The notes beneath the pieces are model-generated. The model saw only the letters and a list, made by a program, of their open reading frames with translations, did no database searches and was not told the DNA's origin. The position numbers were made by a program, and so were the translations under genes. A stretch of DNA of 64,000 nucleotides from Nitrosomonas sp. (lineage in GTDB: Bacteria; Pseudomonadota; Gammaproteobacteria; Burkholderiales; Nitrosomonadaceae): the NCBI GenBank assembly GCA_021582655.1, contig CP091135.1, positions 818,357-882,356 on the forward strand, in the 5' to 3' direction. Every line of letters begins with the position of its first letter. Position 1 is the stretch's first letter. Positions 1-64,000 of this stretch are shown here, piece after piece.

Positions 1-682
1 ACCAATACGGACATACCATCACTACGCTGTTATGACCAAGCGATGCCGACATCTGGAACCACGGCGATCATTGCGCGATTCCGTTCAGCCAGAAACCAAA
101 GCTTATAAAGACGGCGAGATGATTGTCGATAACCCTGCAATCAAAGGCACGGACCCAAGTAAATCGTTCGATATCTTGATCGGCATTAGCGGTCTGGCGG
201 CACGTTTGCTGCACATTTCTTCGTCGCCACAGTACAGGAAAACCGGCAAGCTTATCCAAGCCGAGTACTATCGCCGCCGTGTTGGATGCCGCCATCGCTT
301 GATGGTACTTCACTTAAAATGATCAATCTGATGACGCAACGCTCGATAAGGTAGTCGCTATGCTGCCTTGCGATCCCGGTTGTCATGGTGTCAATTTCGG
401 CACGAAACAAGGCAGTGGTTATTACGCTTATGTAGCCAGTAAGTTCTCCGGATGGCTCATCATCGTCGATGCGGGTCTGAGCCATCCGGCCAATTCGAGT
501 ACTGCCGGGCGGATTTTATTGATTGCCGATAAATCCGCACCAACCGACGACGGTGTCACCGGACTGCCGGCATGGGAGGACAGGGGATTGATGCGATCCT
601 AATATCTACAACGGATGGGTAACATATGCCCGATGCCTGGAAAGCAACTCTGACTGCCAATCAGCTGAATCCGGTTCCATAA
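1..682 (+). pseudogene. Decayed beta-propeller-like surface protein gene, 3' part
   Basis: No open frame spans this stretch, but protein-like segments lie in all three forward frames. Around 315-570 one frame reads DDATLDKVVAMLPCDPGCHG, then YYAYVASKFS and ILLIADKSAPTDDGVTG. The reading then has to move frame near 569 (GMGGQGIDAI), near 598 (PNIYNGWVTYA) and near 632 (DAWKATLTANQLNPVP), which ends at a TAA at 680-682. This shows at least three frame changes near the 3' end, and more upstream. The pattern of short strands ending in a VASKFS.LIIVD repeat resembles YncE-like/copper-associated beta-propeller proteins; that family call is by impression only. The 5' part lies outside the window. 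Decay is seen directly; the identity is uncertain. Confidence 0.6.
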
Positions 683-721
683 TGGCGAAATTTCAAAATG
701 GCAAAAGCCGCAACAGCCGCA

Positions 722-1975
722 TCACCCCGGGCGCAGCGACGTATGCAACGATAAGCGGTAAGCACTCAGCGCCGGGATCAAACTGAATACCGCAGTGGCC
801 GATACGATCAAGCCCAGTAGTCTCCAAGTTTGTCCGGTAATGACATAGTCGCCGATAAAAATCCCGAAATGCGCCGCCAGATAGCTCTGCGAGAACATCG
901 CCGCAATCGATAATGCCACTACGGCGACAATTATCCCCACAACGGTAATCGCGAAAGCTTCCAATTGAATCAGCAAAAAAACAAACCGCGGACTTGCGCC
1001 GATCGCGCGCATCACGGCGATTTCTTGCCGCCTTTCCCGGATCGAAGAGAGCAGCATGGTGCTCAGTCCCAACAACGACGAAAACAAAACCAGTGCGGAA
1101 ATGACTTGAAAGGTATGTTCCATGTTGCGCATCATTTGCCACAGTTCGGCCAGCGCTACGCCCGGCATAATCGCCAGCAGCGGTTCTCCGGCATCATGAT
1201 TCACCTGCCGCTGCACCTGAAAAGCAGTCAATTTGGATTGCAGACCGAGCATCACTGCGGTGATATTTCTTGGTGTGAGATCAGGCGATTCGATATCCTG
1301 AGCGACTGCCCTCTTACCCGACAACCCGGTTCCTTCCCGCCAGTTCAGATGAATCGCTTCCATGCCTTGCAAGCTGACATACACCGCCTGATCTACCGGC
1401 GTTCCGGTCGGACGTAAAATGCCGCTGACCCGGAAAGGCCGATCATCGTGCATGCTGAAGCTGGTTTGTCCCAATCCGTGCGCCAGCACAATCCGATCGC
1501 GCAAACCGTAGTTCAATTTTTTGGCGACATCGGCACCCAGCACAACCTCGAAAATTTCCGCAAACGCTTTACCTTCGGCAAACCCAAGTCCAGCATTATC
1601 GCCAGCCCGAAACCGGGTAAAGAAATCTTCCGTGGTACCCACCACGCGGTAGCCGCGATGCGAATCACCCAGCGACACCGGAATGGCCCAAGCCACCTTG
1701 GTGTCGCCAGCCAGTTTACGATAACTTTGCCATGAGATATTGTTAGTGGGATGGCCGATATGAAAAACAGTGTACAACAACAGATTGGTTTGACCGGTAC
1801 GGGCACCGACGATCAGATCCACGCCGGATACTGTTTTGCTGAAGCTTTGTTTGGCTTGATGGCGGATATGCTCTACACCGAGCAACACAAAAACACTGAT
1901 CGCGACCGATACCAACGCCAACACCGCCGTGCATTTGCGATGGCATAGGCTACGCCATGCCACGTCAATAAACAC
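722..1975 (-). CDS. ABC transporter permease, FtsX/MacB type (Zrg-like zinc system)
   Basis: A 417-residue inner-membrane permease. It has one N-terminal membrane segment (about residues 13-33), a periplasmic domain of MacB_PCD type, and three C-terminal helices (about 290-410) forming an FtsX domain, with the conserved RERRQEIAVMRAIGASP loop between the first and second. It overlaps the end of the upstream ATPase gene by 11 bases, so the two are translated together. FtsX-type permeases usually work in envelope lipoprotein or metallophore-linked processes rather than simple solute import. With a DUF3299 lipoprotein and a Zur gene beside it, the pair resembles zrgB/zrgC of the Vibrio ZrgABCDE zinc system. 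That role is inferred from context. Confidence 0.85.
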   Translation of the reverse strand: MFIDVAWRSLCHRKCTAVLALVSVAISVFVLLGVEHIRHQAKQSFSKTVSGVDLIVGARTGQTNLLLYTVFHIGHPTNNISWQSYRKLAGDTKVAWAIPVSLGDSHRGYRVVGTTEDFFTRFRAGDNAGLGFAEGKAFAEIFEVVLGADVAKKLNYGLRDRIVLAHGLGQTSFSMHDDRPFRVSGILRPTGTPVDQAVYVSLQGMEAIHLNWREGTGLSGKRAVAQDIESPDLTPRNITAVMLGLQSKLTAFQVQRQVNHDAGEPLLAIMPGVALAELWQMMRNMEHTFQVISALVLFSSLLGLSTMLLSSIRERRQEIAVMRAIGASPRFVFLLIQLEAFAITVVGIIVAVVALSIAAMFSQSYLAAHFGIFIGDYVITGQTWRLLGLIVSATAVFSLIPALSAYRLSLHTSLRPG

Positions 1976-2735
1976 GCTGTGCGCCTCCGCAGCGATTGAT
2001 CGCCGACAAACTGATAACCTGCTGAAAGCACTGCGATAACGCGATATCGTGGCTGGCTACAATCAACGTAATGCCTTGCGCCCGACTAATCGTCATCAAC
2101 AATGCCATGAATGCGTCCCGCGTATCGCTGTCCAGCGCCGAAGTCGGCTCATCCGCGATTAAAATTTCCGGCGCATTGATCAGCGCGCGAACAATAGCGA
2201 CGCGCTGTTGCTGCCCCACGCTCAAATCGGAAGCCGGCTTTCTTATCAACGTTCGATCCAACTCAAGCGCAGCAAACAACGCCAGTGCCCTGGATTCAAC
2301 CGCCCCGATGTTTTGAACGCCGAAATACGCTGCCAAACGGATGTTATCCAGCACACTTAAATACTGAATCAGATTGAATTGCTGGAACACAATACCCATA
2401 TGCTTTGCCCGGAATGCATCCCGTCGACGCGCGGAAAGTGTCGCTAAATCCTGACCCAGAATTTCCACGGTGCCGGCGGTAGCCGTCAGAATACCCGCCA
2501 GCAGATTGAGCAGCGTCGACTTTCCCGAACCCGACGCCCCGTTGACAAACACACCGCCACCCCGGGGAATGCGCCAATCGGGCATATCGAGCACAGCAGC
2601 GGCAGCTTTTCCCGGATATGAAAAACGCAGCCCGCTGATTTTTACCGCGTCGGATGACGTGGCAATCGTCTCAGCGCCCGCGCACCCTTGAGAAATTTCA
2701 ACCAACCGTCCCTCCCCGTATGGCTCTCCCTTCAT
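1965..2735 (-). CDS. ABC transporter ATP-binding protein (LolD/MacB-like)
   Basis: ATPase partner of the adjacent FtsX-type permease. Walker A is GASGSGKST (residues 66-74 from this start), the signature is LSVGQQQR, Walker B is ILIADEP followed by TSALD, and the H-loop is VASHD. These features place it in the MacB/LolD ATPase group. The start is uncertain: the longest frame begins at 2765 but would run over the divergent lipoprotein start at 2759, so the ATG at 2735 is used here; the first conserved residues (KISGLRFSYPG) begin only at about residue 32, so a still later start is possible. Only about 23 bases separate the two divergent starts, leaving little room for two promoters, which also argues for a later start. 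Confidence 0.88.
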   Translation of the reverse strand: MKGEPYGEGRLVEISQGCAGAETIATSSDAVKISGLRFSYPGKAAAAVLDMPDWRIPRGGGVFVNGASGSGKSTLLNLLAGILTATAGTVEILGQDLATLSARRRDAFRAKHMGIVFQQFNLIQYLSVLDNIRLAAYFGVQNIGAVESRALALFAALELDRTLIRKPASDLSVGQQQRVAIVRALINAPEILIADEPTSALDSDTRDAFMALLMTISRAQGITLIVASHDIALSQCFQQVISLSAINRCGGAQRVY

Positions 2736-2758
2736 TTCCGAATGGTATACTGCATCGC

Positions 2759-3418
2759 ATGACAACCGCCTTTATTGCTCACCGGCCGCCACACTCGATC
2801 CGCAGCGGCATTGCTCGCGTTGCCCTGGTATGGATGCTGCTAACCGGTTGCTCGCAAAACCCGCCCGATGGGAATTCGCCGTCCGACGCCGATGCGAAAC
2901 CGCCCCGATCACAACCTCAGGCGATCACCTATCGCACCATCGAATGGGTCGATCTGATGCCTCAAGACGATTTGGAAGCCTTATTGAATCCGCCGGAATA
3001 TCTGGATCAGATCGAAGACGGCTCAGACCAGGACCAACTGCCTGGCCAGTTTCAATTGCCCGCGCCGTTGACCGGAGACGATCGCTATCAACAGGCATTG
3101 CAATCAACCCGCATTATGCCGGAATTCGATCAACAAGAAATCAGAATCCCCGGTTTCATCGTGCCGCTTGAATTCAGCAAAGACCAATATGTGACACGCT
3201 TTTTTCTAGTGCCGTATTTCGGTGCCTGTATCCATGTTCCACCGCCGCCACCGAATCAAATCATCTACGGCATCTACAACCGCGGCATCAAAATCCATCA
3301 TCTGCACGAAGCTTTCTGGCTGACAGGCACACTCACTACAACATTGATGCAAAACAACATCGCCACTTCGACGTATACGCTCCATGTTGTGGAAATCACG
3401 CCGTACGAGGATGAATGA
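2759..3418 (+). CDS. DUF3299 domain lipoprotein (ZrgE-like)
   Basis: A 219-residue predicted lipoprotein. From the ATG at 2759 the N-terminus carries an Arg, a hydrophobic stretch and the lipobox LLTGC, which decides this start over the longer frame from 2654. The body has the DUF3299 hallmarks: an IRIPGFIVPLE segment and the motif PYFGACIHVPPPPPNQ near residues 155-170, whose Cys and His could bind metal. DUF3299 proteins commonly sit beside FtsX-type ABC genes and zinc-responsive regulators, as in Vibrio zrgE. Divergent from the ABC pair and convergent with zur. Its molecular function is unknown; a zinc-handling role at the membrane is inferred. Confidence 0.85.
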   Translation: MTTAFIAHRPPHSIRSGIARVALVWMLLTGCSQNPPDGNSPSDADAKPPRSQPQAITYRTIEWVDLMPQDDLEALLNPPEYLDQIEDGSDQDQLPGQFQLPAPLTGDDRYQQALQSTRIMPEFDQQEIRIPGFIVPLEFSKDQYVTRFFLVPYFGACIHVPPPPPNQIIYGIYNRGIKIHHLHEAFWLTGTLTTTLMQNNIATSTYTLHVVEITPYEDE

Positions 3419-3432
3419 GTAAATCCGATGCC

Positions 3433-3490
3433 AAGAAAACGCTGACTAGCGACTGCACAAGCGAGTCACTCCGCTGCGAGGTAACGTCCC
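3433..3490 (+). repeat. Partial copy of dispersed GCTGATTA repeat element
   Basis: This stretch between the DUF3299 gene and zur matches the first part of the full element at 3998-4128: AAGAAAACGCTGA, then GCGACTGCACAAGCGAGTC, then CGCTGCGAGGTAACG. The right half of the element is not recognisable. It is probably a decayed or truncated copy. Confidence 0.6.
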
Positions 3491-3502
3491 CCTTCATCCC
3501 TC

Positions 3503-3967
3503 TTATCCCGGTGCGATTTGGCAATGCGCACATACGCCATGTAATTCCAGTTGCTGACGTGCCAGTGTAAAACCGGTGCTTTGTATACTGCGCTCCAATT
3601 CTTCGATGATGCGATTTTTAATACCGACCTCCTTGACGCTACCGCAACGGTCGCATATCAGAAACTGCGGCGTTTCATGTTGATGATTACAGGCAATATG
3701 CGCACACGACATGTACTGCCCGGAAGTTTCCAGCTTGTGTGCCAATTTTTCCTGAACCAAAAAATCAAGCATGCGATAAACCGACATCACCGGCAGCGAT
3801 TCCCGAAACTGCATCTGATATCGATCGACGACTTCGTACGCCGACAGCGGCTTGGCGGATGCCAACAAAACCGTCAGCACATTTTTGCGCTTTTGTGTCA
3901 GCTTTGCCCCCGCAGATGCGCAAACTTCCTGAGATTTCTTGATGAGTTGTTCGATATCGACCGGCAT
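3503..3967 (-). CDS. zur: Fur-family zinc uptake regulator Zur
   Basis: A 154-residue Fur-family repressor. It has an N-terminal winged-helix DNA-binding domain (about 1-82, with LTQKRKNVLTVLL and MSVYRMLDFL) and a C-terminal metal-binding dimer domain. Candidate ligands are C88, H90, C93, H95 and H97, followed by the structural pairs C105-x2-C108 and C146-x2-C149, an arrangement typical of Zur rather than Fur. Zur with bound zinc represses zinc-uptake genes. Here it lies between a Zrg-like ABC/DUF3299 set and a TonB receptor, which supports the call. An AT-rich palindrome at 4303-4320, upstream of the receptor, is its likely operator. Minus strand, convergent with the DUF3299 gene. Confidence 0.87.
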   Translation of the reverse strand: MPVDIEQLIKKSQEVCASAGAKLTQKRKNVLTVLLASAKPLSAYEVVDRYQMQFRESLPVMSVYRMLDFLVQEKLAHKLETSGQYMSCAHIACNHQHETPQFLICDRCGSVKEVGIKNRIIEELERSIQSTGFTLARQQLELHGVCAHCQIAPG

Positions 3968-3997
3968 TTTTCTCGCTATCCATCCCGCTAAGAAAAC

Positions 3998-4128
3998 GCT
4001 GATTAATTGACTGCACGAGCGAATCGCTTCGCTGCGAAGGTAGCGCGCTTCCTCACCAGCCTTCTTGATGGGTTCCGCCGCTGTGTTCCATACGTCTCGC
4101 GCTTCATCTGGTTCGCCAAATAATCAGC
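3998..4128 (+). repeat. MITE-like element with terminal inverted repeats, full copy
   Basis: A 131-base noncoding element bounded by GCTGATTAATTG on the left and CAAATAATCAGC on the right, which are imperfect inverted repeats of each other. Inside, the left part reads ACTGCACGAGCGAATCGCTT with CGCTGCGAAGGTAGCGC, and the right part GCGCTTCATCTGGTTCG. A second full copy in opposite orientation lies at 38538-38674, and partial copies at 3433 and 37007. It has no coding capacity and is probably mobilised in trans, if at all. It sits between zur and the receptor gene. Confidence 0.75.
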
Positions 4129-4302
4129 ATCCCCCTAATAAATAAATAATAATTCTTGCAAAATCCTAGACCTGATTCAAGCATATCACGCACATCCGCA
4201 TTTGTATGCGCTCGCCAGCAGGCCTATCGACGCTTCCATTTATCGCCGAAACGCCTCACCGGTGGATTGTACATGAAATAATCCACACTGGATTTAACAA
4301 TA

Positions 4303-4320
4303 GATATGATATAACATATC
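4303..4320 (+). promoter_or_regulatory. Putative Zur operator
   Basis: GATATGATATAACATATC is an 18-base near-palindrome: eight of nine base pairs match across the dyad. Its right half, ATAACATATC, resembles the ATAACATTTC half of the proteobacterial Zur box. It lies about 140 bases upstream of the TonB receptor start and downstream (on the plus strand) of the divergent zur gene, in an AT-rich stretch. Zur binding is inferred; the symmetry is seen directly. Confidence 0.6.
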
Positions 4321-4459
4321 AAAAAACGATCGGCCGATTGACAATTTTCACTCACAGCAACACCAAATCACCGGCAACTCATTCATAGCCTAAATGCTCC
4401 GGTACCCCGGAAGACCAACGCAGCATTCGAATGTCAGCTTGGAAATTGTGAGGTGAGCG

Positions 4460-6772
4460 ATGCAAATCGGAAACAATCCCTTATTCACTCTTGGGCCTTA
4501 TTCAGCGAAACACACCGTGCACCGTTCCTTACAACAATTTGCAACACAATTCGCCTTAATAATCGCGGTGAGCGCATGCAATCCGTTAGCCGCAGCGAAT
4601 CACTCGCCAAACAGTACCGGTCACGCCAACGAACAGCCGGGCGCGGCGGCAAATCCATCAATGATTCAACTGAAACCCGTTGAAATCATCGGCACCGTTC
4701 CGGACCGCGAAACCGCACCGAACACCAGCGTATTGAAAGGCCGCGCATTACGCTTACAGCAGCATGATACGCTCGGGCAAACCTTGCACGAAGAACTTGG
4801 CGTCAGCAACGCATCTTTTGGTCCGGGCGTCGGCATACCGGTGATACGCGGACTCACCGGCTCACGGGTGCGTATTCTGCAAAGCGGCATCGGCACTCAC
4901 GACGCCACCACGCTGAGTCCGGATCACGCCGTGGCGCTGGATCCGCTATTCGCGGAATCGATCCGGATCATGCGCGGCCCGGAAGTGGTGCGATATGGCG
5001 GCAACGCTATCGGCGGCGTTGTCGATGTCGACGACGGCCGCATTCCCGGTCAAAGAGCCAAGCAGCCTGTCGGCGGTTCGGCCGAAAGCCGCTACGACAG
5101 CAACGGCGACGGCACCCATTCCGCATTCAAGCTAAACATGGGTAAGGACCGATTGGCGTTCAATCTCGGCGGCTTTTTCCGCCAACGCAACGATACCCGC
5201 ATTCCCGGCAATGCGATCGATGCAGCGTTCCTGCAGCAACAATTCGGTTTGACGGAAACCCAGAACGTCACGGGCAAGATCCCCAATACCGACAGCCGAG
5301 GCATCGGCGGATATACCGGTATTTCATGGATCGGCAACAACTTTATGGCGGGTATGTCGGTCAGTCATACCGACAATCGTTACGGCATTCCGAAAGGCAA
5401 TCATGGTCTCGACCCCAATCATTTGGGCGGCTTGGAAACAATTCTGCCGAAACTGAACGACTTGACCGGATTTGAAGACATTTTCGGTCCGCAAGCACTA
5501 TTTCCCAATGTCCGCTTCAATATGCAGCAAACACGCTATGACTTCAAATCCGAGTGGTACGAGCCGGTACGCGGCGTGGAAAGTGTCAGTTTCCGTTACG
5601 GCTTGGTGGACTACGGCCACACCGAATTGGAAGGCGGCTCGCCTTTTACCCGTTTTAAAAACGATGTCGGCGAAGGCCGTGTCGAGGCACGCCACACTGC
5701 GTTGCCGAATTTGACCGGCACCGTCGGCGTTCAGTGGATCGATCGGAATTTTTCCGCACTCGGTATCGAAACATTTGTACCACCGACCAAACAATTTACC
5801 GTAGGTATTTATACTACGCAGGAATACACCTGGAACAACTGGATCTTGCGCGGCGGCATCCGCTTCGAGCATGCTCATGTCGATCCCAGCGCAAACACGC
5901 TCAAACTGCGCGGTAGCGCACTGCCGCCAGTACCGTTGCCTAATTCACTCGATTTTCAAGCGCTATCCGCCTCCACCGCGTTGCAATGGAATCCGCACCA
6001 GGATACCTCGTTGACACTTACGCTCAATCGCGGCAAGCGCCCGCCGGATATTCAGGAATTGCTGGCACTCGGACCGCATCTGTCCACACGCAGCTTTGAA
6101 ATCGGCAACGTGCGATTGGCCAACGAAACCGTGAACATGGTCGATCTCGGCCTGGACTGGAAAGCGAAACGTATCAGCTCACGTATCAACGGTTATTACA
6201 ATCGCACCGACGATTTTATCTATTTACGCAATACCGGGCTGGTATACGAAGTGGACAACGAAGTCATTCGCCAGCGTTGCGTCAGCGACGCGGAATGCGT
6301 GTCGGTGTTCGCTTATGATCAGCGTGACGCCGAGTTCGTCGGTTTCGAAGCCAGGACCGATGCGACCCTTTATCTATCGCCCAAAGGCAACAATATCGTG
6401 CTGACCGTGTTTTCCGATTACGTGCGTGGCCGTTTCACCAACGGCAATCGCGACGACGTGCCTCGCATGCCGCCGCTGCGCTACGGCGCCGAATTGGGAT
6501 TCGGCAATTCCGTCTGGAATACCGCGCTACGCTTTACTCGCGCGGAAGCGCAGCGCCACCCCGGACGCAACGAAACCGCCACGGACAGCTACCATCTATT
6601 AACCGCATCGGCAGATTACCAAATCAAAGCGGGAAAATGGGGGGACATGTGGTTATTTGCCAAAGGATATAACCTGTTAAATGAAGAAATCCGCAACTCG
6701 GTTTCGTTTCTGAGAAATTTCGCGCCGGAGCCGGGACGTAGCGTCATTGTCGGCATGCGGGCCACATTCTAG
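4460..6772 (+). CDS. TonB-dependent outer-membrane receptor, ZnuD-like
   Basis: A 770-residue outer-membrane receptor that probably imports zinc or a zinc complex with TonB energy. The start is an ATG eight bases after GAGGTGAGCG. After the signal region comes a TonB-box-like segment (about 70-80, LKPVEIIGT), a plug domain (about 85-195, with GVGIPVIRGLTGSRVRIL and MRGPEVVRYGGNAIGGVV), then a beta-barrel ending in the aromatic C-terminus MRATF. It is the first gene after the putative Zur operator and is followed at 11 bases by two All3515-like secreted proteins. A copper or siderophore substrate cannot be excluded; zinc is inferred from the neighbours. Confidence 0.85.
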   Translation: MQIGNNPLFTLGPYSAKHTVHRSLQQFATQFALIIAVSACNPLAAANHSPNSTGHANEQPGAAANPSMIQLKPVEIIGTVPDRETAPNTSVLKGRALRLQQHDTLGQTLHEELGVSNASFGPGVGIPVIRGLTGSRVRILQSGIGTHDATTLSPDHAVALDPLFAESIRIMRGPEVVRYGGNAIGGVVDVDDGRIPGQRAKQPVGGSAESRYDSNGDGTHSAFKLNMGKDRLAFNLGGFFRQRNDTRIPGNAIDAAFLQQQFGLTETQNVTGKIPNTDSRGIGGYTGISWIGNNFMAGMSVSHTDNRYGIPKGNHGLDPNHLGGLETILPKLNDLTGFEDIFGPQALFPNVRFNMQQTRYDFKSEWYEPVRGVESVSFRYGLVDYGHTELEGGSPFTRFKNDVGEGRVEARHTALPNLTGTVGVQWIDRNFSALGIETFVPPTKQFTVGIYTTQEYTWNNWILRGGIRFEHAHVDPSANTLKLRGSALPPVPLPNSLDFQALSASTALQWNPHQDTSLTLTLNRGKRPPDIQELLALGPHLSTRSFEIGNVRLANETVNMVDLGLDWKAKRISSRINGYYNRTDDFIYLRNTGLVYEVDNEVIRQRCVSDAECVSVFAYDQRDAEFVGFEARTDATLYLSPKGNNIVLTVFSDYVRGRFTNGNRDDVPRMPPLRYGAELGFGNSVWNTALRFTRAEAQRHPGRNETATDSYHLLTASADYQIKAGKWGDMWLFAKGYNLLNEEIRNSVSFLRNFAPEPGRSVIVGMRATF

Positions 6773-6783
6773 AAAATATCATC

Positions 6784-8169
6784 ATGACGATTACGCAACC
6801 AAACGATGCCCAGCCGCAACGATCACTGCGGTCGATTGCACTGCCCCTCTGCCTATTGCTGATCATGCTATCGACGCCCCCCCGGTTGGCTGATGCACAG
6901 CATTTGGATATCGAAATCTGGGGACAGGGCAATGCATTGTTTGTTGGATATTGCCGTATCAGCGGCGTCGTGGGGTGCGATCTGAGCGGATTGGCAGATG
7001 CGCTGCATTTACCGGCAACCACATTGCCGATCGAGGCCACCACCGGCAAATTGATCTTCCCCGCCGATCTTCAAGATTTGCCCGGCGGTCCGTTCAAGAC
7101 TAAAAACCCGGGGTTTCAGTCGGTTCAAAATGCACTGCTGCCCAACGAGCTGATCAGCTACCGCGCACTGGGCAAGATGAAATATTGGGATCCGGCTTTG
7201 TCTGCTTGGTACGACGCACCACCGGACGTACAAATCCGATTATTCGGCGGATTGGAAGCCAGCGCCGATGTACGCAACGATTTATCCGAATGCGCCGGAC
7301 AATTGATTTGCTTCAGCGACAGCAGTTTCGGCATTGACGGCAGTACAGTGTTTTCCGGCGACGGTATTCATGGCGGTGTGGAATTGGTCGCCGACATCAC
7401 CGGCGCCAACGGCATCTTGCATACCCATCTGAGTTTCTTTCTGGAAGATCGACAAGGCCGGATTGGAGGGCCCTCCGGTGCTTATTTGATTGAAATGCAA
7501 TTGCTTTCCAACGCGCGTTTCTTCCCTTCCGATTCATTTTTGATCGTACTGAACGCAGGTTTAGATGCACATCAATTCGCCGCAGCTCTGATCGCATTGA
7601 CCGGCGAATCGCCTGACATGGAACCACCGCCTCAGCCCGTAATTCCGGTTTCGATTCCCGGAGATGCAGATCTGGACGGCGATATCGATCGCATTGATGT
7701 AGCACTGATTTTACTCGCCGTACAAAACAACGAAACGCCAAATGCGACGAATGCCGCCTTTGATGTCGATAAAGACGGCGCCATCACCCGTGCCGATGCG
7801 GCTCTGGCGAAAACGCTATGCACGCTGAGACTCTGCAATATCCCGGTTGAAGCGCCGGCGACCGCACTGAACGTGGCGGCGATTTACGATCATCATACTG
7901 GCGTTTTAAACTTGAACGATATACAAGCCGACAGCCAGCATTACCGCGCGCAGTTGCAAACGCAAGCCGATGGCGCTTTAGCGCTGGTTGCGTGGCAATC
8001 GGACAAGCCGCGCTACGCAACACCGGCACAGTACGATGCCGCAACCGGAATTTTGCAAATCCCCTCGGTTTTCGTTAACGGAAAATATTACCGGGCAACC
8101 TTGCAAGAGACCGGCAACTTAAATTTCCAGGTGAAGCTGCTGGAAGAAATCAACAGCATCTTGGACTGA
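6784..8169 (+). CDS. Secreted All3515-like (Zur-regulated family) protein with dockerin domain
   Basis: A 461-residue exported protein with a signal peptide ending near AxA at residues 36-39. Residues about 40-285 resemble the cyanobacterial All3515 family, known as zinc-responsive: a GGPFKTKNPGF segment, a YWD/W motif and a GILHTHLSFFLED histidine motif followed by GAYLIEMQL. Residues about 293-350 contain two EF-hand-like loops, DADLDGDIDRID and DVDKDGAITRAD, spaced as in type I dockerins. The C-terminal ~100 residues hold a small domain (ILQIPSVFVNGKYYRATLQ) that recurs at the end of the next gene's product. Part of the putative Zur-controlled receptor operon. Binding partner and exact role are unknown. 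Confidence 0.75.
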   Translation: MTITQPNDAQPQRSLRSIALPLCLLLIMLSTPPRLADAQHLDIEIWGQGNALFVGYCRISGVVGCDLSGLADALHLPATTLPIEATTGKLIFPADLQDLPGGPFKTKNPGFQSVQNALLPNELISYRALGKMKYWDPALSAWYDAPPDVQIRLFGGLEASADVRNDLSECAGQLICFSDSSFGIDGSTVFSGDGIHGGVELVADITGANGILHTHLSFFLEDRQGRIGGPSGAYLIEMQLLSNARFFPSDSFLIVLNAGLDAHQFAAALIALTGESPDMEPPPQPVIPVSIPGDADLDGDIDRIDVALILLAVQNNETPNATNAAFDVDKDGAITRADAALAKTLCTLRLCNIPVEAPATALNVAAIYDHHTGVLNLNDIQADSQHYRAQLQTQADGALALVAWQSDKPRYATPAQYDAATGILQIPSVFVNGKYYRATLQETGNLNFQVKLLEEINSILD

Positions 8170-8211
8170 TTAATTTTTCTACACCACCTATAATACCTTC
8201 AGGAGTTAGCC

Positions 8212-8997
8212 ATGTTGAATCCACTCGGAATTACGATTCTTACGATCTTACTAAGCCTATTTTACGCACCGACCGTCGCAGCGGAAAATAACGATCATAC
8301 ACTGCACGCCGCAGACATCCAGCCATGGCGGATAGGCGCAGAAATCTTTACCAATGGTACTTTATTCGAAGCCGATTTCGGCGATCTCAACGGTGGTTCG
8401 TTTTCCACCGATGAGCCGGGTATTGATGTCAATACCGCCAAAGGCACGTTCACACCCGGCCATTGGCTGCGCTTTCAACCGACCGGACGATTGCTGTATT
8501 GGAACGGCGTGCAATGGAGCGCAACAGCTCCGAACGGAGAAAGAATCGAAATTACCGATGCACTCGATAACGTCATTACTTTCGACGCAGCCGGCGTCAG
8601 TGAGAACGCCGGCGTCATTGGTGAAATCGGTAGCGACAGCGGCTTGCATGAACACTTAAATTTCAAAATTGTCGATATATCCGGTACGCCGAACGGCACC
8701 CCGGGCGCATATCGGATTCAATTGAGATTGTTCGAATCACAAGCAAACAGCGATACCTCCGTGGCCATTGCAGCTTCATCAATCGCAATCGTATTCAATC
8801 GCGGTTTGGCACACCAGGACTTCGAACTGGCTGTCGCCGCGGCGGACGATTTGCACGAAAACGCAGTGTATGCGGAAGACAAAAAAATTGTGACCATCCC
8901 GCGCGTGAAAGCATTAGGCAGCTACTACCGGGTAAAGCTCCAGCAAATCAGTGATAATCTGTTCCAACTGATCGAGGCTTACGAAATTCCCCAGTAA
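8212..8997 (+). CDS. Secreted All3515-like protein
   Basis: A 261-residue exported protein, with signal peptide cleavage likely after TVAA near residue 25. It is a shorter paralogue of the preceding gene: GGSFSTDEPGID, then LLYWNGVQWSATAPNGE, then the histidine motif GLHEHLNFKI and AYRIQLRLFES. A short C-terminal tail (VTIPRVKALGSYYRVKLQ) matches the terminal domain of the upstream protein. No dockerin loops. Good ribosome-binding site (AGGAGTTAGCC before ATG). Position in the zinc island suggests zinc-limited expression and a periplasmic or surface role in zinc binding; this is inference. Confidence 0.75.
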   Translation: MLNPLGITILTILLSLFYAPTVAAENNDHTLHAADIQPWRIGAEIFTNGTLFEADFGDLNGGSFSTDEPGIDVNTAKGTFTPGHWLRFQPTGRLLYWNGVQWSATAPNGERIEITDALDNVITFDAAGVSENAGVIGEIGSDSGLHEHLNFKIVDISGTPNGTPGAYRIQLRLFESQANSDTSVAIAASSIAIVFNRGLAHQDFELAVAAADDLHENAVYAEDKKIVTIPRVKALGSYYRVKLQQISDNLFQLIEAYEIPQ

Positions 8998-9201
8998 CTG
9001 CCAGCTTATTTTCGACCGATCACGGGTTAATTTCTCGATCCAGACTGAATCACGGCATTTCCCTTAAATACAATGAGATGACTATGAATATAGTCTTTCC
9101 ACCTGGCAGTTTGGCGTATTAATTGGTATAGTTCGAATTAATCGGCTGCCACGTTGCAGTGCATGTGAAATTGTTATTAATTTATTGTAAAAGGACTATT
9201 T

Positions 9202-9456
9202 ATGCAGATTCATGTTTACGACACATACGTAAAAGCGAAGGACGGCCGTACCATGCATTTTGACGTGTTTACTTCAGTAAAAGATGATCAGAAAGCGGTG
9301 GAGTATGCAAAACAGTGGCTGGCCACCGTCGGCGAAGGTGATGCAGTGGTCACCAGCCGGGAATGCAGTTTTTGTCACAGCCAAAGTGCGCCGCCCCAAG
9401 TGATCGATGAAATCAGCACAAACGGTTTTTATATTTACAAGATGGAAGGTTGCTAA
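9202..9456 (+). CDS. DUF2024 family protein
   Basis: An 84-residue cytoplasmic protein that matches the DUF2024 family in length and pattern: an opening MQIHVYDTYVKAKDGRTMHF, then DVFTSVKDDQKAVEYAKQWL, then an ECSFCHSQ cysteine motif. Function of the family is not established. It has its own leader (about 200 bases without a gene upstream) and a purine-rich AAAGGAC ribosome-binding site. Not obviously in an operon. Confidence 0.8.
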   Translation: MQIHVYDTYVKAKDGRTMHFDVFTSVKDDQKAVEYAKQWLATVGEGDAVVTSRECSFCHSQSAPPQVIDEISTNGFYIYKMEGC

Positions 9457-9543
9457 GTCAGCGGCGTTCAATGGGCGCTGTCCCGATCACTTGCGTTATG
9501 CCGTCGATAAGGCGCGCGACGCTAATTCTCAGGGTTAACTAAG

Positions 9544-10059
9544 ATGATGCAGAAATTAAGTCAATTTATGATCGCCGGTGTTTGTCTCGGACTAAGCCAT
9601 GCTGCACTGGCGGCCGAACCGAAATTGATCGGTCAGCATGGTGATTGGACGGCTTATATGTTCATGGAAAACAATAACAAGGTGTGCTACATGGTAAGCC
9701 AGCCCAAGAAAGCGGAGGGCAGCTACAGCAAACGAGGCGAGGTGTATGCTTTGGTCACGCATCGGCCCGCTGAAAAGAGCAAGAACGTTTTCAGTTATAT
9801 TGCAGGCTATCCCTACAAAGCCGGCAGCGAAGTCACTGTGCTGGTAAATAATCAGAAATTCCGCTTGTTTACCCAGGACGATTCCGCGTGGACTCCGGAT
9901 GAAGCCACCGACAATAAAATTGCCGAGGCGATTAAGCGTGGCAGCTCACTGGTCATAAAAGGCGTATCAGGGCGTGGAACGGAAACAACCGATACGTTTG
10001 GTTTAAGCGGCTCGGGCGCAGCGCATAAAGCGATTTCTGCAGAATGCGGCGTCAAATAA
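9544..10059 (+). CDS. Invasion-associated locus B (IalB) family protein
   Basis: A 171-residue exported protein. The signal peptide ends near ALAA at about residue 24. The mature part begins PKLIGQHGDWTAYMF and contains an N-terminal Cys (KVCYM) and a C-terminal Cys (SAECGVK) that are typical of IalB-like periplasmic proteins and probably form a disulfide. The family is widespread in non-pathogens and has no settled biochemical role; the name comes from Bartonella. Followed 50 bases later by arsC-like gene on the same strand. Confidence 0.8.
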   Translation: MMQKLSQFMIAGVCLGLSHAALAAEPKLIGQHGDWTAYMFMENNNKVCYMVSQPKKAEGSYSKRGEVYALVTHRPAEKSKNVFSYIAGYPYKAGSEVTVLVNNQKFRLFTQDDSAWTPDEATDNKIAEAIKRGSSLVIKGVSGRGTETTDTFGLSGSGAAHKAISAECGVK

Positions 10060-10109
10060 TACAAGCAAGACCGCAAATTGCACCGGGCAATTAATCGAAA
10101 AAAAACGAC

Positions 10110-10454
10110 ATGAACGACAAGATCGTGATTTATCAGAAACCGACATGCAGCAAATGCAAAGCCACACTCGCGTTATTAGATGCAAGCGGCAAACCCTACG
10201 ACGCAATTGATTATTATGAAGCACCGCTGACGGAAACACAATTGCAAGTATTGATTGAGAAACTCGGTCTACCGGTACGGGCGGTCTTGCGCACTGATGA
10301 GCCTGCGGCGCAAAAATTGGCATCGGCATCAGACAGCGAACTTATCCGTGCGATGGCAGCTAATCCGGATTTAATTCAGCGTCCGATCGTAGTACGCGGC
10401 GGCGAAGCCAAACTGTGTCGTCCACCAGAAAATGTACTGACTTTACTGAAGTAA
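10110..10454 (+). CDS. arsC: Arsenate reductase (glutaredoxin-type) / ArsC-Spx family
   Basis: A 114-residue thioredoxin-fold protein of the ArsC/YffB/Spx family. Residues 8-15 read QKPTCSKC, giving the active-site Cys, and the RPIVV segment near residue 93 supplies the conserved Arg. Glutaredoxin-linked ArsC reduces arsenate to arsenite in the cytoplasm. The family also includes proteins with no arsenate activity, and no arsB or arsR is nearby, so resistance function is not certain. Ends at a strong bidirectional terminator shared with rplS. Confidence 0.8.
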   Translation: MNDKIVIYQKPTCSKCKATLALLDASGKPYDAIDYYEAPLTETQLQVLIEKLGLPVRAVLRTDEPAAQKLASASDSELIRAMAANPDLIQRPIVVRGGEAKLCRPPENVLTLLK

Positions 10455-10473
10455 TTAATTGTTCGATTTTTTA

Positions 10474-10519
10474 AATAAAGATGCCGGGTTGCGTGTTCAT
10501 GCAACCCGGCATCTTTATT
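10474..10519. terminator. Bidirectional rho-independent terminator
   Basis: A perfect hairpin: AATAAAGATGCCGGGTTGC, an 8-base loop, then its exact complement ending in TTTATT. The AT flanks provide A/T tracts on both sides. It lies between the convergent arsC-like gene and rplS operon and should stop both. Confidence 0.92.
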
Positions 10520-10539
10520 TCTGGTTTATTATCCGACTC

Positions 10540-10947
10540 TCACTCACCAACAACTGAATCCCGGTTTGCGACATTTTTGTTACCAATTGAACGTGCTGGT
10601 AATTTTTCTCGAATCCGTGCCGCTTTTCCGGCGCGATCTCTGAGATAATAAAGTTTTGCCCGCCGCACTGCACCACGGCGTTTGATTTCAATACTCGCGA
10701 TCAGCGGCGAATAAGTTTGAAAAGTACGTTCCACACCTTCGCCGCTGGATATTTTCCTTACGATAAAGGCGGAATTCAAACCGCGATTGCGCTTGGCAAT
10801 GACGACACCTTCGTAAGCTTGCACACGCTTGCGATCACCTTCAACCACATTGACGTTGACTACAACGGTATCTCCCGGCGCGAAATCCGGTATTGTTTTA
10901 TTCAGGCGTTTAATCTCTTCTGCTTCTAATTGCTCGATGATATTCAT
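10540..10947 (-). CDS. rplS: 50S ribosomal protein L19
   Basis: Ribosomal protein L19, located at the 30S-50S interface. 135 residues with the family core: [20 protein letters not shown] near residue 22, then [27 protein letters not shown] and [20 protein letters not shown]. The C-terminal tail beyond about residue 115 is variable and unremarkable. Last gene of the rpsP-rimM-trmD-rplS operon, 23 bases after trmD, and followed by the hairpin at 10474-10519. Confidence 0.98.
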
Positions 10948-10970
10948 ATTTCTTCCTTTCTTAACCGATT

Positions 10971-11750
10971 CTACCTGGATTTACAGGATAGCTTGAATGC
11001 TTCCAAAAGTTGCTGTTCTTCAACCGTTATGCCATTAACAAATTTTTCCGCGAATAAATCCGGTCGTTTCAACCAGGTCCGCCCTAACGCTTGCTGTAGC
11101 CGCCAGCGCCGGATATGTGCATGATTTCCCGATAGCAGAACTTCAGGCACCCGATCGCCATCGTACACCTCGGGGCGCGTGTAGTGCGGGTAATCCAATA
11201 AACCATCCGCAAACGAATCCTGGCTCGCCGAGTTCGAGTCGCCCAATGTTCCCGGAATCTGCCGGACAATGCAATCGATCAACACCATAGCCGCCAATTC
11301 CCCCCCGGAAACGACATAGTCACCGATCGATACTTCCCTATCAACCTGGCGCTCGATCAAACGTTCGTCTATCCCTTCGTAGCGCCCGCATAATAATATT
11401 AAGCCGGACAATTTGCTGAGCTCAAGCACCATCGCATGATCCAACCGACTGCCTTGTGGCGACAGATACACGACTACAGGATGCCCAATACCGCTCGCAC
11501 ATTGCCTCGCCCTAGCCCGATCAATGGCATCTTCAAGCGGCTGCGCCAACATCACCATACCCGGCCCGCCCCCATATGGACTATCGTCAACGGTACGACG
11601 ATTATCATGCGCAAAGTCACGCGGATTCCAAGCAGTGAATGTAAAAAACCTATTTTTATGCGCCCTGCCGGTAATGCCGCACTGGGTAATGGCTGCAAAC
11701 ATTTCCGGAAATAACGTAATGACATCGCATGCAAAGGGCGGCGCTTCCAT
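10971..11750 (-). CDS. trmD: tRNA (guanine-N1)-methyltransferase TrmD
   Basis: Methylates N1 of G37 in tRNAs for Leu, Pro and Arg with S-adenosylmethionine, preventing +1 frameshifting. 259 residues with the SPOUT trefoil-knot motifs [14 protein letters not shown] (about 117-130) and [15 protein letters not shown] (about 141-155), and the catalytic-domain [10 protein letters not shown] near residue 58. Six bases separate it from rimM upstream. The C-terminal part carries the usual tRNA-binding helices. Confidence 0.98.
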
Positions 11751-11756
11751 TCCCAG

Positions 11757-12266
11757 TCAGTAATCCCGCTCCCAGTCAACGATTATCTGAGATCTGTGCA
11801 AATCGACCTTTATAACATACTGCCCAATAAAAGGAATCAGCATCTCTTTAGCTTCCCGATCGTCTTGGATGCGCATAACATCATTTGCACCCATCTCAAA
11901 CAATTCGGTAACTTTACCCAGTTTTTCACCAGTCAAACTAACAACTTCAACACCGATCAAATCCGACCAATAATAGCCTTCCGCACCATTTTCCGGTAAC
12001 GCCGGCAATTGATCGCGAGGCACAGCAACCAACATCCCCTTCAATTCAACAGCTTGCGCACGATCATTACATTCATGCAATTTCACAACCAACGTAGCAT
12101 CGCCGACCCGGCCATCGATCACACGAACTTCCCGCCATTGATCATCACCTCGCCCCAACCACCAAGTTGCATAATCCATTAAACTATCAACATATTCGGT
12201 ATATGGATTAATTTTTATCCAGCCATGCACACCGAATGGACCAAGAATATGTCCCATTACTATCAT
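11757..12266 (-). CDS. rimM: 16S rRNA processing protein RimM
   Basis: Assembly factor for the 30S subunit head that binds ribosomal protein S19. 169 residues: N-terminal RimM beta-barrel (about 1-85, opening VMGHILGPFGVHGWIKI) and C-terminal PRC-barrel (about 98-169, YYWSDLIGVEV then LIPFIGQYVIKVDL). Lies between rpsP and trmD in the conserved order. Confidence 0.97.
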   Translation of the reverse strand: MIVMGHILGPFGVHGWIKINPYTEYVDSLMDYATWWLGRGDDQWREVRVIDGRVGDATLVVKLHECNDRAQAVELKGMLVAVPRDQLPALPENGAEGYYWSDLIGVEVVSLTGEKLGKVTELFEMGANDVMRIQDDREAKEMLIPFIGQYVIKVDLHRSQIIVDWERDY

Positions 12267-12297
12267 CGGTGTAGTATTAACGGATAAGGGTTAGATC

Positions 12298-12561
12298 TTA
12301 AACGGAAGCTGCTGTATTACTAATCTTATATTGCTTGATCAAGCGATTCACGGTGGAAGATAGCTGAGCTCCCTTGGATTGCCAATAGGCGATTCGCTCC
12401 AATTGAACACGCAATGTTTCTTCACCACCAGCAGCTCTCGGATTATAAAAACCGATCCGCTCAATAAACCGACCATCACGAGCGCAGCGCGAATTTGCCA
12501 CAACCATATTGAAAAACGGACGTTTTTTAGCACCGCCTCTTGCCAATCTGATAATAACCAT
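12298..12561 (-). CDS. rpsP: 30S ribosomal protein S16
   Basis: 87-residue ribosomal protein S16, first gene of the operon. The sequence opens [20 protein letters not shown] and has the family's [12 protein letters not shown] segment. 31 bases separate it from rimM. The promoter should lie in the 12562-12640 region, which also has to serve the divergent ferredoxin-type gene; no clear boxes were assigned. Confidence 0.98.
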
Positions 12562-12742
12562 ATTTTACCTATTGTACTCTGCCCAATAACCCGAAATAAC
12601 ATTCGATTGTACAGCAACTTCTGCGATACTGACAAGTGATAAAATGCATTGTCGCCGTACTCGCTTCCACCACAAATATGGGCGCGACGCACGGCAGACA
12701 GATAGCCATGTCACATTATATTTTCATCATCGGAAAGAAAAA

Positions 12743-14026
12743 TTGTCCACACAATCAACAAAAGATTGCATCATCCAGAAATCCAATCAATGCGTGGCTT
12801 GCGGTCTTTGTTTACCGCACTGCCCGACCTACCGTTTGCTGAAATCGGAAGCCGACTCACCGAGAGGGCGAATTGCATTGATGAATGGTGTTGTTACTGG
12901 CCGTATTCCCATGAACACGCGCTTCATCGAGCATATGGATCGATGTTTAACATGCCGTGCGTGTGAAGCGGTATGCCCCAATCAAGTAGCTTATGGCGAT
13001 CTGATTGATCAGACACGAATCTTGATCACCGAACAATCGATATCAAACGATAACAGGCGAAAATCATTATTGCGCGAATTATCGGTCAGACTTTTGTTAC
13101 GCCGCCCGGGACGGCTCGAAGCATTGCGGCAGTTATTGCGCTTTCTACAAAATCATCAATGGTTGACAAAGATCGCTGGATTTCGCTGGCTGCCGCACCA
13201 CCGCATCTTGAAATTCGCCGCCCAGCTCCCTCTCGTCAAATTCCCCGGCACAGAAAACGGAAACAGTACCCCCCCTCGCAACAATTGGCGAACTCACTAC
13301 CCTGCACCGGATCAAGAGCGAGGCAGCGTCAGTTTGTTTCTAGGGTGCGTGGCGCGCCTAACCGATACCGAAACCATCAACTCAAGCATTTATGTCTTAA
13401 ACCGATTGGGATATACCGTGCACATTCCACCTCAGCAAACTTGTTGTGGCGCAATCGATCAACACAGCGGGGAACCGGCGCAAGCCGGCAGGCTGATTAA
13501 TCAAAACAAGCAAGCCTTCGCAGCAGTAAAAAGTGACATTATCATCTATACATCTTCGGGTTGCGGTGTCCAGCTACAGGAATCCGGCATGGCCGATCAA
13601 TCAAACAACATTATGGACATCAATCATTTCCTGGCTGTCGCGGATGGCTGGGATACGGTAAATATCGCACCGTTACCGCAACAGATTCTGGTACACGAGC
13701 CTTGTACGTTACGTAATGTGTTGCGGGCACAACAATACCCTTATCAATGCCTAGCGCGAATTCCCGATACACGGATTGTGCCGCTAGCCGGGAACGATCA
13801 ATGCTGCGGTGCAGCGGGAACATATTTTATCGATCAACCGGACTTGGCCGATCAATTGCTTCAAATCAAAGTAGCGGCAGTGCAGGAAAGCGGTATGCAT
13901 TATTTGGTAACAACCAATATCGGGTGCGCCATGCATATCGCCAACGGGTTGCACGAACGGGAAATTCGCGTCGAAGTATTGCATCCGGTCACGCTATTGG
14001 CACGTCAAATGGGTTTGGTTTCATAA
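12743..14026 (+). CDS. glcF: Glycolate oxidase-type iron-sulfur subunit (GlcF-like)
   Basis: A 427-residue electron-transfer subunit. Two [4Fe-4S] motifs lie near the N-terminus: CVACGLCLPHCP and CLTCRACEAVCP. Two C-terminal CCG domains follow (TCCGAIDQHSG, QCCGAAGTYF), as in GlcF, LldE and heterodisulfide reductase B. The start is taken as TTG at 12743 because GGAAAG sits six bases before it and the first Fe-S motif then begins about residue 19, whereas the longer frame from 12644 adds unlike sequence. No glcD or glcE is adjacent, so the substrate dehydrogenase is elsewhere or different. Glycolate is the best guess, D-lactate is possible. Confidence 0.8.
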   Translation: MSTQSTKDCIIQKSNQCVACGLCLPHCPTYRLLKSEADSPRGRIALMNGVVTGRIPMNTRFIEHMDRCLTCRACEAVCPNQVAYGDLIDQTRILITEQSISNDNRRKSLLRELSVRLLLRRPGRLEALRQLLRFLQNHQWLTKIAGFRWLPHHRILKFAAQLPLVKFPGTENGNSTPPRNNWRTHYPAPDQERGSVSLFLGCVARLTDTETINSSIYVLNRLGYTVHIPPQQTCCGAIDQHSGEPAQAGRLINQNKQAFAAVKSDIIIYTSSGCGVQLQESGMADQSNNIMDINHFLAVADGWDTVNIAPLPQQILVHEPCTLRNVLRAQQYPYQCLARIPDTRIVPLAGNDQCCGAAGTYFIDQPDLADQLLQIKVAAVQESGMHYLVTTNIGCAMHIANGLHEREIRVEVLHPVTLLARQMGLVS

Positions 14027-14133
14027 CCCGCGAAAACCTTGAAAAACCGGCCGTGCCCACATGAAACTTTACCAGTCAATGCAAATATCGGCCTATAATT
14101 AAGCTTCATCTTTGCCTGTTAGGTAGCTCGATT

Positions 14134-14760
14134 ATGATTACGATTGATAAATTGATTATTGGCTTTGACAGCGCATTGCGCACACTCACAACGCCAGCGC
14201 AAACAGTGCGGTCCGTGCCGGGAAGCGATCTGCCGGAACACGAATTGACCGAAACGGAAAAACAACTTACGTGCGCTTTGATGCGGGTGAATCACGTCGG
14301 AGAAGTGTGTGCACAAGCCCTGTACCAGGGTCAAGGATTAACCGCACGCAACCAAGATGTGCAACAAACACTGATGAAGGCGGCACGCGAAGAAACCGAG
14401 CATTTGGCGTGGACGGAACGCCGCATTGCCGAATTGGGCGGACGTAAAAGCCTGCTTAATCCGCTATGGTACGGCAGCTCCTTCACGATCGGCGTGGTTG
14501 CGGGCATCCTGGGCGACAAATGGAATCTGGGTTTTCTGGCGGAAACGGAAAATCAAGTGGGTGCGCACCTGGAAAGCCACTTGGAGCGCTTGCCTGCAAA
14601 TGATGCGAAAAGCCGCGCAATCGTGACACAAATGAAGATCGACGAAGCTTCACATGCAACAATGGCGTTATCACATGGCGCAACCGAACTGCCGCTACCG
14701 GTGAAATTTGCCATGAAGCTGAGCTCTCAAGTCATGACAAAAACCGCTTATTGGATTTAA
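14134..14760 (+). CDS. coq7: 2-polyprenyl-3-methyl-6-methoxy-benzoquinol hydroxylase Coq7
   Basis: Di-iron monooxygenase for the last hydroxylation in ubiquinone synthesis, membrane-associated. 208 residues with the carboxylate-bridged ligand pattern: [18 protein letters not shown] (about 50-67), [11 protein letters not shown] (about 89-99), [13 protein letters not shown] (about 137-149) and KIDEASHA (about 170-177). Length fits the bacterial Coq7 form. The gene stands alone with its own leader. Confidence 0.95.
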
Positions 14761-14837
14761 ACAGACGACCACATTCCCAATGATGCATCTGATCGGAAGC
14801 AAATACGGGCACCTGAGGAATCGAACGGCGCATTGAA

Positions 14838-15398
14838 ATGAAAACCGTCAACCTGACTCATCATTTCTTAATAGCGATGCCGACGATGGCGAATTCCGTT
14901 TTTTCCAAAACGTTGACATATATTTGCGAACATAACGCACAAGGCGCATTGGGCATCGTTATTAACCGACCCACCGATTTGACATTGGCCCGTCTTTTTA
15001 AACAACTCGACATATACGCATCCGATTTACCGGAAAAATCGATGCCGGTGCTGTTTGGCGGACCGGTTCAATTGGACTGCGGTTTTGTATTGCACCATCC
15101 CGTTGGCAATTGGCAATCGACGCTGGCTGTCAATCAACAAATAGGATTAACTACGTCGCTGGATATTTTGAAAGCGACCGCCAATGATGAAGGCCCGGAT
15201 AAGATCTTAGTCGCTATGGGTTATTCCGGATGGGCTGCGGGTCAGATCGAACATGAATTGGCACAAAATGCATGGCTGACAGTACCGGCCACGTCCGACG
15301 TACTGTTCGATATGCCGTCCGAAGCGAGGTTATCTGCCGCAATGCAGCTGTTAGGAATACAGGATGCCAATCTTTCCAATGAAGTCGGACACGCATAA
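14838..15398 (+). CDS. UPF0301 / YqgE-AlgH family protein
   Basis: A 186-residue soluble protein of the YqgE/AlgH family. Conserved segments are [22 protein letters not shown] at the start (residues 5-26, quoted as its core ALPTMA-like motif), [12 protein letters not shown] near 37, VLFGGPVQ near 71 and [16 protein letters not shown] near 130. The family's function is unclear; in Pseudomonas AlgH affects alginate genes. It begins the conserved run algH-ruvX-pyrR-pyrB-pyrC'. Confidence 0.92.
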
Positions 15399-15432
15399 TG
15401 AAACCTCGCCCCTGCAAGCAACCGACAGCACT

Positions 15433-15888
15433 ATGATACAAATGCAGCAAGGTTGCGTACTGGCATTTGATTTCGGCATCAAACGGATTGGCGTGGCCGT
15501 CGGCAATACCTTGCTTGGCACTGCAAAACCGCTGGAGACGATCGATACCGAAGTAACCGAACGACGCTTTATGCGAATCGCGCGACTGATTGAAACATGG
15601 CAACCGGTGTTATTGGTGGTGGGTTTACCACTTCACAGCGACGGAACTCCACACCAATTGACACAACTCAGCCAGCGTTTCGCACAACGTCTGACGAGGC
15701 GATTCAATTGCGCAGTGATCCTGCAAGACGAGCGCTATACCAGCGAAACAGCCGGCGCCGAATTACGAGCGGTCGGCATCGCCGGCAGAGCGCAAAAGCC
15801 AATGCTAGATCAAGTAGCCGCACAACACATCTTACAATCCTTTTTTAACGAACAATATGCAATTACCGGACGCGGAAGCGGCTTATAA
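15433..15888 (+). CDS. ruvX: Putative pre-16S rRNA nuclease / Holliday junction resolvase-like YqgF
   Basis: A 151-residue RNase H-fold nuclease involved in 16S rRNA 5'-end maturation. Motifs: AFDFGIKRIGVAVG with the first catalytic Asp (about residues 10-23), VLLVVGLPLHSDGT (about 58-71), and QDERYTSETA (about 96-105). The start at 15433 is preferred because it avoids overlap with algH; in-frame ATGs at 15364 and 15379 would extend it into the upstream gene. The 3' end overlaps pyrR by 32 bases. Confidence 0.92.
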   Translation: MIQMQQGCVLAFDFGIKRIGVAVGNTLLGTAKPLETIDTEVTERRFMRIARLIETWQPVLLVVGLPLHSDGTPHQLTQLSQRFAQRLTRRFNCAVILQDERYTSETAGAELRAVGIAGRAQKPMLDQVAAQHILQSFFNEQYAITGRGSGL

Positions 15889-16363
15889 AAATCTCATCGC
15901 AAAAATTCAGGCCGATCGCTGCGAGGGTTTTATATTGGTAGGTATCCGCACCGGCGGCGCCTGGCTGGCAAAACGCTTGCATCGCGAATCGGCGAACACC
16001 AATCCGCTGGGTTTATTGAGTACATCGTTTCATCGGGACGATTTTGATAAGATCGGACTGCATGCGCAAATGAAACCATCGGAAATACCGTTCGACGTAA
16101 ATGGCGCGCATATTTTGCTGATCGATGATGTATTGCATACCGGTAGAACGGTACGCGCCGCAATCAATGAATTGTTCGACTACGGGCGCCCGGCATCAAT
16201 CAATCTCGCCGTCTTGGCGGACCGCTGTGGCAGGGAATTGCCGATTGCGGCACAATATTCCGGTACCGTTTTTGAATTGCCATCGGATCAAATGCTGGAG
16301 TTGAAACAGAACGAGCATGGCAAATTCATCTTCCGCCTATATGCCAAGGGTGTGCCGGAATGA
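15857..16363 (+). CDS. pyrR: Bifunctional pyr regulator / uracil phosphoribosyltransferase PyrR
   Basis: A 168-residue type I phosphoribosyltransferase. The PRPP-binding loop [17 protein letters not shown] lies near residues 93-109. In Gram-positives PyrR binds pyr mRNA; in proteobacteria it often sits next to pyrB and mainly shows uracil phosphoribosyltransferase activity. No leader attenuator is visible because the gene lies directly inside the operon, overlapping ruvX upstream and pyrB downstream by four bases (ATGA). Confidence 0.92.
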
Positions 16364-17334
16364 TCAATCGCAATCCGCAATTGGATGAGCAAGGTGCCTT
16401 GCAGCATTTGTTGACTACAGAAGGATTACCCGCGTCGATTTTGCTGCAAATTCTGGATACGGCGGAATCGTTTGTCGGTGTCACCGAGCGTGATGTCAAA
16501 AAGGTCCCTCTATTACGTGGCAAATCGATTTTCAATCTTTTTTTCGAACCCAGTACGCGCACCCGGACAACATTTGAAATCGCAGCAAAGCGATTATCCG
16601 CCGATGTAATCAATCTGAATATCGCAGTATCTGCGCAATCAAAAGGTGAAACGCTGCTCGACACCGTCAACAACCTGTCTGCAATGAATGCGGATATGTT
16701 CGTAGTGCGGCATTCACAAAGCGGTGCGGCGCATTTGATCGCCAAACACGTACGGTCGGACATTCACGTCATCAATGCCGGGGACGGCAGCCATGCTCAC
16801 CCGACACAAGCGTTGCTGGACATGTTCACTATCCGTCGCTACAAGCAGGATTTCCGCAAATTGCGTGTAGCGATCATCGGCGATATTTTGCATTCGCGCG
16901 TCGCGCGTTCTCAAATTCACGCATTGACCACGCTGGGCGTACCGGAAGTACGGGTAATCGCCCCCAAGACGTTGTTACCCAGAATGGTGGAACGGCTCGG
17001 TGTGCATGTTTATCACGATATGACACAAGGATTGAAAGACATCGATGTGCTGATGATGCTGCGCTTACAAAGCGAACGCATGAAAGGAGCAAATCTGCCC
17101 AGCCAGGAAGAATACTTCAAATATTACGGTTTGACGCCTGAAAAACTGCTGCTTGCTCATCATGACGCGATCGTCATGCATCCCGGACCGATGAATCGTG
17201 GTGTTGAAATCGATTCCGCGGTTGCAGACGGCAAACAATCGGTAATCCTGCCGCAAGTGACATTCGGCATCGCGGTACGCATGGCGGTGATGTCCATTCT
17301 GGCGGGTCAGTCCGTCGCCAGGAGTGCGGAATGA
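16360..17334 (+). CDS. pyrB: Aspartate carbamoyltransferase catalytic subunit
   Basis: Joins carbamoyl phosphate and aspartate in the first committed step of pyrimidine synthesis. 324 residues. Carbamoyl phosphate motif [13 protein letters not shown] near residues 62-74, [14 protein letters not shown] near 142-155, and the aspartate-binding MLRLQSERM near 235. Length and the missing pyrI beside it match the class whose catalytic trimers pair with a dihydroorotase-like PyrC' subunit. That partner is encoded next, overlapping by four bases. Confidence 0.97.
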
Positions 17335-18605
17335 AAATCCATATCAAAAACGGACGTTTGATTGATCCTAAAAATGATGTGGATGCAATTCAAGACATTT
17401 TCATCGCAAAAGGCAAAATCGCAGCCATTGGCTCGCCCCCCGGTGAATTCGAAGCCAATCGAGTAATCGATGCGCAATCGCTGATTGTATGTCCCGGCTT
17501 GGTTGATTTATCGGTTCGTTTGCGCGAACCCGGTTTTGAGTATAAAGCGACCTTGGAATCGGAAATGGCGGCAGCGGTTGCCGGAGGAATCACCAGCATT
17601 GCCTGTCCGCCCGACACGGATCCGCCGCTGGATGAACCCGGCTTGGTGGAAATGTTGAAGCACCGCGCCAAGAGCCTCAATCAGGCGCACGTATATCCGA
17701 TCGGCGCATTAACCCAAGGATTACAAGGCGAACGGCTAACCGAAATGGCCGAGCTGAACGATGCCGGCTGCGTAGTATTCGGACAGCCGGACGGATTGTT
17801 GCCGAACTTACGGGTATTGATGCAGGCAATGCGCTATGCATCCACATTCGGTTTCAGCGTCTGGTTATACCCGCAAGAGCTCGGCTTGACCGGCGACGGC
17901 GTGGCGCATGACGGTGAAGTAGCGACGCGATTAGGATTACCTACCATCCCCGTGTGTGCGGAAACCATTGCCATTTCCAACATCATCCTACTCGCGTGGG
18001 AAACCGGCGTGCAAGTACATTTGTGCCGAGTCTCCAGCGCGGAAGGATTAGCCATGATCCGCTCGGCGAGGCAGCAAGGGTTGCCGCTCACATGCGATGT
18101 TTCCATCAATCATTTGCATTTATCGGATATGGATATCGGCTTTTTCGACACCAATTGCCATCTGATGCCGCCGCTACGTGGCTTCAGTGATCGTGACGCG
18201 CTGCGTTCCGGTTTACTGAATGGAACGATCGATGCGATTTGTTCCGATCACGCGCCGGTGGACGAAGATGCCAAATTGCTGCCGTTTGGTCAATCGGATA
18301 TCGGTGCGACGGGTGTGGAATTGCTGCTGCCGCTGGCATTGAAATGGGGGATGGAAATGCGCCTTCCTCTAAACAGGGTGCTGGCAAAAATCACTACCGA
18401 TCCGGCCAGGATTTTGAAGATCGACGCGGGGCATTTGTCCGTGGACAGTGCGGCGGATATTTGTATATTCGATCCGGACAATTACTGGAAAGTCACAGCT
18501 GCCGCAATTCACAGCCAAGGTAAGAATACACCGTTCATTGGAATGGAATTGCCGGGAAGTGTTCAATACACTTTGGTGAACGGCCAAGTGGTTTATCAGC
18601 GATAA
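17331..18605 (+). CDS. pyrC: Dihydroorotase-like PyrC' (probably non-catalytic)
   Basis: A 424-residue amidohydrolase-fold protein in dihydroorotase position. The family normally reads DxHxHxR after a PG motif; here residues 55-68 are [14 protein letters not shown], so the two metal-binding His are replaced by Ser61 and Arg63. The histidine-containing CED motif is also altered to CAET, while SDHAP is kept near 303. This pattern matches PyrC' (PyrX) of Pseudomonas, a structural subunit required to assemble the aspartate carbamoyltransferase dodecamer. Overlaps pyrB by four bases, fitting a complex partner. An active dihydroorotase must be elsewhere in the genome. Confidence 0.92.
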
Positions 18606-18638
18606 CTTGTTCTCAATTTAATATTGCTTTGGAGTGCT

Positions 18639-20729
18639 ATGTCGAATCCGTTACTTGATTTTTCCGGACTGCCTCGTTTCACGGAAATTCACAATCAACA
18701 CATCACACCGGCGATTGAAACGCTACTGCGGGAAAATCGCTCGGTAATCGTCAAAGTCCGCGGCGATACCCAGGCGCCGACATGGGACAATTTCGTACAA
18801 CCTATGGTGGATGCTTCCGAACGGCTGATGCGTGCTTGGGGACAAGTATCGCATTTGAACGCGGTAATGAACAATCCACAATTGCGGGAAATTTACACAG
18901 CAAACTTGCCGTTACTGTCGCAATTTAGCACTGAAGTTGCACAAGATGTGCACTTGTTCGAGAGATATAAGCAGCTACGAGCAAGCACAGAGTTTAATCA
19001 ATTACCTGCCGAGCGCAAAAGAATTATAGACAATACGTTACGGGATTTTCGCCTGGGTGGCGCGGAATTGCCTGTCGACAAAAAGCACCGTTTTATGGAA
19101 ATCCAAGAAACACTATCGACGCTGACTTCCAAATTCGATGACAATTTCTTGGATGCAACCAATGCGTATTCGCTGGTAGTCGACGATCCGGAAGTCTTGG
19201 CTGGCATACCGGACGATGTATTGCAAGTCGCCAAGGCGCAAGCGGAAGCGGATTCCCAAACCGGCTGGAAATTTACTTTGCAAATGCCGTCGTATCTTCC
19301 GGTACAACAATATGCACGCAATCGCAGTTTACGCGAAACAATGTACCGTGCCGGCGTAACACGCGCCAGCGAGTTTGACAGCCAACCCGGACAGGATCGC
19401 GACAATATGCCGCTGATCAACGAAATCCTGAAATTACGCAAGGAAGAAGCCGAATTGCTGGGCTATCGCAATTTCGCGGAAGTATCGCTGGTAACGAAAA
19501 TGGCGACATCGCCGCAGCAAGTACTGGAATTTCTGAGGGAACTTGCAAAAAAGGCAAGGCCGTATGCCGAACGGGATTTACAAGAATTAAAGCAATATGC
19601 CGCCGACAAGTTGGGATTGGCAACATTAGAAGCCTGGGATGTCGAATATGTGAGCGAGAAACTACGCGAAGAACGCTATGCTTTCTCGAAGCAGGAAGTT
19701 AAACAGTATTTCCCCGAGCACAAAGTACTCGATGGCATGTTCAGACTGGTCGAAAAATTATATGGGCTACATATCCGACAAGCGGATATGTCGCGCAAAA
19801 TTCAATACTGGCATGCAGATGTGAAGCTTTTCGATATTTTTGATGCGAACGAACAATTGATCGGTCAATTTTATTTGGATCTGTACGCACGACTGAACAA
19901 GCGCAGTGGCGCCTGGATGGATGACGCGATTACCCGCAGAAAAGTCGCTGATCTGCAACCAGGCGGTATGATTCAACGGCCGGTTGCATATTTGACCTGC
20001 AATTTTTCAGGACCGATCAACACCAACGGCCGGCAACGACCGGCGCTCTTCACCCATGACGAAGTAATCGTGCTGTTTCATGAATTTGGTCATGGATTGC
20101 ATCACTTATTGACGAAAGCGGAAGATATCGATGTTTCCGGAATACACGGCGTCGAGTGGGATGCCGTGGAATTGCCGAGTCAATTTATGGAAAATTTCTG
20201 CTGGGAATGGGATGTCGTATCCGGTATGTCACAACATATCGATACCGGCGCATCGCTATCACGGGAATTGTTCGATAAGATGCTGAGAGCCAAGAATTTC
20301 CGTAGCGGTATGCTGATGCTGCGACAAATCGAGTTTGCATTATTCGATATGCATCTGCACTATGATTTCAAACCGGGCGGTGATAAAACAGTTATGCAAT
20401 TATTGAACGAGATCCGCAATGAAGTAGCCGTGATCATACCACCCGAGTTCAATCGCTTTCCGAATAGTTTCGGGCATATTTTCGCGGGCGGTTACGCTGC
20501 CGGCTACTACAGTTATAAATGGGCGGAAGTACTTTCCGCAGACGCCTACAGTATGTTTGAAGAAACTGCTGAGAAAACTGTAGTCAATCCCAAAACCGGT
20601 TTACGCTTTTGGGAGCAGATTCTGGCGGTGGGAGGCGGTCGTCCGGCACTGGAGTCATTTATTGCCTTTCGAGGTCGCGAACCTGAATTAGACGCGCTGT
20701 TACGGCATAACGGTATGGAAACGACCTAA
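18639..20729 (+). CDS. prlC: Oligopeptidase A (M3 family zinc peptidase)
   Basis: A 696-residue cytoplasmic metallopeptidase that degrades short peptides and cleaved signal peptides. The zinc motif HEFGHGLHH lies near residues 478-486, with the downstream Glu in the GVEWDAVELPSQFMENF segment. The start at 18639 follows TTGGAG by four bases and gives the typical MSNPLLDF opening; the longer frame at 18624 is less likely. Stands alone after pyrC'. Confidence 0.95.
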   Translation: MSNPLLDFSGLPRFTEIHNQHITPAIETLLRENRSVIVKVRGDTQAPTWDNFVQPMVDASERLMRAWGQVSHLNAVMNNPQLREIYTANLPLLSQFSTEVAQDVHLFERYKQLRASTEFNQLPAERKRIIDNTLRDFRLGGAELPVDKKHRFMEIQETLSTLTSKFDDNFLDATNAYSLVVDDPEVLAGIPDDVLQVAKAQAEADSQTGWKFTLQMPSYLPVQQYARNRSLRETMYRAGVTRASEFDSQPGQDRDNMPLINEILKLRKEEAELLGYRNFAEVSLVTKMATSPQQVLEFLRELAKKARPYAERDLQELKQYAADKLGLATLEAWDVEYVSEKLREERYAFSKQEVKQYFPEHKVLDGMFRLVEKLYGLHIRQADMSRKIQYWHADVKLFDIFDANEQLIGQFYLDLYARLNKRSGAWMDDAITRRKVADLQPGGMIQRPVAYLTCNFSGPINTNGRQRPALFTHDEVIVLFHEFGHGLHHLLTKAEDIDVSGIHGVEWDAVELPSQFMENFCWEWDVVSGMSQHIDTGASLSRELFDKMLRAKNFRSGMLMLRQIEFALFDMHLHYDFKPGGDKTVMQLLNEIRNEVAVIIPPEFNRFPNSFGHIFAGGYAAGYYSYKWAEVLSADAYSMFEETAEKTVVNPKTGLRFWEQILAVGGGRPALESFIAFRGREPELDALLRHNGMETT

Positions 20730-20816
20730 ACTAATGACACATCGTGACGAAGTATGTTGAACCAATTTTGTAAATGTGGCAAGATCCTTTCAATTTTTGA
20801 TTAAACAAATAAGAAC

Positions 20817-21611
20817 ATGATTAATATTCTTCGCTTAAAAGTTGCTGCTATACTAATTTTCGGTTTCTTTATAATCGGTTTCGGATCTTCTTCCGTATTG
20901 GCCAATCCGAATAATCAGAACGGGATTTATGATCCGCTGGAATCTATGAATCGCAGCATTTTCAATTTTAATGAGATGGTGTATGACAACGTATTCGATC
21001 CGGCGGCAAGAACTTATAAGCGGATCATGCCCGATCCTCTCGAATTGATAGTAGGCAATTTCTTCTCCAACCTAAACGATGTCGTAGTAATCACCAATTC
21101 TGTTTTACAGCTAAATTACAAAAGCGCCCTGGCTACTGGTGCACGTCTATTAATCAATACTACATTTGGTATTTTCGGCATGATCGACATTGCGAGTGAT
21201 ATCAGTGCAGTTAGTGACATCAATCTTAGCAAGCGTAATGAGGATTTCGGGCAAACATTGGGTCGATATGGTGTTGGTAGCGGCGCTTATATCGTGCTAC
21301 CTCTCTTGGGACCGAGTTCCGCACGCGATGCATTTGGTCTAGCTGTAGACAGTTTCTTTATGGATCCGATATCCCAAGGTGTTACAGGTGTCTTTTTGAA
21401 TAATGTCAGTTACATCAATTCGCCCGAACTGCGATTCCCCGTTGCGGCAGGTTATGCCATCAATAAACGTGCGCAATTCCTGGATGAAGATAGAACACTG
21501 GAAGAAGCAGCTCTGGACAAATACGAATTTATGCGCGATGCCTACCTACAACGGCGTGTCAGTTTGGTCAATAACAACACAGAAGCAAAAGAAAATAGTA
21601 CTGATAAGTAA
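20817..21611 (+). CDS. mlaA: MlaA/VacJ family outer-membrane protein
   Basis: A 264-residue MlaA homologue, which in E. coli is the outer-membrane part of the Mla phospholipid trafficking system. Family segments are YDPLESMNRSIFNFNE (about 39-54), a LLINTTFGIFGMIDIA stretch (about 112-127) and the GSGAYIVLPLLGPSSARD block (about 158-175). The N-terminal export signal ends near VLA at about residue 30 and contains no Cys, so this version lacks the lipobox usually seen in MlaA. The other mla genes are not nearby. Followed by a clear terminator. Confidence 0.9.
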   Translation: MINILRLKVAAILIFGFFIIGFGSSSVLANPNNQNGIYDPLESMNRSIFNFNEMVYDNVFDPAARTYKRIMPDPLELIVGNFFSNLNDVVVITNSVLQLNYKSALATGARLLINTTFGIFGMIDIASDISAVSDINLSKRNEDFGQTLGRYGVGSGAYIVLPLLGPSSARDAFGLAVDSFFMDPISQGVTGVFLNNVSYINSPELRFPVAAGYAINKRAQFLDEDRTLEEAALDKYEFMRDAYLQRRVSLVNNNTEAKENSTDK

Positions 21612-21656
21612 TTATAATGTTCGCCTTATTATTCTGAAGCAACACCAAGAAAATTC

Positions 21657-21696
21657 AGCACATTGATTTGGAAACCCTAAATCAATGTGCTTTTTT
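21657..21696 (+). terminator. Rho-independent terminator after mlaA
   Basis: Hairpin AGCACATTGATTT, a 9-base loop, AAATCAATGTGCT, followed by a run of T. It lies 45 bases after the mlaA stop and before the rubredoxin-reductase-like gene. Confidence 0.92.
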
Positions 21697-21766
21697 ATCA
21701 TCGAAATAAAATGGAACCAATCAGCACAAGAATGCGATATCTGATTTTGACATCATGGGATTTTAG

Positions 21767-22921
21767 TTGATGAGTGACGCGATTGTGATTGTAGGAAGCG
21801 GTCTAGCAGGGTACGGGGTCGCGCGCGAACTGCGTAAGCTCAATAGCGAAATACCCATCTTAATGCTATCACTCGATCACGGTGGTTTTTATTCCAAACC
21901 GATGCTATCGAATGCTTTATCCACCGGCAAAACACCCGAATCCCTACTGAGTGGCGATGCCTCCCGGATGGCATCACAGATGAATATTTCCATCCGGCCC
22001 TTCACTCGTGTCGTAACAATTGAGCAGGTCGGTCAAATTGTAATTTTGGAAGACGGAGAAAAAATCCGTTATCACCACTTGGTACTTGCAATCGGCGCAG
22101 ATCAAATACACTTGCCATTATCCGGTAATGCCACGGATAAGATTATGACCATTAATAATCTTGATGATTACAAAATCTTCCGCACTGAATTAACCGGAAA
22201 GCAGCGCATCAGCATCATCGGAGCCGGCTTGATCGGTTGTGAGTTTGCCAATGATTTAGCATCAGCCGGCTATCACGTTGACGTTATCGACATCAGCGCG
22301 CAACCGCTAGGCCGATTGCTACCACCGGCTGCCGGTGAATTCATGCGGCAAAAACTGGGGTTGGCAGGTGTGACTTTTCATCTGAATGCATCCACTCAAA
22401 CAGTGGATCAAACTCAAAGCGGCTTTTGTATCACCTTCTCCGATGGAAAGTCACTTAAAACCGACCTGATCTTATCATCGATCGGATTACGTCCGCGTAT
22501 ACAGTTACCTGCATCGTCAGGTATTGCAGTCAATCGTGGTATTGTAGTCAATCGCTTGCTACAAACACAATCGCCTCATATTTATGCGATAGGAGATTGC
22601 GCTGAGGTAGATGGTAAAGTGTTACCTTTCGTAATGCCGATCACACATGCGGCGCGAGCTTTAGCAGCAACTTTGAATGGCCATCCAACACCCGTTCAAT
22701 ACCCTGCCATGCCGGTTCTGGTGAAAACACCTGCATGCCCGACAGTGGTTTCTCCACCGGATTTTTCGGTTCACGGCGAATGGCGCATCGAACGAGACAC
22801 TGAAGGCATCAAGGCACTTTATCAGAATGACGCAGGCGATATACTCGGCTTTGCTTTATTGGGTGTGGCGACAAAAGAAAAAAACAGTTTAACACCGCAA
22901 TTGCCACCGATTTTGAAATGA
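21767..22921 (+). CDS. FAD-dependent oxidoreductase, rubredoxin-NAD(+) reductase-like
   Basis: A 384-residue flavoprotein with two dinucleotide-binding motifs: [10 protein letters not shown] near residues 7-16 for FAD and [14 protein letters not shown] near 149-162 for NAD(P)H, plus the FAD-closing [11 protein letters not shown] near 265. Length and layout match rubredoxin reductases (RubB/AlkT), which pass electrons from NADH to rubredoxin. No rubredoxin gene is adjacent, so the electron acceptor is not fixed. Followed by yciB after 16 bases. Confidence 0.85.
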
Positions 22922-22937
22922 AATCAAAAATAACACC

Positions 22938-23525
22938 ATGAAATTTCTATTTGACGTTTTCCCGGTTATTTTATTTTTCGTCGCTTTCAAGTTGTACGAT
23001 ATTTTCGTTGCCACAGCGGCTGCAATGGCCGCGACTGTTTTGCAGATCGGTTGGCTGTGGTTGCGCCACCGTCAAGTCGATAAAATGATGTGGATAAACT
23101 TGGCAGTGATCGTAATTTTTGGCGGTGCAACCTTAGTGTTACAAGACGAGACCTTCATCAAATGGAAACCTACGGTATTTTATTGGTTGCTTGCCGCTGT
23201 GCTATTGATATCAAATCTGGTTTTCAGAAAAAATCTGATGCAAACTATGTTGGAAAAGCAGCTTCTGCTGCCCCACATTATTTGGCATAAACTCAATATG
23301 AGCTGGGCAGTTTTCTTCCTAACCATGGGCTTGATTAATCTCTACGTTGCATTTAGTTTTTCACTGGATATCTGGGTCACGTTCAAATTATTCGGCGCAA
23401 CCGGGATCATGCTGATTTTCATTGCGATACAAGTCTTTTGGTTAGGAAAATATATCAAACAATCACCGCAAGCTGTTGCGGATGAGCAAAAGAACTCTCT
23501 CACAAGAGATCACAACCCTCACTGA
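22938..23525 (+). CDS. yciB: Septation protein A / inner-membrane YciB
   Basis: A 195-residue membrane protein of the IspZ/YciB family with about five hydrophobic helices. It opens [20 protein letters not shown] and has the conserved [11 protein letters not shown]-like stretch (here [14 protein letters not shown]) and [21 protein letters not shown]-type C-terminal segment (residues near 118-137). The family affects septation and envelope synthesis. Ten bases before the YciI gene, in an operon. Confidence 0.93.
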
Positions 23526-23534
23526 AGAATACCA

Positions 23535-23837
23535 ATGTTATACGTCATTTACGCTGAAGATACAACGAACAGTTTGGAAAAAAGAATGTCGGTTCGTCCG
23601 GAGCACTTGAAGCGATTGCACGCACTTCAGGATGCAGGTCGTTTACTATTAGCCGGTCCTTGCCCTGCAATCGACAGCCCTGATCCCGGACCGGCCGGTT
23701 TTTCCGGAAGCCTGATTGTTGCCGAATTTGAATCGCTGGAAGCAGCGCAATCATGGGCAAGTGCGGATCCTTATGCACATGCAGGTGCCTATCAAACGGT
23801 AACAGTTAAACCATTTAAAAAAGTATTGCCGGTATAA
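23535..23837 (+). CDS. YciI family protein
   Basis: A 100-residue small protein with the ferredoxin-like YciI fold: opening [10 protein letters not shown], the conserved His in RPEHLKRL near residue 22, and [18 protein letters not shown] near 76, whose Asp and His are the usual putative catalytic pair. The family is related to muconolactone isomerases and some members are muconolactone dehalogenases, but most have no known substrate. In many betaproteobacteria a bolA gene is found between yciB and the isomerase; none is seen here. Confidence 0.9.
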
Positions 23838-23990
23838 CCGGTATCGACTGTCGTATTTTTCAAATAGATCAAAGAATTTATTGTACAACGCTGTGCTCAA
23901 AGATTCACGGATCATGTGTTAAGGCGTATACTTCAGCGAACTTATATACCTGCAAGTATCATTCATTCAAATTAGAGTAAAGGAAATTCC

Positions 23991-24785
23991 ATGCGATTGA
24001 CGAAATTTTCACAAGCAATGATGATTAGTATTTTGAGCTTATACACAATTTCAGTGCAAGCTCAATCGACTGGTTCTGTAGCCAAAGTAAACGGGATTTC
24101 AATTCCGCAATCGCGCCTGGAATTAATGGTTAAAGCAAACGTTGCACAAGGTCAGCCGGATGGCCCGGAAATGCGCAAGGCACTACGAGAAAACTTGATC
24201 GCCGAAGAAATCCTGGCACAAGAAGCTGTAAAAAAAGGTTTGGATCGTGATTCGGAAGTTATCGCGCAAATGGAGATTGCACGACAAGCGGTTTTGGTGA
24301 GAGCATTTCAGGCAGACTACATTAAGCACAACATGGTTAGCGATGAAACACTGCGCAAAGAGTATGAAGTTCTGAAAGTGCAGATGGGAGATAAAGAATA
24401 CAAAGCCCGACATATCCTTGTTGCCACAGAAGATGAAGCTAAAGATACCATCGGCAAGCTCAAAAAAGGCGGCAACTTCGCCAAGCTGGCTGCTGAAAAA
24501 TCATTGGATGACGGCAGCAAAGAAAATGGCGGTGAGCTTAACTGGAGTCCACCGGCGGCATATGTCAGACCTTTTGCCGAAGCATTGGTACAACTATCTA
24601 AAGGTGGTAGGACCGATCAACCGGTGCAGACTAATTTTGGTTGGCACGTAATTGAATTGATGGATATTCGCCCAATGGCAGTTCCACCATTTGAAGAGGT
24701 CAAGCAAAACATTCAGCAACGTGTGTTACAACGTGAATTTGCCACTGTTGTCCAAGACTTGCGCAGCAAAGCAAAAGTAGAATAA
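23991..24785 (+). CDS. Periplasmic peptidylprolyl isomerase (parvulin/SurA-like)
   Basis: A 264-residue exported foldase. A signal peptide ends near SVQAQ at about residue 24. Residues about 25-130 form a SurA-like N-terminal helical region, and 134-225 a parvulin rotamase domain with KARHILVATEDEA, GGELNWSPPAAYVRPFAEAL and TNFGWHVIELMDIRP. It should help outer-membrane protein folding. Own leader of about 150 bases and an AAGGAAAT ribosome-binding site. Ends at a bidirectional terminator. Confidence 0.92.
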   Translation: MRLTKFSQAMMISILSLYTISVQAQSTGSVAKVNGISIPQSRLELMVKANVAQGQPDGPEMRKALRENLIAEEILAQEAVKKGLDRDSEVIAQMEIARQAVLVRAFQADYIKHNMVSDETLRKEYEVLKVQMGDKEYKARHILVATEDEAKDTIGKLKKGGNFAKLAAEKSLDDGSKENGGELNWSPPAAYVRPFAEALVQLSKGGRTDQPVQTNFGWHVIELMDIRPMAVPPFEEVKQNIQQRVLQREFATVVQDLRSKAKVE

Positions 24786-24810
24786 GTACGTACTGCATCC
24801 ATACCGCCGA

Positions 24811-24847
24811 GGAAGGCTATGTTTCTCTATTGAGATAGCCTTCTTCC
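24811..24847. terminator. Bidirectional terminator between isomerase and alr
   Basis: Inverted repeat AAGGCTAT (24813-24820) and ATAGCCTT (24835-24842) with a 14-base loop, extended by GGAAG/CTTCC-like flanks. It lies between the convergent isomerase and alanine racemase genes and overlaps the alr 3' end. Confidence 0.7.
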
Positions 24848-25903
24848 TACTCTCGGTGCCAATGCGCATAGCAATTCATAGCCGACAGTCCCTGCATGTT
24901 GCGCCACTTCATCGACAGACAATCCTTTTCCCCAAAGTATCGCCGGGCTATTGAGTTGCGCACTATCAATGCTTGTCAAATCAACCGCCAACATATCCAT
25001 CGATATTCGCCCCAGAATTCGTGTACGTTGATTATTAATCAAGATTGGCGTATTGGTCGGTGCGTGACGCGGATATCCATCAGCATACCCACATGCGACG
25101 ATGCCAATACGCATAGGTTTATCCGCCTTGAATAATCCATGATAGCCAACACTATCTCCAGTTTTTAATTGCTGAATAGCAATGATTCTACTGGATAATG
25201 TCATCGCTGGCTTTAAGTTAAGTTCGCCGGCGGTTTTATCAGAAACAGGTGAAGCGCCGTATAGCATTATACCGGGGCGCACCCAGTCTGCGTGGGTTTC
25301 AGGATAACGAATAACAGCAGCCGAATTTGCCAGCGAAAGCATATACCGATACCCCTCCGTAGCAGCCTTAAAGCAATGCAATTGATTCACCACACTGTGC
25401 TCTTGCTCTGGATCATCGGCACTTGCGAAGTGAGTCATCAAGGTAATGTGCCTTGCGCATCCGTATTCGATCAGCATCTTGATGCTGGAAGAAAATTGCT
25501 CCGGTGGTAATCCGAGCCGATTCATCCCGGTATTGATCTTCAAGAACAAATCCAAACGATGACGTTTAGCAGCAGATAACATAGCAACTTGTTCGATATG
25601 ATGGATAACCGTACTCAGTCGATATTGCTCAAAAACGGCCAGCTCTTGAATCGAAAAAAATCCTTCCAGTAGTAAAATCGGCTGCTGAAAGCCGGCCTCC
25701 CTTAATGCAATGGCGGCATTCAGCTCTAGCAATGCAAATCCATCAGCCTCTTTGAGCGCCTGTGCAGACTGTAACAAGCCATGTCCATACGCATCAGCTT
25801 TAATAACTGCCATGATACGAGCTTTAGGAGCGTATTGCCGGGTAATGGCGAGATTATGAGTAAGCGCTGCAGGATCAATAAAGGCTTGTATGGGTCGCGG
25901 CAT
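24827..25903 (-). CDS. alr: Alanine racemase
   Basis: PLP enzyme that makes D-alanine for peptidoglycan. 358 residues from the ATG at 25903 (MPRPIQAFIDPAAL); another ATG lies one codon upstream. The PLP lysine is in VIKADAYGHG near residue 34-43. The C-terminal domain has RILGRISMDMLAVDLT near 295 and GTVGYELLCALAPRV at the end. Convergent with the peptidylprolyl isomerase gene. Confidence 0.96.
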   Translation of the reverse strand: MPRPIQAFIDPAALTHNLAITRQYAPKARIMAVIKADAYGHGLLQSAQALKEADGFALLELNAAIALREAGFQQPILLLEGFFSIQELAVFEQYRLSTVIHHIEQVAMLSAAKRHRLDLFLKINTGMNRLGLPPEQFSSSIKMLIEYGCARHITLMTHFASADDPEQEHSVVNQLHCFKAATEGYRYMLSLANSAAVIRYPETHADWVRPGIMLYGASPVSDKTAGELNLKPAMTLSSRIIAIQQLKTGDSVGYHGLFKADKPMRIGIVACGYADGYPRHAPTNTPILINNQRTRILGRISMDMLAVDLTSIDSAQLNSPAILWGKGLSVDEVAQHAGTVGYELLCALAPRVGRRLSQ

Positions 25904-26132
25904 CAATTTTATGTTCAGAATGATTGGAAGCGAGTATTATTCGCTGGCTTTTATCATAATCTAAATTGGATGGCTGGATTTAACTTTCGGTAAACGATAT
26001 GACATGCGTGATCGTTCTTTGGCCGCAAGGGATATTCGGTTTAATCACTAGAATTGGCCGATGCAGACAGAGGGTTTAAAGGTTGATTGACTAGCCGAAT
26101 ACAGCAGCGATAAGAATTATTAAGGAGTTGGT

Positions 26133-27407
26133 TTGGAACGCGGTTTTTACACGATCATGGCAGCGCAATTCTTTTCATCATTGGCAGACAACGCATTGTT
26201 AGTCGTGGCGATCGCATTGTTGATTGATTTACAAGCGCCAGCGCATCTGACCCCGATATTAAAATTTGTTTTCGTGCTGTTCTATGTAATTCTCGCGCCG
26301 TTTGTTGGTGCTTTTGCCGATTCTATGGCTAAGGGCCGCGTCATGTTCATTAGCAATACCATCAAGATCTCCGGTTGTTGCTTATTATTTTTGGCGACGC
26401 ACCAGTACTTCGCATTGACTGCCTATGCAGTTGTAGGACTAGGTGCAGCAGCTTACTCGCCAGCGAAATACGGAATACTGACCGAATTATTACCTCCGGA
26501 AAAACTGGTTATCGCCAACGGATGGATCGAAGGACTCACCGTCGCATCCATCGTATTGGGAACGGTTCTAGGCGGAATATTGATCACACCGGCTATCACG
26601 GAAATTTTACTGAGTGTCGACTTTCCCGTCATTGACACCGGTATCGACAATGCACTGGAAAGCGGTATTTTACTAATTGCGGCTATTTATACCGTTGCCG
26701 CTATTTTTAATTTATACATCCCCAATACCGGTGTCGATCACCATATTCCCAAAAAAGATCCTTTTTTTCTAATCCATGAATTCGGTCATTGCGTCAAACT
26801 ATTATGGCGCGACAAATTAGGCCAGATATCGCTGGCAGTCACCACGTTATTTTGGGGAGCAGGTGCAACACTTCAGTTCATCGTACTGAAATGGGCAGAA
26901 ACTGCACTGGATTATCCGCTTAATAAAGCTGCGCAACTACAAGGCGTTGTCGCATTGGGAATTGCAGTCGGTGCAGTGCTGGCGGCACGTTGGATTTCAC
27001 TGCGACAATCGGTAAAAGTAATACCTCTTGGCATTGCAATGGGCGTAGTTGTGATGATAATGGTATTGGTCAGGGATTTGTGGATTGCGATCATTCTGCT
27101 GATGCTGATCGGTGGATTGGCCGGATTCTTTGTGGTACCGATGAACGCATTGCTGCAACATCGAGGGTATATTTTAATGGGCGCAGGACACTCGATAGCT
27201 GTACAAAATTTCAATGAAAATTTAAGTATTTTGGTAATGCTACTGATATATGCTGCGCTAATATGGTTTGAGGTGCATATCTACACTGTGATCATCGCTT
27301 TCGGTGCATTTGTTTCGATCGCGATGATGTTAATCAGAAAATGGCATTCATTTAATCAAAGCCGACAAGATTCTCTGCATTTGATTGGGAAGAGAAAAAT
27401 TCACTAA
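26133..27407 (+). CDS. lplT: Lysophospholipid transporter LplT (MFS)
   Basis: A 424-residue major facilitator with about 12 hydrophobic segments. It starts at TTG (26133), five bases after AAGGAG, giving (M)ERGFYTIMAAQFFSSLADNA; the AQFFSSLADNALL opening is typical of LplT, and FADSMAKGRVM near residue 60 is the MFS loop. LplT flips lysophospholipids into the inner membrane, usually with acyltransferase Aas; no aas is adjacent. Unlinked to its neighbours alr and aroG by function. Confidence 0.9.
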   Translation: MERGFYTIMAAQFFSSLADNALLVVAIALLIDLQAPAHLTPILKFVFVLFYVILAPFVGAFADSMAKGRVMFISNTIKISGCCLLFLATHQYFALTAYAVVGLGAAAYSPAKYGILTELLPPEKLVIANGWIEGLTVASIVLGTVLGGILITPAITEILLSVDFPVIDTGIDNALESGILLIAAIYTVAAIFNLYIPNTGVDHHIPKKDPFFLIHEFGHCVKLLWRDKLGQISLAVTTLFWGAGATLQFIVLKWAETALDYPLNKAAQLQGVVALGIAVGAVLAARWISLRQSVKVIPLGIAMGVVVMIMVLVRDLWIAIILLMLIGGLAGFFVVPMNALLQHRGYILMGAGHSIAVQNFNENLSILVMLLIYAALIWFEVHIYTVIIAFGAFVSIAMMLIRKWHSFNQSRQDSLHLIGKRKIH

Positions 27408-27566
27408 TTGCTTAAATTTTACAAGTATCAAGCAATGCCTCGTTTGAGCGAAAGATTTCACATGAAAAGATATTCGCCGGTTAGGTTAAAATATACGCAA
27501 TATCCGCATAGCAATGACAGAACTAATCTGCAACCAAAAACTAGCCATTTTTACTAAAGACTCCTT

Positions 27567-28637
27567 ATGAAATACCAGACCGATGATTTACGCATTATCG
27601 GCGTGCATGAATTGACTCCACCGGTTGAGCTTCACCGCGAGTATCCGATGACAGAAATTGCAACGGAGACGGTTTATACCGCCCGGCAAGATATTCATCG
27701 TATCTTACACAACGAAGATGACCGTTTGTTGGTTATCGTTGGGCCCTGCTCGATTCACGATGTCGATGCGGCATTGGAATATGCGGCACGCTTAAAACAT
27801 TTGCGTGAGGTATTAAAACCACAACTACATATTGTGATGCGCGTGTATTTTGAAAAACCCCGCACAACGGTTGGCTGGAAAGGATTGATTAACGATCCAG
27901 ATCTGGACAACAGTTTTCACATCAATAAAGGTCTCAGAATGGCCCGCCGGTTATTGCTGGATTTGAATGCCATCGGCATGCCTTCAGCAACAGAATATCT
28001 GGATTTGATCAGCCCACAATATTTATCGGATTTGATCAGTTGGGCGGCAATCGGTGCTCGCACCACCGAAAGCCAGGGGCACCGCGAGCTAGCCTCCGGT
28101 GTATCGTGTCCAATCGGCTTCAAAAACGGCACCTATGGTAATTTAAATATCGCTATCGATGCGATTGCGGCCGCCTCGCGTCCGCATCACTTTCTATCCG
28201 TAACCAAGCAAGGACATACGGCTATTTTCGCCACCAAAGGCAATGAAGATTGTCATATTATTTTGCGTGGAGGACGCAAGCCCAATTATGACGCAGACAG
28301 CGTTGCAGCCGCAGCAACAGAATTGACCAAAGCCAAATTAATGCCGCATTTGATGATCGACTTCAGTCACGCAAACAGTCACAAAGATTATCGTCGCCAA
28401 TCTGAGGTAGCTGCCAATGTTGCCGAGCAAATCGCTACCGGATCACGTTCGGTTTTTGGTGTCATGATTGAAAGTCATTTGGTGGAAGGCAACCAGAAAG
28501 CCGAAGGCAAGAAACGTGAGGATCTGATGTACGGACAAAGCATTACTGATGGCTGTATCGGATTTGATACCACAGAAATAGTCCTGCATTTACTAGCTGA
28601 CGCGGTCAAGAAACGCAGAAAAAACTTGCACTGCTAA
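27567..28637 (+). CDS. aroG: 3-deoxy-7-phosphoheptulonate synthase (type I DAHP synthase)
   Basis: First enzyme of the shikimate pathway, joining PEP and erythrose 4-phosphate. 356 residues, matching the E. coli AroF/G/H class. Motifs: VGPCSIHDVDAALEYA near residues 58-73, RVYFEKPRTTVGWKG near 92-106, and the late DFSHANSHKDYRRQ near 267-280. The N-terminal extension that carries feedback sites is present (TDDLRIIGVHELTPP); which amino acid inhibits it cannot be told. A hairpin with T-tract follows. Confidence 0.95.
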   Translation: MKYQTDDLRIIGVHELTPPVELHREYPMTEIATETVYTARQDIHRILHNEDDRLLVIVGPCSIHDVDAALEYAARLKHLREVLKPQLHIVMRVYFEKPRTTVGWKGLINDPDLDNSFHINKGLRMARRLLLDLNAIGMPSATEYLDLISPQYLSDLISWAAIGARTTESQGHRELASGVSCPIGFKNGTYGNLNIAIDAIAAASRPHHFLSVTKQGHTAIFATKGNEDCHIILRGGRKPNYDADSVAAAATELTKAKLMPHLMIDFSHANSHKDYRRQSEVAANVAEQIATGSRSVFGVMIESHLVEGNQKAEGKKREDLMYGQSITDGCIGFDTTEIVLHLLADAVKKRRKNLHC

Positions 28638-28654
28638 GATTCACGATCTAACAC

Positions 28655-28713
28655 AAAACAGGCGAAAACCGTATATTTATTATGTATAAATTACAATTTC
28701 TCGCCCGTTTTTT
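28655..28713 (+). terminator. Probable terminator after aroG
   Basis: AAAACAGGCGA pairs with TCGCCCGTTTT with one mismatch; an inner pair ATTTAT/ATAAAT closes most of the loop, and TTTTTTG follows. Begins 18 bases after the aroG stop. Confidence 0.65.
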
Positions 28714-28841
28714 GTACGAATACTTCTCTAAAATACTTTGTAACTAACTTGCGAGTCACTCAGTCGATTTCAAAAAATAGCTTAGGGATTAAAAGACTTA
28801 TTTAGCACCGAAACCGTTGAGAGCAATTAGCTTACACACCA

Positions 28842-29729
28842 TCACGGGTTAAATTCCTTACTAAGCAAATTCTCCAGATATACTCTAAAATCCTTCTTTA
28901 GTTCTGGGTGCTGTAGCGCCAATTCGACTGTAGCTTGCAAGTAACCGGATTTACTACCGCAATCAAAGCGCTTACCGCTGAATTGATAACCCAGCACACT
29001 CTCTTCTTTAAGCAATTTTGCAATTGCATCGGTCAATTGAATTTCATTGCCGGCACCACGCTGGGTTTGTTCCAGTAATTTAAAAATTCGGGGCATCAAA
29101 ATATATCGCCCGACCACTGCTAAATTGGAAGGCGCTTGATCAAGCGGTGGCTTTTCCACAATACCATTAACCTTGGATAATCGATCGGAAATCAGCGTAC
29201 TATCGATAATGCCATAACGATTTACTGTTTCTTGCTCCACTTGCTCAATTCCCAAAATTGAACAGTGATTCTGATTATAAATATCAACCATTTGACTCAG
29301 GCAGCAACGATCCGCACAATGAATCAAGTCATCCGCCAGCAAAACGGCAAATGGTTCGTCACCTACCACCGATTGCGCACATAAAACCGCGTGCCCCAGT
29401 CCTAGGGCTTCCGCTTGACGAATATAAACACAATCGACATGTGAAGGTAAAATATTCCGGACGATGCTCAGCATGTCCTGTTTATTACCTTCTTCTAGCT
29501 TGGCTTCCAACTCGAAAGCTTTGTCAAAATGATCCGGGATAGAATTTTTGTTGCGCCCGATAATAAAAATCAAGACATCGATACCCGCCGCTACGGCTTC
29601 TTCCGCAGCAAACTGAATCAGCGGCTTATCAACAATAGGCAACATCTCCTTCGGATTTGCTTTGGTTGCGGGTAGAAAACGGGTACCAAGCCCCGCAACA
29701 GGAAAAACAGCTTTTCTTATCGGTTTCAT
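28842..29729 (-). CDS. galU: UTP-glucose-1-phosphate uridylyltransferase
   Basis: Makes UDP-glucose from UTP and glucose 1-phosphate. 295 residues of nucleotidyltransferase fold; the nucleotide-binding signature [20 protein letters not shown] is at residues 8-27 (shown in part), with ADDLIHC near 130 and GIVEKP near 190. Length is standard for GalU. Upstream on the same strand is galE, so the pair supplies UDP-glucose and UDP-galactose for surface glycans. Confidence 0.96.
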
Positions 29730-29786
29730 CCAGAATTCCCTCTATGGTAAATGCAATAACCGCCGAGTTGGCGACAGTGATTCGGA

Positions 29787-30821
29787 TTAATTTTGATAAC
29801 CTTTAGGATTAGCGCTTTGCCAATGCCAACTACTCGCACACATTTCAGGCAACCCCAGTTTTGCTCGCCATCCGAGTAATTCTATAGCACGCGTCGGATC
29901 CGCAAAACACGCCGCAATATCACCAGGACGCCGTGCTGCAATTCGATAAGGTATAGATTTACCGCTTGCCTGCTCATAAGCACGCACCACTTCTAAAACG
30001 CTGTAGCCTTGGCCGGTCCCCAAGTTCACGGTCAAACATTGAAAAAACCGACGATCTTGCTGATTATAAATCGCTTCCAAAGTTTCCAGTGCTTTCAAGT
30101 GCCCAAGTGCCAAATCCATGACATGAATATAGTCTCGCACCCCGGTACCATCAATAGTCGGATAATCGTTTCCCCACACGTTCAGAAACTCTCGGCGCCC
30201 CACCGCAACCTGCGACACAAAAGGCATCAGATTATTAGGCATCCCTTGCGGATCTTCACCGATTAACCCGCTGGTATGCGCTCCCACCGGATTGAAATAA
30301 CGCAGAATGCTAACGCCAAAAGATGAATCGCTGCGTTGCAAATCACGCAAAATTTCTTCAATCATCAGTTTGCTGCGACCATATGGATTAGTCGCCGACA
30401 ACGGATGATCCTCGGTCAGCGGCAACTTAACCGGATCACCATACACGGTAGCGGAAGAACTAAATACCAGTTTCTTGACGCCACACGCTTGCATTGCCTC
30501 CAACAACCGTATCGTGCCAATAACATTATTATCGTAATAGGACAGCGGCTTTTCCACGGATTCACCAACCGCTTTAAGTCCGGCAAAGTGGATCACGGCT
30601 TCGGCCTTACTTTGTTGCAATGCCGCAACCAATGCCGCCCGATCACGACAATCCCCGGCGATCCAATTGACTTTTCTACCGGTAATTCTCTCCACCCGCG
30701 CTAATGCCTCCGGGTTACTATTGGAAAAATTGTCAAAGACCACCACTTCCCAACCAGCATTGAGCAACTCAACACAAGTATGCGAACCGATATAGCCGGC
30801 ACCGCCCGTGACAAGAATCAT
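29787..30821 (-). CDS. galE: UDP-glucose 4-epimerase
   Basis: Interconverts UDP-glucose and UDP-galactose. 344 residues of extended short-chain dehydrogenase fold: NAD motif [13 protein letters not shown] at residues 4-16, Ser in FSSSATVYG near 122-130, and the YGRSK catalytic Tyr-Lys near 147-151. It lies between cysN and galU, both on the same strand, with gaps of about 60 bases. Confidence 0.96.
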
Positions 30822-30884
30822 TGCTTGCTCCTAATCAAACGCTGATACATGGAAGCGGATCCATACCGAATAGTAAGATCGGAC

Positions 30885-32696
30885 TTACTTCAAAACACCA
30901 GCCTTGCTCAAACGATCGATAATTTGCTCGACAGCTTGTTCTGCGGTTTGTTTTGAAGTTTCAATGTTGATCACCGAGTGCTTGATGGTTTCTTGCGGAA
31001 GATCGATCAGTATTTCAAACAGCTCATCTGATTCAAATTGTGCAGCAAGATCATCCCTTACAAATAGCGGAGAATTTACAGATACCAAAACAATTTGACC
31101 GGAATTAATCATTAGCTTTGCCACCTTGGCAATACGTCGGATACTCTCCTTTTGGTCTGATTCGCTGTCGCTCAGATCCTGATTCAGTCCGAGCCGGATA
31201 TCTTGATCGCTCAACAAGCTGGTATGCTTGCCAAGCGCATAGAGCCTCCTTTCCAAAAGCTGGACGATCACAGCAACATTGCTCGCTGGTGACGCAACAA
31301 ACCAAAGCACCAACGGTGTTTGTCCTTTAATGGCAGCAAGTGCTCGTTTGTTAATTTCGATTACTTGCCATTGTGCATCTTGCCCTCGATCAAGCGCACT
31401 ACGCAGCATACCCGCGCCAATAGTATTATTGGTCAAACGGTCGATCAGGATAAAACCACCGGTATCGCGATCTTCGTCGTAGGGATCGAATGCAATCACT
31501 TGATCCGCGCCAAGACTACAAATGCCGATTTCGTTAAGCTCCAATTTTGAAACATCAATATGCTCAAGCGTATTGATGTTTACTTTGTACTGAATCGATG
31601 TAATATGAGCAGTGATCGTTTTGGCACCAACCTTCATTAAATAGGGACGATTAGTCAGCATCGGCTCATCCGCCATCCATACAATCGTAGCCTCGAAGCG
31701 ATTGGCAACTTTAGGTGGTGATTCGACTCGCGCCAGGACATCGCCCCGGCTGATATCGATCTCATCGGTCAGTGTCAAAGTGATCGATTGACCGGCAATG
31801 GCTTGTTCCAGATCACCATCGCTGGTGACAATACGTGACACACGACTTTCTTTTCCTGACGGTAACACTCGTACTGCATCACCGGGCTTGACGCTACCGC
31901 GCACCACCAAACCGGAATATCCACGAAAATCCAGATTGGGACGATTAACCCACTGTACTGGCATACGAAATACCCCGGGCGCCAGCAGATCATTCTCAAC
32001 TTGTACACTCTCCAGATAGCCCATCAGTGTCTCACCCTGATACCAAAGGGTGTTCTCGCTCAAGGCTGTGATATTGTCACCTTTGAGCGCCGACATCGGA
32101 ATAGTGACGATATCCTGCAACCCGATTTCGTTGGCGAAATTGCGATAATCGGTGTCAATCTGATGGTAAATCGCCTCAGAGTAACCCACCATATCCAATT
32201 TGTTGATCGCCAGCACGACATGACGAATCCCGATTAATGAAACCAAGTAACTGTGACGGCGTGTCTGTGTCAACACACCTTTACGAGCATCGATAAGAAT
32301 GATCGCAACATCAGCGGTTGACGCTCCGGTAATCATGTTGCGTGTATATTGTTCATGCCCCGGTGTATCCGCAACGATAAACTTACGCTTGTCGGTGGAA
32401 AAAAAACGGTATGCGACATCAATGGTAATACCTTGTTCACGCTCCGCTGCCAAACCATCGACCAGCAGTGCAAAATCCAAATCCCCGGCTTGCGTACCGA
32501 CTTTCTTGGAATCCGCTTCCAGTTGCATTAGCTGATCTTCGAACAGCATCTTGGATTCGTACAGCATACGTCCGATCAACGTACTTTTTCCGTCATCCAC
32601 GCTACCGCAAGTAATGAAACGAAGCAAGCCTTTCTTTTCGTGTGTTTTCAAATACAACTCGATATCTTCGGCGATCAAATCCGATACATGCACCAT
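30885..32696 (-). CDS. cysN: Sulfate adenylyltransferase GTPase subunit fused to degenerate APS kinase domain
   Basis: 603 residues. Residues about 20-435 are CysN, the GTPase that drives sulfate activation to APS with CysD: P-loop CGSVDDGKSTLIGRML (about 30-45), DTPGHEQYTRNM near 109, NKLDMV near 164. From about 440 to the end the protein aligns by eye with APS kinase (CysC): RRLYALGKHTSLL, GLNQDL, SIRRIAKVAKLM and a SGQIVLVSV stretch. Its nucleotide loop, normally GLSGAGKST, reads VASPASNVAV here, and DGDNVR reads SDQDIR. The domain therefore probably cannot phosphorylate APS. Its start overlaps the cysD stop. Confidence 0.93.
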   Translation of the reverse strand: MVHVSDLIAEDIELYLKTHEKKGLLRFITCGSVDDGKSTLIGRMLYESKMLFEDQLMQLEADSKKVGTQAGDLDFALLVDGLAAEREQGITIDVAYRFFSTDKRKFIVADTPGHEQYTRNMITGASTADVAIILIDARKGVLTQTRRHSYLVSLIGIRHVVLAINKLDMVGYSEAIYHQIDTDYRNFANEIGLQDIVTIPMSALKGDNITALSENTLWYQGETLMGYLESVQVENDLLAPGVFRMPVQWVNRPNLDFRGYSGLVVRGSVKPGDAVRVLPSGKESRVSRIVTSDGDLEQAIAGQSITLTLTDEIDISRGDVLARVESPPKVANRFEATIVWMADEPMLTNRPYLMKVGAKTITAHITSIQYKVNINTLEHIDVSKLELNEIGICSLGADQVIAFDPYDEDRDTGGFILIDRLTNNTIGAGMLRSALDRGQDAQWQVIEINKRALAAIKGQTPLVLWFVASPASNVAVIVQLLERRLYALGKHTSLLSDQDIRLGLNQDLSDSESDQKESIRRIAKVAKLMINSGQIVLVSVNSPLFVRDDLAAQFESDELFEILIDLPQETIKHSVINIETSKQTAEQAVEQIIDRLSKAGVLK

Positions 32697-33592
32697 TAGA
32701 AATACCCCTCTTGTTTCTTTTTCTCCATTGAGCCGGTGGAATCGTGATCGATCAACCTGCCTTGCCGCTCTGATGTTTTGGTCAACAGCATTTCCTGAAT
32801 AATATCGACCAGCGTTCCCGCTTCACTTTCGATCGCACCAGTCAGCGGATAGCAACCCAGGGTACGGAAGCGAACTTTTTTCATCATTGGCTTCTCACCT
32901 TCCTTCAGCGGCATACGTTCGTCGTCAACCATGATCAATGTACCGTCACGCTCAACCACAGGTCGCTCCTTGGCAAAATACAAAGGCACTATCGGTATGT
33001 CATTCAGATAGATATACTGCCAAATATCAAGCTCAGTCCAATTTGATAGCGGAAAAACCCGAATGCTTTCGCCAACATTTTTGCGTGCGTTGTACAACCG
33101 CCACAGTTCCGGGCGCTGTAACTTCGGATCCCAGCGGTGCTGCGCGGAGCGGATGGAAAAAATACGCTCCTTAGCGCGTGACTTTTCTTCATCGCGCCGC
33201 GCACCGCCGAATGCCACATCAAATCCGTATTTATCCAATGCCTGTTTCAGTCCTTCCGTTTTCCAGATATCAGTGTGCACCGCGGAACCATGTGTGAACG
33301 GATTAATACCCTTGGCAACGCCTTCCGGATTGATATACACAATCAGATCCAAGCCGAGTTTCTTCGCCATCACATCACGGAACTGAATCATTTCCCTGAA
33401 TTTCCATGTAGTGTCGACATGTAATAATGGGAATGGCGGTTTTGAGGGATAAAAAGCCTTCATTGCAAGATACAGCATTACCGCACTATCCTTGCCGATG
33501 GAATAGAGCATCACCGGATGCTCGCACTCCGCAACAACCTCCCGCATGATATGGATACTCTCCGCTTCAAGGCGTTGTAGGTGTGTTAACAT
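32696..33592 (-). CDS. cysD: Sulfate adenylyltransferase subunit 2
   Basis: Catalytic subunit of ATP sulfurylase. 298 residues of the PP-loop family; the loop reads [17 protein letters not shown] near residues 30-46. Further conserved parts are [19 protein letters not shown] near 131-149 and [15 protein letters not shown] near 182-196. Its stop codon overlaps the start of cysN by one base, so the two are coupled. Confidence 0.97.
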
Positions 33593-33621
33593 TATCGATA
33601 AATTCCTTTAAAATTAATAAA

Positions 33622-35478
33622 CTACTCTACTGTAACCGCTTTTGCCAGATTACGCGGCTTATCAACATCCGTTCCCCTTTCCAAAGCAACGTGATAAGCC
33701 AGTAACTGAAGTGGAATAGTATGAAGAATGGGGCTTAGCAGTCCTCCGTGTTCCAGTAAACGGATGACATGTAGGTTTTCACCCGGTGTAATTTGTGCAT
33801 CTGCGTCTGCAAAAACATAAAGCTCCCCGCCGCGTGCATGAACTTCCTGCAGATTGGATTTCAATTTTCCGAGCAATTGATCGTTCGGCGCAATCGCCAC
33901 AACAGGCATTTCACTATCCACCAGCGCCAACGGACCATGTTTCAGTTCACCGGCAGCATACGCTTCAGCGTGAATATATGAAATTTCTTTCAGCTTCAAT
34001 GCACCTTCCATTGCGATCGGATAATGAACACCTCGCCCCAGAAATAACGCATGGCGCTTTTGTGCAAAGCTTTTCGCCCAAGCTTTTACTTGCGGCTCAA
34101 CTTGCAATGCGTGCTGTATTGCAACCGGCAAATGGCGCAAATCCGCAATTATACGCAACTCCGTTTCAGTTGATAATTTTTGACGCATCTTAGCCAATGT
34201 AGCCGTCAGCAGCAATAATGACGCTAACTGGGTTGTGAATGCTTTGGTCGAAGCAACGCCAATTTCCGGTCCAGCACGAGTCAGAAAGCGCAAATCCGCT
34301 TGCCGAATCAACGCGCTCTCCGCTACGTTGCAAATTGCAAGACTGTATGGATGCCCCAATTGCTTGGCATAGTTCATTGCAGCCAGGGTATCGGCTGTCT
34401 CGCCAGACTGAGAAATACTCACCACCAGGGTACCCGCATCGGCAATCGGATCACGGTAACGATATTCACTGGCAATCTCTACATTACACGGTAGGCCGGC
34501 AACCGTTTCCAACCAATAACGTGCAACCAAGCCTGCATGATAACTAGTGCCGCAAGCAAGGATCAGAATGCTGCGGGTTTGGGCAAAAATATTTTCCGCT
34601 TCACTGCCGAACAAATTGGGAGAAATCGATTGCGCATTTAGTACCATCTCCAGCGTATTGGCTACCGCGCTAGGTTGTTCGAAAATTTCTTTTTGCATAT
34701 AATGCGCATAAGGTCCCAGTTCGATGGCTTCGCTGGATAATTGCGTTTCGTGCACCGTGCGCTCAACTTGATGCACGGCCTCCCCTTGCTGGCAATTGAC
34801 GATGCGGTAACCGATGTTAGTTAACTCTGCAACATCGCCGTCTTCCAGATAGATCATATTCTTGGTTGCCTTCAGCAAAGCGGAAACATCCGAAGCTGCA
34901 TAGTTTCCGCTTGCACCAAGCCCCAGTAATAGCGGCGCGCCATTCCGCGCTACCACAATTTTGTCCGGACGCGTTTCTTCCATAACAGCGATGGCAAAAG
35001 CGCCTCGCAATTCAGCAATCGATGCACATACAGCTTCCAGCAGATCCGGTATCTTTTTGAGATTGGATGCCACCAAATGTGCAATGGCTTCAGTATCGGT
35101 ATCAGATACGAACCAATAACCCTCATTCTGCAACCGCTCGCGCATGGACTCGTAATTTTCGATAATTCCGTTATGGACCACCGCGATACGGGAATTTTGC
35201 TCCTTGGAGCCAGAAAAATGCGGATGCGCATTACGTTCGGACGGTGCGCCGTGAGTCGCCCAGCGGGTATGTGCAATACCAGCGTAGCCATGAACCTGTT
35301 GCGTTTCCGCAAGTTTCTGCAGTTCAAGCACTCTCCCGGTAGTCCTCAATCGCTGTAATCCTTCATGGCTGACCACCAGGCCAGCTGAGTCATAACCGCG
35401 ATATTCCAGTCGCTGCAAACCTTCCAAAAGTATAGGAACCACATTGTTGATTGCTACCGCACCGACTATCCCGCACAT
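33622..35478 (-). CDS. glmS: Glutamine-fructose-6-phosphate aminotransferase (isomerizing)
   Basis: First step of UDP-GlcNAc synthesis: fructose 6-phosphate plus glutamine gives glucosamine 6-phosphate. 618 residues from the ATG at 35478, chosen because MCGIVGAV places the catalytic Cys at position 2; the longer frame adds six residues. The glutaminase domain (about 1-240) has RWATHGAPS and HNGIIENY; two SIS domains follow (ACGTSYHAGL, SISQSGETADT near 350, and GRGVHYPIAMEGALKLKEI near 480); the end is PRNLAKAVTVE. No upstream ribozyme was recognised. Downstream of glmU on the same strand. Confidence 0.97.
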   Translation of the reverse strand: MCGIVGAVAINNVVPILLEGLQRLEYRGYDSAGLVVSHEGLQRLRTTGRVLELQKLAETQQVHGYAGIAHTRWATHGAPSERNAHPHFSGSKEQNSRIAVVHNGIIENYESMRERLQNEGYWFVSDTDTEAIAHLVASNLKKIPDLLEAVCASIAELRGAFAIAVMEETRPDKIVVARNGAPLLLGLGASGNYAASDVSALLKATKNMIYLEDGDVAELTNIGYRIVNCQQGEAVHQVERTVHETQLSSEAIELGPYAHYMQKEIFEQPSAVANTLEMVLNAQSISPNLFGSEAENIFAQTRSILILACGTSYHAGLVARYWLETVAGLPCNVEIASEYRYRDPIADAGTLVVSISQSGETADTLAAMNYAKQLGHPYSLAICNVAESALIRQADLRFLTRAGPEIGVASTKAFTTQLASLLLLTATLAKMRQKLSTETELRIIADLRHLPVAIQHALQVEPQVKAWAKSFAQKRHALFLGRGVHYPIAMEGALKLKEISYIHAEAYAAGELKHGPLALVDSEMPVVAIAPNDQLLGKLKSNLQEVHARGGELYVFADADAQITPGENLHVIRLLEHGGLLSPILHTIPLQLLAYHVALERGTDVDKPRNLAKAVTVE

Positions 35479-35531
35479 TGAACTATCCTCCAGCAACGCA
35501 AATTGATCGAATGGAACATGCCGTACCGATA

Positions 35532-36905
35532 CTATTTCTTAATTTTTTGTGGGCGCTGCCAGCCTGCAATACTGATTTGCTTCACACGCGACAGTGTTAG
35601 CTGATTTTCAGGTGTTTCTTTGGTGATCGTGGACCCCGCACCTATTGTTGAACCCTTAGAAATCTTCACCGGCGCTATCAATTGGGTATCGGATCCAATA
35701 AACACGTCGTCTTCAATAATGGTTTGATACTTATTGGCACCGTCGTAATTGCACGTAATCGTTCCCGCACCTACATTAACGTTCGTTCCCACAATGGAAT
35801 CACCGATATAACTCAAATGATTAGCCTTACTGCCTGATGCGATTCGACTGTTCTTCACTTCAACAAAATTACCGATATGCACTTTATCACTGAGGCGGGT
35901 ACCCGGCCGAATTCGTGCATAAGGACCGATTTTGCAACTCTCCCCGATTTCGGTATCTTCAATCAAACTGAAAGGAAGAATAACGCTCCCTGCCGCAACA
36001 CTTACATTCTTCAACACACAATGACCATGTACTTTGACATCGTCGCCCAGACGAACATTACCTTCAAACACGCAATTCACATCGATCTCGACATCAGTAC
36101 CACAATTCAGTCGGCCGCGAATATCTATCCGCGTCGGATCAGCGAGCTGCACACCCTGATCTAGCAGGCGATCCGCATATTCCCTTTGACAAAGCCGCTC
36201 CAGTTCGGCGAGCTGGCGTTTGCTATTGACTCCCATGATTTCGGAGAAATTTTCTGCCACTACCGACAAAACCGGAACGCCTTGACTAACCGCCATCGCT
36301 ATGACATCGGTCAGATAGTATTCATGCTGCGCATTACCATTTTCAAGCCTGGGTAGCCATTCGCGAAGATGGTCATTGCAAATCACCATGATTCCGGTGT
36401 TGATCTCCTGGATTAATCGCTGCTCGGCAGAAGCATCTTTCTGTTCGACGATAGCTTGAACAACTTGCGTAACCGGATCACGTACAATTCTGCCATAACC
36501 GGAAGGATCCGCAGTTGTAGCCGTCAATAGGGCACAATGCTCGTGCTTGGTTTGTGCGATCAAGGTCTGCAAAGTTTGCGCTCGAATCAACGGCACATCA
36601 CCATACAGTATCAGTGTTTTTGCATCGTCACTCAAACTCGGTAAAGTTTGCATCATTGCATGCCCGGTACCAAGCTGTTGTGCTTGCGTGATCCAGATCA
36701 AATCGTCGCCCGCAATCGATTGCCTGACCAAATCACCGCCGTGACCAATGACGACACAGATCTTTTCGGGCGAGAGCGCTCTTGCCGTTTCAATGGTATG
36801 CGACAATAACGGCCGCCCGGCTAAGCGGTGTAATACCTTAGGCAGCGACGATTGCATGCGCTTACCCGCACCCGCTGCCAGAATGACTATATTCAATTTA
36901 GACAC
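35532..36905 (-). CDS. glmU: Bifunctional GlmU (glucosamine-1-phosphate acetyltransferase / GlcNAc-1-P uridylyltransferase)
   Basis: Makes UDP-GlcNAc in two steps. About 457 residues: N-terminal uridylyltransferase with LAAGAGKRMQSSLPKVLH (about 9-26), then a left-handed beta-helix with hexapeptide repeats from about residue 250, including GPYARIRPGTRLSDKVHIGN and GVGAGTITCNYDGAN-like NVGAGTITCNYDGAN near 375. The GTG at 36905 is preferred (VSKLNIVILAAG) because GAGGTGG lies eight bases before it; another GTG at 36917 is possible. Paired with glmS. Confidence 0.96.
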   Translation of the reverse strand: MSKLNIVILAAGAGKRMQSSLPKVLHRLAGRPLLSHTIETARALSPEKICVVIGHGGDLVRQSIAGDDLIWITQAQQLGTGHAMMQTLPSLSDDAKTLILYGDVPLIRAQTLQTLIAQTKHEHCALLTATTADPSGYGRIVRDPVTQVVQAIVEQKDASAEQRLIQEINTGIMVICNDHLREWLPRLENGNAQHEYYLTDVIAMAVSQGVPVLSVVAENFSEIMGVNSKRQLAELERLCQREYADRLLDQGVQLADPTRIDIRGRLNCGTDVEIDVNCVFEGNVRLGDDVKVHGHCVLKNVSVAAGSVILPFSLIEDTEIGESCKIGPYARIRPGTRLSDKVHIGNFVEVKNSRIASGSKANHLSYIGDSIVGTNVNVGAGTITCNYDGANKYQTIIEDDVFIGSDTQLIAPVKISKGSTIGAGSTITKETPENQLTLSRVKQISIAGWQRPQKIKK

Positions 36906-37006
36906 GACAGTTACCACCTCACATCGTAATTACTCGAAGACCCTGAAAACAAACACTGGACTCTTAATTGAGCCTCGCATAAACGGCAGTTTGTTGTAGA
37001 GATTTA

Positions 37007-37052
37007 GGGAAATACTGATTAATCGACTGCACGAGCGAGTCAGTGTTTCCTT
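37007..37052 (+). repeat. Partial copy of dispersed GCTGATTA repeat element
   Basis: AATACTGATTAATCGACTGC followed by ACGAGCGAGTCA repeats the left end of the elements at 3998 and 38674 (reverse). It lies in the 320-base gap between glmU and the membrane-anchored unknown; the rest of that gap shows no gene or clear site. Confidence 0.65.
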
Positions 37053-37227
37053 CGTTATTAGCAAGTATGCTGCATGAGGGCGCTGGAATTATATCAGTCT
37101 TTTCTTTATCGATGATTATGGCGAATATTGATGACCCAAGATTACGGTAGATACGCTTTCCACCCGAGCCTACCGAACTGCTTTGGCTGTTATAATTTCG
37201 ATATTGCCATTCCTTGATGATGACAGC

Positions 37228-37827
37228 ATGAAAAACCCACCGGAATATTCATCCCGTAAATTTCAACTCGCGATTCTCCTCGGTATGTTGGCGGCTTTCG
37301 TTTTATTCGGTATGTTTTATCGTGCCAGCTCACAAGGCGATTCAGCCGATACATACCCGAAAGGATTCCGCGGCGGTGCATGCACCATTGAAACAGACAC
37401 TCTGATCATCGGTTATTCAGGCTATTACCTGCCGGCGGATTACGAAGGATCAAATGATCCGATGCGCTCGCCGTATGTGCCGATTCAATGCGGCAGAGTT
37501 CCGGAGCCGGCAATGCTAAACATATCAATCGATCTTTTATACCCTGAATCCGCCCGGGAATTTGTCTTCACGCAACGCCTGGTCAAGCTGGAGGCCACTC
37601 CAGAACAATCCATAGAACGAGAAGTTTTAGCGATACCGGCACAGCAATACCGATCCGGCGTAATCACTCAAGCATTCAAACTGGATGAAGCCGGGCAATA
37701 TGTCCTGTACTTAAACGCGGTAACACCGGAACATCAAATAATTCAGGCACATGTTCCATTAAAGGTGGGGACGGACTGGCAGGATCACTTCAGAACGCTT
37801 TTCTCCACGTTTCTGAGAAAAGAATAA
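37228..37827 (+). CDS. Membrane-anchored protein of unknown function
   Basis: A 199-residue protein I do not recognise. It has one N-terminal hydrophobic helix (about residues 13-32, LAILLGMLAAFVLFGMFY) after a short basic stretch, which suggests an inner-membrane anchor with the rest in the periplasm. Two Cys (GGACTIE and IQCGRVPEP) could form a disulfide. The ending has alternating strand-like segments such as GQYVLYLNAVTPEHQ, suggesting an immunoglobulin-like beta fold. The start at 37228 is chosen over 37183 because it directly precedes the charged N-terminus; the ribosome-binding site is weak. No functional link to neighbours. Confidence 0.65.
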   Translation: MKNPPEYSSRKFQLAILLGMLAAFVLFGMFYRASSQGDSADTYPKGFRGGACTIETDTLIIGYSGYYLPADYEGSNDPMRSPYVPIQCGRVPEPAMLNISIDLLYPESAREFVFTQRLVKLEATPEQSIEREVLAIPAQQYRSGVITQAFKLDEAGQYVLYLNAVTPEHQIIQAHVPLKVGTDWQDHFRTLFSTFLRKE

Positions 37828-37993
37828 ACGCCCCTAATACACACTTACTTTATCAAGCTGTCGAGAAATTATTTGCATCACCGCAGAGCAATCAAAAACA
37901 AGTCCGCATGCACAATAATTAAGCGTTTTTCTCATTGATATATGATACTGTCGCTGTTGAGTCGAAATTCATCGTATCAAAACGAATAATTCT

Positions 37994-38542
37994 ATGTCAG
38001 CACTACAGCACGCGCAACACACCCTGAACACCGCCGAATTGATTCATTCCGAGCAGGCTGTTAATGAAGCGGTCAATCGATTGGCCATAGAAATCAAACA
38101 AGCGCTCTCGCATCAGTTTCCTCTGGTGTTATGCGTAATGAGTGGCGCTGCGGTTTTTTGCGGTCAGTTATTGCCACGACTACCTTTTCCATTGGATTTC
38201 GATTATGTACATTTGACCCGCTACGATAAGGCACTACGAGGCGGGGAAATCCACTGGCGCATGGAGCCGAAAGAGGCTGTCAAAGATCGTACCGTTCTGG
38301 TGCTGGATGACATTCTGGACGAAGGAATTACACTGAGCGCGATTCATCAGAAAGTCATGAAAAATGGCGCAAAAGCATTTTATAGTGCGGTTTTTGCCGA
38401 AAAAAACACCGACAGACCCAGGCCACTCAAAGCCGATTTTATCGGTTTGACGGTACCGGATCGCTACGTATTCGGCTTTGGCATGGATATTCATGGCGCG
38501 TGGCGGAATTTGCCCGCAATTTACGCTGCCAAGGAAAGCTGA
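37994..38542 (+). CDS. hpt: Hypoxanthine-guanine phosphoribosyltransferase
   Basis: Purine salvage enzyme. 182 residues with the PRPP loop VLVLDDILDEGITLSAI near 101-117, and VMSGAAVFCGQLLPRLPFPLDF near 48-69 (partly shown as AVFCGQLL). The last sense codon and the TGA stop fall inside the terminal inverted repeat of the element at 38538, so the C-terminus may have been set by that insertion. Placed before mtnP, whose product releases hypoxanthine. Confidence 0.9.
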   Translation: MSALQHAQHTLNTAELIHSEQAVNEAVNRLAIEIKQALSHQFPLVLCVMSGAAVFCGQLLPRLPFPLDFDYVHLTRYDKALRGGEIHWRMEPKEAVKDRTVLVLDDILDEGITLSAIHQKVMKNGAKAFYSAVFAEKNTDRPRPLKADFIGLTVPDRYVFGFGMDIHGAWRNLPAIYAAKES

Positions 38543-38674
38543 TTAATTCGTTGAACGAGATGAAGCGTGAAGCACCCGGAATACAACGAACGAGACATAT
38601 CAATAAAAACAAATGGGGGGGATCCGAGTTATCCTCGCAACGCGATGTTTTGCCCGTGCAGTCAAATAATCAGC
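38538..38674 (-). repeat. MITE-like element with terminal inverted repeats, second full copy
   Basis: A 137-base copy in reverse orientation relative to 3998-4128. The plus-strand left end is GCTGATTAATTCGTTGAACG and the right end CAGTCAAATAATCAGC; the reverse complement reads GCTGATTATTTGACTGCACG, matching the other copy. The inner parts differ more. Its left end overlaps the hpt stop codon. Confidence 0.7.
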
Positions 38675-38702
38675 GCTTCCCTTAGGACTGAGTGGAGAAC
38701 AC

Positions 38703-39449
38703 ATGCTTGCAATTATTGGCGGTAGCGGATTAACGCAACTGGCCTGCCTTGAAATATCGCACCGGCAAATCATCCGTACACCGTACGGTGAACCTTCCGG
38801 TCCGCTGACATTCGGCAAACTGAGAAATGAAGATATTGTATTTTTGGCGAGGCACGGCCACGGCCACACAATACCACCGCACGCCATCAATTACCGCGCC
38901 AATTTATGGGCGCTGCATTCGCTGAAACCTGCGCACGTCATCTCAGTGGCTTCGGTAGGCGGCATCCGCGCCGATCTGACACCCGGCCAGCTGGTGATTC
39001 CGGATCAAATCATCGATTACACTCACGGGCGTGGCGCCACTTACTTCGAAGATAAGGAACAACCGGTTACACATATTGATTTCACCTGGCCATATTGCCA
39101 GCAAACACGCACACTACTATTACGAGCCGCACATCATGGCAACGAAACCGTTTTCGACGGTGGTGTTTACGCGGCCACCCAGGGGCCTCGATTGGAAACG
39201 GCTGCGGAAATCAACCGTCTGGCACGCGACGGTGCGGACATGGTGGGAATGACCGGCATGCCGGAAGCGGCACTGGCGCGGGAACTTGCATTAAACTATG
39301 CGACCATCGCGGTGATAGCAAATCATGCCGCAGGCCGTGGCAGCAATGCAGCAGGTATCGCATTGCATGAAATCCATGCGGTACTGGAACAAGCAATGAT
39401 TAAAGTAAGAAACATCCTGGAGCATGTGGTGAGTTGTCATGGCGATTAA
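38703..39449 (+). CDS. mtnP: S-methyl-5'-thioinosine phosphorylase (PNP/MTAP family 2)
   Basis: A 248-residue nucleoside phosphorylase. Motifs: [12 protein letters not shown] at residues 2-13, [21 protein letters not shown] near 51-70 and the [16 protein letters not shown] block near 156-171; [10 protein letters not shown] near 181. In Pseudomonas this group cleaves 5'-methylthioinosine to hypoxanthine and methylthioribose 1-phosphate. The neighbouring hpt would reuse the hypoxanthine, which supports thioinosine rather than thioadenosine as substrate. Overlaps def by 11 bases. Confidence 0.87.
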
Positions 39450-39972
39450 ACCGGTATTACGAATGGGCGATCCTTTGTTGCTGCAACCAGCGGAACCTGT
39501 TGAGCGATTCGATACCCCCGCGTTGCATACGCTGATCAAAGACATGCAAGACACGATGGCACATCTGAGCGGTGCCGGTTTGGCGGCACCACAAATCGGT
39601 GAAAGCTTGCAAGTGGTCATTTTCGGTTTTGAAAAAAATCCCCGCTATCCGCGCGCCCAAGAAGTCCCTTTTACAGTTTTGATCAATCCGCAATTGACAC
39701 CGTTGTCCGAAGCGATAGAAGAGGATTGGGAGGGCTGCCTCAGCGTCCCCGGGATGCGCGGCATGGTGCCGCGCTTCGCGCACCTGCGCTACCAAGGTTA
39801 TGATCAATACGGTAACGCCATCGACTGTACTGTGAGCGAATTTCATGCCCGCGTGGTGCAGCATGAATGCGACCACTTACAAGGTATCTTGTACCCAATG
39901 AGAATCAAGGATTTCCGTAAATTCGGATTTACTGACGTACTGTTTCCCGGGCAAGTGATGATTGACGATTGA
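39439..39972 (+). CDS. def: Peptide deformylase
   Basis: Removes the N-formyl group from new proteins. 177 residues with the three family motifs: [11 protein letters not shown] near residues 45-55, [11 protein letters not shown] near 98-108 with the metal Cys, and [12 protein letters not shown] near 138-149 with the HExxD/H metal site. Starts inside the end of mtnP. This may be one of several deformylases in the genome, since def is more often next to fmt. Confidence 0.95.
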
Positions 39973-40353
39973 AGCAATCACAGTGATTTATTCATTGTTT
40001 CTTCGAAAGTTCTTCTACCGCACAAATATTGACACCTTACCTTGGAAACATGGAAACGACAGTCGTCATACTACCTGGTTAACCCGATTCTTAATCATCC
40101 ATTAAAGTTTGCGCAGCACAGTTCCGTATCTTGCTGGCACAAAGACAGACGCTCGCACATAAGAATATTATCGCTTTAATGGAAAAACAATGTGGAATAA
40201 GAATTTTTCATAGCAACTTGGTACGACCCGTCTGCCGCCAAGAAGCCATTGCCCCTGCATATCACATGAAAACTTGATTGCTTTTCCTTACGCCGGTATG
40301 CACGATTTATTCGAGTTATCGAACCGTATTAATTTAGAATTGATTGGATTGTC
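39973..40353. other. Intergenic gap upstream of exopolysaccharide genes
   Basis: A 380-base stretch with stops in all frames. I see no RNA gene, repeat or strong hairpin. It probably holds the promoter region of the heparinase-like gene. Confidence 0.5.
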
Positions 40354-42360
40354 ATGAAGAACCTGGTTTGGAAATATAACCGCCTGCGCACCATGAGTTT
40401 TGCCGAAATCGCGTATCGTGTGCGTCAAGCCGCTAAAATCAAAGCGGATTCATATATACACAAACGGATCAAACATCCACCGCGGCCTGATTATTCCCAT
40501 CCGGGCAAACCTTGGCTTGATTCTCCACCTCGCGACCTGAATGCCGAGCTGTATTGCACTGCGGCGAACCGTATTCTGGCGGGGCGCTACGATATTTTTG
40601 CATTACACGATGCGAATCTAGGATTTCCTCCTCAGTGGAACCGCGACCCCAAAACCGGCATCCAAGCACCGCTTGTATTCGGAAAAACACTCAACTATCG
40701 CAATGAGGACCTGGTCGGAAATATCAAGTATCTTTGGGAACCGAATCGCCATTTACAGCTTACCACCTTAGCGCAAGCCTATCATTTGAGTGGAGACTCG
40801 CGCTATGCCTCCGGGGTGCAAGTATTGCTTGAATCCTGGTTCGATCAATGTCCGTATCCTTTAGGCGTTCATTGGACCAGTTCACTCGAGCTCGCCGTGC
40901 GGCTGGTCAATTGGTCTTTTACTTGGCATTTACTGGGTGGGGAAAACAGCCGGTTGTTTGCATCCGAAGAGGGTGAACGATTCAAGCGCCGTTGGTTGGA
41001 TAGCATTTATTTACACTGCCATTTCATTGCCAGCTTTCTTTCGCGGCATTCCTCAGCGAACAATCATCTTTTCGGCGAATTGATGGGTCTATTCGTTGCT
41101 GCAATAACCTGGCCTTGCTGGCAAGCAAGCAAGCACTGGTTGCAACAAGCTCACAGGGAACTCGAAACCGAAGCCATTAAGCAAAATGCACCTGATGGCG
41201 TCAATCTTGAACAAGCTGTGTATTACCAACACGAAGTAATCGATATGATGCTGATTTGCTGGCTCGTTGGTCGGGCAAACGGGATAGCGTTCTCGCAGCA
41301 CTTTACCACCCGGCTCGAACGGATGTTGGAATTTATTGCAGCAGTTATGGATGTTTCCGGCTCGGTACCGATGATTGGCGATGCGGATGATGCATTAATG
41401 GTACATTGGAGCAAAGAACCGAACTGGCATCTCTATCGTTCTTTGCTTGCAACCGCAGCTGTGTTGTTTAATCGCTCAGATTTTAAAGAAAAAACAAAGC
41501 ATTTTGATGACAAGAGCAGATGGTTGTTAGGCGATGATGCCAAGCATCATTACGATTCGATCGCGCCGAACAACCACCAAGCAACATTGCGACGGGAATT
41601 CCGTACTGGCGGATACTTCATCATCGGTAGTAATTTTGACCAACAAAATGAAATCCGTGCCGTGGCTGATGCCGGACCGCTCGGTTATCTTTCGATAGCG
41701 GCACACGGGCATGCGGACGCGCTATCTTTTACGCTTTCGGTTGCCGGCAACCCCATCCTCATTGATCCCGGCACTTATGCGTACCATACCCAGAAAAAAT
41801 GGCGGGATTATTTCCGCGGCACCGCAGCACACAATACCGTACGCGTAGACGGTATCGATCAATCCGAGATCGGCGGAAACTTTATGTGGCTGCGCAAAGC
41901 AAATGCACGCCGTGAACATTGGGAAAGCAATCCGGACAAGGACTGCTTCGTGGCTAGCCATGATGGCTACCGGCGATTGCCCGATCCTGTCATTCATCGC
42001 AGAAAAATCGAATTTCTCAAGCAAGCGCGGATAATTGTCGTAGAAGACATGCTAACTTGCACCGCGGAGCATGAGCTTGAGTTTAACTGGCATTTCTCCG
42101 AAGCCTGCCAAGTAAGCATCGATCACAACACAGTTAGAGTAACAATTGCCGACATTCACTTGGAAATCACTATGCCGAACGGCAACGGCAAACCGGAATT
42201 GGCGATCGGTAGCGAGAATCCGCCGTCCGGTTGGATATCACGTAATTTTGACGAAAAAATCCCTTCACCAAGTGTAATCTGGCGGGAAAAAATTACCGGA
42301 ACCACAAGGAGAATCACAAACTTGCGAATTATAACGGGCTATAATGCACGAAATACTTGA
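40354..42360 (+). CDS. Heparinase II/III family protein
   Basis: A 668-residue polysaccharide lyase-like protein. Residues about 100-370 form an alpha-helical toroid (SSANNHLFGELMGLFVA near 230), and the C-terminal beta-sandwich holds the family signature: LSIAAHGHADALSFTLSVAGN near 448-468 and DPGTYAYHTQ, then RGTAAHNTVRVDG near 490. Such proteins are common beside exopolysaccharide synthesis genes and trim or release acidic glycans. No obvious signal peptide is seen (MKNLVWKYNRLRTMSFAE), as is usual in this subgroup. It precedes algD by 48 bases, implying an operon for an acidic polymer. Confidence 0.88.
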   Translation: MKNLVWKYNRLRTMSFAEIAYRVRQAAKIKADSYIHKRIKHPPRPDYSHPGKPWLDSPPRDLNAELYCTAANRILAGRYDIFALHDANLGFPPQWNRDPKTGIQAPLVFGKTLNYRNEDLVGNIKYLWEPNRHLQLTTLAQAYHLSGDSRYASGVQVLLESWFDQCPYPLGVHWTSSLELAVRLVNWSFTWHLLGGENSRLFASEEGERFKRRWLDSIYLHCHFIASFLSRHSSANNHLFGELMGLFVAAITWPCWQASKHWLQQAHRELETEAIKQNAPDGVNLEQAVYYQHEVIDMMLICWLVGRANGIAFSQHFTTRLERMLEFIAAVMDVSGSVPMIGDADDALMVHWSKEPNWHLYRSLLATAAVLFNRSDFKEKTKHFDDKSRWLLGDDAKHHYDSIAPNNHQATLRREFRTGGYFIIGSNFDQQNEIRAVADAGPLGYLSIAAHGHADALSFTLSVAGNPILIDPGTYAYHTQKKWRDYFRGTAAHNTVRVDGIDQSEIGGNFMWLRKANARREHWESNPDKDCFVASHDGYRRLPDPVIHRRKIEFLKQARIIVVEDMLTCTAEHELEFNWHFSEACQVSIDHNTVRVTIADIHLEITMPNGNGKPELAIGSENPPSGWISRNFDEKIPSPSVIWREKITGTTRRITNLRIITGYNARNT

Positions 42361-42408
42361 CAAGACGGTTCAGGAAAAACATTCAACTTTATGACTTAAA
42401 GGAAAAAC

Positions 42409-43719
42409 ATGAAGATAAGCATTTTTGGTTTAGGCTACGTGGGTACTGTTTCCGCCGGCTGTTTAGCTACCGACGGACACTCTGTCATCGGTGTTGATCC
42501 GAATAAAACCAAGGTCGATTTGATCAATCAAGGCACCTCGCCGATCGTTGAAAAAGATATCGGTGAGATGATCGCCGCAGCGGTTAAAAACAACCAGCTG
42601 CGAGCCACCCTGGATGTGCGCGATGCCGTAATGAATTCAGAAATCTCATTGGTTTGCGTGGGCACCCCATCGCAACTTAACGGCAATCTGGATCTGAGTC
42701 ATGTGCGTAAAGTATGTGAGCAAATTGGTGCAGCGCTGAAGGAAAAAAGCACTTTTCATGTTGTCGTGGCACGCAGCACCATGCTGCCGGGATCAATGCA
42801 CAACATTGTAATTCCAGCGCTGGAATCTTTTTCAGGAAAAAAAGCGGGAGTCGATTTTGGTGTTTGCAATAACCCGGAATTTTTACGCGAAGGAACCGCC
42901 GTATTCGATTATTACAATCCATCTAAAACCGTCATTGGTGAAACCGATACCAAAGCCGGGGAATTATTGATGCAGCTCTATACGAAAATGAACGCACCAC
43001 TGATACGCACCGGCGTTGAAACCGCCGAAATGGTCAAATATGCGGATAACACTTGGCATGCGGTTAAAGTAGCGTTCGCCAACGAAATCGGTAATCTTTG
43101 CAAGGCTGAAGGAATCGACGGCCACAAAGTCATGGAGATTTTCTGCCAAGATATCAAATTAAATTTGTCTCCATATTATATGAAACCCGGCTTTGCCTTC
43201 GGCGGATCCTGTTTGCCCAAGGATGTCCGTGCCTTAATGTATAAAGGGAAAAGCCTGGATATGGATTTACCACTGATCAACGCGATTCTACCGTCGAATC
43301 AACGGCAAATTGAAAAAGGCATCAAGATGATCGTGGAAAAAGAAAATAAAAAAATCGGCATTCTCGGTTTTTCCTTCAAAGCCGGTACCGACGATTTGCG
43401 TGAATCACCACTGGTCAATGTCATCGAATATCTGATCGGCAAAGGTTACGAACTTAAGCTGTATGATAAAAACGTAAACCTCGCGGCACTCACGGGAGCC
43501 AATCAGGATTACATTCTAAATCACATTCCCCATATCTCTAAACTGATGGCATCATCAATGGATGAGGTACTGAATTTCGCCGAGACGATCGTGATCGGGA
43601 ACGGTGCCGAGGAATTTCGCAAAGTACCGAGCCAGCTCAAACCAGGACAAGTAGTCGTCGATTTGGTACGTATCGTTCCCAACCAGAGTGGAGACCGTTA
43701 CGACGGCATTTGCTGGTAA
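42409..43719 (+). CDS. algD: GDP-mannose 6-dehydrogenase
   Basis: NAD-dependent oxidation of GDP-mannose to GDP-mannuronate, giving precursor for an acidic exopolysaccharide. 436 residues: IFGLGYVGTVSAGCLATDGH (4-23), SLVCVGTPSQLNGNLDL near 82-98, PEFLREGTAVFDYY near 163-176 and the catalytic Cys in GFAFGGSCLPKDVRAL near 262-277. These fit AlgD more than UDP-glucose dehydrogenase, but the substrate is inferred. AAGGAAAAAC precedes the ATG. Confidence 0.9.
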   Translation: MKISIFGLGYVGTVSAGCLATDGHSVIGVDPNKTKVDLINQGTSPIVEKDIGEMIAAAVKNNQLRATLDVRDAVMNSEISLVCVGTPSQLNGNLDLSHVRKVCEQIGAALKEKSTFHVVVARSTMLPGSMHNIVIPALESFSGKKAGVDFGVCNNPEFLREGTAVFDYYNPSKTVIGETDTKAGELLMQLYTKMNAPLIRTGVETAEMVKYADNTWHAVKVAFANEIGNLCKAEGIDGHKVMEIFCQDIKLNLSPYYMKPGFAFGGSCLPKDVRALMYKGKSLDMDLPLINAILPSNQRQIEKGIKMIVEKENKKIGILGFSFKAGTDDLRESPLVNVIEYLIGKGYELKLYDKNVNLAALTGANQDYILNHIPHISKLMASSMDEVLNFAETIVIGNGAEEFRKVPSQLKPGQVVVDLVRIVPNQSGDRYDGICW

Positions 43720-43810
43720 TCATCAAACCGGGTGACGGATCCAGAATCGGTTTTACTGTTGCATGCTGCAACACGGCAGTTGTAATTTATCGCAATAGTA
43801 TCTGTCAGTA

Positions 43811-43845
43811 AAAACCGGTAAATGCCACCTATCCCGGTTTTCTAT
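43811..43845 (+). terminator. Probable terminator after algD
   Basis: AAAACCGG and CCGGTTTT form an 8-base-pair stem with a 15-base loop, followed by CTATTT. Located between algD and the glycosyltransferase gene, about 90 bases after the algD stop. Confidence 0.5.
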
Positions 43846-43892
43846 TTGACTCTCGGTAACCATGGGATTTACTGATTCTTGGAAGAATAACA

Positions 43893-45107
43893 ATGACTGA
43901 TCACATGACATCGACTCATTCCCGCAGAGTGCTTATCCTGGTCGAGAATCTGCCATCCCCATTCGACCGCAGGGTGTGGCAAGAAGCTACTACACTACGT
44001 GAAAACGGTTATCTAGTTTCCATCATCTGCCCAACTGGCAAAGGCTACGAGAAGGAACACGAAACCATTGACGGCATTCATATTTATCGCTATCACTTGC
44101 CGTTTGAGGCGGAAGGCGCCAAAGGTTATCTGATTGAGTACTTTCTTGCCCTGTTCCACACTTTCCGTCTTGCCTGGAAGGTGCAATTCAAACACGGATT
44201 CGATGTTATCCATGCATGTAACCCGCCGGATTTGCTGTTCTTAATCGGTGGTTTCTTTAAGCTGATGATGAGAAAAAAGTTTCTATTCGATCATCATGAC
44301 ATTAACCCTGAGCTCTATGAAGCCAAGTTCGGACGACGGGATTTTTTCTACAAGTTGTTGGTATGGTTTGAACGCTGGACATTCAAAACGGCGGATATCT
44401 CCATCGCCACCAACGAGTCGTATAAACAGATCGCAGTCGAGCGCGGCGGCATGGATCCGGCCAAAGTACATGTAGTTCGCAGCGGCCCGAAACTGGATCG
44501 GTTAAAGATATTACCTCCCAAAGAAGCGCTTAGGCATGGTCGCCCATTTTTGGTGGGCTATGTCGGTGTTATGGGTGCTCAAGAGGGGATTGATTTGTTG
44601 CTGCAGGCCGCACAGCACCTCATCACACACTTAGGACGCACGGATGTGCATTTCGGATTGGTGGGCGGCGGCACATCGCTGGAAGAAATGAAACGGTTGG
44701 CACTTGATCTGGGTATCAGCGACTACGTGACCTTTACCGGGCGGGTACCTGATCAAGAATTACTCGAAATGCTCAATACCGCGGATATCTGCGTCAATCC
44801 GGATGTAGCAAACGAAATGAACGACAAGTCCACCATGAATAAGATTATGGAATATATGGCGCTTGGCAAACCCATCGTTCAGTTCGATCTGACGGAAGGA
44901 AAAGTCTCAGCACAAGCGGCGTCGCTCTACGCCAAAAAGAACGATCCGGTAGATATGGCGCATAAAATCTTACAACTACTTGACGATCCCGAACTTCGTA
45001 AACGTATGGGGGAATTCGGCTTAAGCCGTGTAAAAAACGAACTGGAATGGCGATACGAAGCACCCAAGCTATTAAAGGCATACGACGCCGTATTCGCCAA
45101 ACGGTAA
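43893..45107 (+). CDS. Glycosyltransferase family 4 (GT-B)
   Basis: A 404-residue cytoplasmic glycosyltransferase, N-terminal domain opening RRVLILVENLPSPFDRRVWQE and containing DVIHACNPPDLLFLIGG near 109-125; C-terminal GT-B domain with VGYVGVMGAQEGIDLLLQAA near 220-239, and DKSTMNKIMEYMALGKPIVQ near 310-329 holding the EX7E-type donor motif. Resembles WbuB-type transferases for polysaccharide assembly. Good GGAAGAATAACA leader. Part of the exopolysaccharide locus. Confidence 0.9.
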   Translation: MTDHMTSTHSRRVLILVENLPSPFDRRVWQEATTLRENGYLVSIICPTGKGYEKEHETIDGIHIYRYHLPFEAEGAKGYLIEYFLALFHTFRLAWKVQFKHGFDVIHACNPPDLLFLIGGFFKLMMRKKFLFDHHDINPELYEAKFGRRDFFYKLLVWFERWTFKTADISIATNESYKQIAVERGGMDPAKVHVVRSGPKLDRLKILPPKEALRHGRPFLVGYVGVMGAQEGIDLLLQAAQHLITHLGRTDVHFGLVGGGTSLEEMKRLALDLGISDYVTFTGRVPDQELLEMLNTADICVNPDVANEMNDKSTMNKIMEYMALGKPIVQFDLTEGKVSAQAASLYAKKNDPVDMAHKILQLLDDPELRKRMGEFGLSRVKNELEWRYEAPKLLKAYDAVFAKR

Positions 45108-45260
45108 TCACCGCAGTTACCACCGGTGTTTTGACTCAGACGGCATTCTTGCCGCATACCCCCAAGGCACGGAACCGCCGGACTCAAACGAATCGGGCGG
45201 TTCCGTAAACATCATAAAAATATATGATCGCCGACAATACCAAAAACCGGCACATCAACG

Positions 45261-46815
45261 TCATTTGCAAGCTTTACCAGGAGGCAGTTGAAAATTATTC
45301 GCTGCGAGTTGCGATGCCATTAATACCTCATCTTGGAGCTGTTTCGAAAGCACCGATAATCCTTCTTCAACCCCTGCGAACATAGCCGATTCCAAAACTT
45401 TATCTTCAGGCGCCCTGTCCGGAAAACCGCATTGGGTATTATGCGCACCGACTTCCAGCATCAGTTGGCGCAAAATCCCCCCCCGCGACAAATTGCTCGA
45501 ATGGTAAATTCACCAATTGAAAGCGTTCCAATAACATCGGCCATTCATGCCGTGGAATTTTCTCTTTAAAAATTGGAAAATCGAGAATCCATTCCGAGAC
45601 GGTACAACGCGGTGCACGCCGACCCAACGCATCGATCGCCTCTTCTCCAAAACGCCAAACCGGCGTATTCAGAGGAAGCTCCACCATCCGATCCGTCCAA
45701 ACGATAGACCACCAACCAAAATTTCGCATCGCCGCTTGTTTGTCGGGTGGGGAAAGCCAAACACCGCAATTCAAGAAATAAGCATCGATTTTTTTGAGGG
45801 CTGCCCGTCCGGCGTCAGTCGCATCGAACCCCGCATAAGGCGACGGCAGCGGAGCGATACCGGTCAAATTAATATCAAACCAATGGTGCCAGGTTGAATC
45901 GGCAACGATCCGGCCGGCATCGACCGTATGCCCATCATAGGCGGAAACAACCCCGATTTCCTGTCCGAATCGAGTAGCGGCCGGATCCTTGATTCTGCCC
46001 CAGCCGATAACGTAAGGACGTTCCTGATGCTCATTCTTGGTCGGCCATTTCGGATCACCGGCAGCAGGCACCGGAGCCAAAGCCTCCCCTTCGTGCTGAT
46101 GATCCGGCAATACATCAATCGGACCATCCGGACCGCATAAAACAGGGTGTGGACGATAGCGGCGTTCAAACAATCGAGACGAGGGAATTGGAAAGCGTTG
46201 ATAGCGAATGGCTTGAGGACGATCATCGGATTGATCATTGAAGTCATAACTGACACCGGGATCAGGGCCATCCTCCAACGTAGTGTTCCAAACCGGAAAA
46301 GCAGCCTCTGGCGCGGGATATTGACGCATTTGACCTGCGCGGGTTATTTGGCCGGCAATTCCCCTGCCTAAATCCGCATGATCACCAGTGACCAGCACAC
46401 CACCCAATTTGGGCGCCGCCATAAACCGATCCAGCAGAGCAACCTCTTCGGCTGATAAATTGGGCGTGCTGTCGTAACCAAAAAACCAAATTTGATCATA
46501 CTTGTTAAGAAGATCCAAATCTGTTAGTTTTTTGGCACCGGAAATGGAAGCACTGGGATCGGTGCCGTTGCGATGCGCGGTCGCGATATCAAAATCGACA
46601 TACGCATAGGCGCGGCTCTCAAGCAAGGTTTTGACATATTGCAGCCCCCAGAATAATCCGCCGTTAAACCGCACGAGACCGTCGGCATACATCAGGATAC
46701 GAACCTTGGGCGGTATCGTCCACCAAGGAAAATGCAATTTCCAGTCAATCGGTTGCCACCGATTGTGAATCGATGACTGAATTTGATCGAGATTACGAAA
46801 GCGAATATTAGCCAT
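45261..46815 (-). pseudogene. Frameshifted ThuA/GATase-like unknown protein, split at a G8 tract
   Basis: The first frame (46815 to 45439) gives 458 residues, but its last 14 residues (DFAPTDAGSRCA end) are foreign to the rest. A frame starting at 45491 gives a matching C-terminus (LRQLMLEVGAHNTQCGFPDR). The two join at a run of eight C (plus strand 45477-45484). Removing one base reads EQFVAGG then ILRQLM, giving one protein of about 517 residues. The N-terminal part (VRILMYADGLVRFNGGLFWG, DQIWFFGYDSTPNL, GGVLVTGDHADLGRGI) looks like a ThuA/glutaminase-like fold. This could be a sequencing error, true decay or phase variation. Function unknown. Confidence 0.75.
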
Positions 46816-46965
46816 GATAATTCTCCAAGTTAGGTCATAATTTGTTTACACAATTCACGATGAATTGTTGGCTCAGAATAATAGCTTCACCAATAACATA
46901 CTGTGATAAAAATCACAAAACACACTGAATTATATGAACAATCCAACAAAAATCAGGGGTAAATA

Positions 46966-47370
46966 TTGAATACTTTCAGAAGTTTCTTGATGAAATTCAT
47001 TCTTCAATCGACGCTCATCGTTTTTATGTCATTGCTTTTTTTATCCCCGGTCATGGCCGATGAGGAAACAGCGGAAAATTCGCATTTCAACCGATCAGGC
47101 ATGAAACTATTCAGCGGCTTGGCAAACATCGCTACCGGATGGATCGAGCTGCCCAAGAACGTGATGCTGGTGGGCCAGCAGCCGCACACCCCGGCGTCTG
47201 GTGTTGCCGCCATCGGCTTAGGGGTGATGCAAGGCACTTGGTATACCATCAACCGCATGGGAGCCGGGGTATTGGATTGGGTGACTTTTCTGCTGCCAAC
47301 CCGGGCTTCGGTCGATCCCGTCTACGTTTGGGACGATTTTTCTCGGGAATCGAAATTCATGGGATATTGA
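46966..47370 (+). CDS. Exosortase-system-associated protein, TIGR04073-like
   Basis: A 134-residue exported protein; the signal peptide ends near VMADE at about residue 31. The mature part has GLANIATGWIELPKNVML, then AIGLGVMQGTWYTINRMGAGVLDWVTF, and a final VYVWDDF, a layout known in a small protein family that co-occurs with exosortase/PEP-CTERM systems. Its role is unknown. No exosortase gene is in this window; the neighbouring heparinase, algD and glycosyltransferase genes fit an exopolysaccharide link. Confidence 0.8.
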   Translation: MNTFRSFLMKFILQSTLIVFMSLLFLSPVMADEETAENSHFNRSGMKLFSGLANIATGWIELPKNVMLVGQQPHTPASGVAAIGLGVMQGTWYTINRMGAGVLDWVTFLLPTRASVDPVYVWDDFSRESKFMGY

Positions 47371-47410
47371 TGCCGATCGGCCATACATTCGCCCCTCGCT
47401 ATCGACACTC

Positions 47411-48514
47411 ATGAAAACCGCCGTCACTCTCTCGATTATCGTGATAATCGTCGCTTATTTTTCCTGGTGGCCGGTACCGGTCGAACCGATAAGCTGGGAC
47501 GCACCCGCCGCACCGGGGTACACCGAGGTGCATGCCCCGAACCACCGGCTGGCCGATTTGCAATTAATTTCATTGAGCGGCGGAAAAGGACCGGAGCATA
47601 TCGCGCTGGGCCGCGACGGCAAACTCTACGCATCGACAGCCGGCGGCGCCATGATACGCATGAATCCGGACGGTACTGCAGCGGAAGTATTCGTCAATAC
47701 CGGCGGACGGGTGCTGGGGTTTGATTTCGACACGAACGGCAATCTGATCGCCGCCGACGCGATACGCGGTGTACTGAAAATCGCACCGGACCGTACTGTC
47801 ACCGTATTGGCCGGCACCAGCGACGAAGGATCGGTAAGCTATCCCAACAGCCTGACGGTGGCAAGCAACGGCAAAATCTATTTCACCGATTCTTCCACAC
47901 GCTTTCCACCTTCAAGCTGGGGTGGCACATTTGAAGCGAGCGTACTGGACATTGTCGAGCAATCGGCCACTGGTCGGGTACTGGAATACGATCCGACGCA
48001 AGAGACACTGAGAACCGTAGCCAAAGGTTTAAGCTTCGCCAACGGCATTGCGCTGTCGCTAGACGAGCAAACCCTATTCGTCAATGAAACGGGGCGCTAC
48101 CGAGTGTGGAAAATCGCAATAGATGCGCACGATCTCGATGTTGCACACAAATCGCCGCAAACCAGGGTACTACTCGACAACCTGCCCGGCTACCCCGACA
48201 ATCTGATGCGCAGTCCCAACGGCAACATCTGGCTCGGCTTCGCCAAGCCGCGCAATACAATCATCGATTTCATGAGCGATAAACCTTTCCTGCGCAAAGT
48301 GGTGCTGCGTTTTCCGCGCGCGTTGTGGCCGATGCCGGAGGCTTACGGTCATGTCATCGCGTTCACCGAAGAAGGCCGCGTGGTGATTGATTGGCAGGAT
48401 CCGACCGGAATCTACCCGGAAACCACCGGTGTGACCGAAACCCTCGACCGTTTCTACATACAAAGCCTGCACGCCGACAATTTGGGTTGGCTGGCGAAAG
48501 ACCCGAATCCGTAA
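47411..48514 (+). CDS. SMP-30/strictosidine synthase-like beta-propeller protein
   Basis: A 367-residue six-bladed propeller with an N-terminal membrane segment (about residues 3-19, AVTLSIIVIIVAYFSWW), so probably anchored or exported. Blades carry LISLSGGKGPEHIALGRDGK, GFDFDTNGNLIAADA, SLTVASNGKIYFTDSS and FANGIALSLDEQTLFVNET, as in SMP-30/gluconolactonase and strictosidine-synthase families. Substrate not known; a lactonase or sugar-binding role is possible. 22 bases before the methyltransferase gene. Confidence 0.82.
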   Translation: MKTAVTLSIIVIIVAYFSWWPVPVEPISWDAPAAPGYTEVHAPNHRLADLQLISLSGGKGPEHIALGRDGKLYASTAGGAMIRMNPDGTAAEVFVNTGGRVLGFDFDTNGNLIAADAIRGVLKIAPDRTVTVLAGTSDEGSVSYPNSLTVASNGKIYFTDSSTRFPPSSWGGTFEASVLDIVEQSATGRVLEYDPTQETLRTVAKGLSFANGIALSLDEQTLFVNETGRYRVWKIAIDAHDLDVAHKSPQTRVLLDNLPGYPDNLMRSPNGNIWLGFAKPRNTIIDFMSDKPFLRKVVLRFPRALWPMPEAYGHVIAFTEEGRVVIDWQDPTGIYPETTGVTETLDRFYIQSLHADNLGWLAKDPNP

Positions 48515-48535
48515 AAGAGATAGGAAGCCGATGAT

Positions 48536-49213
48536 ATGAAAAAAAACCGCGAGTATATTCCCGCGTTTCATTTCCATGCATTGACACGCTGGTACGACCC
48601 GGTAGTTGGTTCACTATTTCCGGAAGTGAAGGTCAAAACCGCACTGATCGCGCAAACCCCGATTCATCCCGAAGAAACCATACTGGATATTGGCTGCGGC
48701 ACCGGCACACTGACGCTGCTGATCAAACAAACGCACCCGGATGCAACCGTACACGGACTCGATATCGACCCTGAAATACTGCAGATCGCGCAAGTCAAAG
48801 CCGATGCCGCCGGTATGGCGCTGCAGCTGCAACACGGTCCGGCGACACACCTGCCTTACCCGAACCAAAGTCTCGACCATGTCTTCACCAGTTTGATGAT
48901 GCACCACCTGAAAACGACTGACAAACAACGCATGTTGCAGGAAGTGTTCCGTGTACTCAAGCCCGGCGGATATTTGCACGTGGCCGATTTCGGCGCACCG
49001 CACACCGTCGGTATGCGGCTGATTTCCTTATTGATACGCCGGTTTGAGGAAATACACGACAATGCGTCGGGCTTGCTGCCGGTTTTCATGAAAGCTGCCG
49101 GGTTTGATCCGGTACGGGAAACGGGAAATTTCCGATCATTATTCGGTACCGTTACGCTGCATTGCGCCACGAAACCGTTGGTCAATCCGCCATCAATCGA
49201 TTCACTTCGATAA
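48536..49213 (+). CDS. Class I SAM-dependent methyltransferase
   Basis: A 225-residue methyltransferase of the UbiE/Methyltransf_11 type. SAM motif I is ILDIGCGTGTLTLLI near residues 49-63, motif II GLDIDPEILQIAQ near 75-87, and the post-III stretch VLKPGGYLHVADFG near 139-152. Its substrate is unknown. The 3' end overlaps the convergent sulfotransferase gene by 32 bases. Confidence 0.88.
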   Translation: MKKNREYIPAFHFHALTRWYDPVVGSLFPEVKVKTALIAQTPIHPEETILDIGCGTGTLTLLIKQTHPDATVHGLDIDPEILQIAQVKADAAGMALQLQHGPATHLPYPNQSLDHVFTSLMMHHLKTTDKQRMLQEVFRVLKPGGYLHVADFGAPHTVGMRLISLLIRRFEEIHDNASGLLPVFMKAAGFDPVRETGNFRSLFGTVTLHCATKPLVNPPSIDSLR

Positions 49214-50036
49214 ACCAGCTGCAGTCGCAATAAGGCTTGTTGCGCAGCATGGTGCGATAATCTTCCGGCAAACCGCGCAGCATTGCCCGAAACTCGAGCC
49301 GGTCTTGCGCCGTAATCACGGTCGGACCGATCCACGGCGTCCGATTACGGCGCAAATTCAGATCGAACGGTGTTTGATGCGGTAACTCGAAAAAGTGTGC
49401 CATATCCTTCAGCACCGCTTCGCGCTTGAGATCAACATCCACATCGATGAAAAACACCCGATTCCGCCAGGCATGGTCGCGGATCAACCGCAGTGCACGG
49501 TATTCAATTTCCAGCCATTGCAACAAATAAAACTGCAAGCGCGTGATCGCCGTCGGAAAATGCCGAAACAGCGCCTCCTGCCCCGTCAACGCCCAGCGGA
49601 ACCGACGTTCGCCGGTATCACCGGTGTAATCGACAAACGGCAAGCGCAATTTCCGTATCATTTGCTCTCTGACATGCTCACTTTTCGCCACCAGTAGCGG
49701 ATGACGCACCAAATGAATAAAACCCGGGTTGCGCAACAACGTTCCGGCATGCCGGTTGAAGGCTTTCAAAAACGCATGATTGGATTCCAGATAAAACGGC
49801 TCCCGGCATTGTGCGATAAAACGGCATTTCCGCGCCAATACGGGCATCAGCGCAACATCATCACCCCGTGTATTCCACTCGATGGGCTTGCCGAACAATG
49901 TGGGATTGCCCGGCGTAAGATAGGGCTCGTGAGTGGTGTAACACCGTTCGATGTTCTTGGCAAAGAAGCCGGCAAGATAACTGGTACCGGAACGGCCACT
50001 GGCAAGTGTGAAAAGCGTGAGCTTGGTATCGTGCAT
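49182..50036 (-). CDS. Sulfotransferase-like protein
   Basis: A 284-residue protein with sulfotransferase hallmarks: the 5'-phosphosulfate-binding loop LASGRSGTSYLAGFF near residues 11-25 and a 3'-phosphate region FIHLVRHPLLVAKSEHV near 109-125. Sulfotransferases take sulfate from PAPS. Its acceptor is unknown, possibly a surface glycan given the neighbourhood. If the fused APS kinase domain in CysN is inactive, PAPS would have to come from another kinase. Confidence 0.8.
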   Translation of the reverse strand: MHDTKLTLFTLASGRSGTSYLAGFFAKNIERCYTTHEPYLTPGNPTLFGKPIEWNTRGDDVALMPVLARKCRFIAQCREPFYLESNHAFLKAFNRHAGTLLRNPGFIHLVRHPLLVAKSEHVREQMIRKLRLPFVDYTGDTGERRFRWALTGQEALFRHFPTAITRLQFYLLQWLEIEYRALRLIRDHAWRNRVFFIDVDVDLKREAVLKDMAHFFELPHQTPFDLNLRRNRTPWIGPTVITAQDRLEFRAMLRGLPEDYRTMLRNKPYCDCSWFIEVNRLMAD

Positions 50037-50527
50037 GGCGTTGAATGATCCGGAAGACGAATCCCCCTCTTATTCGGCATTATACCGGACGGTGCAAACC
50101 GGTGTTGTTGGCAGCGATAAAGACGCCGCGGAGAGTAGCAAGGTTTTCCCTGATTGATACTCCCCCCAAAAACTGCATGCACGCACGACGCAGCAAAATC
50201 AAAATAACATCATCTCTCGGACTCATCAATTTTCAAAATCCAGCGCTTGATTGCATAAATTTAATGTCATTCCCAGAAATAATCACTATATAAAGCATAT
50301 GGCGATTATTTTAATGACACAGCGAATTCTTGCAATTAGGCACCCGCACCTCCGATGTGACTTTTGCCACAGACAAAAGCTGGCGGATTATCAACAATAA
50401 ATGACTTGGAATGCGACTAAAACCAATACTCTTGTGCGAATGCATGTAATAAAAATCATGAGCGAAACAACATCATTAACAACAAATCATGGTTCGCTAA
50501 TTTTGTATCAATTGGAGGATCCATCAC
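50037..50527. other. AT-rich intergenic gap before the metalloprotease gene
   Basis: A 490-base stretch with no supported gene. The part near the next start is AT-rich and ends in the ribosome-binding site GGAGGATCCATCACATG. I see no tRNA or repeat. Confidence 0.5.
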
Positions 50528-51376
50528 ATGATCAATAAACAATCGACCTCACTCAGAATTAATGAAAAGACATTTAATTCATTAGACGAATTTGCACTTC
50601 AAGGACGGGGATGCGCTACCACCCGTCCCAATCATTATCAAATTGAACGAAACGACGAGCGACTTCGGGTAGCACGGATTGATATTCAACGTATCGAGTC
50701 AATCGAAATTGATGTGCAATTTATTCATATCCTAGATGAACATAAAGGAAAAATTACCGAGGATCAGCGCAATCAGCAAATCAAGGTACTGAATGATGCA
50801 TTTAAACCGGTCGGTATCACTTTCAGGTACTCGCCAAATCATACAAAAGAGCACTCCAATCGCGAGTGGTTTAAGATGGATCACGGCAGTGCGGCCGAGA
50901 GACAGGCTAAATCAGCACTTCGTTCCAGCCCGGAAAGGCATCTGAATTTTTATACAGCGGGCTTACGGGGCGGATTGCTAGGATGGGCAACCTTCCCGTG
51001 GGAATTGGAAGGTGATCGAGATCGTGATGGCATCGTCATTTTACACTCGACACTTCCCGGCGGCAGTGCCGCACCATATAACTTAGGAATGACCGCTGTC
51101 CATGAAATTGGGCATTGGCTTGGGCTCTATCATACATTTCAGGGCGGATGTGACGCATTCGGCGATCACGTTGGAGACACGCCAAGTCACTCTGGACCCA
51201 ATTCTGGAACACCTGATGATTCAATGCCACACAATGCCTGTAAGGCAGAAGAAAAAGCACCGGTGCACAACTACATGAATTATTCCAATGATCAATGGCT
51301 TACAGAGTTCACCCCGGGTCAAATCGAACGTATCAAGATGCACATTTCCGAATATCGCAGTGATTTTATTGTATGA
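50528..51376 (+). CDS. M43-type (pappalysin-like) zinc metalloprotease
   Basis: A 282-residue protein. The zinc motif HEIGHWLGLYHTF (HExxHxxGxxH) lies near residues 192-204, followed by the CDAFGDHVGDTP segment and a Met-turn MNYSND near 258. This is the metzincin pattern of peptidase M43. The first 30 residues (MINKQSTSLRINEKTFNSLD) lack a clear signal peptide, so it may be exported by another route or act inside the cell. Base composition is clearly lower in GC than the flanking genes. Strong GGAGG ribosome site. Followed after 111 bases by a tyrosinase-like gene. Confidence 0.87.
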   Translation: MINKQSTSLRINEKTFNSLDEFALQGRGCATTRPNHYQIERNDERLRVARIDIQRIESIEIDVQFIHILDEHKGKITEDQRNQQIKVLNDAFKPVGITFRYSPNHTKEHSNREWFKMDHGSAAERQAKSALRSSPERHLNFYTAGLRGGLLGWATFPWELEGDRDRDGIVILHSTLPGGSAAPYNLGMTAVHEIGHWLGLYHTFQGGCDAFGDHVGDTPSHSGPNSGTPDDSMPHNACKAEEKAPVHNYMNYSNDQWLTEFTPGQIERIKMHISEYRSDFIV

Positions 51377-51487
51377 GCGCTTTCCAGGCGACTGACCGGA
51401 TGTATGCCCTAAAAGCCGGGATTAGCTTTTTATTGACGATAACCTGATCAATCTTATATCAATTTAACAAAGGAAAGGAGATCCATC

Positions 51488-52309
51488 ATGACAGATGAGC
51501 GCATGCCTGAAGAAATGATTTTTTGGATGAATCAAAAAGGATGGGGTTCGCATCATGAACAGTGGCATTTCGAACGGAGGTGGGATTTTTGGCACGCAAT
51601 TGCCTCACAACCGCAACACCCATCCTGGGTTGATGATCTTATCGACGATGCCCGCGCAAAAGGATGGAGTCGTGCATCAACTCAGGAAGGCGCAGCAGGA
51701 AATGGTGAAGATTTTCTTTTTATGCACCGAGCAATGTTTCAATTGCTTGCTGACAACTTTCCTCAACACTTGCATTTTCTTCGTGGCTGGAACACTCCCC
51801 CTCAAGACCCAAACGACCCGGATGATAGTTTGCCCTCATCTCAATCTGGAGTGCCCGGCAATACCTTTGATATAAACATGGCGTCCGCTATCACCAAGAT
51901 TGAAGCCCGTAACCCTTCTTTTTCCACAGATGATGAATTCGGTCTTTTTCTCGAAACAAATCTTAGGCCAGCCCCGGAAGATCCTTTAGCCAGAAGCCCT
52001 GATCCAGGGGCCGGTCTCCATAATTACTTACACAACCGCTGGTCCGACGATCAAAGCCCCATTAATCTTGGCGATCCCACAGTAAATATTTTCAACCAAA
52101 GATTCTGGAAGCTTCATGGATGGATTGATTATTTCTGGTGGAGATTTCGGAAACATAAAGGATTGGATAATTCTTCAGCCTATCAAACAAAAATAACCTT
52201 CTACATGAATATGATGAATCAAGACGTTCATCACCACGATTTTGCACATGTAATGCGGGTTACCGGGATAAAGTCGACACACAATATTTTTGCTTTCGAT
52301 TTTCCATAA
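51488..52309 (+). CDS. Tyrosinase/hemocyanin-like di-copper protein
   Basis: A 273-residue protein with a type 3 copper pattern. Putative CuA region: HHEQWHFERRWDFWHAIAS near residues 18-36 and FLFMHRAMFQLLADNFP near 76-92 (FxxxHR-like). Putative CuB region: LHNYLHNRWSDD near 175 (HxxxH), then DPTVNIFNQRFWKLHGWID near 195-213, whose His would be the third ligand. No classical thioether or signal peptide is visible. If real, it may oxidise phenols or oxygenate aromatics. Start follows AAAGGAGATCCATC. The call is by motif only and a domain search is needed. Confidence 0.55.
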   Translation: MTDERMPEEMIFWMNQKGWGSHHEQWHFERRWDFWHAIASQPQHPSWVDDLIDDARAKGWSRASTQEGAAGNGEDFLFMHRAMFQLLADNFPQHLHFLRGWNTPPQDPNDPDDSLPSSQSGVPGNTFDINMASAITKIEARNPSFSTDDEFGLFLETNLRPAPEDPLARSPDPGAGLHNYLHNRWSDDQSPINLGDPTVNIFNQRFWKLHGWIDYFWWRFRKHKGLDNSSAYQTKITFYMNMMNQDVHHHDFAHVMRVTGIKSTHNIFAFDFP

Positions 52310-52490
52310 TCTGTAAATATCAGCTATCAATCCAAGGAACACCGAATAAATGCCGCCTCGAGCAAAACAACAAATCTATTAGCTATTAAATTGATTATTA
52401 AAATTTTCCACCTACACTCGGAATGATAAAACTGAATTATCCGGCGCCCTAATTCCCGGTGAAAAGCATTCACTACTTAAGGAGAATCAG

Positions 52491-53825
52491 ATGAAATCGC
52501 CACTTCATAGCAATACTTTCTTAGCATCAGCCATTTTTGCGTTATCACTCGCCGGCTGTGGAACAATTAAATCAACCAGTCACGGAATTCCGGCCAGTAC
52601 CGTTGGCATTGAGTATTTTCTGCCCGCTCAACGCATAAAAGTAGAGCTTTACAGAAATATTAAAGAAGACGAATTTCCGAGATTTAAAATCCTCATCGGT
52701 CCTGGCATTTCCTATGCGGATAATCAGAAACCTTATACGTTGAAATATGAGCGCAGCGTATTTAACGACGAACACTTGTGTGTTGCCCGAACGACCGAAG
52801 GCTTACTGAGCACAGTTCAATTTTCAACAGCGAATCGAGCAGGCGATATTTTAATCAGGGCTGCCGAGACAGCCGTGATGGCTCTGACCGCTATCGGGGG
52901 AGCGCCACCAATCGGAATTCCATCGGCAAGAATTGCCTCATTATCCGAAGCCGAAAAAGAAGCGGCCCGAAAACAAGTGTTACAACACTTAATTCGACTT
53001 TCGGAAGTTAAACCGGAAAGCGATCAATTTGAGCTTATTTATATCAGCCTTTTTGATCTTCAGAAACGTAATGAAACAGACGAAGCCGAAAATAATATCA
53101 AGGAGATACTCTGGAATGAATTGAAAGAACTTGGATCGCGAAAAAGCTTAACATTTAATGAAAATCATTTAAAAATTTCTTTTCAAAACATAAACGAGCA
53201 GCTTAAAGCAAAGGCAAATTCGCGGGAACCAATAGATCAACCTCAAACCTGTACCGATGCCAACAATCATTCGAAAGGGGGAGTCATTTATTATAGAACC
53301 CAAACCACTCACCCCATGAAAGTATCTTTGATGCATGAATATTCGCCGCAGGGAACTGCATTAGGAATAGCAACCGTTCCGGCATTTGACAATGATTCCG
53401 AACAATGCATAAACATAGAGCGAGAATTCCTAGTAAGAAAAGTCAGTCGCTTTGATTTTACAAATGGAATATTGACGGGGGTATCGATCAACACGCCCAG
53501 CATCGCGCTGGCTGCCGCAGAACTTCCGTTAAGGATGGGTAGTGCTGTTATTGAAATGCCAGCTTCTTTCTTTACCGCAATCGGAAGATCTTTTAGTGCA
53601 CAAACCGCGTTAGCTGGGCGGGAAATTGAACTCATCAACGCGCTGGCAAAATTACAATCAACCCGGGCCAATCCCGACAGCGCATCGACTGTCACAGCAA
53701 CGGCCCCTAGCGGAGCACCGCCACAACTTGGCACAACATTACCGCAAGTAGCCGATCCGTATAAACCTCTAGGTAGCTTAGCTATCACATTAACGTGTTG
53801 GGGTGCAGATAACAATCCCAGATAA
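52491..53825 (+). CDS. Lipoprotein of unknown function
   Basis: A 444-residue lipoprotein. The lipobox SLAGC lies near residue 24, after a hydrophobic segment. The rest shows mixed charged helices (EAEKEAARKQVLQHLIRLSE near 158) and a Ser/Ala/Pro-rich low-complexity C-terminus (SASTVTATAPSGAPPQLG near 400). I do not recognise the family. It is the third gene of the AT-rich module with the metalloprotease and tyrosinase-like genes, and is followed by a strong inverted repeat. Confidence 0.75.
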   Translation: MKSPLHSNTFLASAIFALSLAGCGTIKSTSHGIPASTVGIEYFLPAQRIKVELYRNIKEDEFPRFKILIGPGISYADNQKPYTLKYERSVFNDEHLCVARTTEGLLSTVQFSTANRAGDILIRAAETAVMALTAIGGAPPIGIPSARIASLSEAEKEAARKQVLQHLIRLSEVKPESDQFELIYISLFDLQKRNETDEAENNIKEILWNELKELGSRKSLTFNENHLKISFQNINEQLKAKANSREPIDQPQTCTDANNHSKGGVIYYRTQTTHPMKVSLMHEYSPQGTALGIATVPAFDNDSEQCINIEREFLVRKVSRFDFTNGILTGVSINTPSIALAAAELPLRMGSAVIEMPASFFTAIGRSFSAQTALAGREIELINALAKLQSTRANPDSASTVTATAPSGAPPQLGTTLPQVADPYKPLGSLAITLTCWGADNNPR

Positions 53826-53884
53826 GGCCGGGAAAATGCGTTAATGAACGATCCATCCAAGATCATTCGAATCTACTTATTCCA

Positions 53885-53919
53885 GAATTGATCTGACAGC
53901 TTGATTGTCAGATCAATTC
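53885..53919. repeat. Perfect 14-bp inverted repeat
   Basis: GAATTGATCTGACA, a 7-base loop, TGTCAGATCAATTC. It lies 60 bases past the lipoprotein stop. There is no T-run, so it may be a terminator-like structure, a processing hairpin or a protein-binding palindrome. Confidence 0.8.
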
Positions 53920-54064
53920 AGTTGTACACAAAATAGCAATCACCGTATCTCTCTATCTTTGCGTTAATTAAAGCTTGCATGGATGCTCGCCCGCAATACA
54001 TTAAAAAGATTCATAAAACCGAACATATGCCACAACCATAGCAGTACCTCCGCCATCTCCGATA

Positions 54065-54757
54065 CTATTTCCTGCGCGCCACAATCAAGCCGTCGCGTGT
54101 CGGGTTGATAAACGCATCAAAATCCGAATCGTTAAAGATCAGCCGGTTATGTTCGACAATCGCCGCTGTCGATCCCATCGCCGGGTCCTGATACGCCGGC
54201 ATGGTCACCCGCCCCTGCCACAACACATTATCAGCGATATACAACCCGCCGGAGCGGATTCTGTCTTTGGCCATCAACCAGATTTGCGGATAATCGCCTT
54301 TGTCGACGTCGTTATAACAGATGTCGAACAACCCGCCGGTTTGCGCGAAAACCTCCTGCGCCAAACCAACGTTGAATTGCACCCGCGACCATAAATCGGC
54401 TTGCGTCAGGTATTGTGCGGCGCGCTCCCGGTTGGCCGGGTCGGCGTCGCTGCAAATCACCGAGCCGTCCTCACCCACCGCCCGCGCAAACCAGTACGCC
54501 GAATACCCGTAACCGCTGCCGAATTCAAATACGCGCTTGGCATTCACCATGCTCGCCTGCGTTTGCAAAAACACGCCGGCCAGACGATTAACGATGGGAA
54601 AACGATGCATGTGCGCATATTCCTCCATGTCCGCCAATACCGGATGATCAGTGGAAGCAACCAATCCGCGCATGTACGCTTCAATCGCCGGATCGACAGG
54701 TGTAATCCGGTTGGCGTTATTCACCGCATTGTTTATTATTGAACGATCAGCACACAT
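54065..54757 (-). CDS. O-methyltransferase
   Basis: A 230-residue methyltransferase of the caffeoyl-CoA/catechol O-methyltransferase family (Methyltransf_3). Motif I is VFEFGSGYGYSAYWFARAV near residues 78-96; acidic SICSDADP-like VICSDADP follows, and YNDVDKGDYPQIW near 145 holds a metal Asp. Acceptor unknown. It may modify the glycan made by the adjacent cluster, or be unrelated. Confidence 0.85.
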   Translation of the reverse strand: MCADRSIINNAVNNANRITPVDPAIEAYMRGLVASTDHPVLADMEEYAHMHRFPIVNRLAGVFLQTQASMVNAKRVFEFGSGYGYSAYWFARAVGEDGSVICSDADPANRERAAQYLTQADLWSRVQFNVGLAQEVFAQTGGLFDICYNDVDKGDYPQIWLMAKDRIRSGGLYIADNVLWQGRVTMPAYQDPAMGSTAAIVEHNRLIFNDSDFDAFINPTRDGLIVARRK

Positions 54758-54855
54758 TTTTCCTCCGAGTCGTTATCAAACCGATACAAGCCATGCAACA
54801 CACACTGCACGGAATTTCTCAAACGCACGCACAAATTCTTCGATGCAACGCGCTC

Positions 54856-56196
54856 TTATCTTGTGTCATCGGTCGTTGCCGCGCACTCTTGCCAATGCAT
54901 GGCAATCGCCGTGATCAGCAGCAACAGCACCGGTGTGCGGCTGAATAGCAAAAAGGTATCCGTCAACCCGGCCAGCAGCAAGAAACCGACCAACCCCGAG
55001 CCCAACAACATCAACCGGTTGCGTCGCAACGCTTGAAACCAGCCCCATAAAACAAATCCCAATGCCAGCATACCGGGCACACCGACATGCATGCCGATTT
55101 CTATCCAATCGTTATGAAAATGCGAAGTCTGCTGAAATGCAGGCAAATTCCGGTAACGTCCGTTCTTGTAGGTTTCGATCGCACGATCGAAATAATCCGC
55201 CGCCATGCCGGTGCCATACCCCGTCCACGGCCGCTCCAAAATCGCATGCACACCCACATCCCACATCGCGAGCCGGTACCCCAGGCTGGAACCGTAGTTG
55301 CCCTGCTGCAGCAACGCGATATCGTGGTTCATCTGTTGCCATCGAGCCTGAAACGCGCTGCTGTTCCATGCGAATAGCGTCGACACTGCCACCAGTGCAA
55401 GCACCAGCATCAGCAATTTGTTCAGTTCGGCACGATAGCGCAAGCATACGATCAGCAGCACGGCGGCGAGTGCCGCCAGCAACAACACGCGACCATGCTG
55501 ATGAAACTGCACCAACAGCAACGCCGCAGCAAGTACCCCGAATAATGTTCGCTGCAACGCCATCCGGCTTATGCAGGCAAGGCCGACGAAGGTGACAACG
55601 CCCGCACCCAGCATCGCCGAAAAACTCAAATACGACATCCCCAGCAATGCAATTCCTTGTTCGTCATGCATCAGCCATTGATAAATACCTAACCCCAGAA
55701 CCACCGCGTATCCGGTCAGCAATCCACCCAACGCCCATGGCAAGCGTTGCCGGTTCAACAACACATAAAACGGGATAAAAATCAGCAACACAAAGTACTT
55801 CAGCCATTTCATCCGCCCGTCCAGCGGCGCTTCACTCCATGTCAGCCCGAGCAACAGCAGGATGCATAGCGCCAGCAGTGCTTGCACCAATGGCAATCGC
55901 ACCACCTGATGCAAACGATACAAGCCGCCATCCATAATGCACACAACAACCAATAGCGGAAAAGAAAACGCGTTCAACCCGCTGTGCCAAAAACCGGCGC
56001 ACACCAATAACAATACCAGACGAACCAACCACTCCCGTTTAGCAGGTCCGAACACAGGCGCAGGCGCACAGGCGTCGATCTTCGACAAACGGCCATGCTC
56101 CGCTTGCTGCTGCCTTGCATCGGGAGCGTTTCTCAACGGTTTGCAAGGATATCCCGTCGGCATAAATCGCGGCGTCAATCCGCCATGCCTCACCAT
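54856..56196 (-). CDS. O-antigen ligase/polymerase family membrane protein
   Basis: A 446-residue integral membrane protein with about ten hydrophobic helices. The Wzy_C signature region is seen as RPWTGYGTGMAADYF near residue 330 and a large loop with HNDWIEIGMHVGVPGMLAL near 365. This group joins or polymerises surface polysaccharide on the periplasmic side. The start is unclear: the ATG at 56196 overlaps the glycosyltransferase stop by seven bases, and a further ATG lies at 56163; the long frame to 56277 would overlap the neighbour by almost 90 bases. Confidence 0.82.
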   Translation of the reverse strand: MVRHGGLTPRFMPTGYPCKPLRNAPDARQQQAEHGRLSKIDACAPAPVFGPAKREWLVRLVLLLVCAGFWHSGLNAFSFPLLVVVCIMDGGLYRLHQVVRLPLVQALLALCILLLLGLTWSEAPLDGRMKWLKYFVLLIFIPFYVLLNRQRLPWALGGLLTGYAVVLGLGIYQWLMHDEQGIALLGMSYLSFSAMLGAGVVTFVGLACISRMALQRTLFGVLAAALLLVQFHQHGRVLLLAALAAVLLIVCLRYRAELNKLLMLVLALVAVSTLFAWNSSAFQARWQQMNHDIALLQQGNYGSSLGYRLAMWDVGVHAILERPWTGYGTGMAADYFDRAIETYKNGRYRNLPAFQQTSHFHNDWIEIGMHVGVPGMLALGFVLWGWFQALRRNRLMLLGSGLVGFLLLAGLTDTFLLFSRTPVLLLLITAIAMHWQECAATTDDTR

Positions 56197-57200
56197 TCCC
56201 GCAGCGGCAGTCTGTACACCCGCGCCAATAGCTTCAACCAAACGCGCGTACTCCTGGAAACACCCGGTAGCAGCCAAATCACGGTGATACGCTTATCTGC
56301 GCGCAACCAGCCGCGCATCGCCAATGCCATCAGCGCGCCGAAACGAATCACCTTATGGCGCATTTGCAGGCACAGCAACCGGGGAGATCCGGTCGCCGTC
56401 AGCCAATGCAACCGGCCGCCCTGACGCATCACTTGCACGAACGCATCGGTAATCGCAACCGGCAATCCGGTCGACGGATAAGCGCCTGAAACCGCCAATA
56501 CATTCTGGCGCGCCAGCGGATAACGTGAAAAATACAACGCACGGTTTCTACGCACCAATTCGTGATAGTCCTTGCCGCGCCCGAATGATGCACCAGTTGT
56601 ATGCCGTACTTTGGCATCGGGATGCACTCCCATGCGCCATCCTTGATGGTCCAAGCGACGCCCCAAATCGGTATCTTCGTAATAGCCGCGCCCGAATTGC
56701 GCATCGAAACCGCCAAGTGACACAAACACCGCACGGCGCATCAAAAAAGCATACCCCCTGAAACGGTAGGTGGCGATATACCCGCCGGGACAACGCAGAT
56801 AACGCCCCAATTTTCCATCCGACACATTGTCTTCAATCGGACTGATGACCGCCAACGCGGGATCTGCATCCATAGCGGCACACAGCCAGGATAAGCAGGG
56901 GTACAAAATTTCGATATCGGAGTTCAGCACCAGCACCCAATCGGCATCAGAACGCGATACCGCCTGATTGACCGATCGGCCGTAACCTTGATTCATCGGC
57001 GCATGGTAAACGATGATTTGAGGATGCGCCAAACCGGCAAGCATCGCACGGGTATCCGCATCCGAGGCATCGTCGTGAATCAGGACGGTTCGAATTGCCG
57101 GACCGAGGCGGGTGATCACGGAATCGACGCACCGCTTGGTCAGTTCCGGTGCGTTATACACCGGAATAATCACATCGATGACCGGAACGGGAGCGTGCAT
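56190..57200 (-). CDS. Glycosyltransferase family 2
   Basis: A 336-residue GT-A transferase. Opening DVIIPVYNAPELTKRCVDS, then DDASDADT near 46, and the metal/donor motif LVLNSDIEIL near 90-99. A later YEDTDLGRRLDHQGWRMGVHP segment near 169-188 contributes the ED catalytic/acceptor motif. Sits between the O-antigen ligase and the FkbM gene on the same strand. Confidence 0.9.
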   Translation of the reverse strand: MHAPVPVIDVIIPVYNAPELTKRCVDSVITRLGPAIRTVLIHDDASDADTRAMLAGLAHPQIIVYHAPMNQGYGRSVNQAVSRSDADWVLVLNSDIEILYPCLSWLCAAMDADPALAVISPIEDNVSDGKLGRYLRCPGGYIATYRFRGYAFLMRRAVFVSLGGFDAQFGRGYYEDTDLGRRLDHQGWRMGVHPDAKVRHTTGASFGRGKDYHELVRRNRALYFSRYPLARQNVLAVSGAYPSTGLPVAITDAFVQVMRQGGRLHWLTATGSPRLLCLQMRHKVIRFGALMALAMRGWLRADKRITVIWLLPGVSRSTRVWLKLLARVYRLPLREW

Positions 57201-57227
57201 GATGAGCTGCCGGCAGGGGTCCGCGCG

Positions 57228-58001
57228 TCAGATTCTGCCGAAAATCAAATAGGTTTCGCCCCAATTCCGGGACGGCCGCTTGGTGACTTCCAGCCCCGCT
57301 TGTTTCATGATCGCGATCGCCTGTTCCTGCTCGGCTTGCGTTCCCAATTCGATAATTACCGATTTCAGCGCCGGATTGGCCAGCACATTCGCCGCGCCTC
57401 GCAAAATGGAAATTTCAATGCCGTCGACATCGATTTTCAGATAGTTCGGGTACGGAAAACCCCAGCACCCGCACAAATCATCCAGAGTAACGCCGAACAT
57501 TCCCTGAGTATGCGTCGCTGCGATTTTCATGTTTTCCAAATCCTCCCGTCCGAATTGAGACCGGTTTCCGCCCGGTATGAATTTCGGGATGTACAGCTTG
57601 GAAAATTCACTGCGCCCGGATACTGCGACGCAGTACGACAACACCCGATCACTCAGGCCGTTCAGGTAAATATTTTTATTCAGCGCGTAATAATTATTGC
57701 TTTGCGGTTCGAATGCGAACACTTGCACCTGATCGCCGAATTTTTTCGCCGGATACAATGAATATTGCCCGATATTGGCGCCGATATCGAAGTAACAGCT
57801 CCCGGGTTCGAAACCATCGAGCCAATCCAAGGTATCCGGTTCTTTTTTCGCATACGTCCTGGCCCGATTGAGAGTGCGCAGATGATCGACAGAGATCAAG
57901 ATCCGCTGCCCTCTGACCGGTACCTCGGTATAACCGCCCTTGAATTTATAGGCCGCGACCACCAGCTCATTGAATATGTCTTTTACCCGCATCGTCGTCA
58001 C
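57228..58001 (-). CDS. FkbM family methyltransferase
   Basis: A 257-residue SAM methyltransferase. Motif I is CYFDIGANIGQYSLYPAKKF near residues 68-87, and YLKIDVDGIEISILRGA near 198-214 is the FkbM signature. Such enzymes often O-methylate glycan residues. Part of a minus-strand run of surface-glycan genes. Confidence 0.9.
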   Translation of the reverse strand: MTTMRVKDIFNELVVAAYKFKGGYTEVPVRGQRILISVDHLRTLNRARTYAKKEPDTLDWLDGFEPGSCYFDIGANIGQYSLYPAKKFGDQVQVFAFEPQSNNYYALNKNIYLNGLSDRVLSYCVAVSGRSEFSKLYIPKFIPGGNRSQFGREDLENMKIAATHTQGMFGVTLDDLCGCWGFPYPNYLKIDVDGIEISILRGAANVLANPALKSVIIELGTQAEQEQAIAIMKQAGLEVTKRPSRNWGETYLIFGRI

Positions 58002-58041
58002 CTCATAGAATGGAGTGGGTGAAACGCTGCCACCCGTTTAA

Positions 58042-59307
58042 CTAACTTGCCAACTCTTCCAGCAGTGCCGTATAACGGGACAGCACATCGGCATCCGGGT
58101 AGTCGAGCATTTCGTCCAGAAAACGCTGCCGATGCGCTGCAACGTAGAAGCCATCAAAACCGTTGATCAGGAAATGATTGATTTTTTCGTACACGTCGTC
58201 ACGGCATCTCAATTCCGTTTCAGGCATGTAATACGCTACCGCCGAGCGCGCCGCAATCAGATAATCCGCCGCCAGTACCGGCTTTCCGGCTCTTACCGCT
58301 TCGAACACCACCGAAGTGGCCAAGTCGATCAACACATCCGCCCAGTCCATCAAATGCACCGAATGCGCGTCGTCGCTCGCAATATGGACATTCGGCAATT
58401 TTCTGATCGAACTGTCTCTGGTCAGCGATTGCTTCCAGCCGCTGCGCGTATGCGGCTTGATGATCAATTCGACACCGGGAAATCCGGCGATCATATGCAC
58501 CACTTCGCCGACTTCTTCCCAGAAGGTGGTGAAGTTGGCTTTGCGCAGAAACATGACGATTTTGAGTTTGCTGTCGGATCGCATCAACGGGGAAGGCGGC
58601 ATCATCTTCGCCAGAATGTTCAACCAGGTTTCGCAATAACGGGGGGAACCCAGCACCGCCAATTGCTTGCCGGTCATGAAGGGACGAAAACGCACCGCGC
58701 ATAATTCGTTGGGCACCACCACTCGATCGAATATCGTCGCCGCCGAAAAAGTCGGGTCCGGCTCGACGCGCCTTTCTCCACGCCGGATCAACTGGCTGTA
58801 ATGCGGACTATCGCCATGCGGTAAAGAAACCGTTCCAAGCCCCCGCTCTTTCGCCATCGCCACCACAATTTCGACCCATTCGACACAAATCACCGAGTTG
58901 CGCTCGATCCAATCGAACGCAACCACACCGCGGCCATCGCGGCCGAAGCATCGCTGCAGCAAAGATTCCGCCGTATGGCGCCACAACGGCTCACGCCTTT
59001 TCTCATCGAACCGCTGCGCCAATCGCTCCGCCAATCCGCCTAATACTTTGATGCGGCGCACATTGCGCGTCAACATCAGCATTTGCAACCGCCATTTCCA
59101 ATAATTCAGCAGCGAAAACAACTCCCTGATATGCGCAACGCGCACACCTTGCAGCTGACTCAGATACTTAACACGAAAATCGTTTCTGAATTTTGCCGAA
59201 CCGATCAACACCACGTCACATTGATGACCGGAACCTATCCATTGATGGACAACCGGTGCGACATGATCGATGTCGTTATAGTGGCGCAGAAAAAAAAGAG
59301 CTTTCAT
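58042..59307 (-). CDS. GT-B-like surface polysaccharide transferase (CDP-glycerol/KpsS type)
   Basis: A 421-residue protein with two Rossmann-like halves. Distinct parts are SLPHGDSPHYSQL near 190, ELIIKPHTRSGWKQ near 298, and LIDLATSVVFEAVRAGKPVLAADY near 350 (the last 15 residues quoted form the nucleotide-sugar donor motif). These features match capsule-type and CDP-glycerol glycerophosphotransferase-like families. Donor and acceptor are unknown. First gene of the minus-strand run, divergent from the sugar operon at 59563. Confidence 0.72.
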   Translation of the reverse strand: MKALFFLRHYNDIDHVAPVVHQWIGSGHQCDVVLIGSAKFRNDFRVKYLSQLQGVRVAHIRELFSLLNYWKWRLQMLMLTRNVRRIKVLGGLAERLAQRFDEKRREPLWRHTAESLLQRCFGRDGRGVVAFDWIERNSVICVEWVEIVVAMAKERGLGTVSLPHGDSPHYSQLIRRGERRVEPDPTFSAATIFDRVVVPNELCAVRFRPFMTGKQLAVLGSPRYCETWLNILAKMMPPSPLMRSDSKLKIVMFLRKANFTTFWEEVGEVVHMIAGFPGVELIIKPHTRSGWKQSLTRDSSIRKLPNVHIASDDAHSVHLMDWADVLIDLATSVVFEAVRAGKPVLAADYLIAARSAVAYYMPETELRCRDDVYEKINHFLINGFDGFYVAAHRQRFLDEMLDYPDADVLSRYTALLEELAS

Positions 59308-59562
59308 AACCGTAATATAAATTTAGCAAGATGATTCAGTTAAAATTTTCCCTGTTTAAACAAACAATTCGACAAGGCGCGCCATTTTACTCTCGCCATT
59401 ACCCAATTACCAGCAGCATGTCCGTATCTGTGAAAATTCCACAACAGCACGTTACGGATTCGTATTTTCCAATCAAGTGTTGCTCTTGAAACCGGAAAAA
59501 CCGGATAATCTGCATATTTTCCAATCGCCAGGTTTTCTATCCCACTTATCACGAGAACTTTC

Positions 59563-60315
59563 ATGAAAACAATCGCTGTCATTCCCGCTCGCATGGGATC
59601 TTCACGTTTTCCCGGCAAACCGATCGCCAATATCCTGGGTCGCCCGATGATCGAGCACATTTATAAGCGCGTGGCAATGAGTCCGTCGCTCGATGCCACA
59701 TACATCGCCACCTGCGATGACGAAATCCGCGAAGTGGCGGAAAGCTTCGGCGCCCGGGTCATCATGACCGCAGACACGCACGAACGCGCCAGTGATCGAG
59801 TCGCCGAAGCGGCGGCGCATGTTCCCGATGCGGGCTTGATCGTCATGGTGCAAGGCGACGAACCAATGACACACCCCGACATGATCGATACCGCGGTCGC
59901 GCCGTTCCGGCACGATCCCGATCTCGGTTGCGTCAACCTGGCACGCAGAATCGAACACGAGGCCGATTACCTCGATTTCAACACCATCAAAGTGGTGATG
60001 GACCAGCATGACAATGCGCTTTACATGTCGCGCCGCCCGATTCCGTCGCTCGCCAAAACCGGGTTTGCCGGTACCGTAGTCTACAAACAAGTATGTATCA
60101 TTCCGTTTCGCCGCGATACGCTGTTCCAATATACGCAATTGCCCCCGACCCCGCTGGAACAGCTCGAGTCCATCGATATGCTGCGCCTGCTCGAACACGG
60201 TTTGCCGGTCAGAATGGTGCATACCGAATACAACACCCAAGCGGTCGACACTACCGCCGATCTGTTGCGTGTCGAAAAGCTGATGCAATCCGATCCGCTG
60301 CTCTCTCACTATTAG
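59563..60315 (+). CDS. kdsB: KdsB-like CMP-sugar (3-deoxy-manno-octulosonate) cytidylyltransferase
   Basis: A 250-residue enzyme that activates an acidic 3-deoxy sugar with CTP. Motifs: IPARMGSSRFPGKP at residues 6-19, HERASDRVAEAAAH near 72-85, MVQGDEPMTHP near 94-104 and RRPIPS near 153. Length and core match KdsB, but the gene starts an operon of sugar-synthesis enzymes rather than sitting with lpxK, so it may use a Kdo-like acid other than Kdo. GAGAACTTTC precedes the ATG. Confidence 0.85.
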   Translation: MKTIAVIPARMGSSRFPGKPIANILGRPMIEHIYKRVAMSPSLDATYIATCDDEIREVAESFGARVIMTADTHERASDRVAEAAAHVPDAGLIVMVQGDEPMTHPDMIDTAVAPFRHDPDLGCVNLARRIEHEADYLDFNTIKVVMDQHDNALYMSRRPIPSLAKTGFAGTVVYKQVCIIPFRRDTLFQYTQLPPTPLEQLESIDMLRLLEHGLPVRMVHTEYNTQAVDTTADLLRVEKLMQSDPLLSHY

Positions 60316-60323
60316 GATCTGTC

Positions 60324-61094
60324 ATGTCACTCAAAGCAAAACTGAACCGATCGCAATTGACCATCGGCTCGTGGGTCACACTGGGGCATCCGTCGATCGC
60401 CGAAATCATGGCATCCGCCGGGTTCGATTGGCTGGTGTTGGATATGGAGCACAGTGTGCTGGAACTGGGCGAAGTGCAAACCATCATCCAAGTGCTGGAC
60501 GCCAAACAATGCCCGGCCATCGTACGCCTGACATCCAATCATCCCGATCAGATCAAACGCGTGATGGACGCCGGCGCCACCGGCGTGATGGTACCGATGA
60601 TCAAATCCGCCGCCGATGCCAAAGCTGCAGTCGACGGCGTGTACTACCCGCCGCGCGGACAACGCGGTGTCGGTTTGGCACGCGCGCAAGGCTACGGTGC
60701 GAGCTTCCAGGCGTACCGGCAATGGCTGGAGGAAAACGCGGTGATTGTGGCGATGATCGAACATGTCGCTGCGGTCGAAGCGATTGACAGCATTCTCGCG
60801 GTACCCGGCATCGATGCGTATATCATCGGACCTTACGATCTGTCCGGTTCAATGGGGCGACCCGGCGATCTGAATCACCCGGAGGTGCAGGCCGCGATCA
60901 CACGCGTACTTGAAGCGGGTCGCCGGGCCGGCAAGCCGGGCGGCATTCACGTCATCGAGCCCGATCCGCAAGCACTGCAACAACGCATTCAGGCAGGTTT
61001 CAATTTCCTCGGTTATGCGCTGGATATCCGCATCCTGGATTCGATCTGCCGCTCCCATTTACACGGTATCCGTACTGCATTAGAAAAATCATGA
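60324..61094 (+). CDS. HpcH/HpaI family aldolase
   Basis: A 256-residue pyruvate-type class II aldolase. Motifs: LVLDMEHSVLEL (residues 33-44) with DxEH metal-binding, GATGVMVPMIKSAADAKAAV near 86-105 and PPRGQRGVGLARAQGYG near 110-126. The family cleaves or forms 4-hydroxy-2-oxo acids from pyruvate or oxaloacetate and an aldehyde. Start chosen at 60324 after AGGATCTGTC; the long frame from 60093 would cover kdsB. In this operon it could make the carbon skeleton of a 3-deoxy-2-ulosonic acid. Its partner dehydrogenase overlaps by four bases. Confidence 0.88.
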   Translation: MSLKAKLNRSQLTIGSWVTLGHPSIAEIMASAGFDWLVLDMEHSVLELGEVQTIIQVLDAKQCPAIVRLTSNHPDQIKRVMDAGATGVMVPMIKSAADAKAAVDGVYYPPRGQRGVGLARAQGYGASFQAYRQWLEENAVIVAMIEHVAAVEAIDSILAVPGIDAYIIGPYDLSGSMGRPGDLNHPEVQAAITRVLEAGRRAGKPGGIHVIEPDPQALQQRIQAGFNFLGYALDIRILDSICRSHLHGIRTALEKS

Positions 61095-62023
61095 ATACAT
61101 TGGTTATTTCCACATCATCGTTTGGTATCGACCAGAACCCGCCGCTACAACAATTGCAGCAACAAGGTTTCCGCATCATCACCAACCCGTACAAACGCAA
61201 ACTGACGGAAGATGAGATCATCGGGCTATTGAAGGACGGCGCTATCGGCCTGATCGCCGGTATCGAACCGTTGACCGAACGTGTGTTCCAAGCCGCACCG
61301 GCACTGAAAGTCATCTCACGCTGCGGCGCGGGGTTGGACAGCGTCGATCTCGCCGCTGCGCAGAGCCGCGGCATCGCGGTGCTGAACACACCGGAAGCAC
61401 CCGCACAAGCGGTCGCTGAATTGACAATGGGGTATATTTTGGGTTTGCTGCGGCAGATCAGCGAGATCGATCAGGCCGTGCGCAGCGGCGAATGGCCACG
61501 CACCCAAGGCCGGCTGCTTGCAGCGCAAACCGTCGGTATCGTGGGGCTTGGTCATATCGGCCGCCGCGTGGCGCGGCTGTGCCGGGCGTTTGAAGCCGCC
61601 GTGATCGCATATGATCCGTTCGCAACCCGGATGCCGGACGATGTGACATCCGTATCGTTCGAACAACTGCTGCAACAGGCGGATATTATCACGCTGCATT
61701 TGCCGTACTCCGCCGGCACGCATCACTTGCTCGACACCCAAGCATTCGCCGCGATGAAACCGGAAGCGATCGTCATCAATGCCGCACGCGGCGGTCTGAT
61801 CGACGAGGACGCGCTCGCACAAGCGCTGCAATCCGGCAAGCTTGCCGCCGCCGCGCTGGACGTATTCGAACAGGAGCCCTACCGGGGTCCGCTGCTTGCA
61901 CTGCACCATGTCACCGTGACTTCACACGTCGGCTCACTGGCCAGAGAATCGCGGCAACGCATGGAAACCGAAGCGGCGGAAAATCTGCTGCAAGGCCTGA
62001 CCCGAATAGGCGCAATCCGATGA
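61091..62023 (+). CDS. D-2-hydroxyacid dehydrogenase (phosphoglycerate dehydrogenase-like)
   Basis: A 310-residue NAD-dependent dehydrogenase. NAD motif GIVGLGHIGRRVARLC near residues 153-168; catalytic Arg and nearby in NAARGGLIDEDAL near 231-243; catalytic His in TSHVGSLA near 277. It would oxidise or reduce a 2-hydroxy/2-oxo acid of the pathway. Overlaps aldolase and epimerase genes by four bases each, showing tight coupling. Confidence 0.9.
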   Translation: MNTLVISTSSFGIDQNPPLQQLQQQGFRIITNPYKRKLTEDEIIGLLKDGAIGLIAGIEPLTERVFQAAPALKVISRCGAGLDSVDLAAAQSRGIAVLNTPEAPAQAVAELTMGYILGLLRQISEIDQAVRSGEWPRTQGRLLAAQTVGIVGLGHIGRRVARLCRAFEAAVIAYDPFATRMPDDVTSVSFEQLLQQADIITLHLPYSAGTHHLLDTQAFAAMKPEAIVINAARGGLIDEDALAQALQSGKLAAAALDVFEQEPYRGPLLALHHVTVTSHVGSLARESRQRMETEAAENLLQGLTRIGAIR

Positions 62024-62958
62024 CTGCCATCTCAAGCGAGAAAGTCATCGTCTTTGGCGCCAGCGGCTTTCTCGGCAGCCATGTGGCCGACGCTTTGACC
62101 ACCGCCGGCTACCAAGTACGGTTATTCGACCGCGTACCGTCACCGTTTCAAAAGAATAACCAGGAAATGATCGTCGGCGACATCATGGACCTCGATCAAG
62201 TCGTCGAAGCCGCCAAAGGCGCGTCGATCGTATATAACTTCGCCGCCATCGCCGACATCGACGAAGCGCACGACAAACCGATTCCGACTGCGACCATCAA
62301 CGTGCTGGGCAACATGCACACGCTGGAAGCCGCCCGCATCGCCGGTGCGCGCCGATTCGTATTCGCCAGCACCGTATACGTCTATTCCGAATCCGGCTCG
62401 TTTTACCGCGCCAGCAAACAGGCGGCGGAGCGCTTCACCGAAACTTACCACGAACGCTACGGTCTCGATTACAACATTCTGCGCTACGGTTCGCTGTACG
62501 GCCGCCGTGCCGACCGCCGCAACGGCATCTACCGCATGCTGCGCGAAGCGATCGAACATTATTCGATCACCTACAAAGGCAGCGGCGAAGCGATGCGCGA
62601 ATACATCCACGTCGAAGATGCGGCACGCATGAGCGTGCAGGTGCTGGCACCCGAATTCACCAATCGTCACTTGATTCTGACCGGTCAGGAAAAATTGCGC
62701 ATCAAGGATGTGATGACGATGATTTCCGAAATGATGCCGTGGCCGGTTGAATTGCATTTCGACGAAGCCAATACCGTACATCATTACACAATCACGCCGT
62801 ACGCGTTTCAACCGAAAATCGGCCGCAAACTGGTGCTGAACGAACATGTCGATCTCGGACAAGGCCTGCTCGACTGCCTGCGCGAAATTCACCAGGATTT
62901 GCACCACGGCGACGAAAATGATGATGCCACCCCGGCCACGCCGGACAACCGGGCCTGA
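62020..62958 (+). CDS. NAD-dependent epimerase/dehydratase
   Basis: A 312-residue extended SDR. The NAD motif VFGASGFLGSHVADAL is at residues 9-24 and the catalytic pair is in SFYRASKQ near 127-134 (YxxxK). It probably epimerises or dehydrates a nucleotide-linked or free sugar of this pathway. Translationally coupled to its upstream gene, followed after four bases by the HAD gene. Confidence 0.9.
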   Translation: MTAISSEKVIVFGASGFLGSHVADALTTAGYQVRLFDRVPSPFQKNNQEMIVGDIMDLDQVVEAAKGASIVYNFAAIADIDEAHDKPIPTATINVLGNMHTLEAARIAGARRFVFASTVYVYSESGSFYRASKQAAERFTETYHERYGLDYNILRYGSLYGRRADRRNGIYRMLREAIEHYSITYKGSGEAMREYIHVEDAARMSVQVLAPEFTNRHLILTGQEKLRIKDVMTMISEMMPWPVELHFDEANTVHHYTITPYAFQPKIGRKLVLNEHVDLGQGLLDCLREIHQDLHHGDENDDATPATPDNRA

Positions 62959-62962
62959 CGCG

Positions 62963-63604
62963 ATGAAAACCGCTAACCGGCAAGCAATCATTTTCGATTT
63001 CGACGGCGTGGTGGTCGAGTCCGGTAAAATCAAAACCCAGGCGTTCGCGGAACTCTATCGCGCATACGGCGAAGACATCGTCGCCAAAGTGGTGCAATTC
63101 CATATGCAAAACGGCGGCATGTCGCGCCACCGTAAATTCCGGCATTTCCAGGAACACTTTCTCCATCAGCCACCGCTGACCGAAGCGGAAGAAAAACAAC
63201 TCGATATCCACTTTTCTGAATTGGTGGTCGAAGCCGTGATCGCCGCCGATCCGGTGCCCGGCGCCATCGAACTGATTCGCCGGCAATCCGGCAAAATCCC
63301 GTTATTCGTCGCTTCCGGCACCCCGGAAACGGAACTCAGAATCATCGTCGAACGGCGCGGCCTCGCTCCTTATTTCACCGATGTGCATGGCGCACCGGCG
63401 CTGAAGAAAACCATCATTGCGGAAATTTTGTCCAAGTACGCGCTGCAACCCGAGGCGGTACTGATGATCGGTGACGCGATGGCGGATCTGGAAGGCGCGC
63501 AAGCCAACAACACCGCTTTTCTGGGTCGCGTGTATCCCGGCGATCCGAATCCGTTCCCTGCGCACATCGAAACCGTGCCTGATTTGTGCGGCTTGGTTGA
63601 ATAA
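62963..63604 (+). CDS. HAD-superfamily phosphatase
   Basis: A 213-residue HAD hydrolase. Motif I is IIFDFDGVVVESG at residues 9-21, motif II LFVASGTPETE near 114-124, and motif IV MIGDAMADLEGAQ near 169-181. In this operon it would remove a phosphate from a sugar intermediate, as in other acidic-sugar pathways. The longer frame from 62846 overlaps the epimerase and is not used. Last gene of the plus-strand operon. Confidence 0.9.
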   Translation: MKTANRQAIIFDFDGVVVESGKIKTQAFAELYRAYGEDIVAKVVQFHMQNGGMSRHRKFRHFQEHFLHQPPLTEAEEKQLDIHFSELVVEAVIAADPVPGAIELIRRQSGKIPLFVASGTPETELRIIVERRGLAPYFTDVHGAPALKKTIIAEILSKYALQPEAVLMIGDAMADLEGAQANNTAFLGRVYPGDPNPFPAHIETVPDLCGLVE

Positions 63605-63612
63605 ATCCGCCG

Positions 63613-64000
63613 ATGCCGATGCAACGTAAAGTTTTCCCGGATATCGACTCATTAAGCCAAGATTTCGCCGACTTTGCCGCAACCGTGCTGCAAAACGCGC
63701 TGACCCGCCGCCCTCAAGTCGCCCTCGCCGTCCCCGGCGGCAACACCCCGCGCCACTACCTGCCCGCGCTGGCCCGATGCCGGTTACCCTGGGAACGCAT
63801 TACCGTCACGCTCAGCGACGAACGCTGGGTCAACACCGACGATGCGCAATCAAACGAACATCTGGTGAAGCAGCACTTGATGCAACACCTCCCCCCGGAA
63901 ACACCGTTCATCGGGCTCAAAACCCGCCACGACAACCCTTTTGACGCTGCCGCCGAAATCCACCGGCGCCTGGATGCGTTACCGTTGCCGATCAGCTTGA
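63613..64000 (+). CDS. pgl: 6-phosphogluconolactonase, N-terminal part
   Basis: An open frame from the ATG at 63613 (or 63619) runs past the window edge, giving about 129 residues without stop. It shows VALAVPGGNTPRHYLPALA (residues about 35-53) and WERITVTLSDERWVN (about 58-72), which are 6PGL/DevB signatures, then SNEHLVKQHL. It hydrolyses 6-phosphogluconolactone in the oxidative pentose-phosphate pathway. The C-terminal part is outside the window. Confidence 0.88.
   Translation, partial: MPMQRKVFPDIDSLSQDFADFAATVLQNALTRRPQVALAVPGGNTPRHYLPALARCRLPWERITVTLSDERWVNTDDAQSNEHLVKQHLMQHLPPETPFIGLKTRHDNPFDAAAEIHRRLDALPLPISL

What the first reader, a model, noticed from the sequence alone, without database searches (positions are those of the whole stretch)
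59563..63604. Five-gene operon for a possible new acidic 3-deoxy sugar made with a pyruvate-type aldolase
KdsB-like cytidylyltransferase, HpcH/HpaI aldolase, 2-hydroxyacid dehydrogenase, epimerase and HAD phosphatase are tightly coupled (three ATGA-like or short junctions). Kdo and sialic acids are normally made by PEP-dependent synthases (KdsA/NeuB), none of which is here. An aldolase joining pyruvate to an aldehyde could build a 4-hydroxy-2-oxo acid that is then activated with CMP. Neighbouring glycosyltransferases and an O-antigen ligase would use it.
Basis: partly seen in the sequence, partly recalled or inferred. Interest (0 to 1): 0.75.

Follow-up and report, generated by a model that had tools for sequence, protein, structure and literature searches.

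The report
Operon for a non-Kdo acidic sugar
A five-gene set found across a family of ammonia-oxidising bacteria that appear to have no lipopolysaccharide probably builds and activates an acidic sugar that resembles, but is not, the usual sugar Kdo; the sugar itself has not been identified.

Summary
The five genes are real and tightly coupled. In 73 of 74 Nitrosomonadaceae loci with enough sequence they keep their order; the exception is an assembly gap. The cytidylyltransferase is in 121 of 125 family genomes. It is probably not a Kdo enzyme. Over curated cut-offs, KdsA, canonical KdsB, KdsD and WaaA are in 0 of 37 Nitrosomonas and in 23, 22, 23 and 24 of 24 other genera of the order; LpxC in 0 of 25 against 16 of 16; LpxB in 0 of 125 family genomes. 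Serine palmitoyltransferase (sphingolipids) is in 35 of 37 against 0 of 24. Four C-domain positions that are H, Y, E, Q in 21 of 21 canonical KdsB are Q, I, D, M here and (once M for I) in six relatives, five near an aldolase. Best reading: an aldolase-built, CMP-activated 2-oxo acid other than Kdo. The product is not shown, and dehydrogenase, SDR and HAD also occur without this aldolase in view, so the chemistry is open.

The parts
59563..60315 (+). KdsB-like cytidylyltransferase of a separate subfamily (C51 A76 Q176 I180 D205 M206 instead of D G H Y E Q)
   Evidence: NF009905 300.8 bits, CTP_transf_3; signature and clade; in 121 of 125 family genomes
60324..61094 (+). HpcH/HpaI-type aldolase; D40, H43, R68, E146 and D172 invariant, Y171 before the metal Asp
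   Evidence: HpcH_HpaI 130.2 bits; closest PDB chains are aldolases of this family; 12-sequence alignment; catalytic roles recalled
61091..62023 (+). D-2-hydroxyacid dehydrogenase, PGDH-like; R233, E262, H279 invariant in 17 sequences
   Evidence: 2-Hacid_dh_C 197.9 bits; TIGR01327 265 bits, below its cut-off of 454; alignment
62020..62958 (+). extended SDR (NAD-dependent epimerase/dehydratase family), Y129 and K133 invariant
   Evidence: Epimerase 144.7 bits; 51-sequence alignment; 44-55% identical matches in 8 further genomes of a 398-genome phylum draw
62963..63604 (+). HAD-family hydrolase, D12 and D14 kept
   Evidence: PF00702 69.6 bits; 10-sequence alignment
63613..64000 (+). 6-phosphogluconolactonase-like gene, cut by the window end; possible sixth member
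   Evidence: PF01182 80.7 bits; 8-base gap; same strand within 5.5 kb in 51 of 71 family loci; PF01182 genes near the module in L199 and L201 and a weaker match in L203
58042..59307 (-). divergent GT-B-fold protein, candidate glycosyltransferase
   Evidence: no Pfam hit, NCBIfam only 20.1 bits against a cut-off of 200, no PDB sequence hit; AF2 model pLDDT 80.9, pTM 0.78; best Foldseek matches are UDP-GlcNAc 2-epimerases and GT-B transferases; opposite strand in 96 of 104 loci
57228..58001 (-). FkbM-type methyltransferase
   Evidence: TIGR01444 82.7 bits, PF05050; FkbM-like matches also near the module in L199, L200, L203 and L201
56190..57200 (-). family 2 glycosyltransferase
   Evidence: PF00535 76 bits
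54856..56277 (-). Wzy_C-domain polymerase/ligase
   Evidence: PF04932 73.7 bits; start codon not resolved (the ORF overlaps the next gene)

Best explanation
The operon makes a CMP-activated acidic sugar of the 2-oxo acid type that is not Kdo, for a surface glycan of bacteria that appear to have no lipopolysaccharide. Proposed order: SDR and D-2-hydroxyacid dehydrogenase (perhaps with the lactonase-like neighbour) prepare or finish a sugar or sugar acid; the HpcH/HpaI aldolase adds pyruvate to its aldehyde to give a 2-oxo-3-deoxy acid; the HAD protein removes a phosphate; the KdsB-like enzyme joins CMP to the 2-oxo acid; the divergent GT-B protein or a neighbouring transferase uses it. Shown: gene families, order, conservation, absence of the Kdo/lipid A genes tested, changed positions in the cytidylyltransferase, conserved aldolase residues. 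Inferred: every reaction, the order, the acceptor aldehyde, the product and its destination.
For: Order kept in 73 of 74 judgeable family loci (these were picked by aldolase); aldolase and dehydrogenase follow the cytidylyltransferase in 30 of 30 loci picked by the latter; cytidylyltransferase in 121 of 125 family genomes, 98 of 99 of the more complete ones. Over cut-off: KdsA 0 of 37 Nitrosomonas versus 23 of 24 other genera; canonical KdsB 0 of 37 versus 22 of 24; KdsD 0 of 37 versus 23 of 24; WaaA 0 of 37 versus 24 of 24; LpxC 0 of 25 versus 16 of 16; LpxB 0 of 125 family genomes. Signature DGHYEQ in 21 of 21 canonical KdsB, CAQIDM in 109 of 110 family sequences (the other has unread X) and C[AC]Q[IM]DM in six relatives; in a 66-row tree the signature group is one side of a branch, 100/99. 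Of the six, five have an aldolase homologue in the stretch read, and the sixth lies at a contig end in a genome (G212) whose other contig has aldolase, HAD, SDR and dehydrogenase. G192 and G184 also carry a canonical-signature KdsB. All five functions outside the family: L148, with other long ORFs between, and a plasmid of Acuticoccus sp. whose cytidylyltransferase is annotated as acylneuraminate type.
Against: Dehydrogenase, SDR and HAD occur without an HpcH aldolase in view in L201 and L202 (L203 has SDR and HAD only), and beside a NeuB-type synthase in L200; dehydrogenase and SDR lie near transketolase-like or E1-type genes in L205 and L202. So the aldolase may not be the key step. Conversely L149, L150, L152 and L153 have cytidylyltransferase and aldolase without this SDR in view. 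NCBIfam places the cytidylyltransferase above the cut-offs of two subfamily models named for Kdo, NF009905 and NF003952. That the four C-domain positions contact Kdo is my recall of the E. coli structure. A KdsB-like protein outside the clade (L186) also departs from the canonical signature (EGQYEI). No activity or sugar analysis exists here.
Confidence: 0.55

Rival explanations
1. The 2-oxo acid is made by oxidation, not by aldol addition: SDR oxidises an aldose (phosphate) to a lactone, the lactonase-like protein opens it, the D-2-hydroxyacid dehydrogenase oxidises C2, HAD removes phosphate, and CMP is joined to an ulosonic acid that is not 3-deoxy. The aldolase has another, perhaps salvage, role.
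For: Dehydrogenase, SDR, HAD and a divergent CTP_transf_3 cytidylyltransferase occur without HpcH aldolase in view in L201 and L202. Lactonase-like genes lie near the module in the window, L199, L201 and L203. The SDR has a weak match to NAD-dependent glucose-6-phosphate dehydrogenase Azf, 37.5 bits against a cut-off of 400.
Against: In 30 of 30 family loci picked by the cytidylyltransferase the aldolase follows it, and the signature cytidylyltransferase goes with the aldolase where the SDR is not in view (L149, L152, L153; their genomes G129, G192 and G078 are not among the SDR hits). The Azf match is far below its cut-off, and eight other models score higher.
Confidence: 0.2
2. The operon makes Kdo itself by an alternative route (pyruvate plus arabinose or arabinose 5-phosphate), and the KdsB-like enzyme makes ordinary CMP-Kdo.
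For: NCBIfam and the best PDB sequence matches are CMP-Kdo synthetases; CTP-site and metal-binding residues are kept.
Against: KdsD and WaaA are not found in 37 Nitrosomonas over cut-off, LpxC not in 25, LpxB not in 125 family genomes, so neither the usual arabinose 5-phosphate source nor the usual Kdo acceptor is in evidence; C-domain positions kept in canonical KdsB, in a capsule-cluster KdsB (L185) and in a KdsA-linked one (L159) are changed; G192 and G184 keep a canonical-signature KdsB beside this type.
Confidence: 0.1
3. Two pathways share one transcript: cytidylyltransferase plus aldolase make one compound, dehydrogenase plus SDR plus HAD another part of the same glycan.
For: Each subset occurs without the other in other loci; in G228 they lie on separate contigs (L150, L202).
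Against: The dehydrogenase family occurs with both subsets (L149, L152, L153 and L199-L202), which links them.
Confidence: 0.15

Closest known systems
Kdo pathway (KdsD, KdsA, KdsC, KdsB) with WaaA
   Same: CMP activation of a 2-oxo acid by a KdsB-family enzyme; a HAD-superfamily protein in the set
   Different: No KdsD, KdsA or WaaA over cut-off in 37 Nitrosomonas; an HpcH/HpaI aldolase and no PEP synthase in the cluster; changed C-domain positions; additional dehydrogenase and SDR. KdsC was not searched.
Nonulosonic acid pathways (NeuB/NeuA type)
   Same: CMP activation; the Acuticoccus set has a cytidylyltransferase annotated as acylneuraminate type, and L200 has a NeuB-type synthase beside dehydrogenase, SDR and HAD
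   Different: No NeuB among this cluster's genes, and no aminotransferase or acetyltransferase among the five
HpcH/HpaI class II pyruvate aldolases (HpaI, GarL, YfaU/RhmA)
   Same: Family profile; D40, H43, R68, E146, D172 kept
   Different: Below the cut-offs of the four curated families it matches (HpaI 189.2 against 368.8 bits); Tyr171 where the two best PDB matches have Ala; set beside surface-glycan genes
Leisingera plasmid set: aldolase catalytic-domain protein, KdsB-like, HAD (L186)
   Same: An aldolase, a KdsB-like enzyme and a HAD protein adjacent
   Different: The aldolase is not an HpcH/HpaI hit; no dehydrogenase or SDR match beside it; other residues at the signature positions (EGQYEI)

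Membership tests
CMP-Kdo synthetase (KdsB) | KdsB subfamily profile | tested here: met
   NF009905 300.8 bits, cut-off 255; NF003952 282, cut-off 193
CMP-Kdo synthetase (KdsB) | score over the kdsB equivalog models TIGR00466 and NF003948 | tested here: not met
   143.2 against 155.2 and 165.5 against 281 bits
CMP-Kdo synthetase (KdsB) | CTP-binding loop and the two metal-binding Asp | tested here: met
   P8, R10, R15, K19, D99, D229 shared with the canonical set; roles from PMC3149649 section 6 and part 1 of section 7, mapped by motif
CMP-Kdo synthetase (KdsB) | His, Tyr, Glu, Gln at the C-domain positions (E. coli 181, 185, 210, 211) | tested here: not met
   Q, I, D, M instead; that these contact Kdo is recalled
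CMP-Kdo synthetase (KdsB) | activity on Kdo | not testable with these tools
   needs an assay
Kdo pathway for LPS | KdsA, KdsD and WaaA in the same genomes | tested here: not met
   0 of 37 Nitrosomonas over cut-off for each
HpcH/HpaI class II aldolase | family profile and catalytic residues | tested here: met
   PF03328 130.2 bits; residues invariant in 12 sequences; catalytic roles recalled
HpcH/HpaI class II aldolase | membership of a named catabolic group (HpaI, GarL, RhmA) | tested here: not met
   below all four cut-offs
NeuB/NeuA nonulosonic acid pathway | PEP-dependent NeuB-type synthase in the cluster | tested here: not met
   none among the cluster genes scanned; NeuB elsewhere in the genome was not searched with its own profile

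The most novel reading that the evidence does not exclude
Nitrosomonadaceae as a family have given up lipopolysaccharide for sphingolipid-based outer membranes, and this operon supplies the Kdo substitute: an aldolase-made, CMP-activated acidic 2-oxo sugar that forms the inner, charged part of a sphingolipid-linked or otherwise anchored surface glycan.
Probability: 0.2. Interest if true: 0.85.

Novelty: new variant of a known kind. Interest (0 to 1): 0.62.

Why it matters
CMP-activated 2-oxo acids (Kdo, sialic acids) normally start from PEP-dependent synthases. An operon with an aldolase in that place, kept across a family of ammonia oxidisers whose genomes lack the Kdo and lipid A genes tested, would mean an unrecognised sugar and a different outer-membrane chemistry in organisms central to the nitrogen cycle. 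It would also mean that automatic 'KdsB' labels on this subfamily are probably wrong. Both points can be tested in Nitrosomonas europaea or with purified proteins.

Tried and rejected
Kdo for LPS: rejected as the main reading because KdsA, KdsD, WaaA and LpxC (in the genomes searched) and LpxB (125 family genomes) do not reach their cut-offs. Module restricted to LPS-free bacteria: rejected; LpxC is over cut-off in 5 of 6 other genomes with the signature cytidylyltransferase (the sixth, G184, is 78% complete, and the G212 match is partial). Dehydrogenase making hydroxypyruvate as aldol donor: less likely, since a dehydrogenase of the same kind sits beside a NeuB-type synthase in L200. The divergent gene as a WaaA-like Kdo transferase: not supported; Foldseek shows a GT-B fold with UDP-GlcNAc 2-epimerases on top, and none of the 50 rows shown is a Kdo transferase. 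Streptomyces plasmid kdsB: ordinary, beside kdsA. Phages: 7 records with a distant KdsB, none above 37.5%. The break in L033 is a run of N, not a loss. Kdo-contact residues in print: and passages of PMC12058783 (a docking study) did not settle them. Literature: ten searches; I saw listings, and passages or sections of four papers (PMC9386255, PMC11324152, PMC3149649, PMC12058783). I found no description of this cluster or of lipid A loss in Nitrosomonas, but lists were capped (15 of 26 shown) and the library lacks most subscription journals. KdsA-profile matches below the cut-off (at most about 109 bits) in 27 of 37 Nitrosomonas were not identified; matches of that strength also occur in genomes with a true KdsA.
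Full report
WHAT IS THERE. The window lies in a Nitrosomonas-group chromosome (one contig of 2.46 Mb, estimated 83% complete; named relatives). Five + strand genes at 59563-63604 encode a KdsB-like cytidylyltransferase, an HpcH/HpaI aldolase, a PGDH-like D-2-hydroxyacid dehydrogenase, an extended SDR and a HAD hydrolase. Junctions are +8, -4, -4 and +4 bases, and +8 to a sixth, 6-phosphogluconolactonase-like gene cut by the window end. Upstream on the other strand lie a GT-B-fold gene, FkbM, a family 2 glycosyltransferase and a Wzy_C protein.

CONSERVATION. A scan of genome contigs with the aldolase kept the best 80 of 129 loci. The titles name Nitrosomonas, Nitrosospira, Nitrosovibrio or Nitrosomonadaceae, except one Nitrosomonadales bacterium and three titled only as proteobacterium or betaproteobacterium. 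With the best 30 loci of the cytidylyltransferase search this makes 110 loci, partly the same genomes twice. Of 74 with at least 4.1 kb downstream, 73 keep all five genes in order on one strand; the other, L033, has a run of N there. These 74 were picked by aldolase; the 30 short loci picked by cytidylyltransferase all show aldolase and dehydrogenase after it. The GT-B gene is on the opposite strand in 96 of 104 loci with room, and the lactonase-like gene follows in 51 of 71. In 125 held genomes of the family (four genera) the cytidylyltransferase is found in 121 at E <= 1e-60, in 98 of 99 of the more complete ones.

NO KDO PATHWAY SEEN. In 61 genomes (37 Nitrosomonas, 24 other genera of the order), matches over the curated cut-off were: KdsA 0 of 37 and 23 of 24; TIGR00466 KdsB 0 of 37 and 22 of 24; WaaA 0 of 37 and 24 of 24; KdsD 0 of 37 and 23 of 24. 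LpxC: 0 of 25 and 16 of 16. LpxB: 0 of 125 family genomes over cut-off, with four partial matches of about 20 bits; four named control genomes scored over cut-off. KdsC, LpxA, LpxD, LpxK and the Lpt proteins were not searched. Below the cut-off, KdsA-profile matches of at most about 109 bits occur in 27 of 37 Nitrosomonas but not in the window's genome; matches of that strength occur in genomes with a true KdsA too, so they are probably related synthases, not identified here. Serine palmitoyltransferase (query from E. coli BL21) is present in 35 of 37 Nitrosomonas at 53-56% identity and in 0 of 24 other genera at E <= 1e-60. Two papers, of which I saw passages only, report sphingolipid gene clusters in Nitrosomonas eutropha (PMC9386255; PMC11324152). 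I infer, without chemical proof, that the family has no lipid A-type LPS and makes sphingolipids.

THE CYTIDYLYLTRANSFERASE. It keeps the CTP loop and both metal Asp (P8, R10, R15, K19, D99, D229; roles from PMC3149649; passages say that the C-terminal domain binds Kdo). At six positions that are D, G, H, Y, E, Q in 21 of 21 canonical sequences (20 from the order, one E. coli), 109 of 110 family sequences have C, A, Q, I, D, M; the remaining one has unread X. In E. coli numbering the last four are H181, Y185, E210 and Q211; that they touch Kdo is my recall, not a result. In a phylum-wide draw (26 of 398 genomes with E <= 1e-50, two of them Nitrosomonas), the 26 loci from the other 24 genomes divide into 6 with C[AC]Q[IM]DM, 1 in between (L144, CAIFDS) and 19 canonical. 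In a tree of 66 rows (15 of them from the family) the signature set is one side of a branch, 100/99; the only other row inside is L144, which has a long branch and an unsure place. An aldolase homologue lies within 1.5 kb (less at contig ends) in 3 of the 6 and in 0 of the other 20. In larger stretches it was found in two more of the 6 (L152, L153); the last (L122/L151) is at a contig end, and its genome has aldolase, HAD, SDR and dehydrogenase on another contig, L199. Larger stretches were read for only 2 of the other 20 (L154, L155), without an aldolase. G192 and G184 also have a canonical-signature KdsB; G078 has a second, distant KdsB-like gene of unclear kind.

THE OTHER ENZYMES. The aldolase has D40, H43, R68, E146 and D172 invariant in 12 sequences, matching by recall the catalytic and metal residues of HpaI; Y171 replaces the Ala seen in the two best PDB matches. 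It scores below the cut-offs of the four curated aldolase models it matches. The dehydrogenase keeps R233, E262 and H279 in 17 sequences and the HAD protein D12 and D14 in 10; the SDR keeps Y129 and K133 in 51. The divergent gene product was modelled (pLDDT 80.9, pTM 0.78) and resembles UDP-GlcNAc 2-epimerases and GT-B transferases (TM 0.35-0.62 by query length in the 50 rows shown); its substrate is unknown.

THE MODULE ELSEWHERE. The SDR has close matches in 10 of 398 genomes of the phylum draw, two of them Nitrosomonas. In the nine loci of the other eight (L148, L199-L206) a dehydrogenase match is present in 8, HAD in 6, the HpcH aldolase in 2 (L148, L199); several stretches end at contig ends. 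L201, L202 and L203 have a divergent cytidylyltransferase of family PF02348, and L200 a NeuB-type synthase; L202 and L205 have thiamine-dependent E1 or transketolase-like genes. The Acuticoccus plasmid NZ_CP094833 has aldolase (41%), an annotated acylneuraminate cytidylyltransferase, dehydrogenase (51%), HAD (45%) and SDR (50%; next best plasmid match about 30%) in one run. L152 and L153 have cytidylyltransferase, aldolase and dehydrogenase with other companions. LpxC is over cut-off in 5 of 6 of the other signature genomes. So the module is not tied to LPS loss, the dehydrogenase is the commonest partner, and the carbon skeleton may be made differently in different hosts.

HOW IT PROBABLY WORKS. 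A sugar or sugar acid is prepared by SDR and dehydrogenase, extended by pyruvate through the aldolase, dephosphorylated, joined to CMP and transferred to a surface glycan. Each reaction is inferred from family membership. The strongest doubt is whether the aldolase or the dehydrogenase makes the 2-oxo acid. I put 0.55 on the aldolase reading, 0.2 on oxidation, 0.15 on two pathways in one transcript, 0.1 on Kdo by another route.

VERDICT. The library searches on the cluster or on lipid A in Nitrosomonas listed no description of either; that is a limited search of listings. Novelty: a new variant of CMP-2-oxo-sugar synthesis, product unknown.

Noticed in passing
whole genome G000 and family Nitrosomonadaceae: KdsA, KdsD and WaaA (0 of 37), LpxC (0 of 25) and LpxB (0 of 125) do not reach their cut-offs, while serine palmitoyltransferase is in 35 of 37 Nitrosomonas: an apparently LPS-free, sphingolipid-making family.
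   Followed up: partly
window 63613-64000: A 6-phosphogluconolactonase-like gene follows the operon, and similar genes lie near related modules in L199, L201 and L203; it may belong to the pathway.
   Followed up: partly
L200 (G204) 5171-9605: A NeuB-type synthase stands beside an FkbM-like gene, the dehydrogenase, SDR and HAD genes: the same triad with a synthase of the PEP-dependent family.
   Followed up: partly
L201 4358-6202, L202 6266-7441, L203 10791-11957: Radical SAM proteins (one B12-binding, two SPASM) lie among the SDR and HAD genes and a divergent cytidylyltransferase.
   Followed up: no
L144 (G096): KdsB-like protein with an in-between signature (CAIFDS) that falls with the signature clade; no HpcH aldolase within 1.5 kb.
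   Followed up: no
G451 contig C19:32842-33594: A second, 49% identical match to the operon's cytidylyltransferase in a family member; that assembly has 8% contamination, and its signature was not read.
   Followed up: no
L186 (Leisingera plasmid): An 'aldolase catalytic domain-containing protein', a KdsB-like protein and a HAD protein in a row: another aldolase plus cytidylyltransferase combination.
   Followed up: no
window 50528-51376: M43 (pappalysin-like) metallopeptidase.
   Followed up: no
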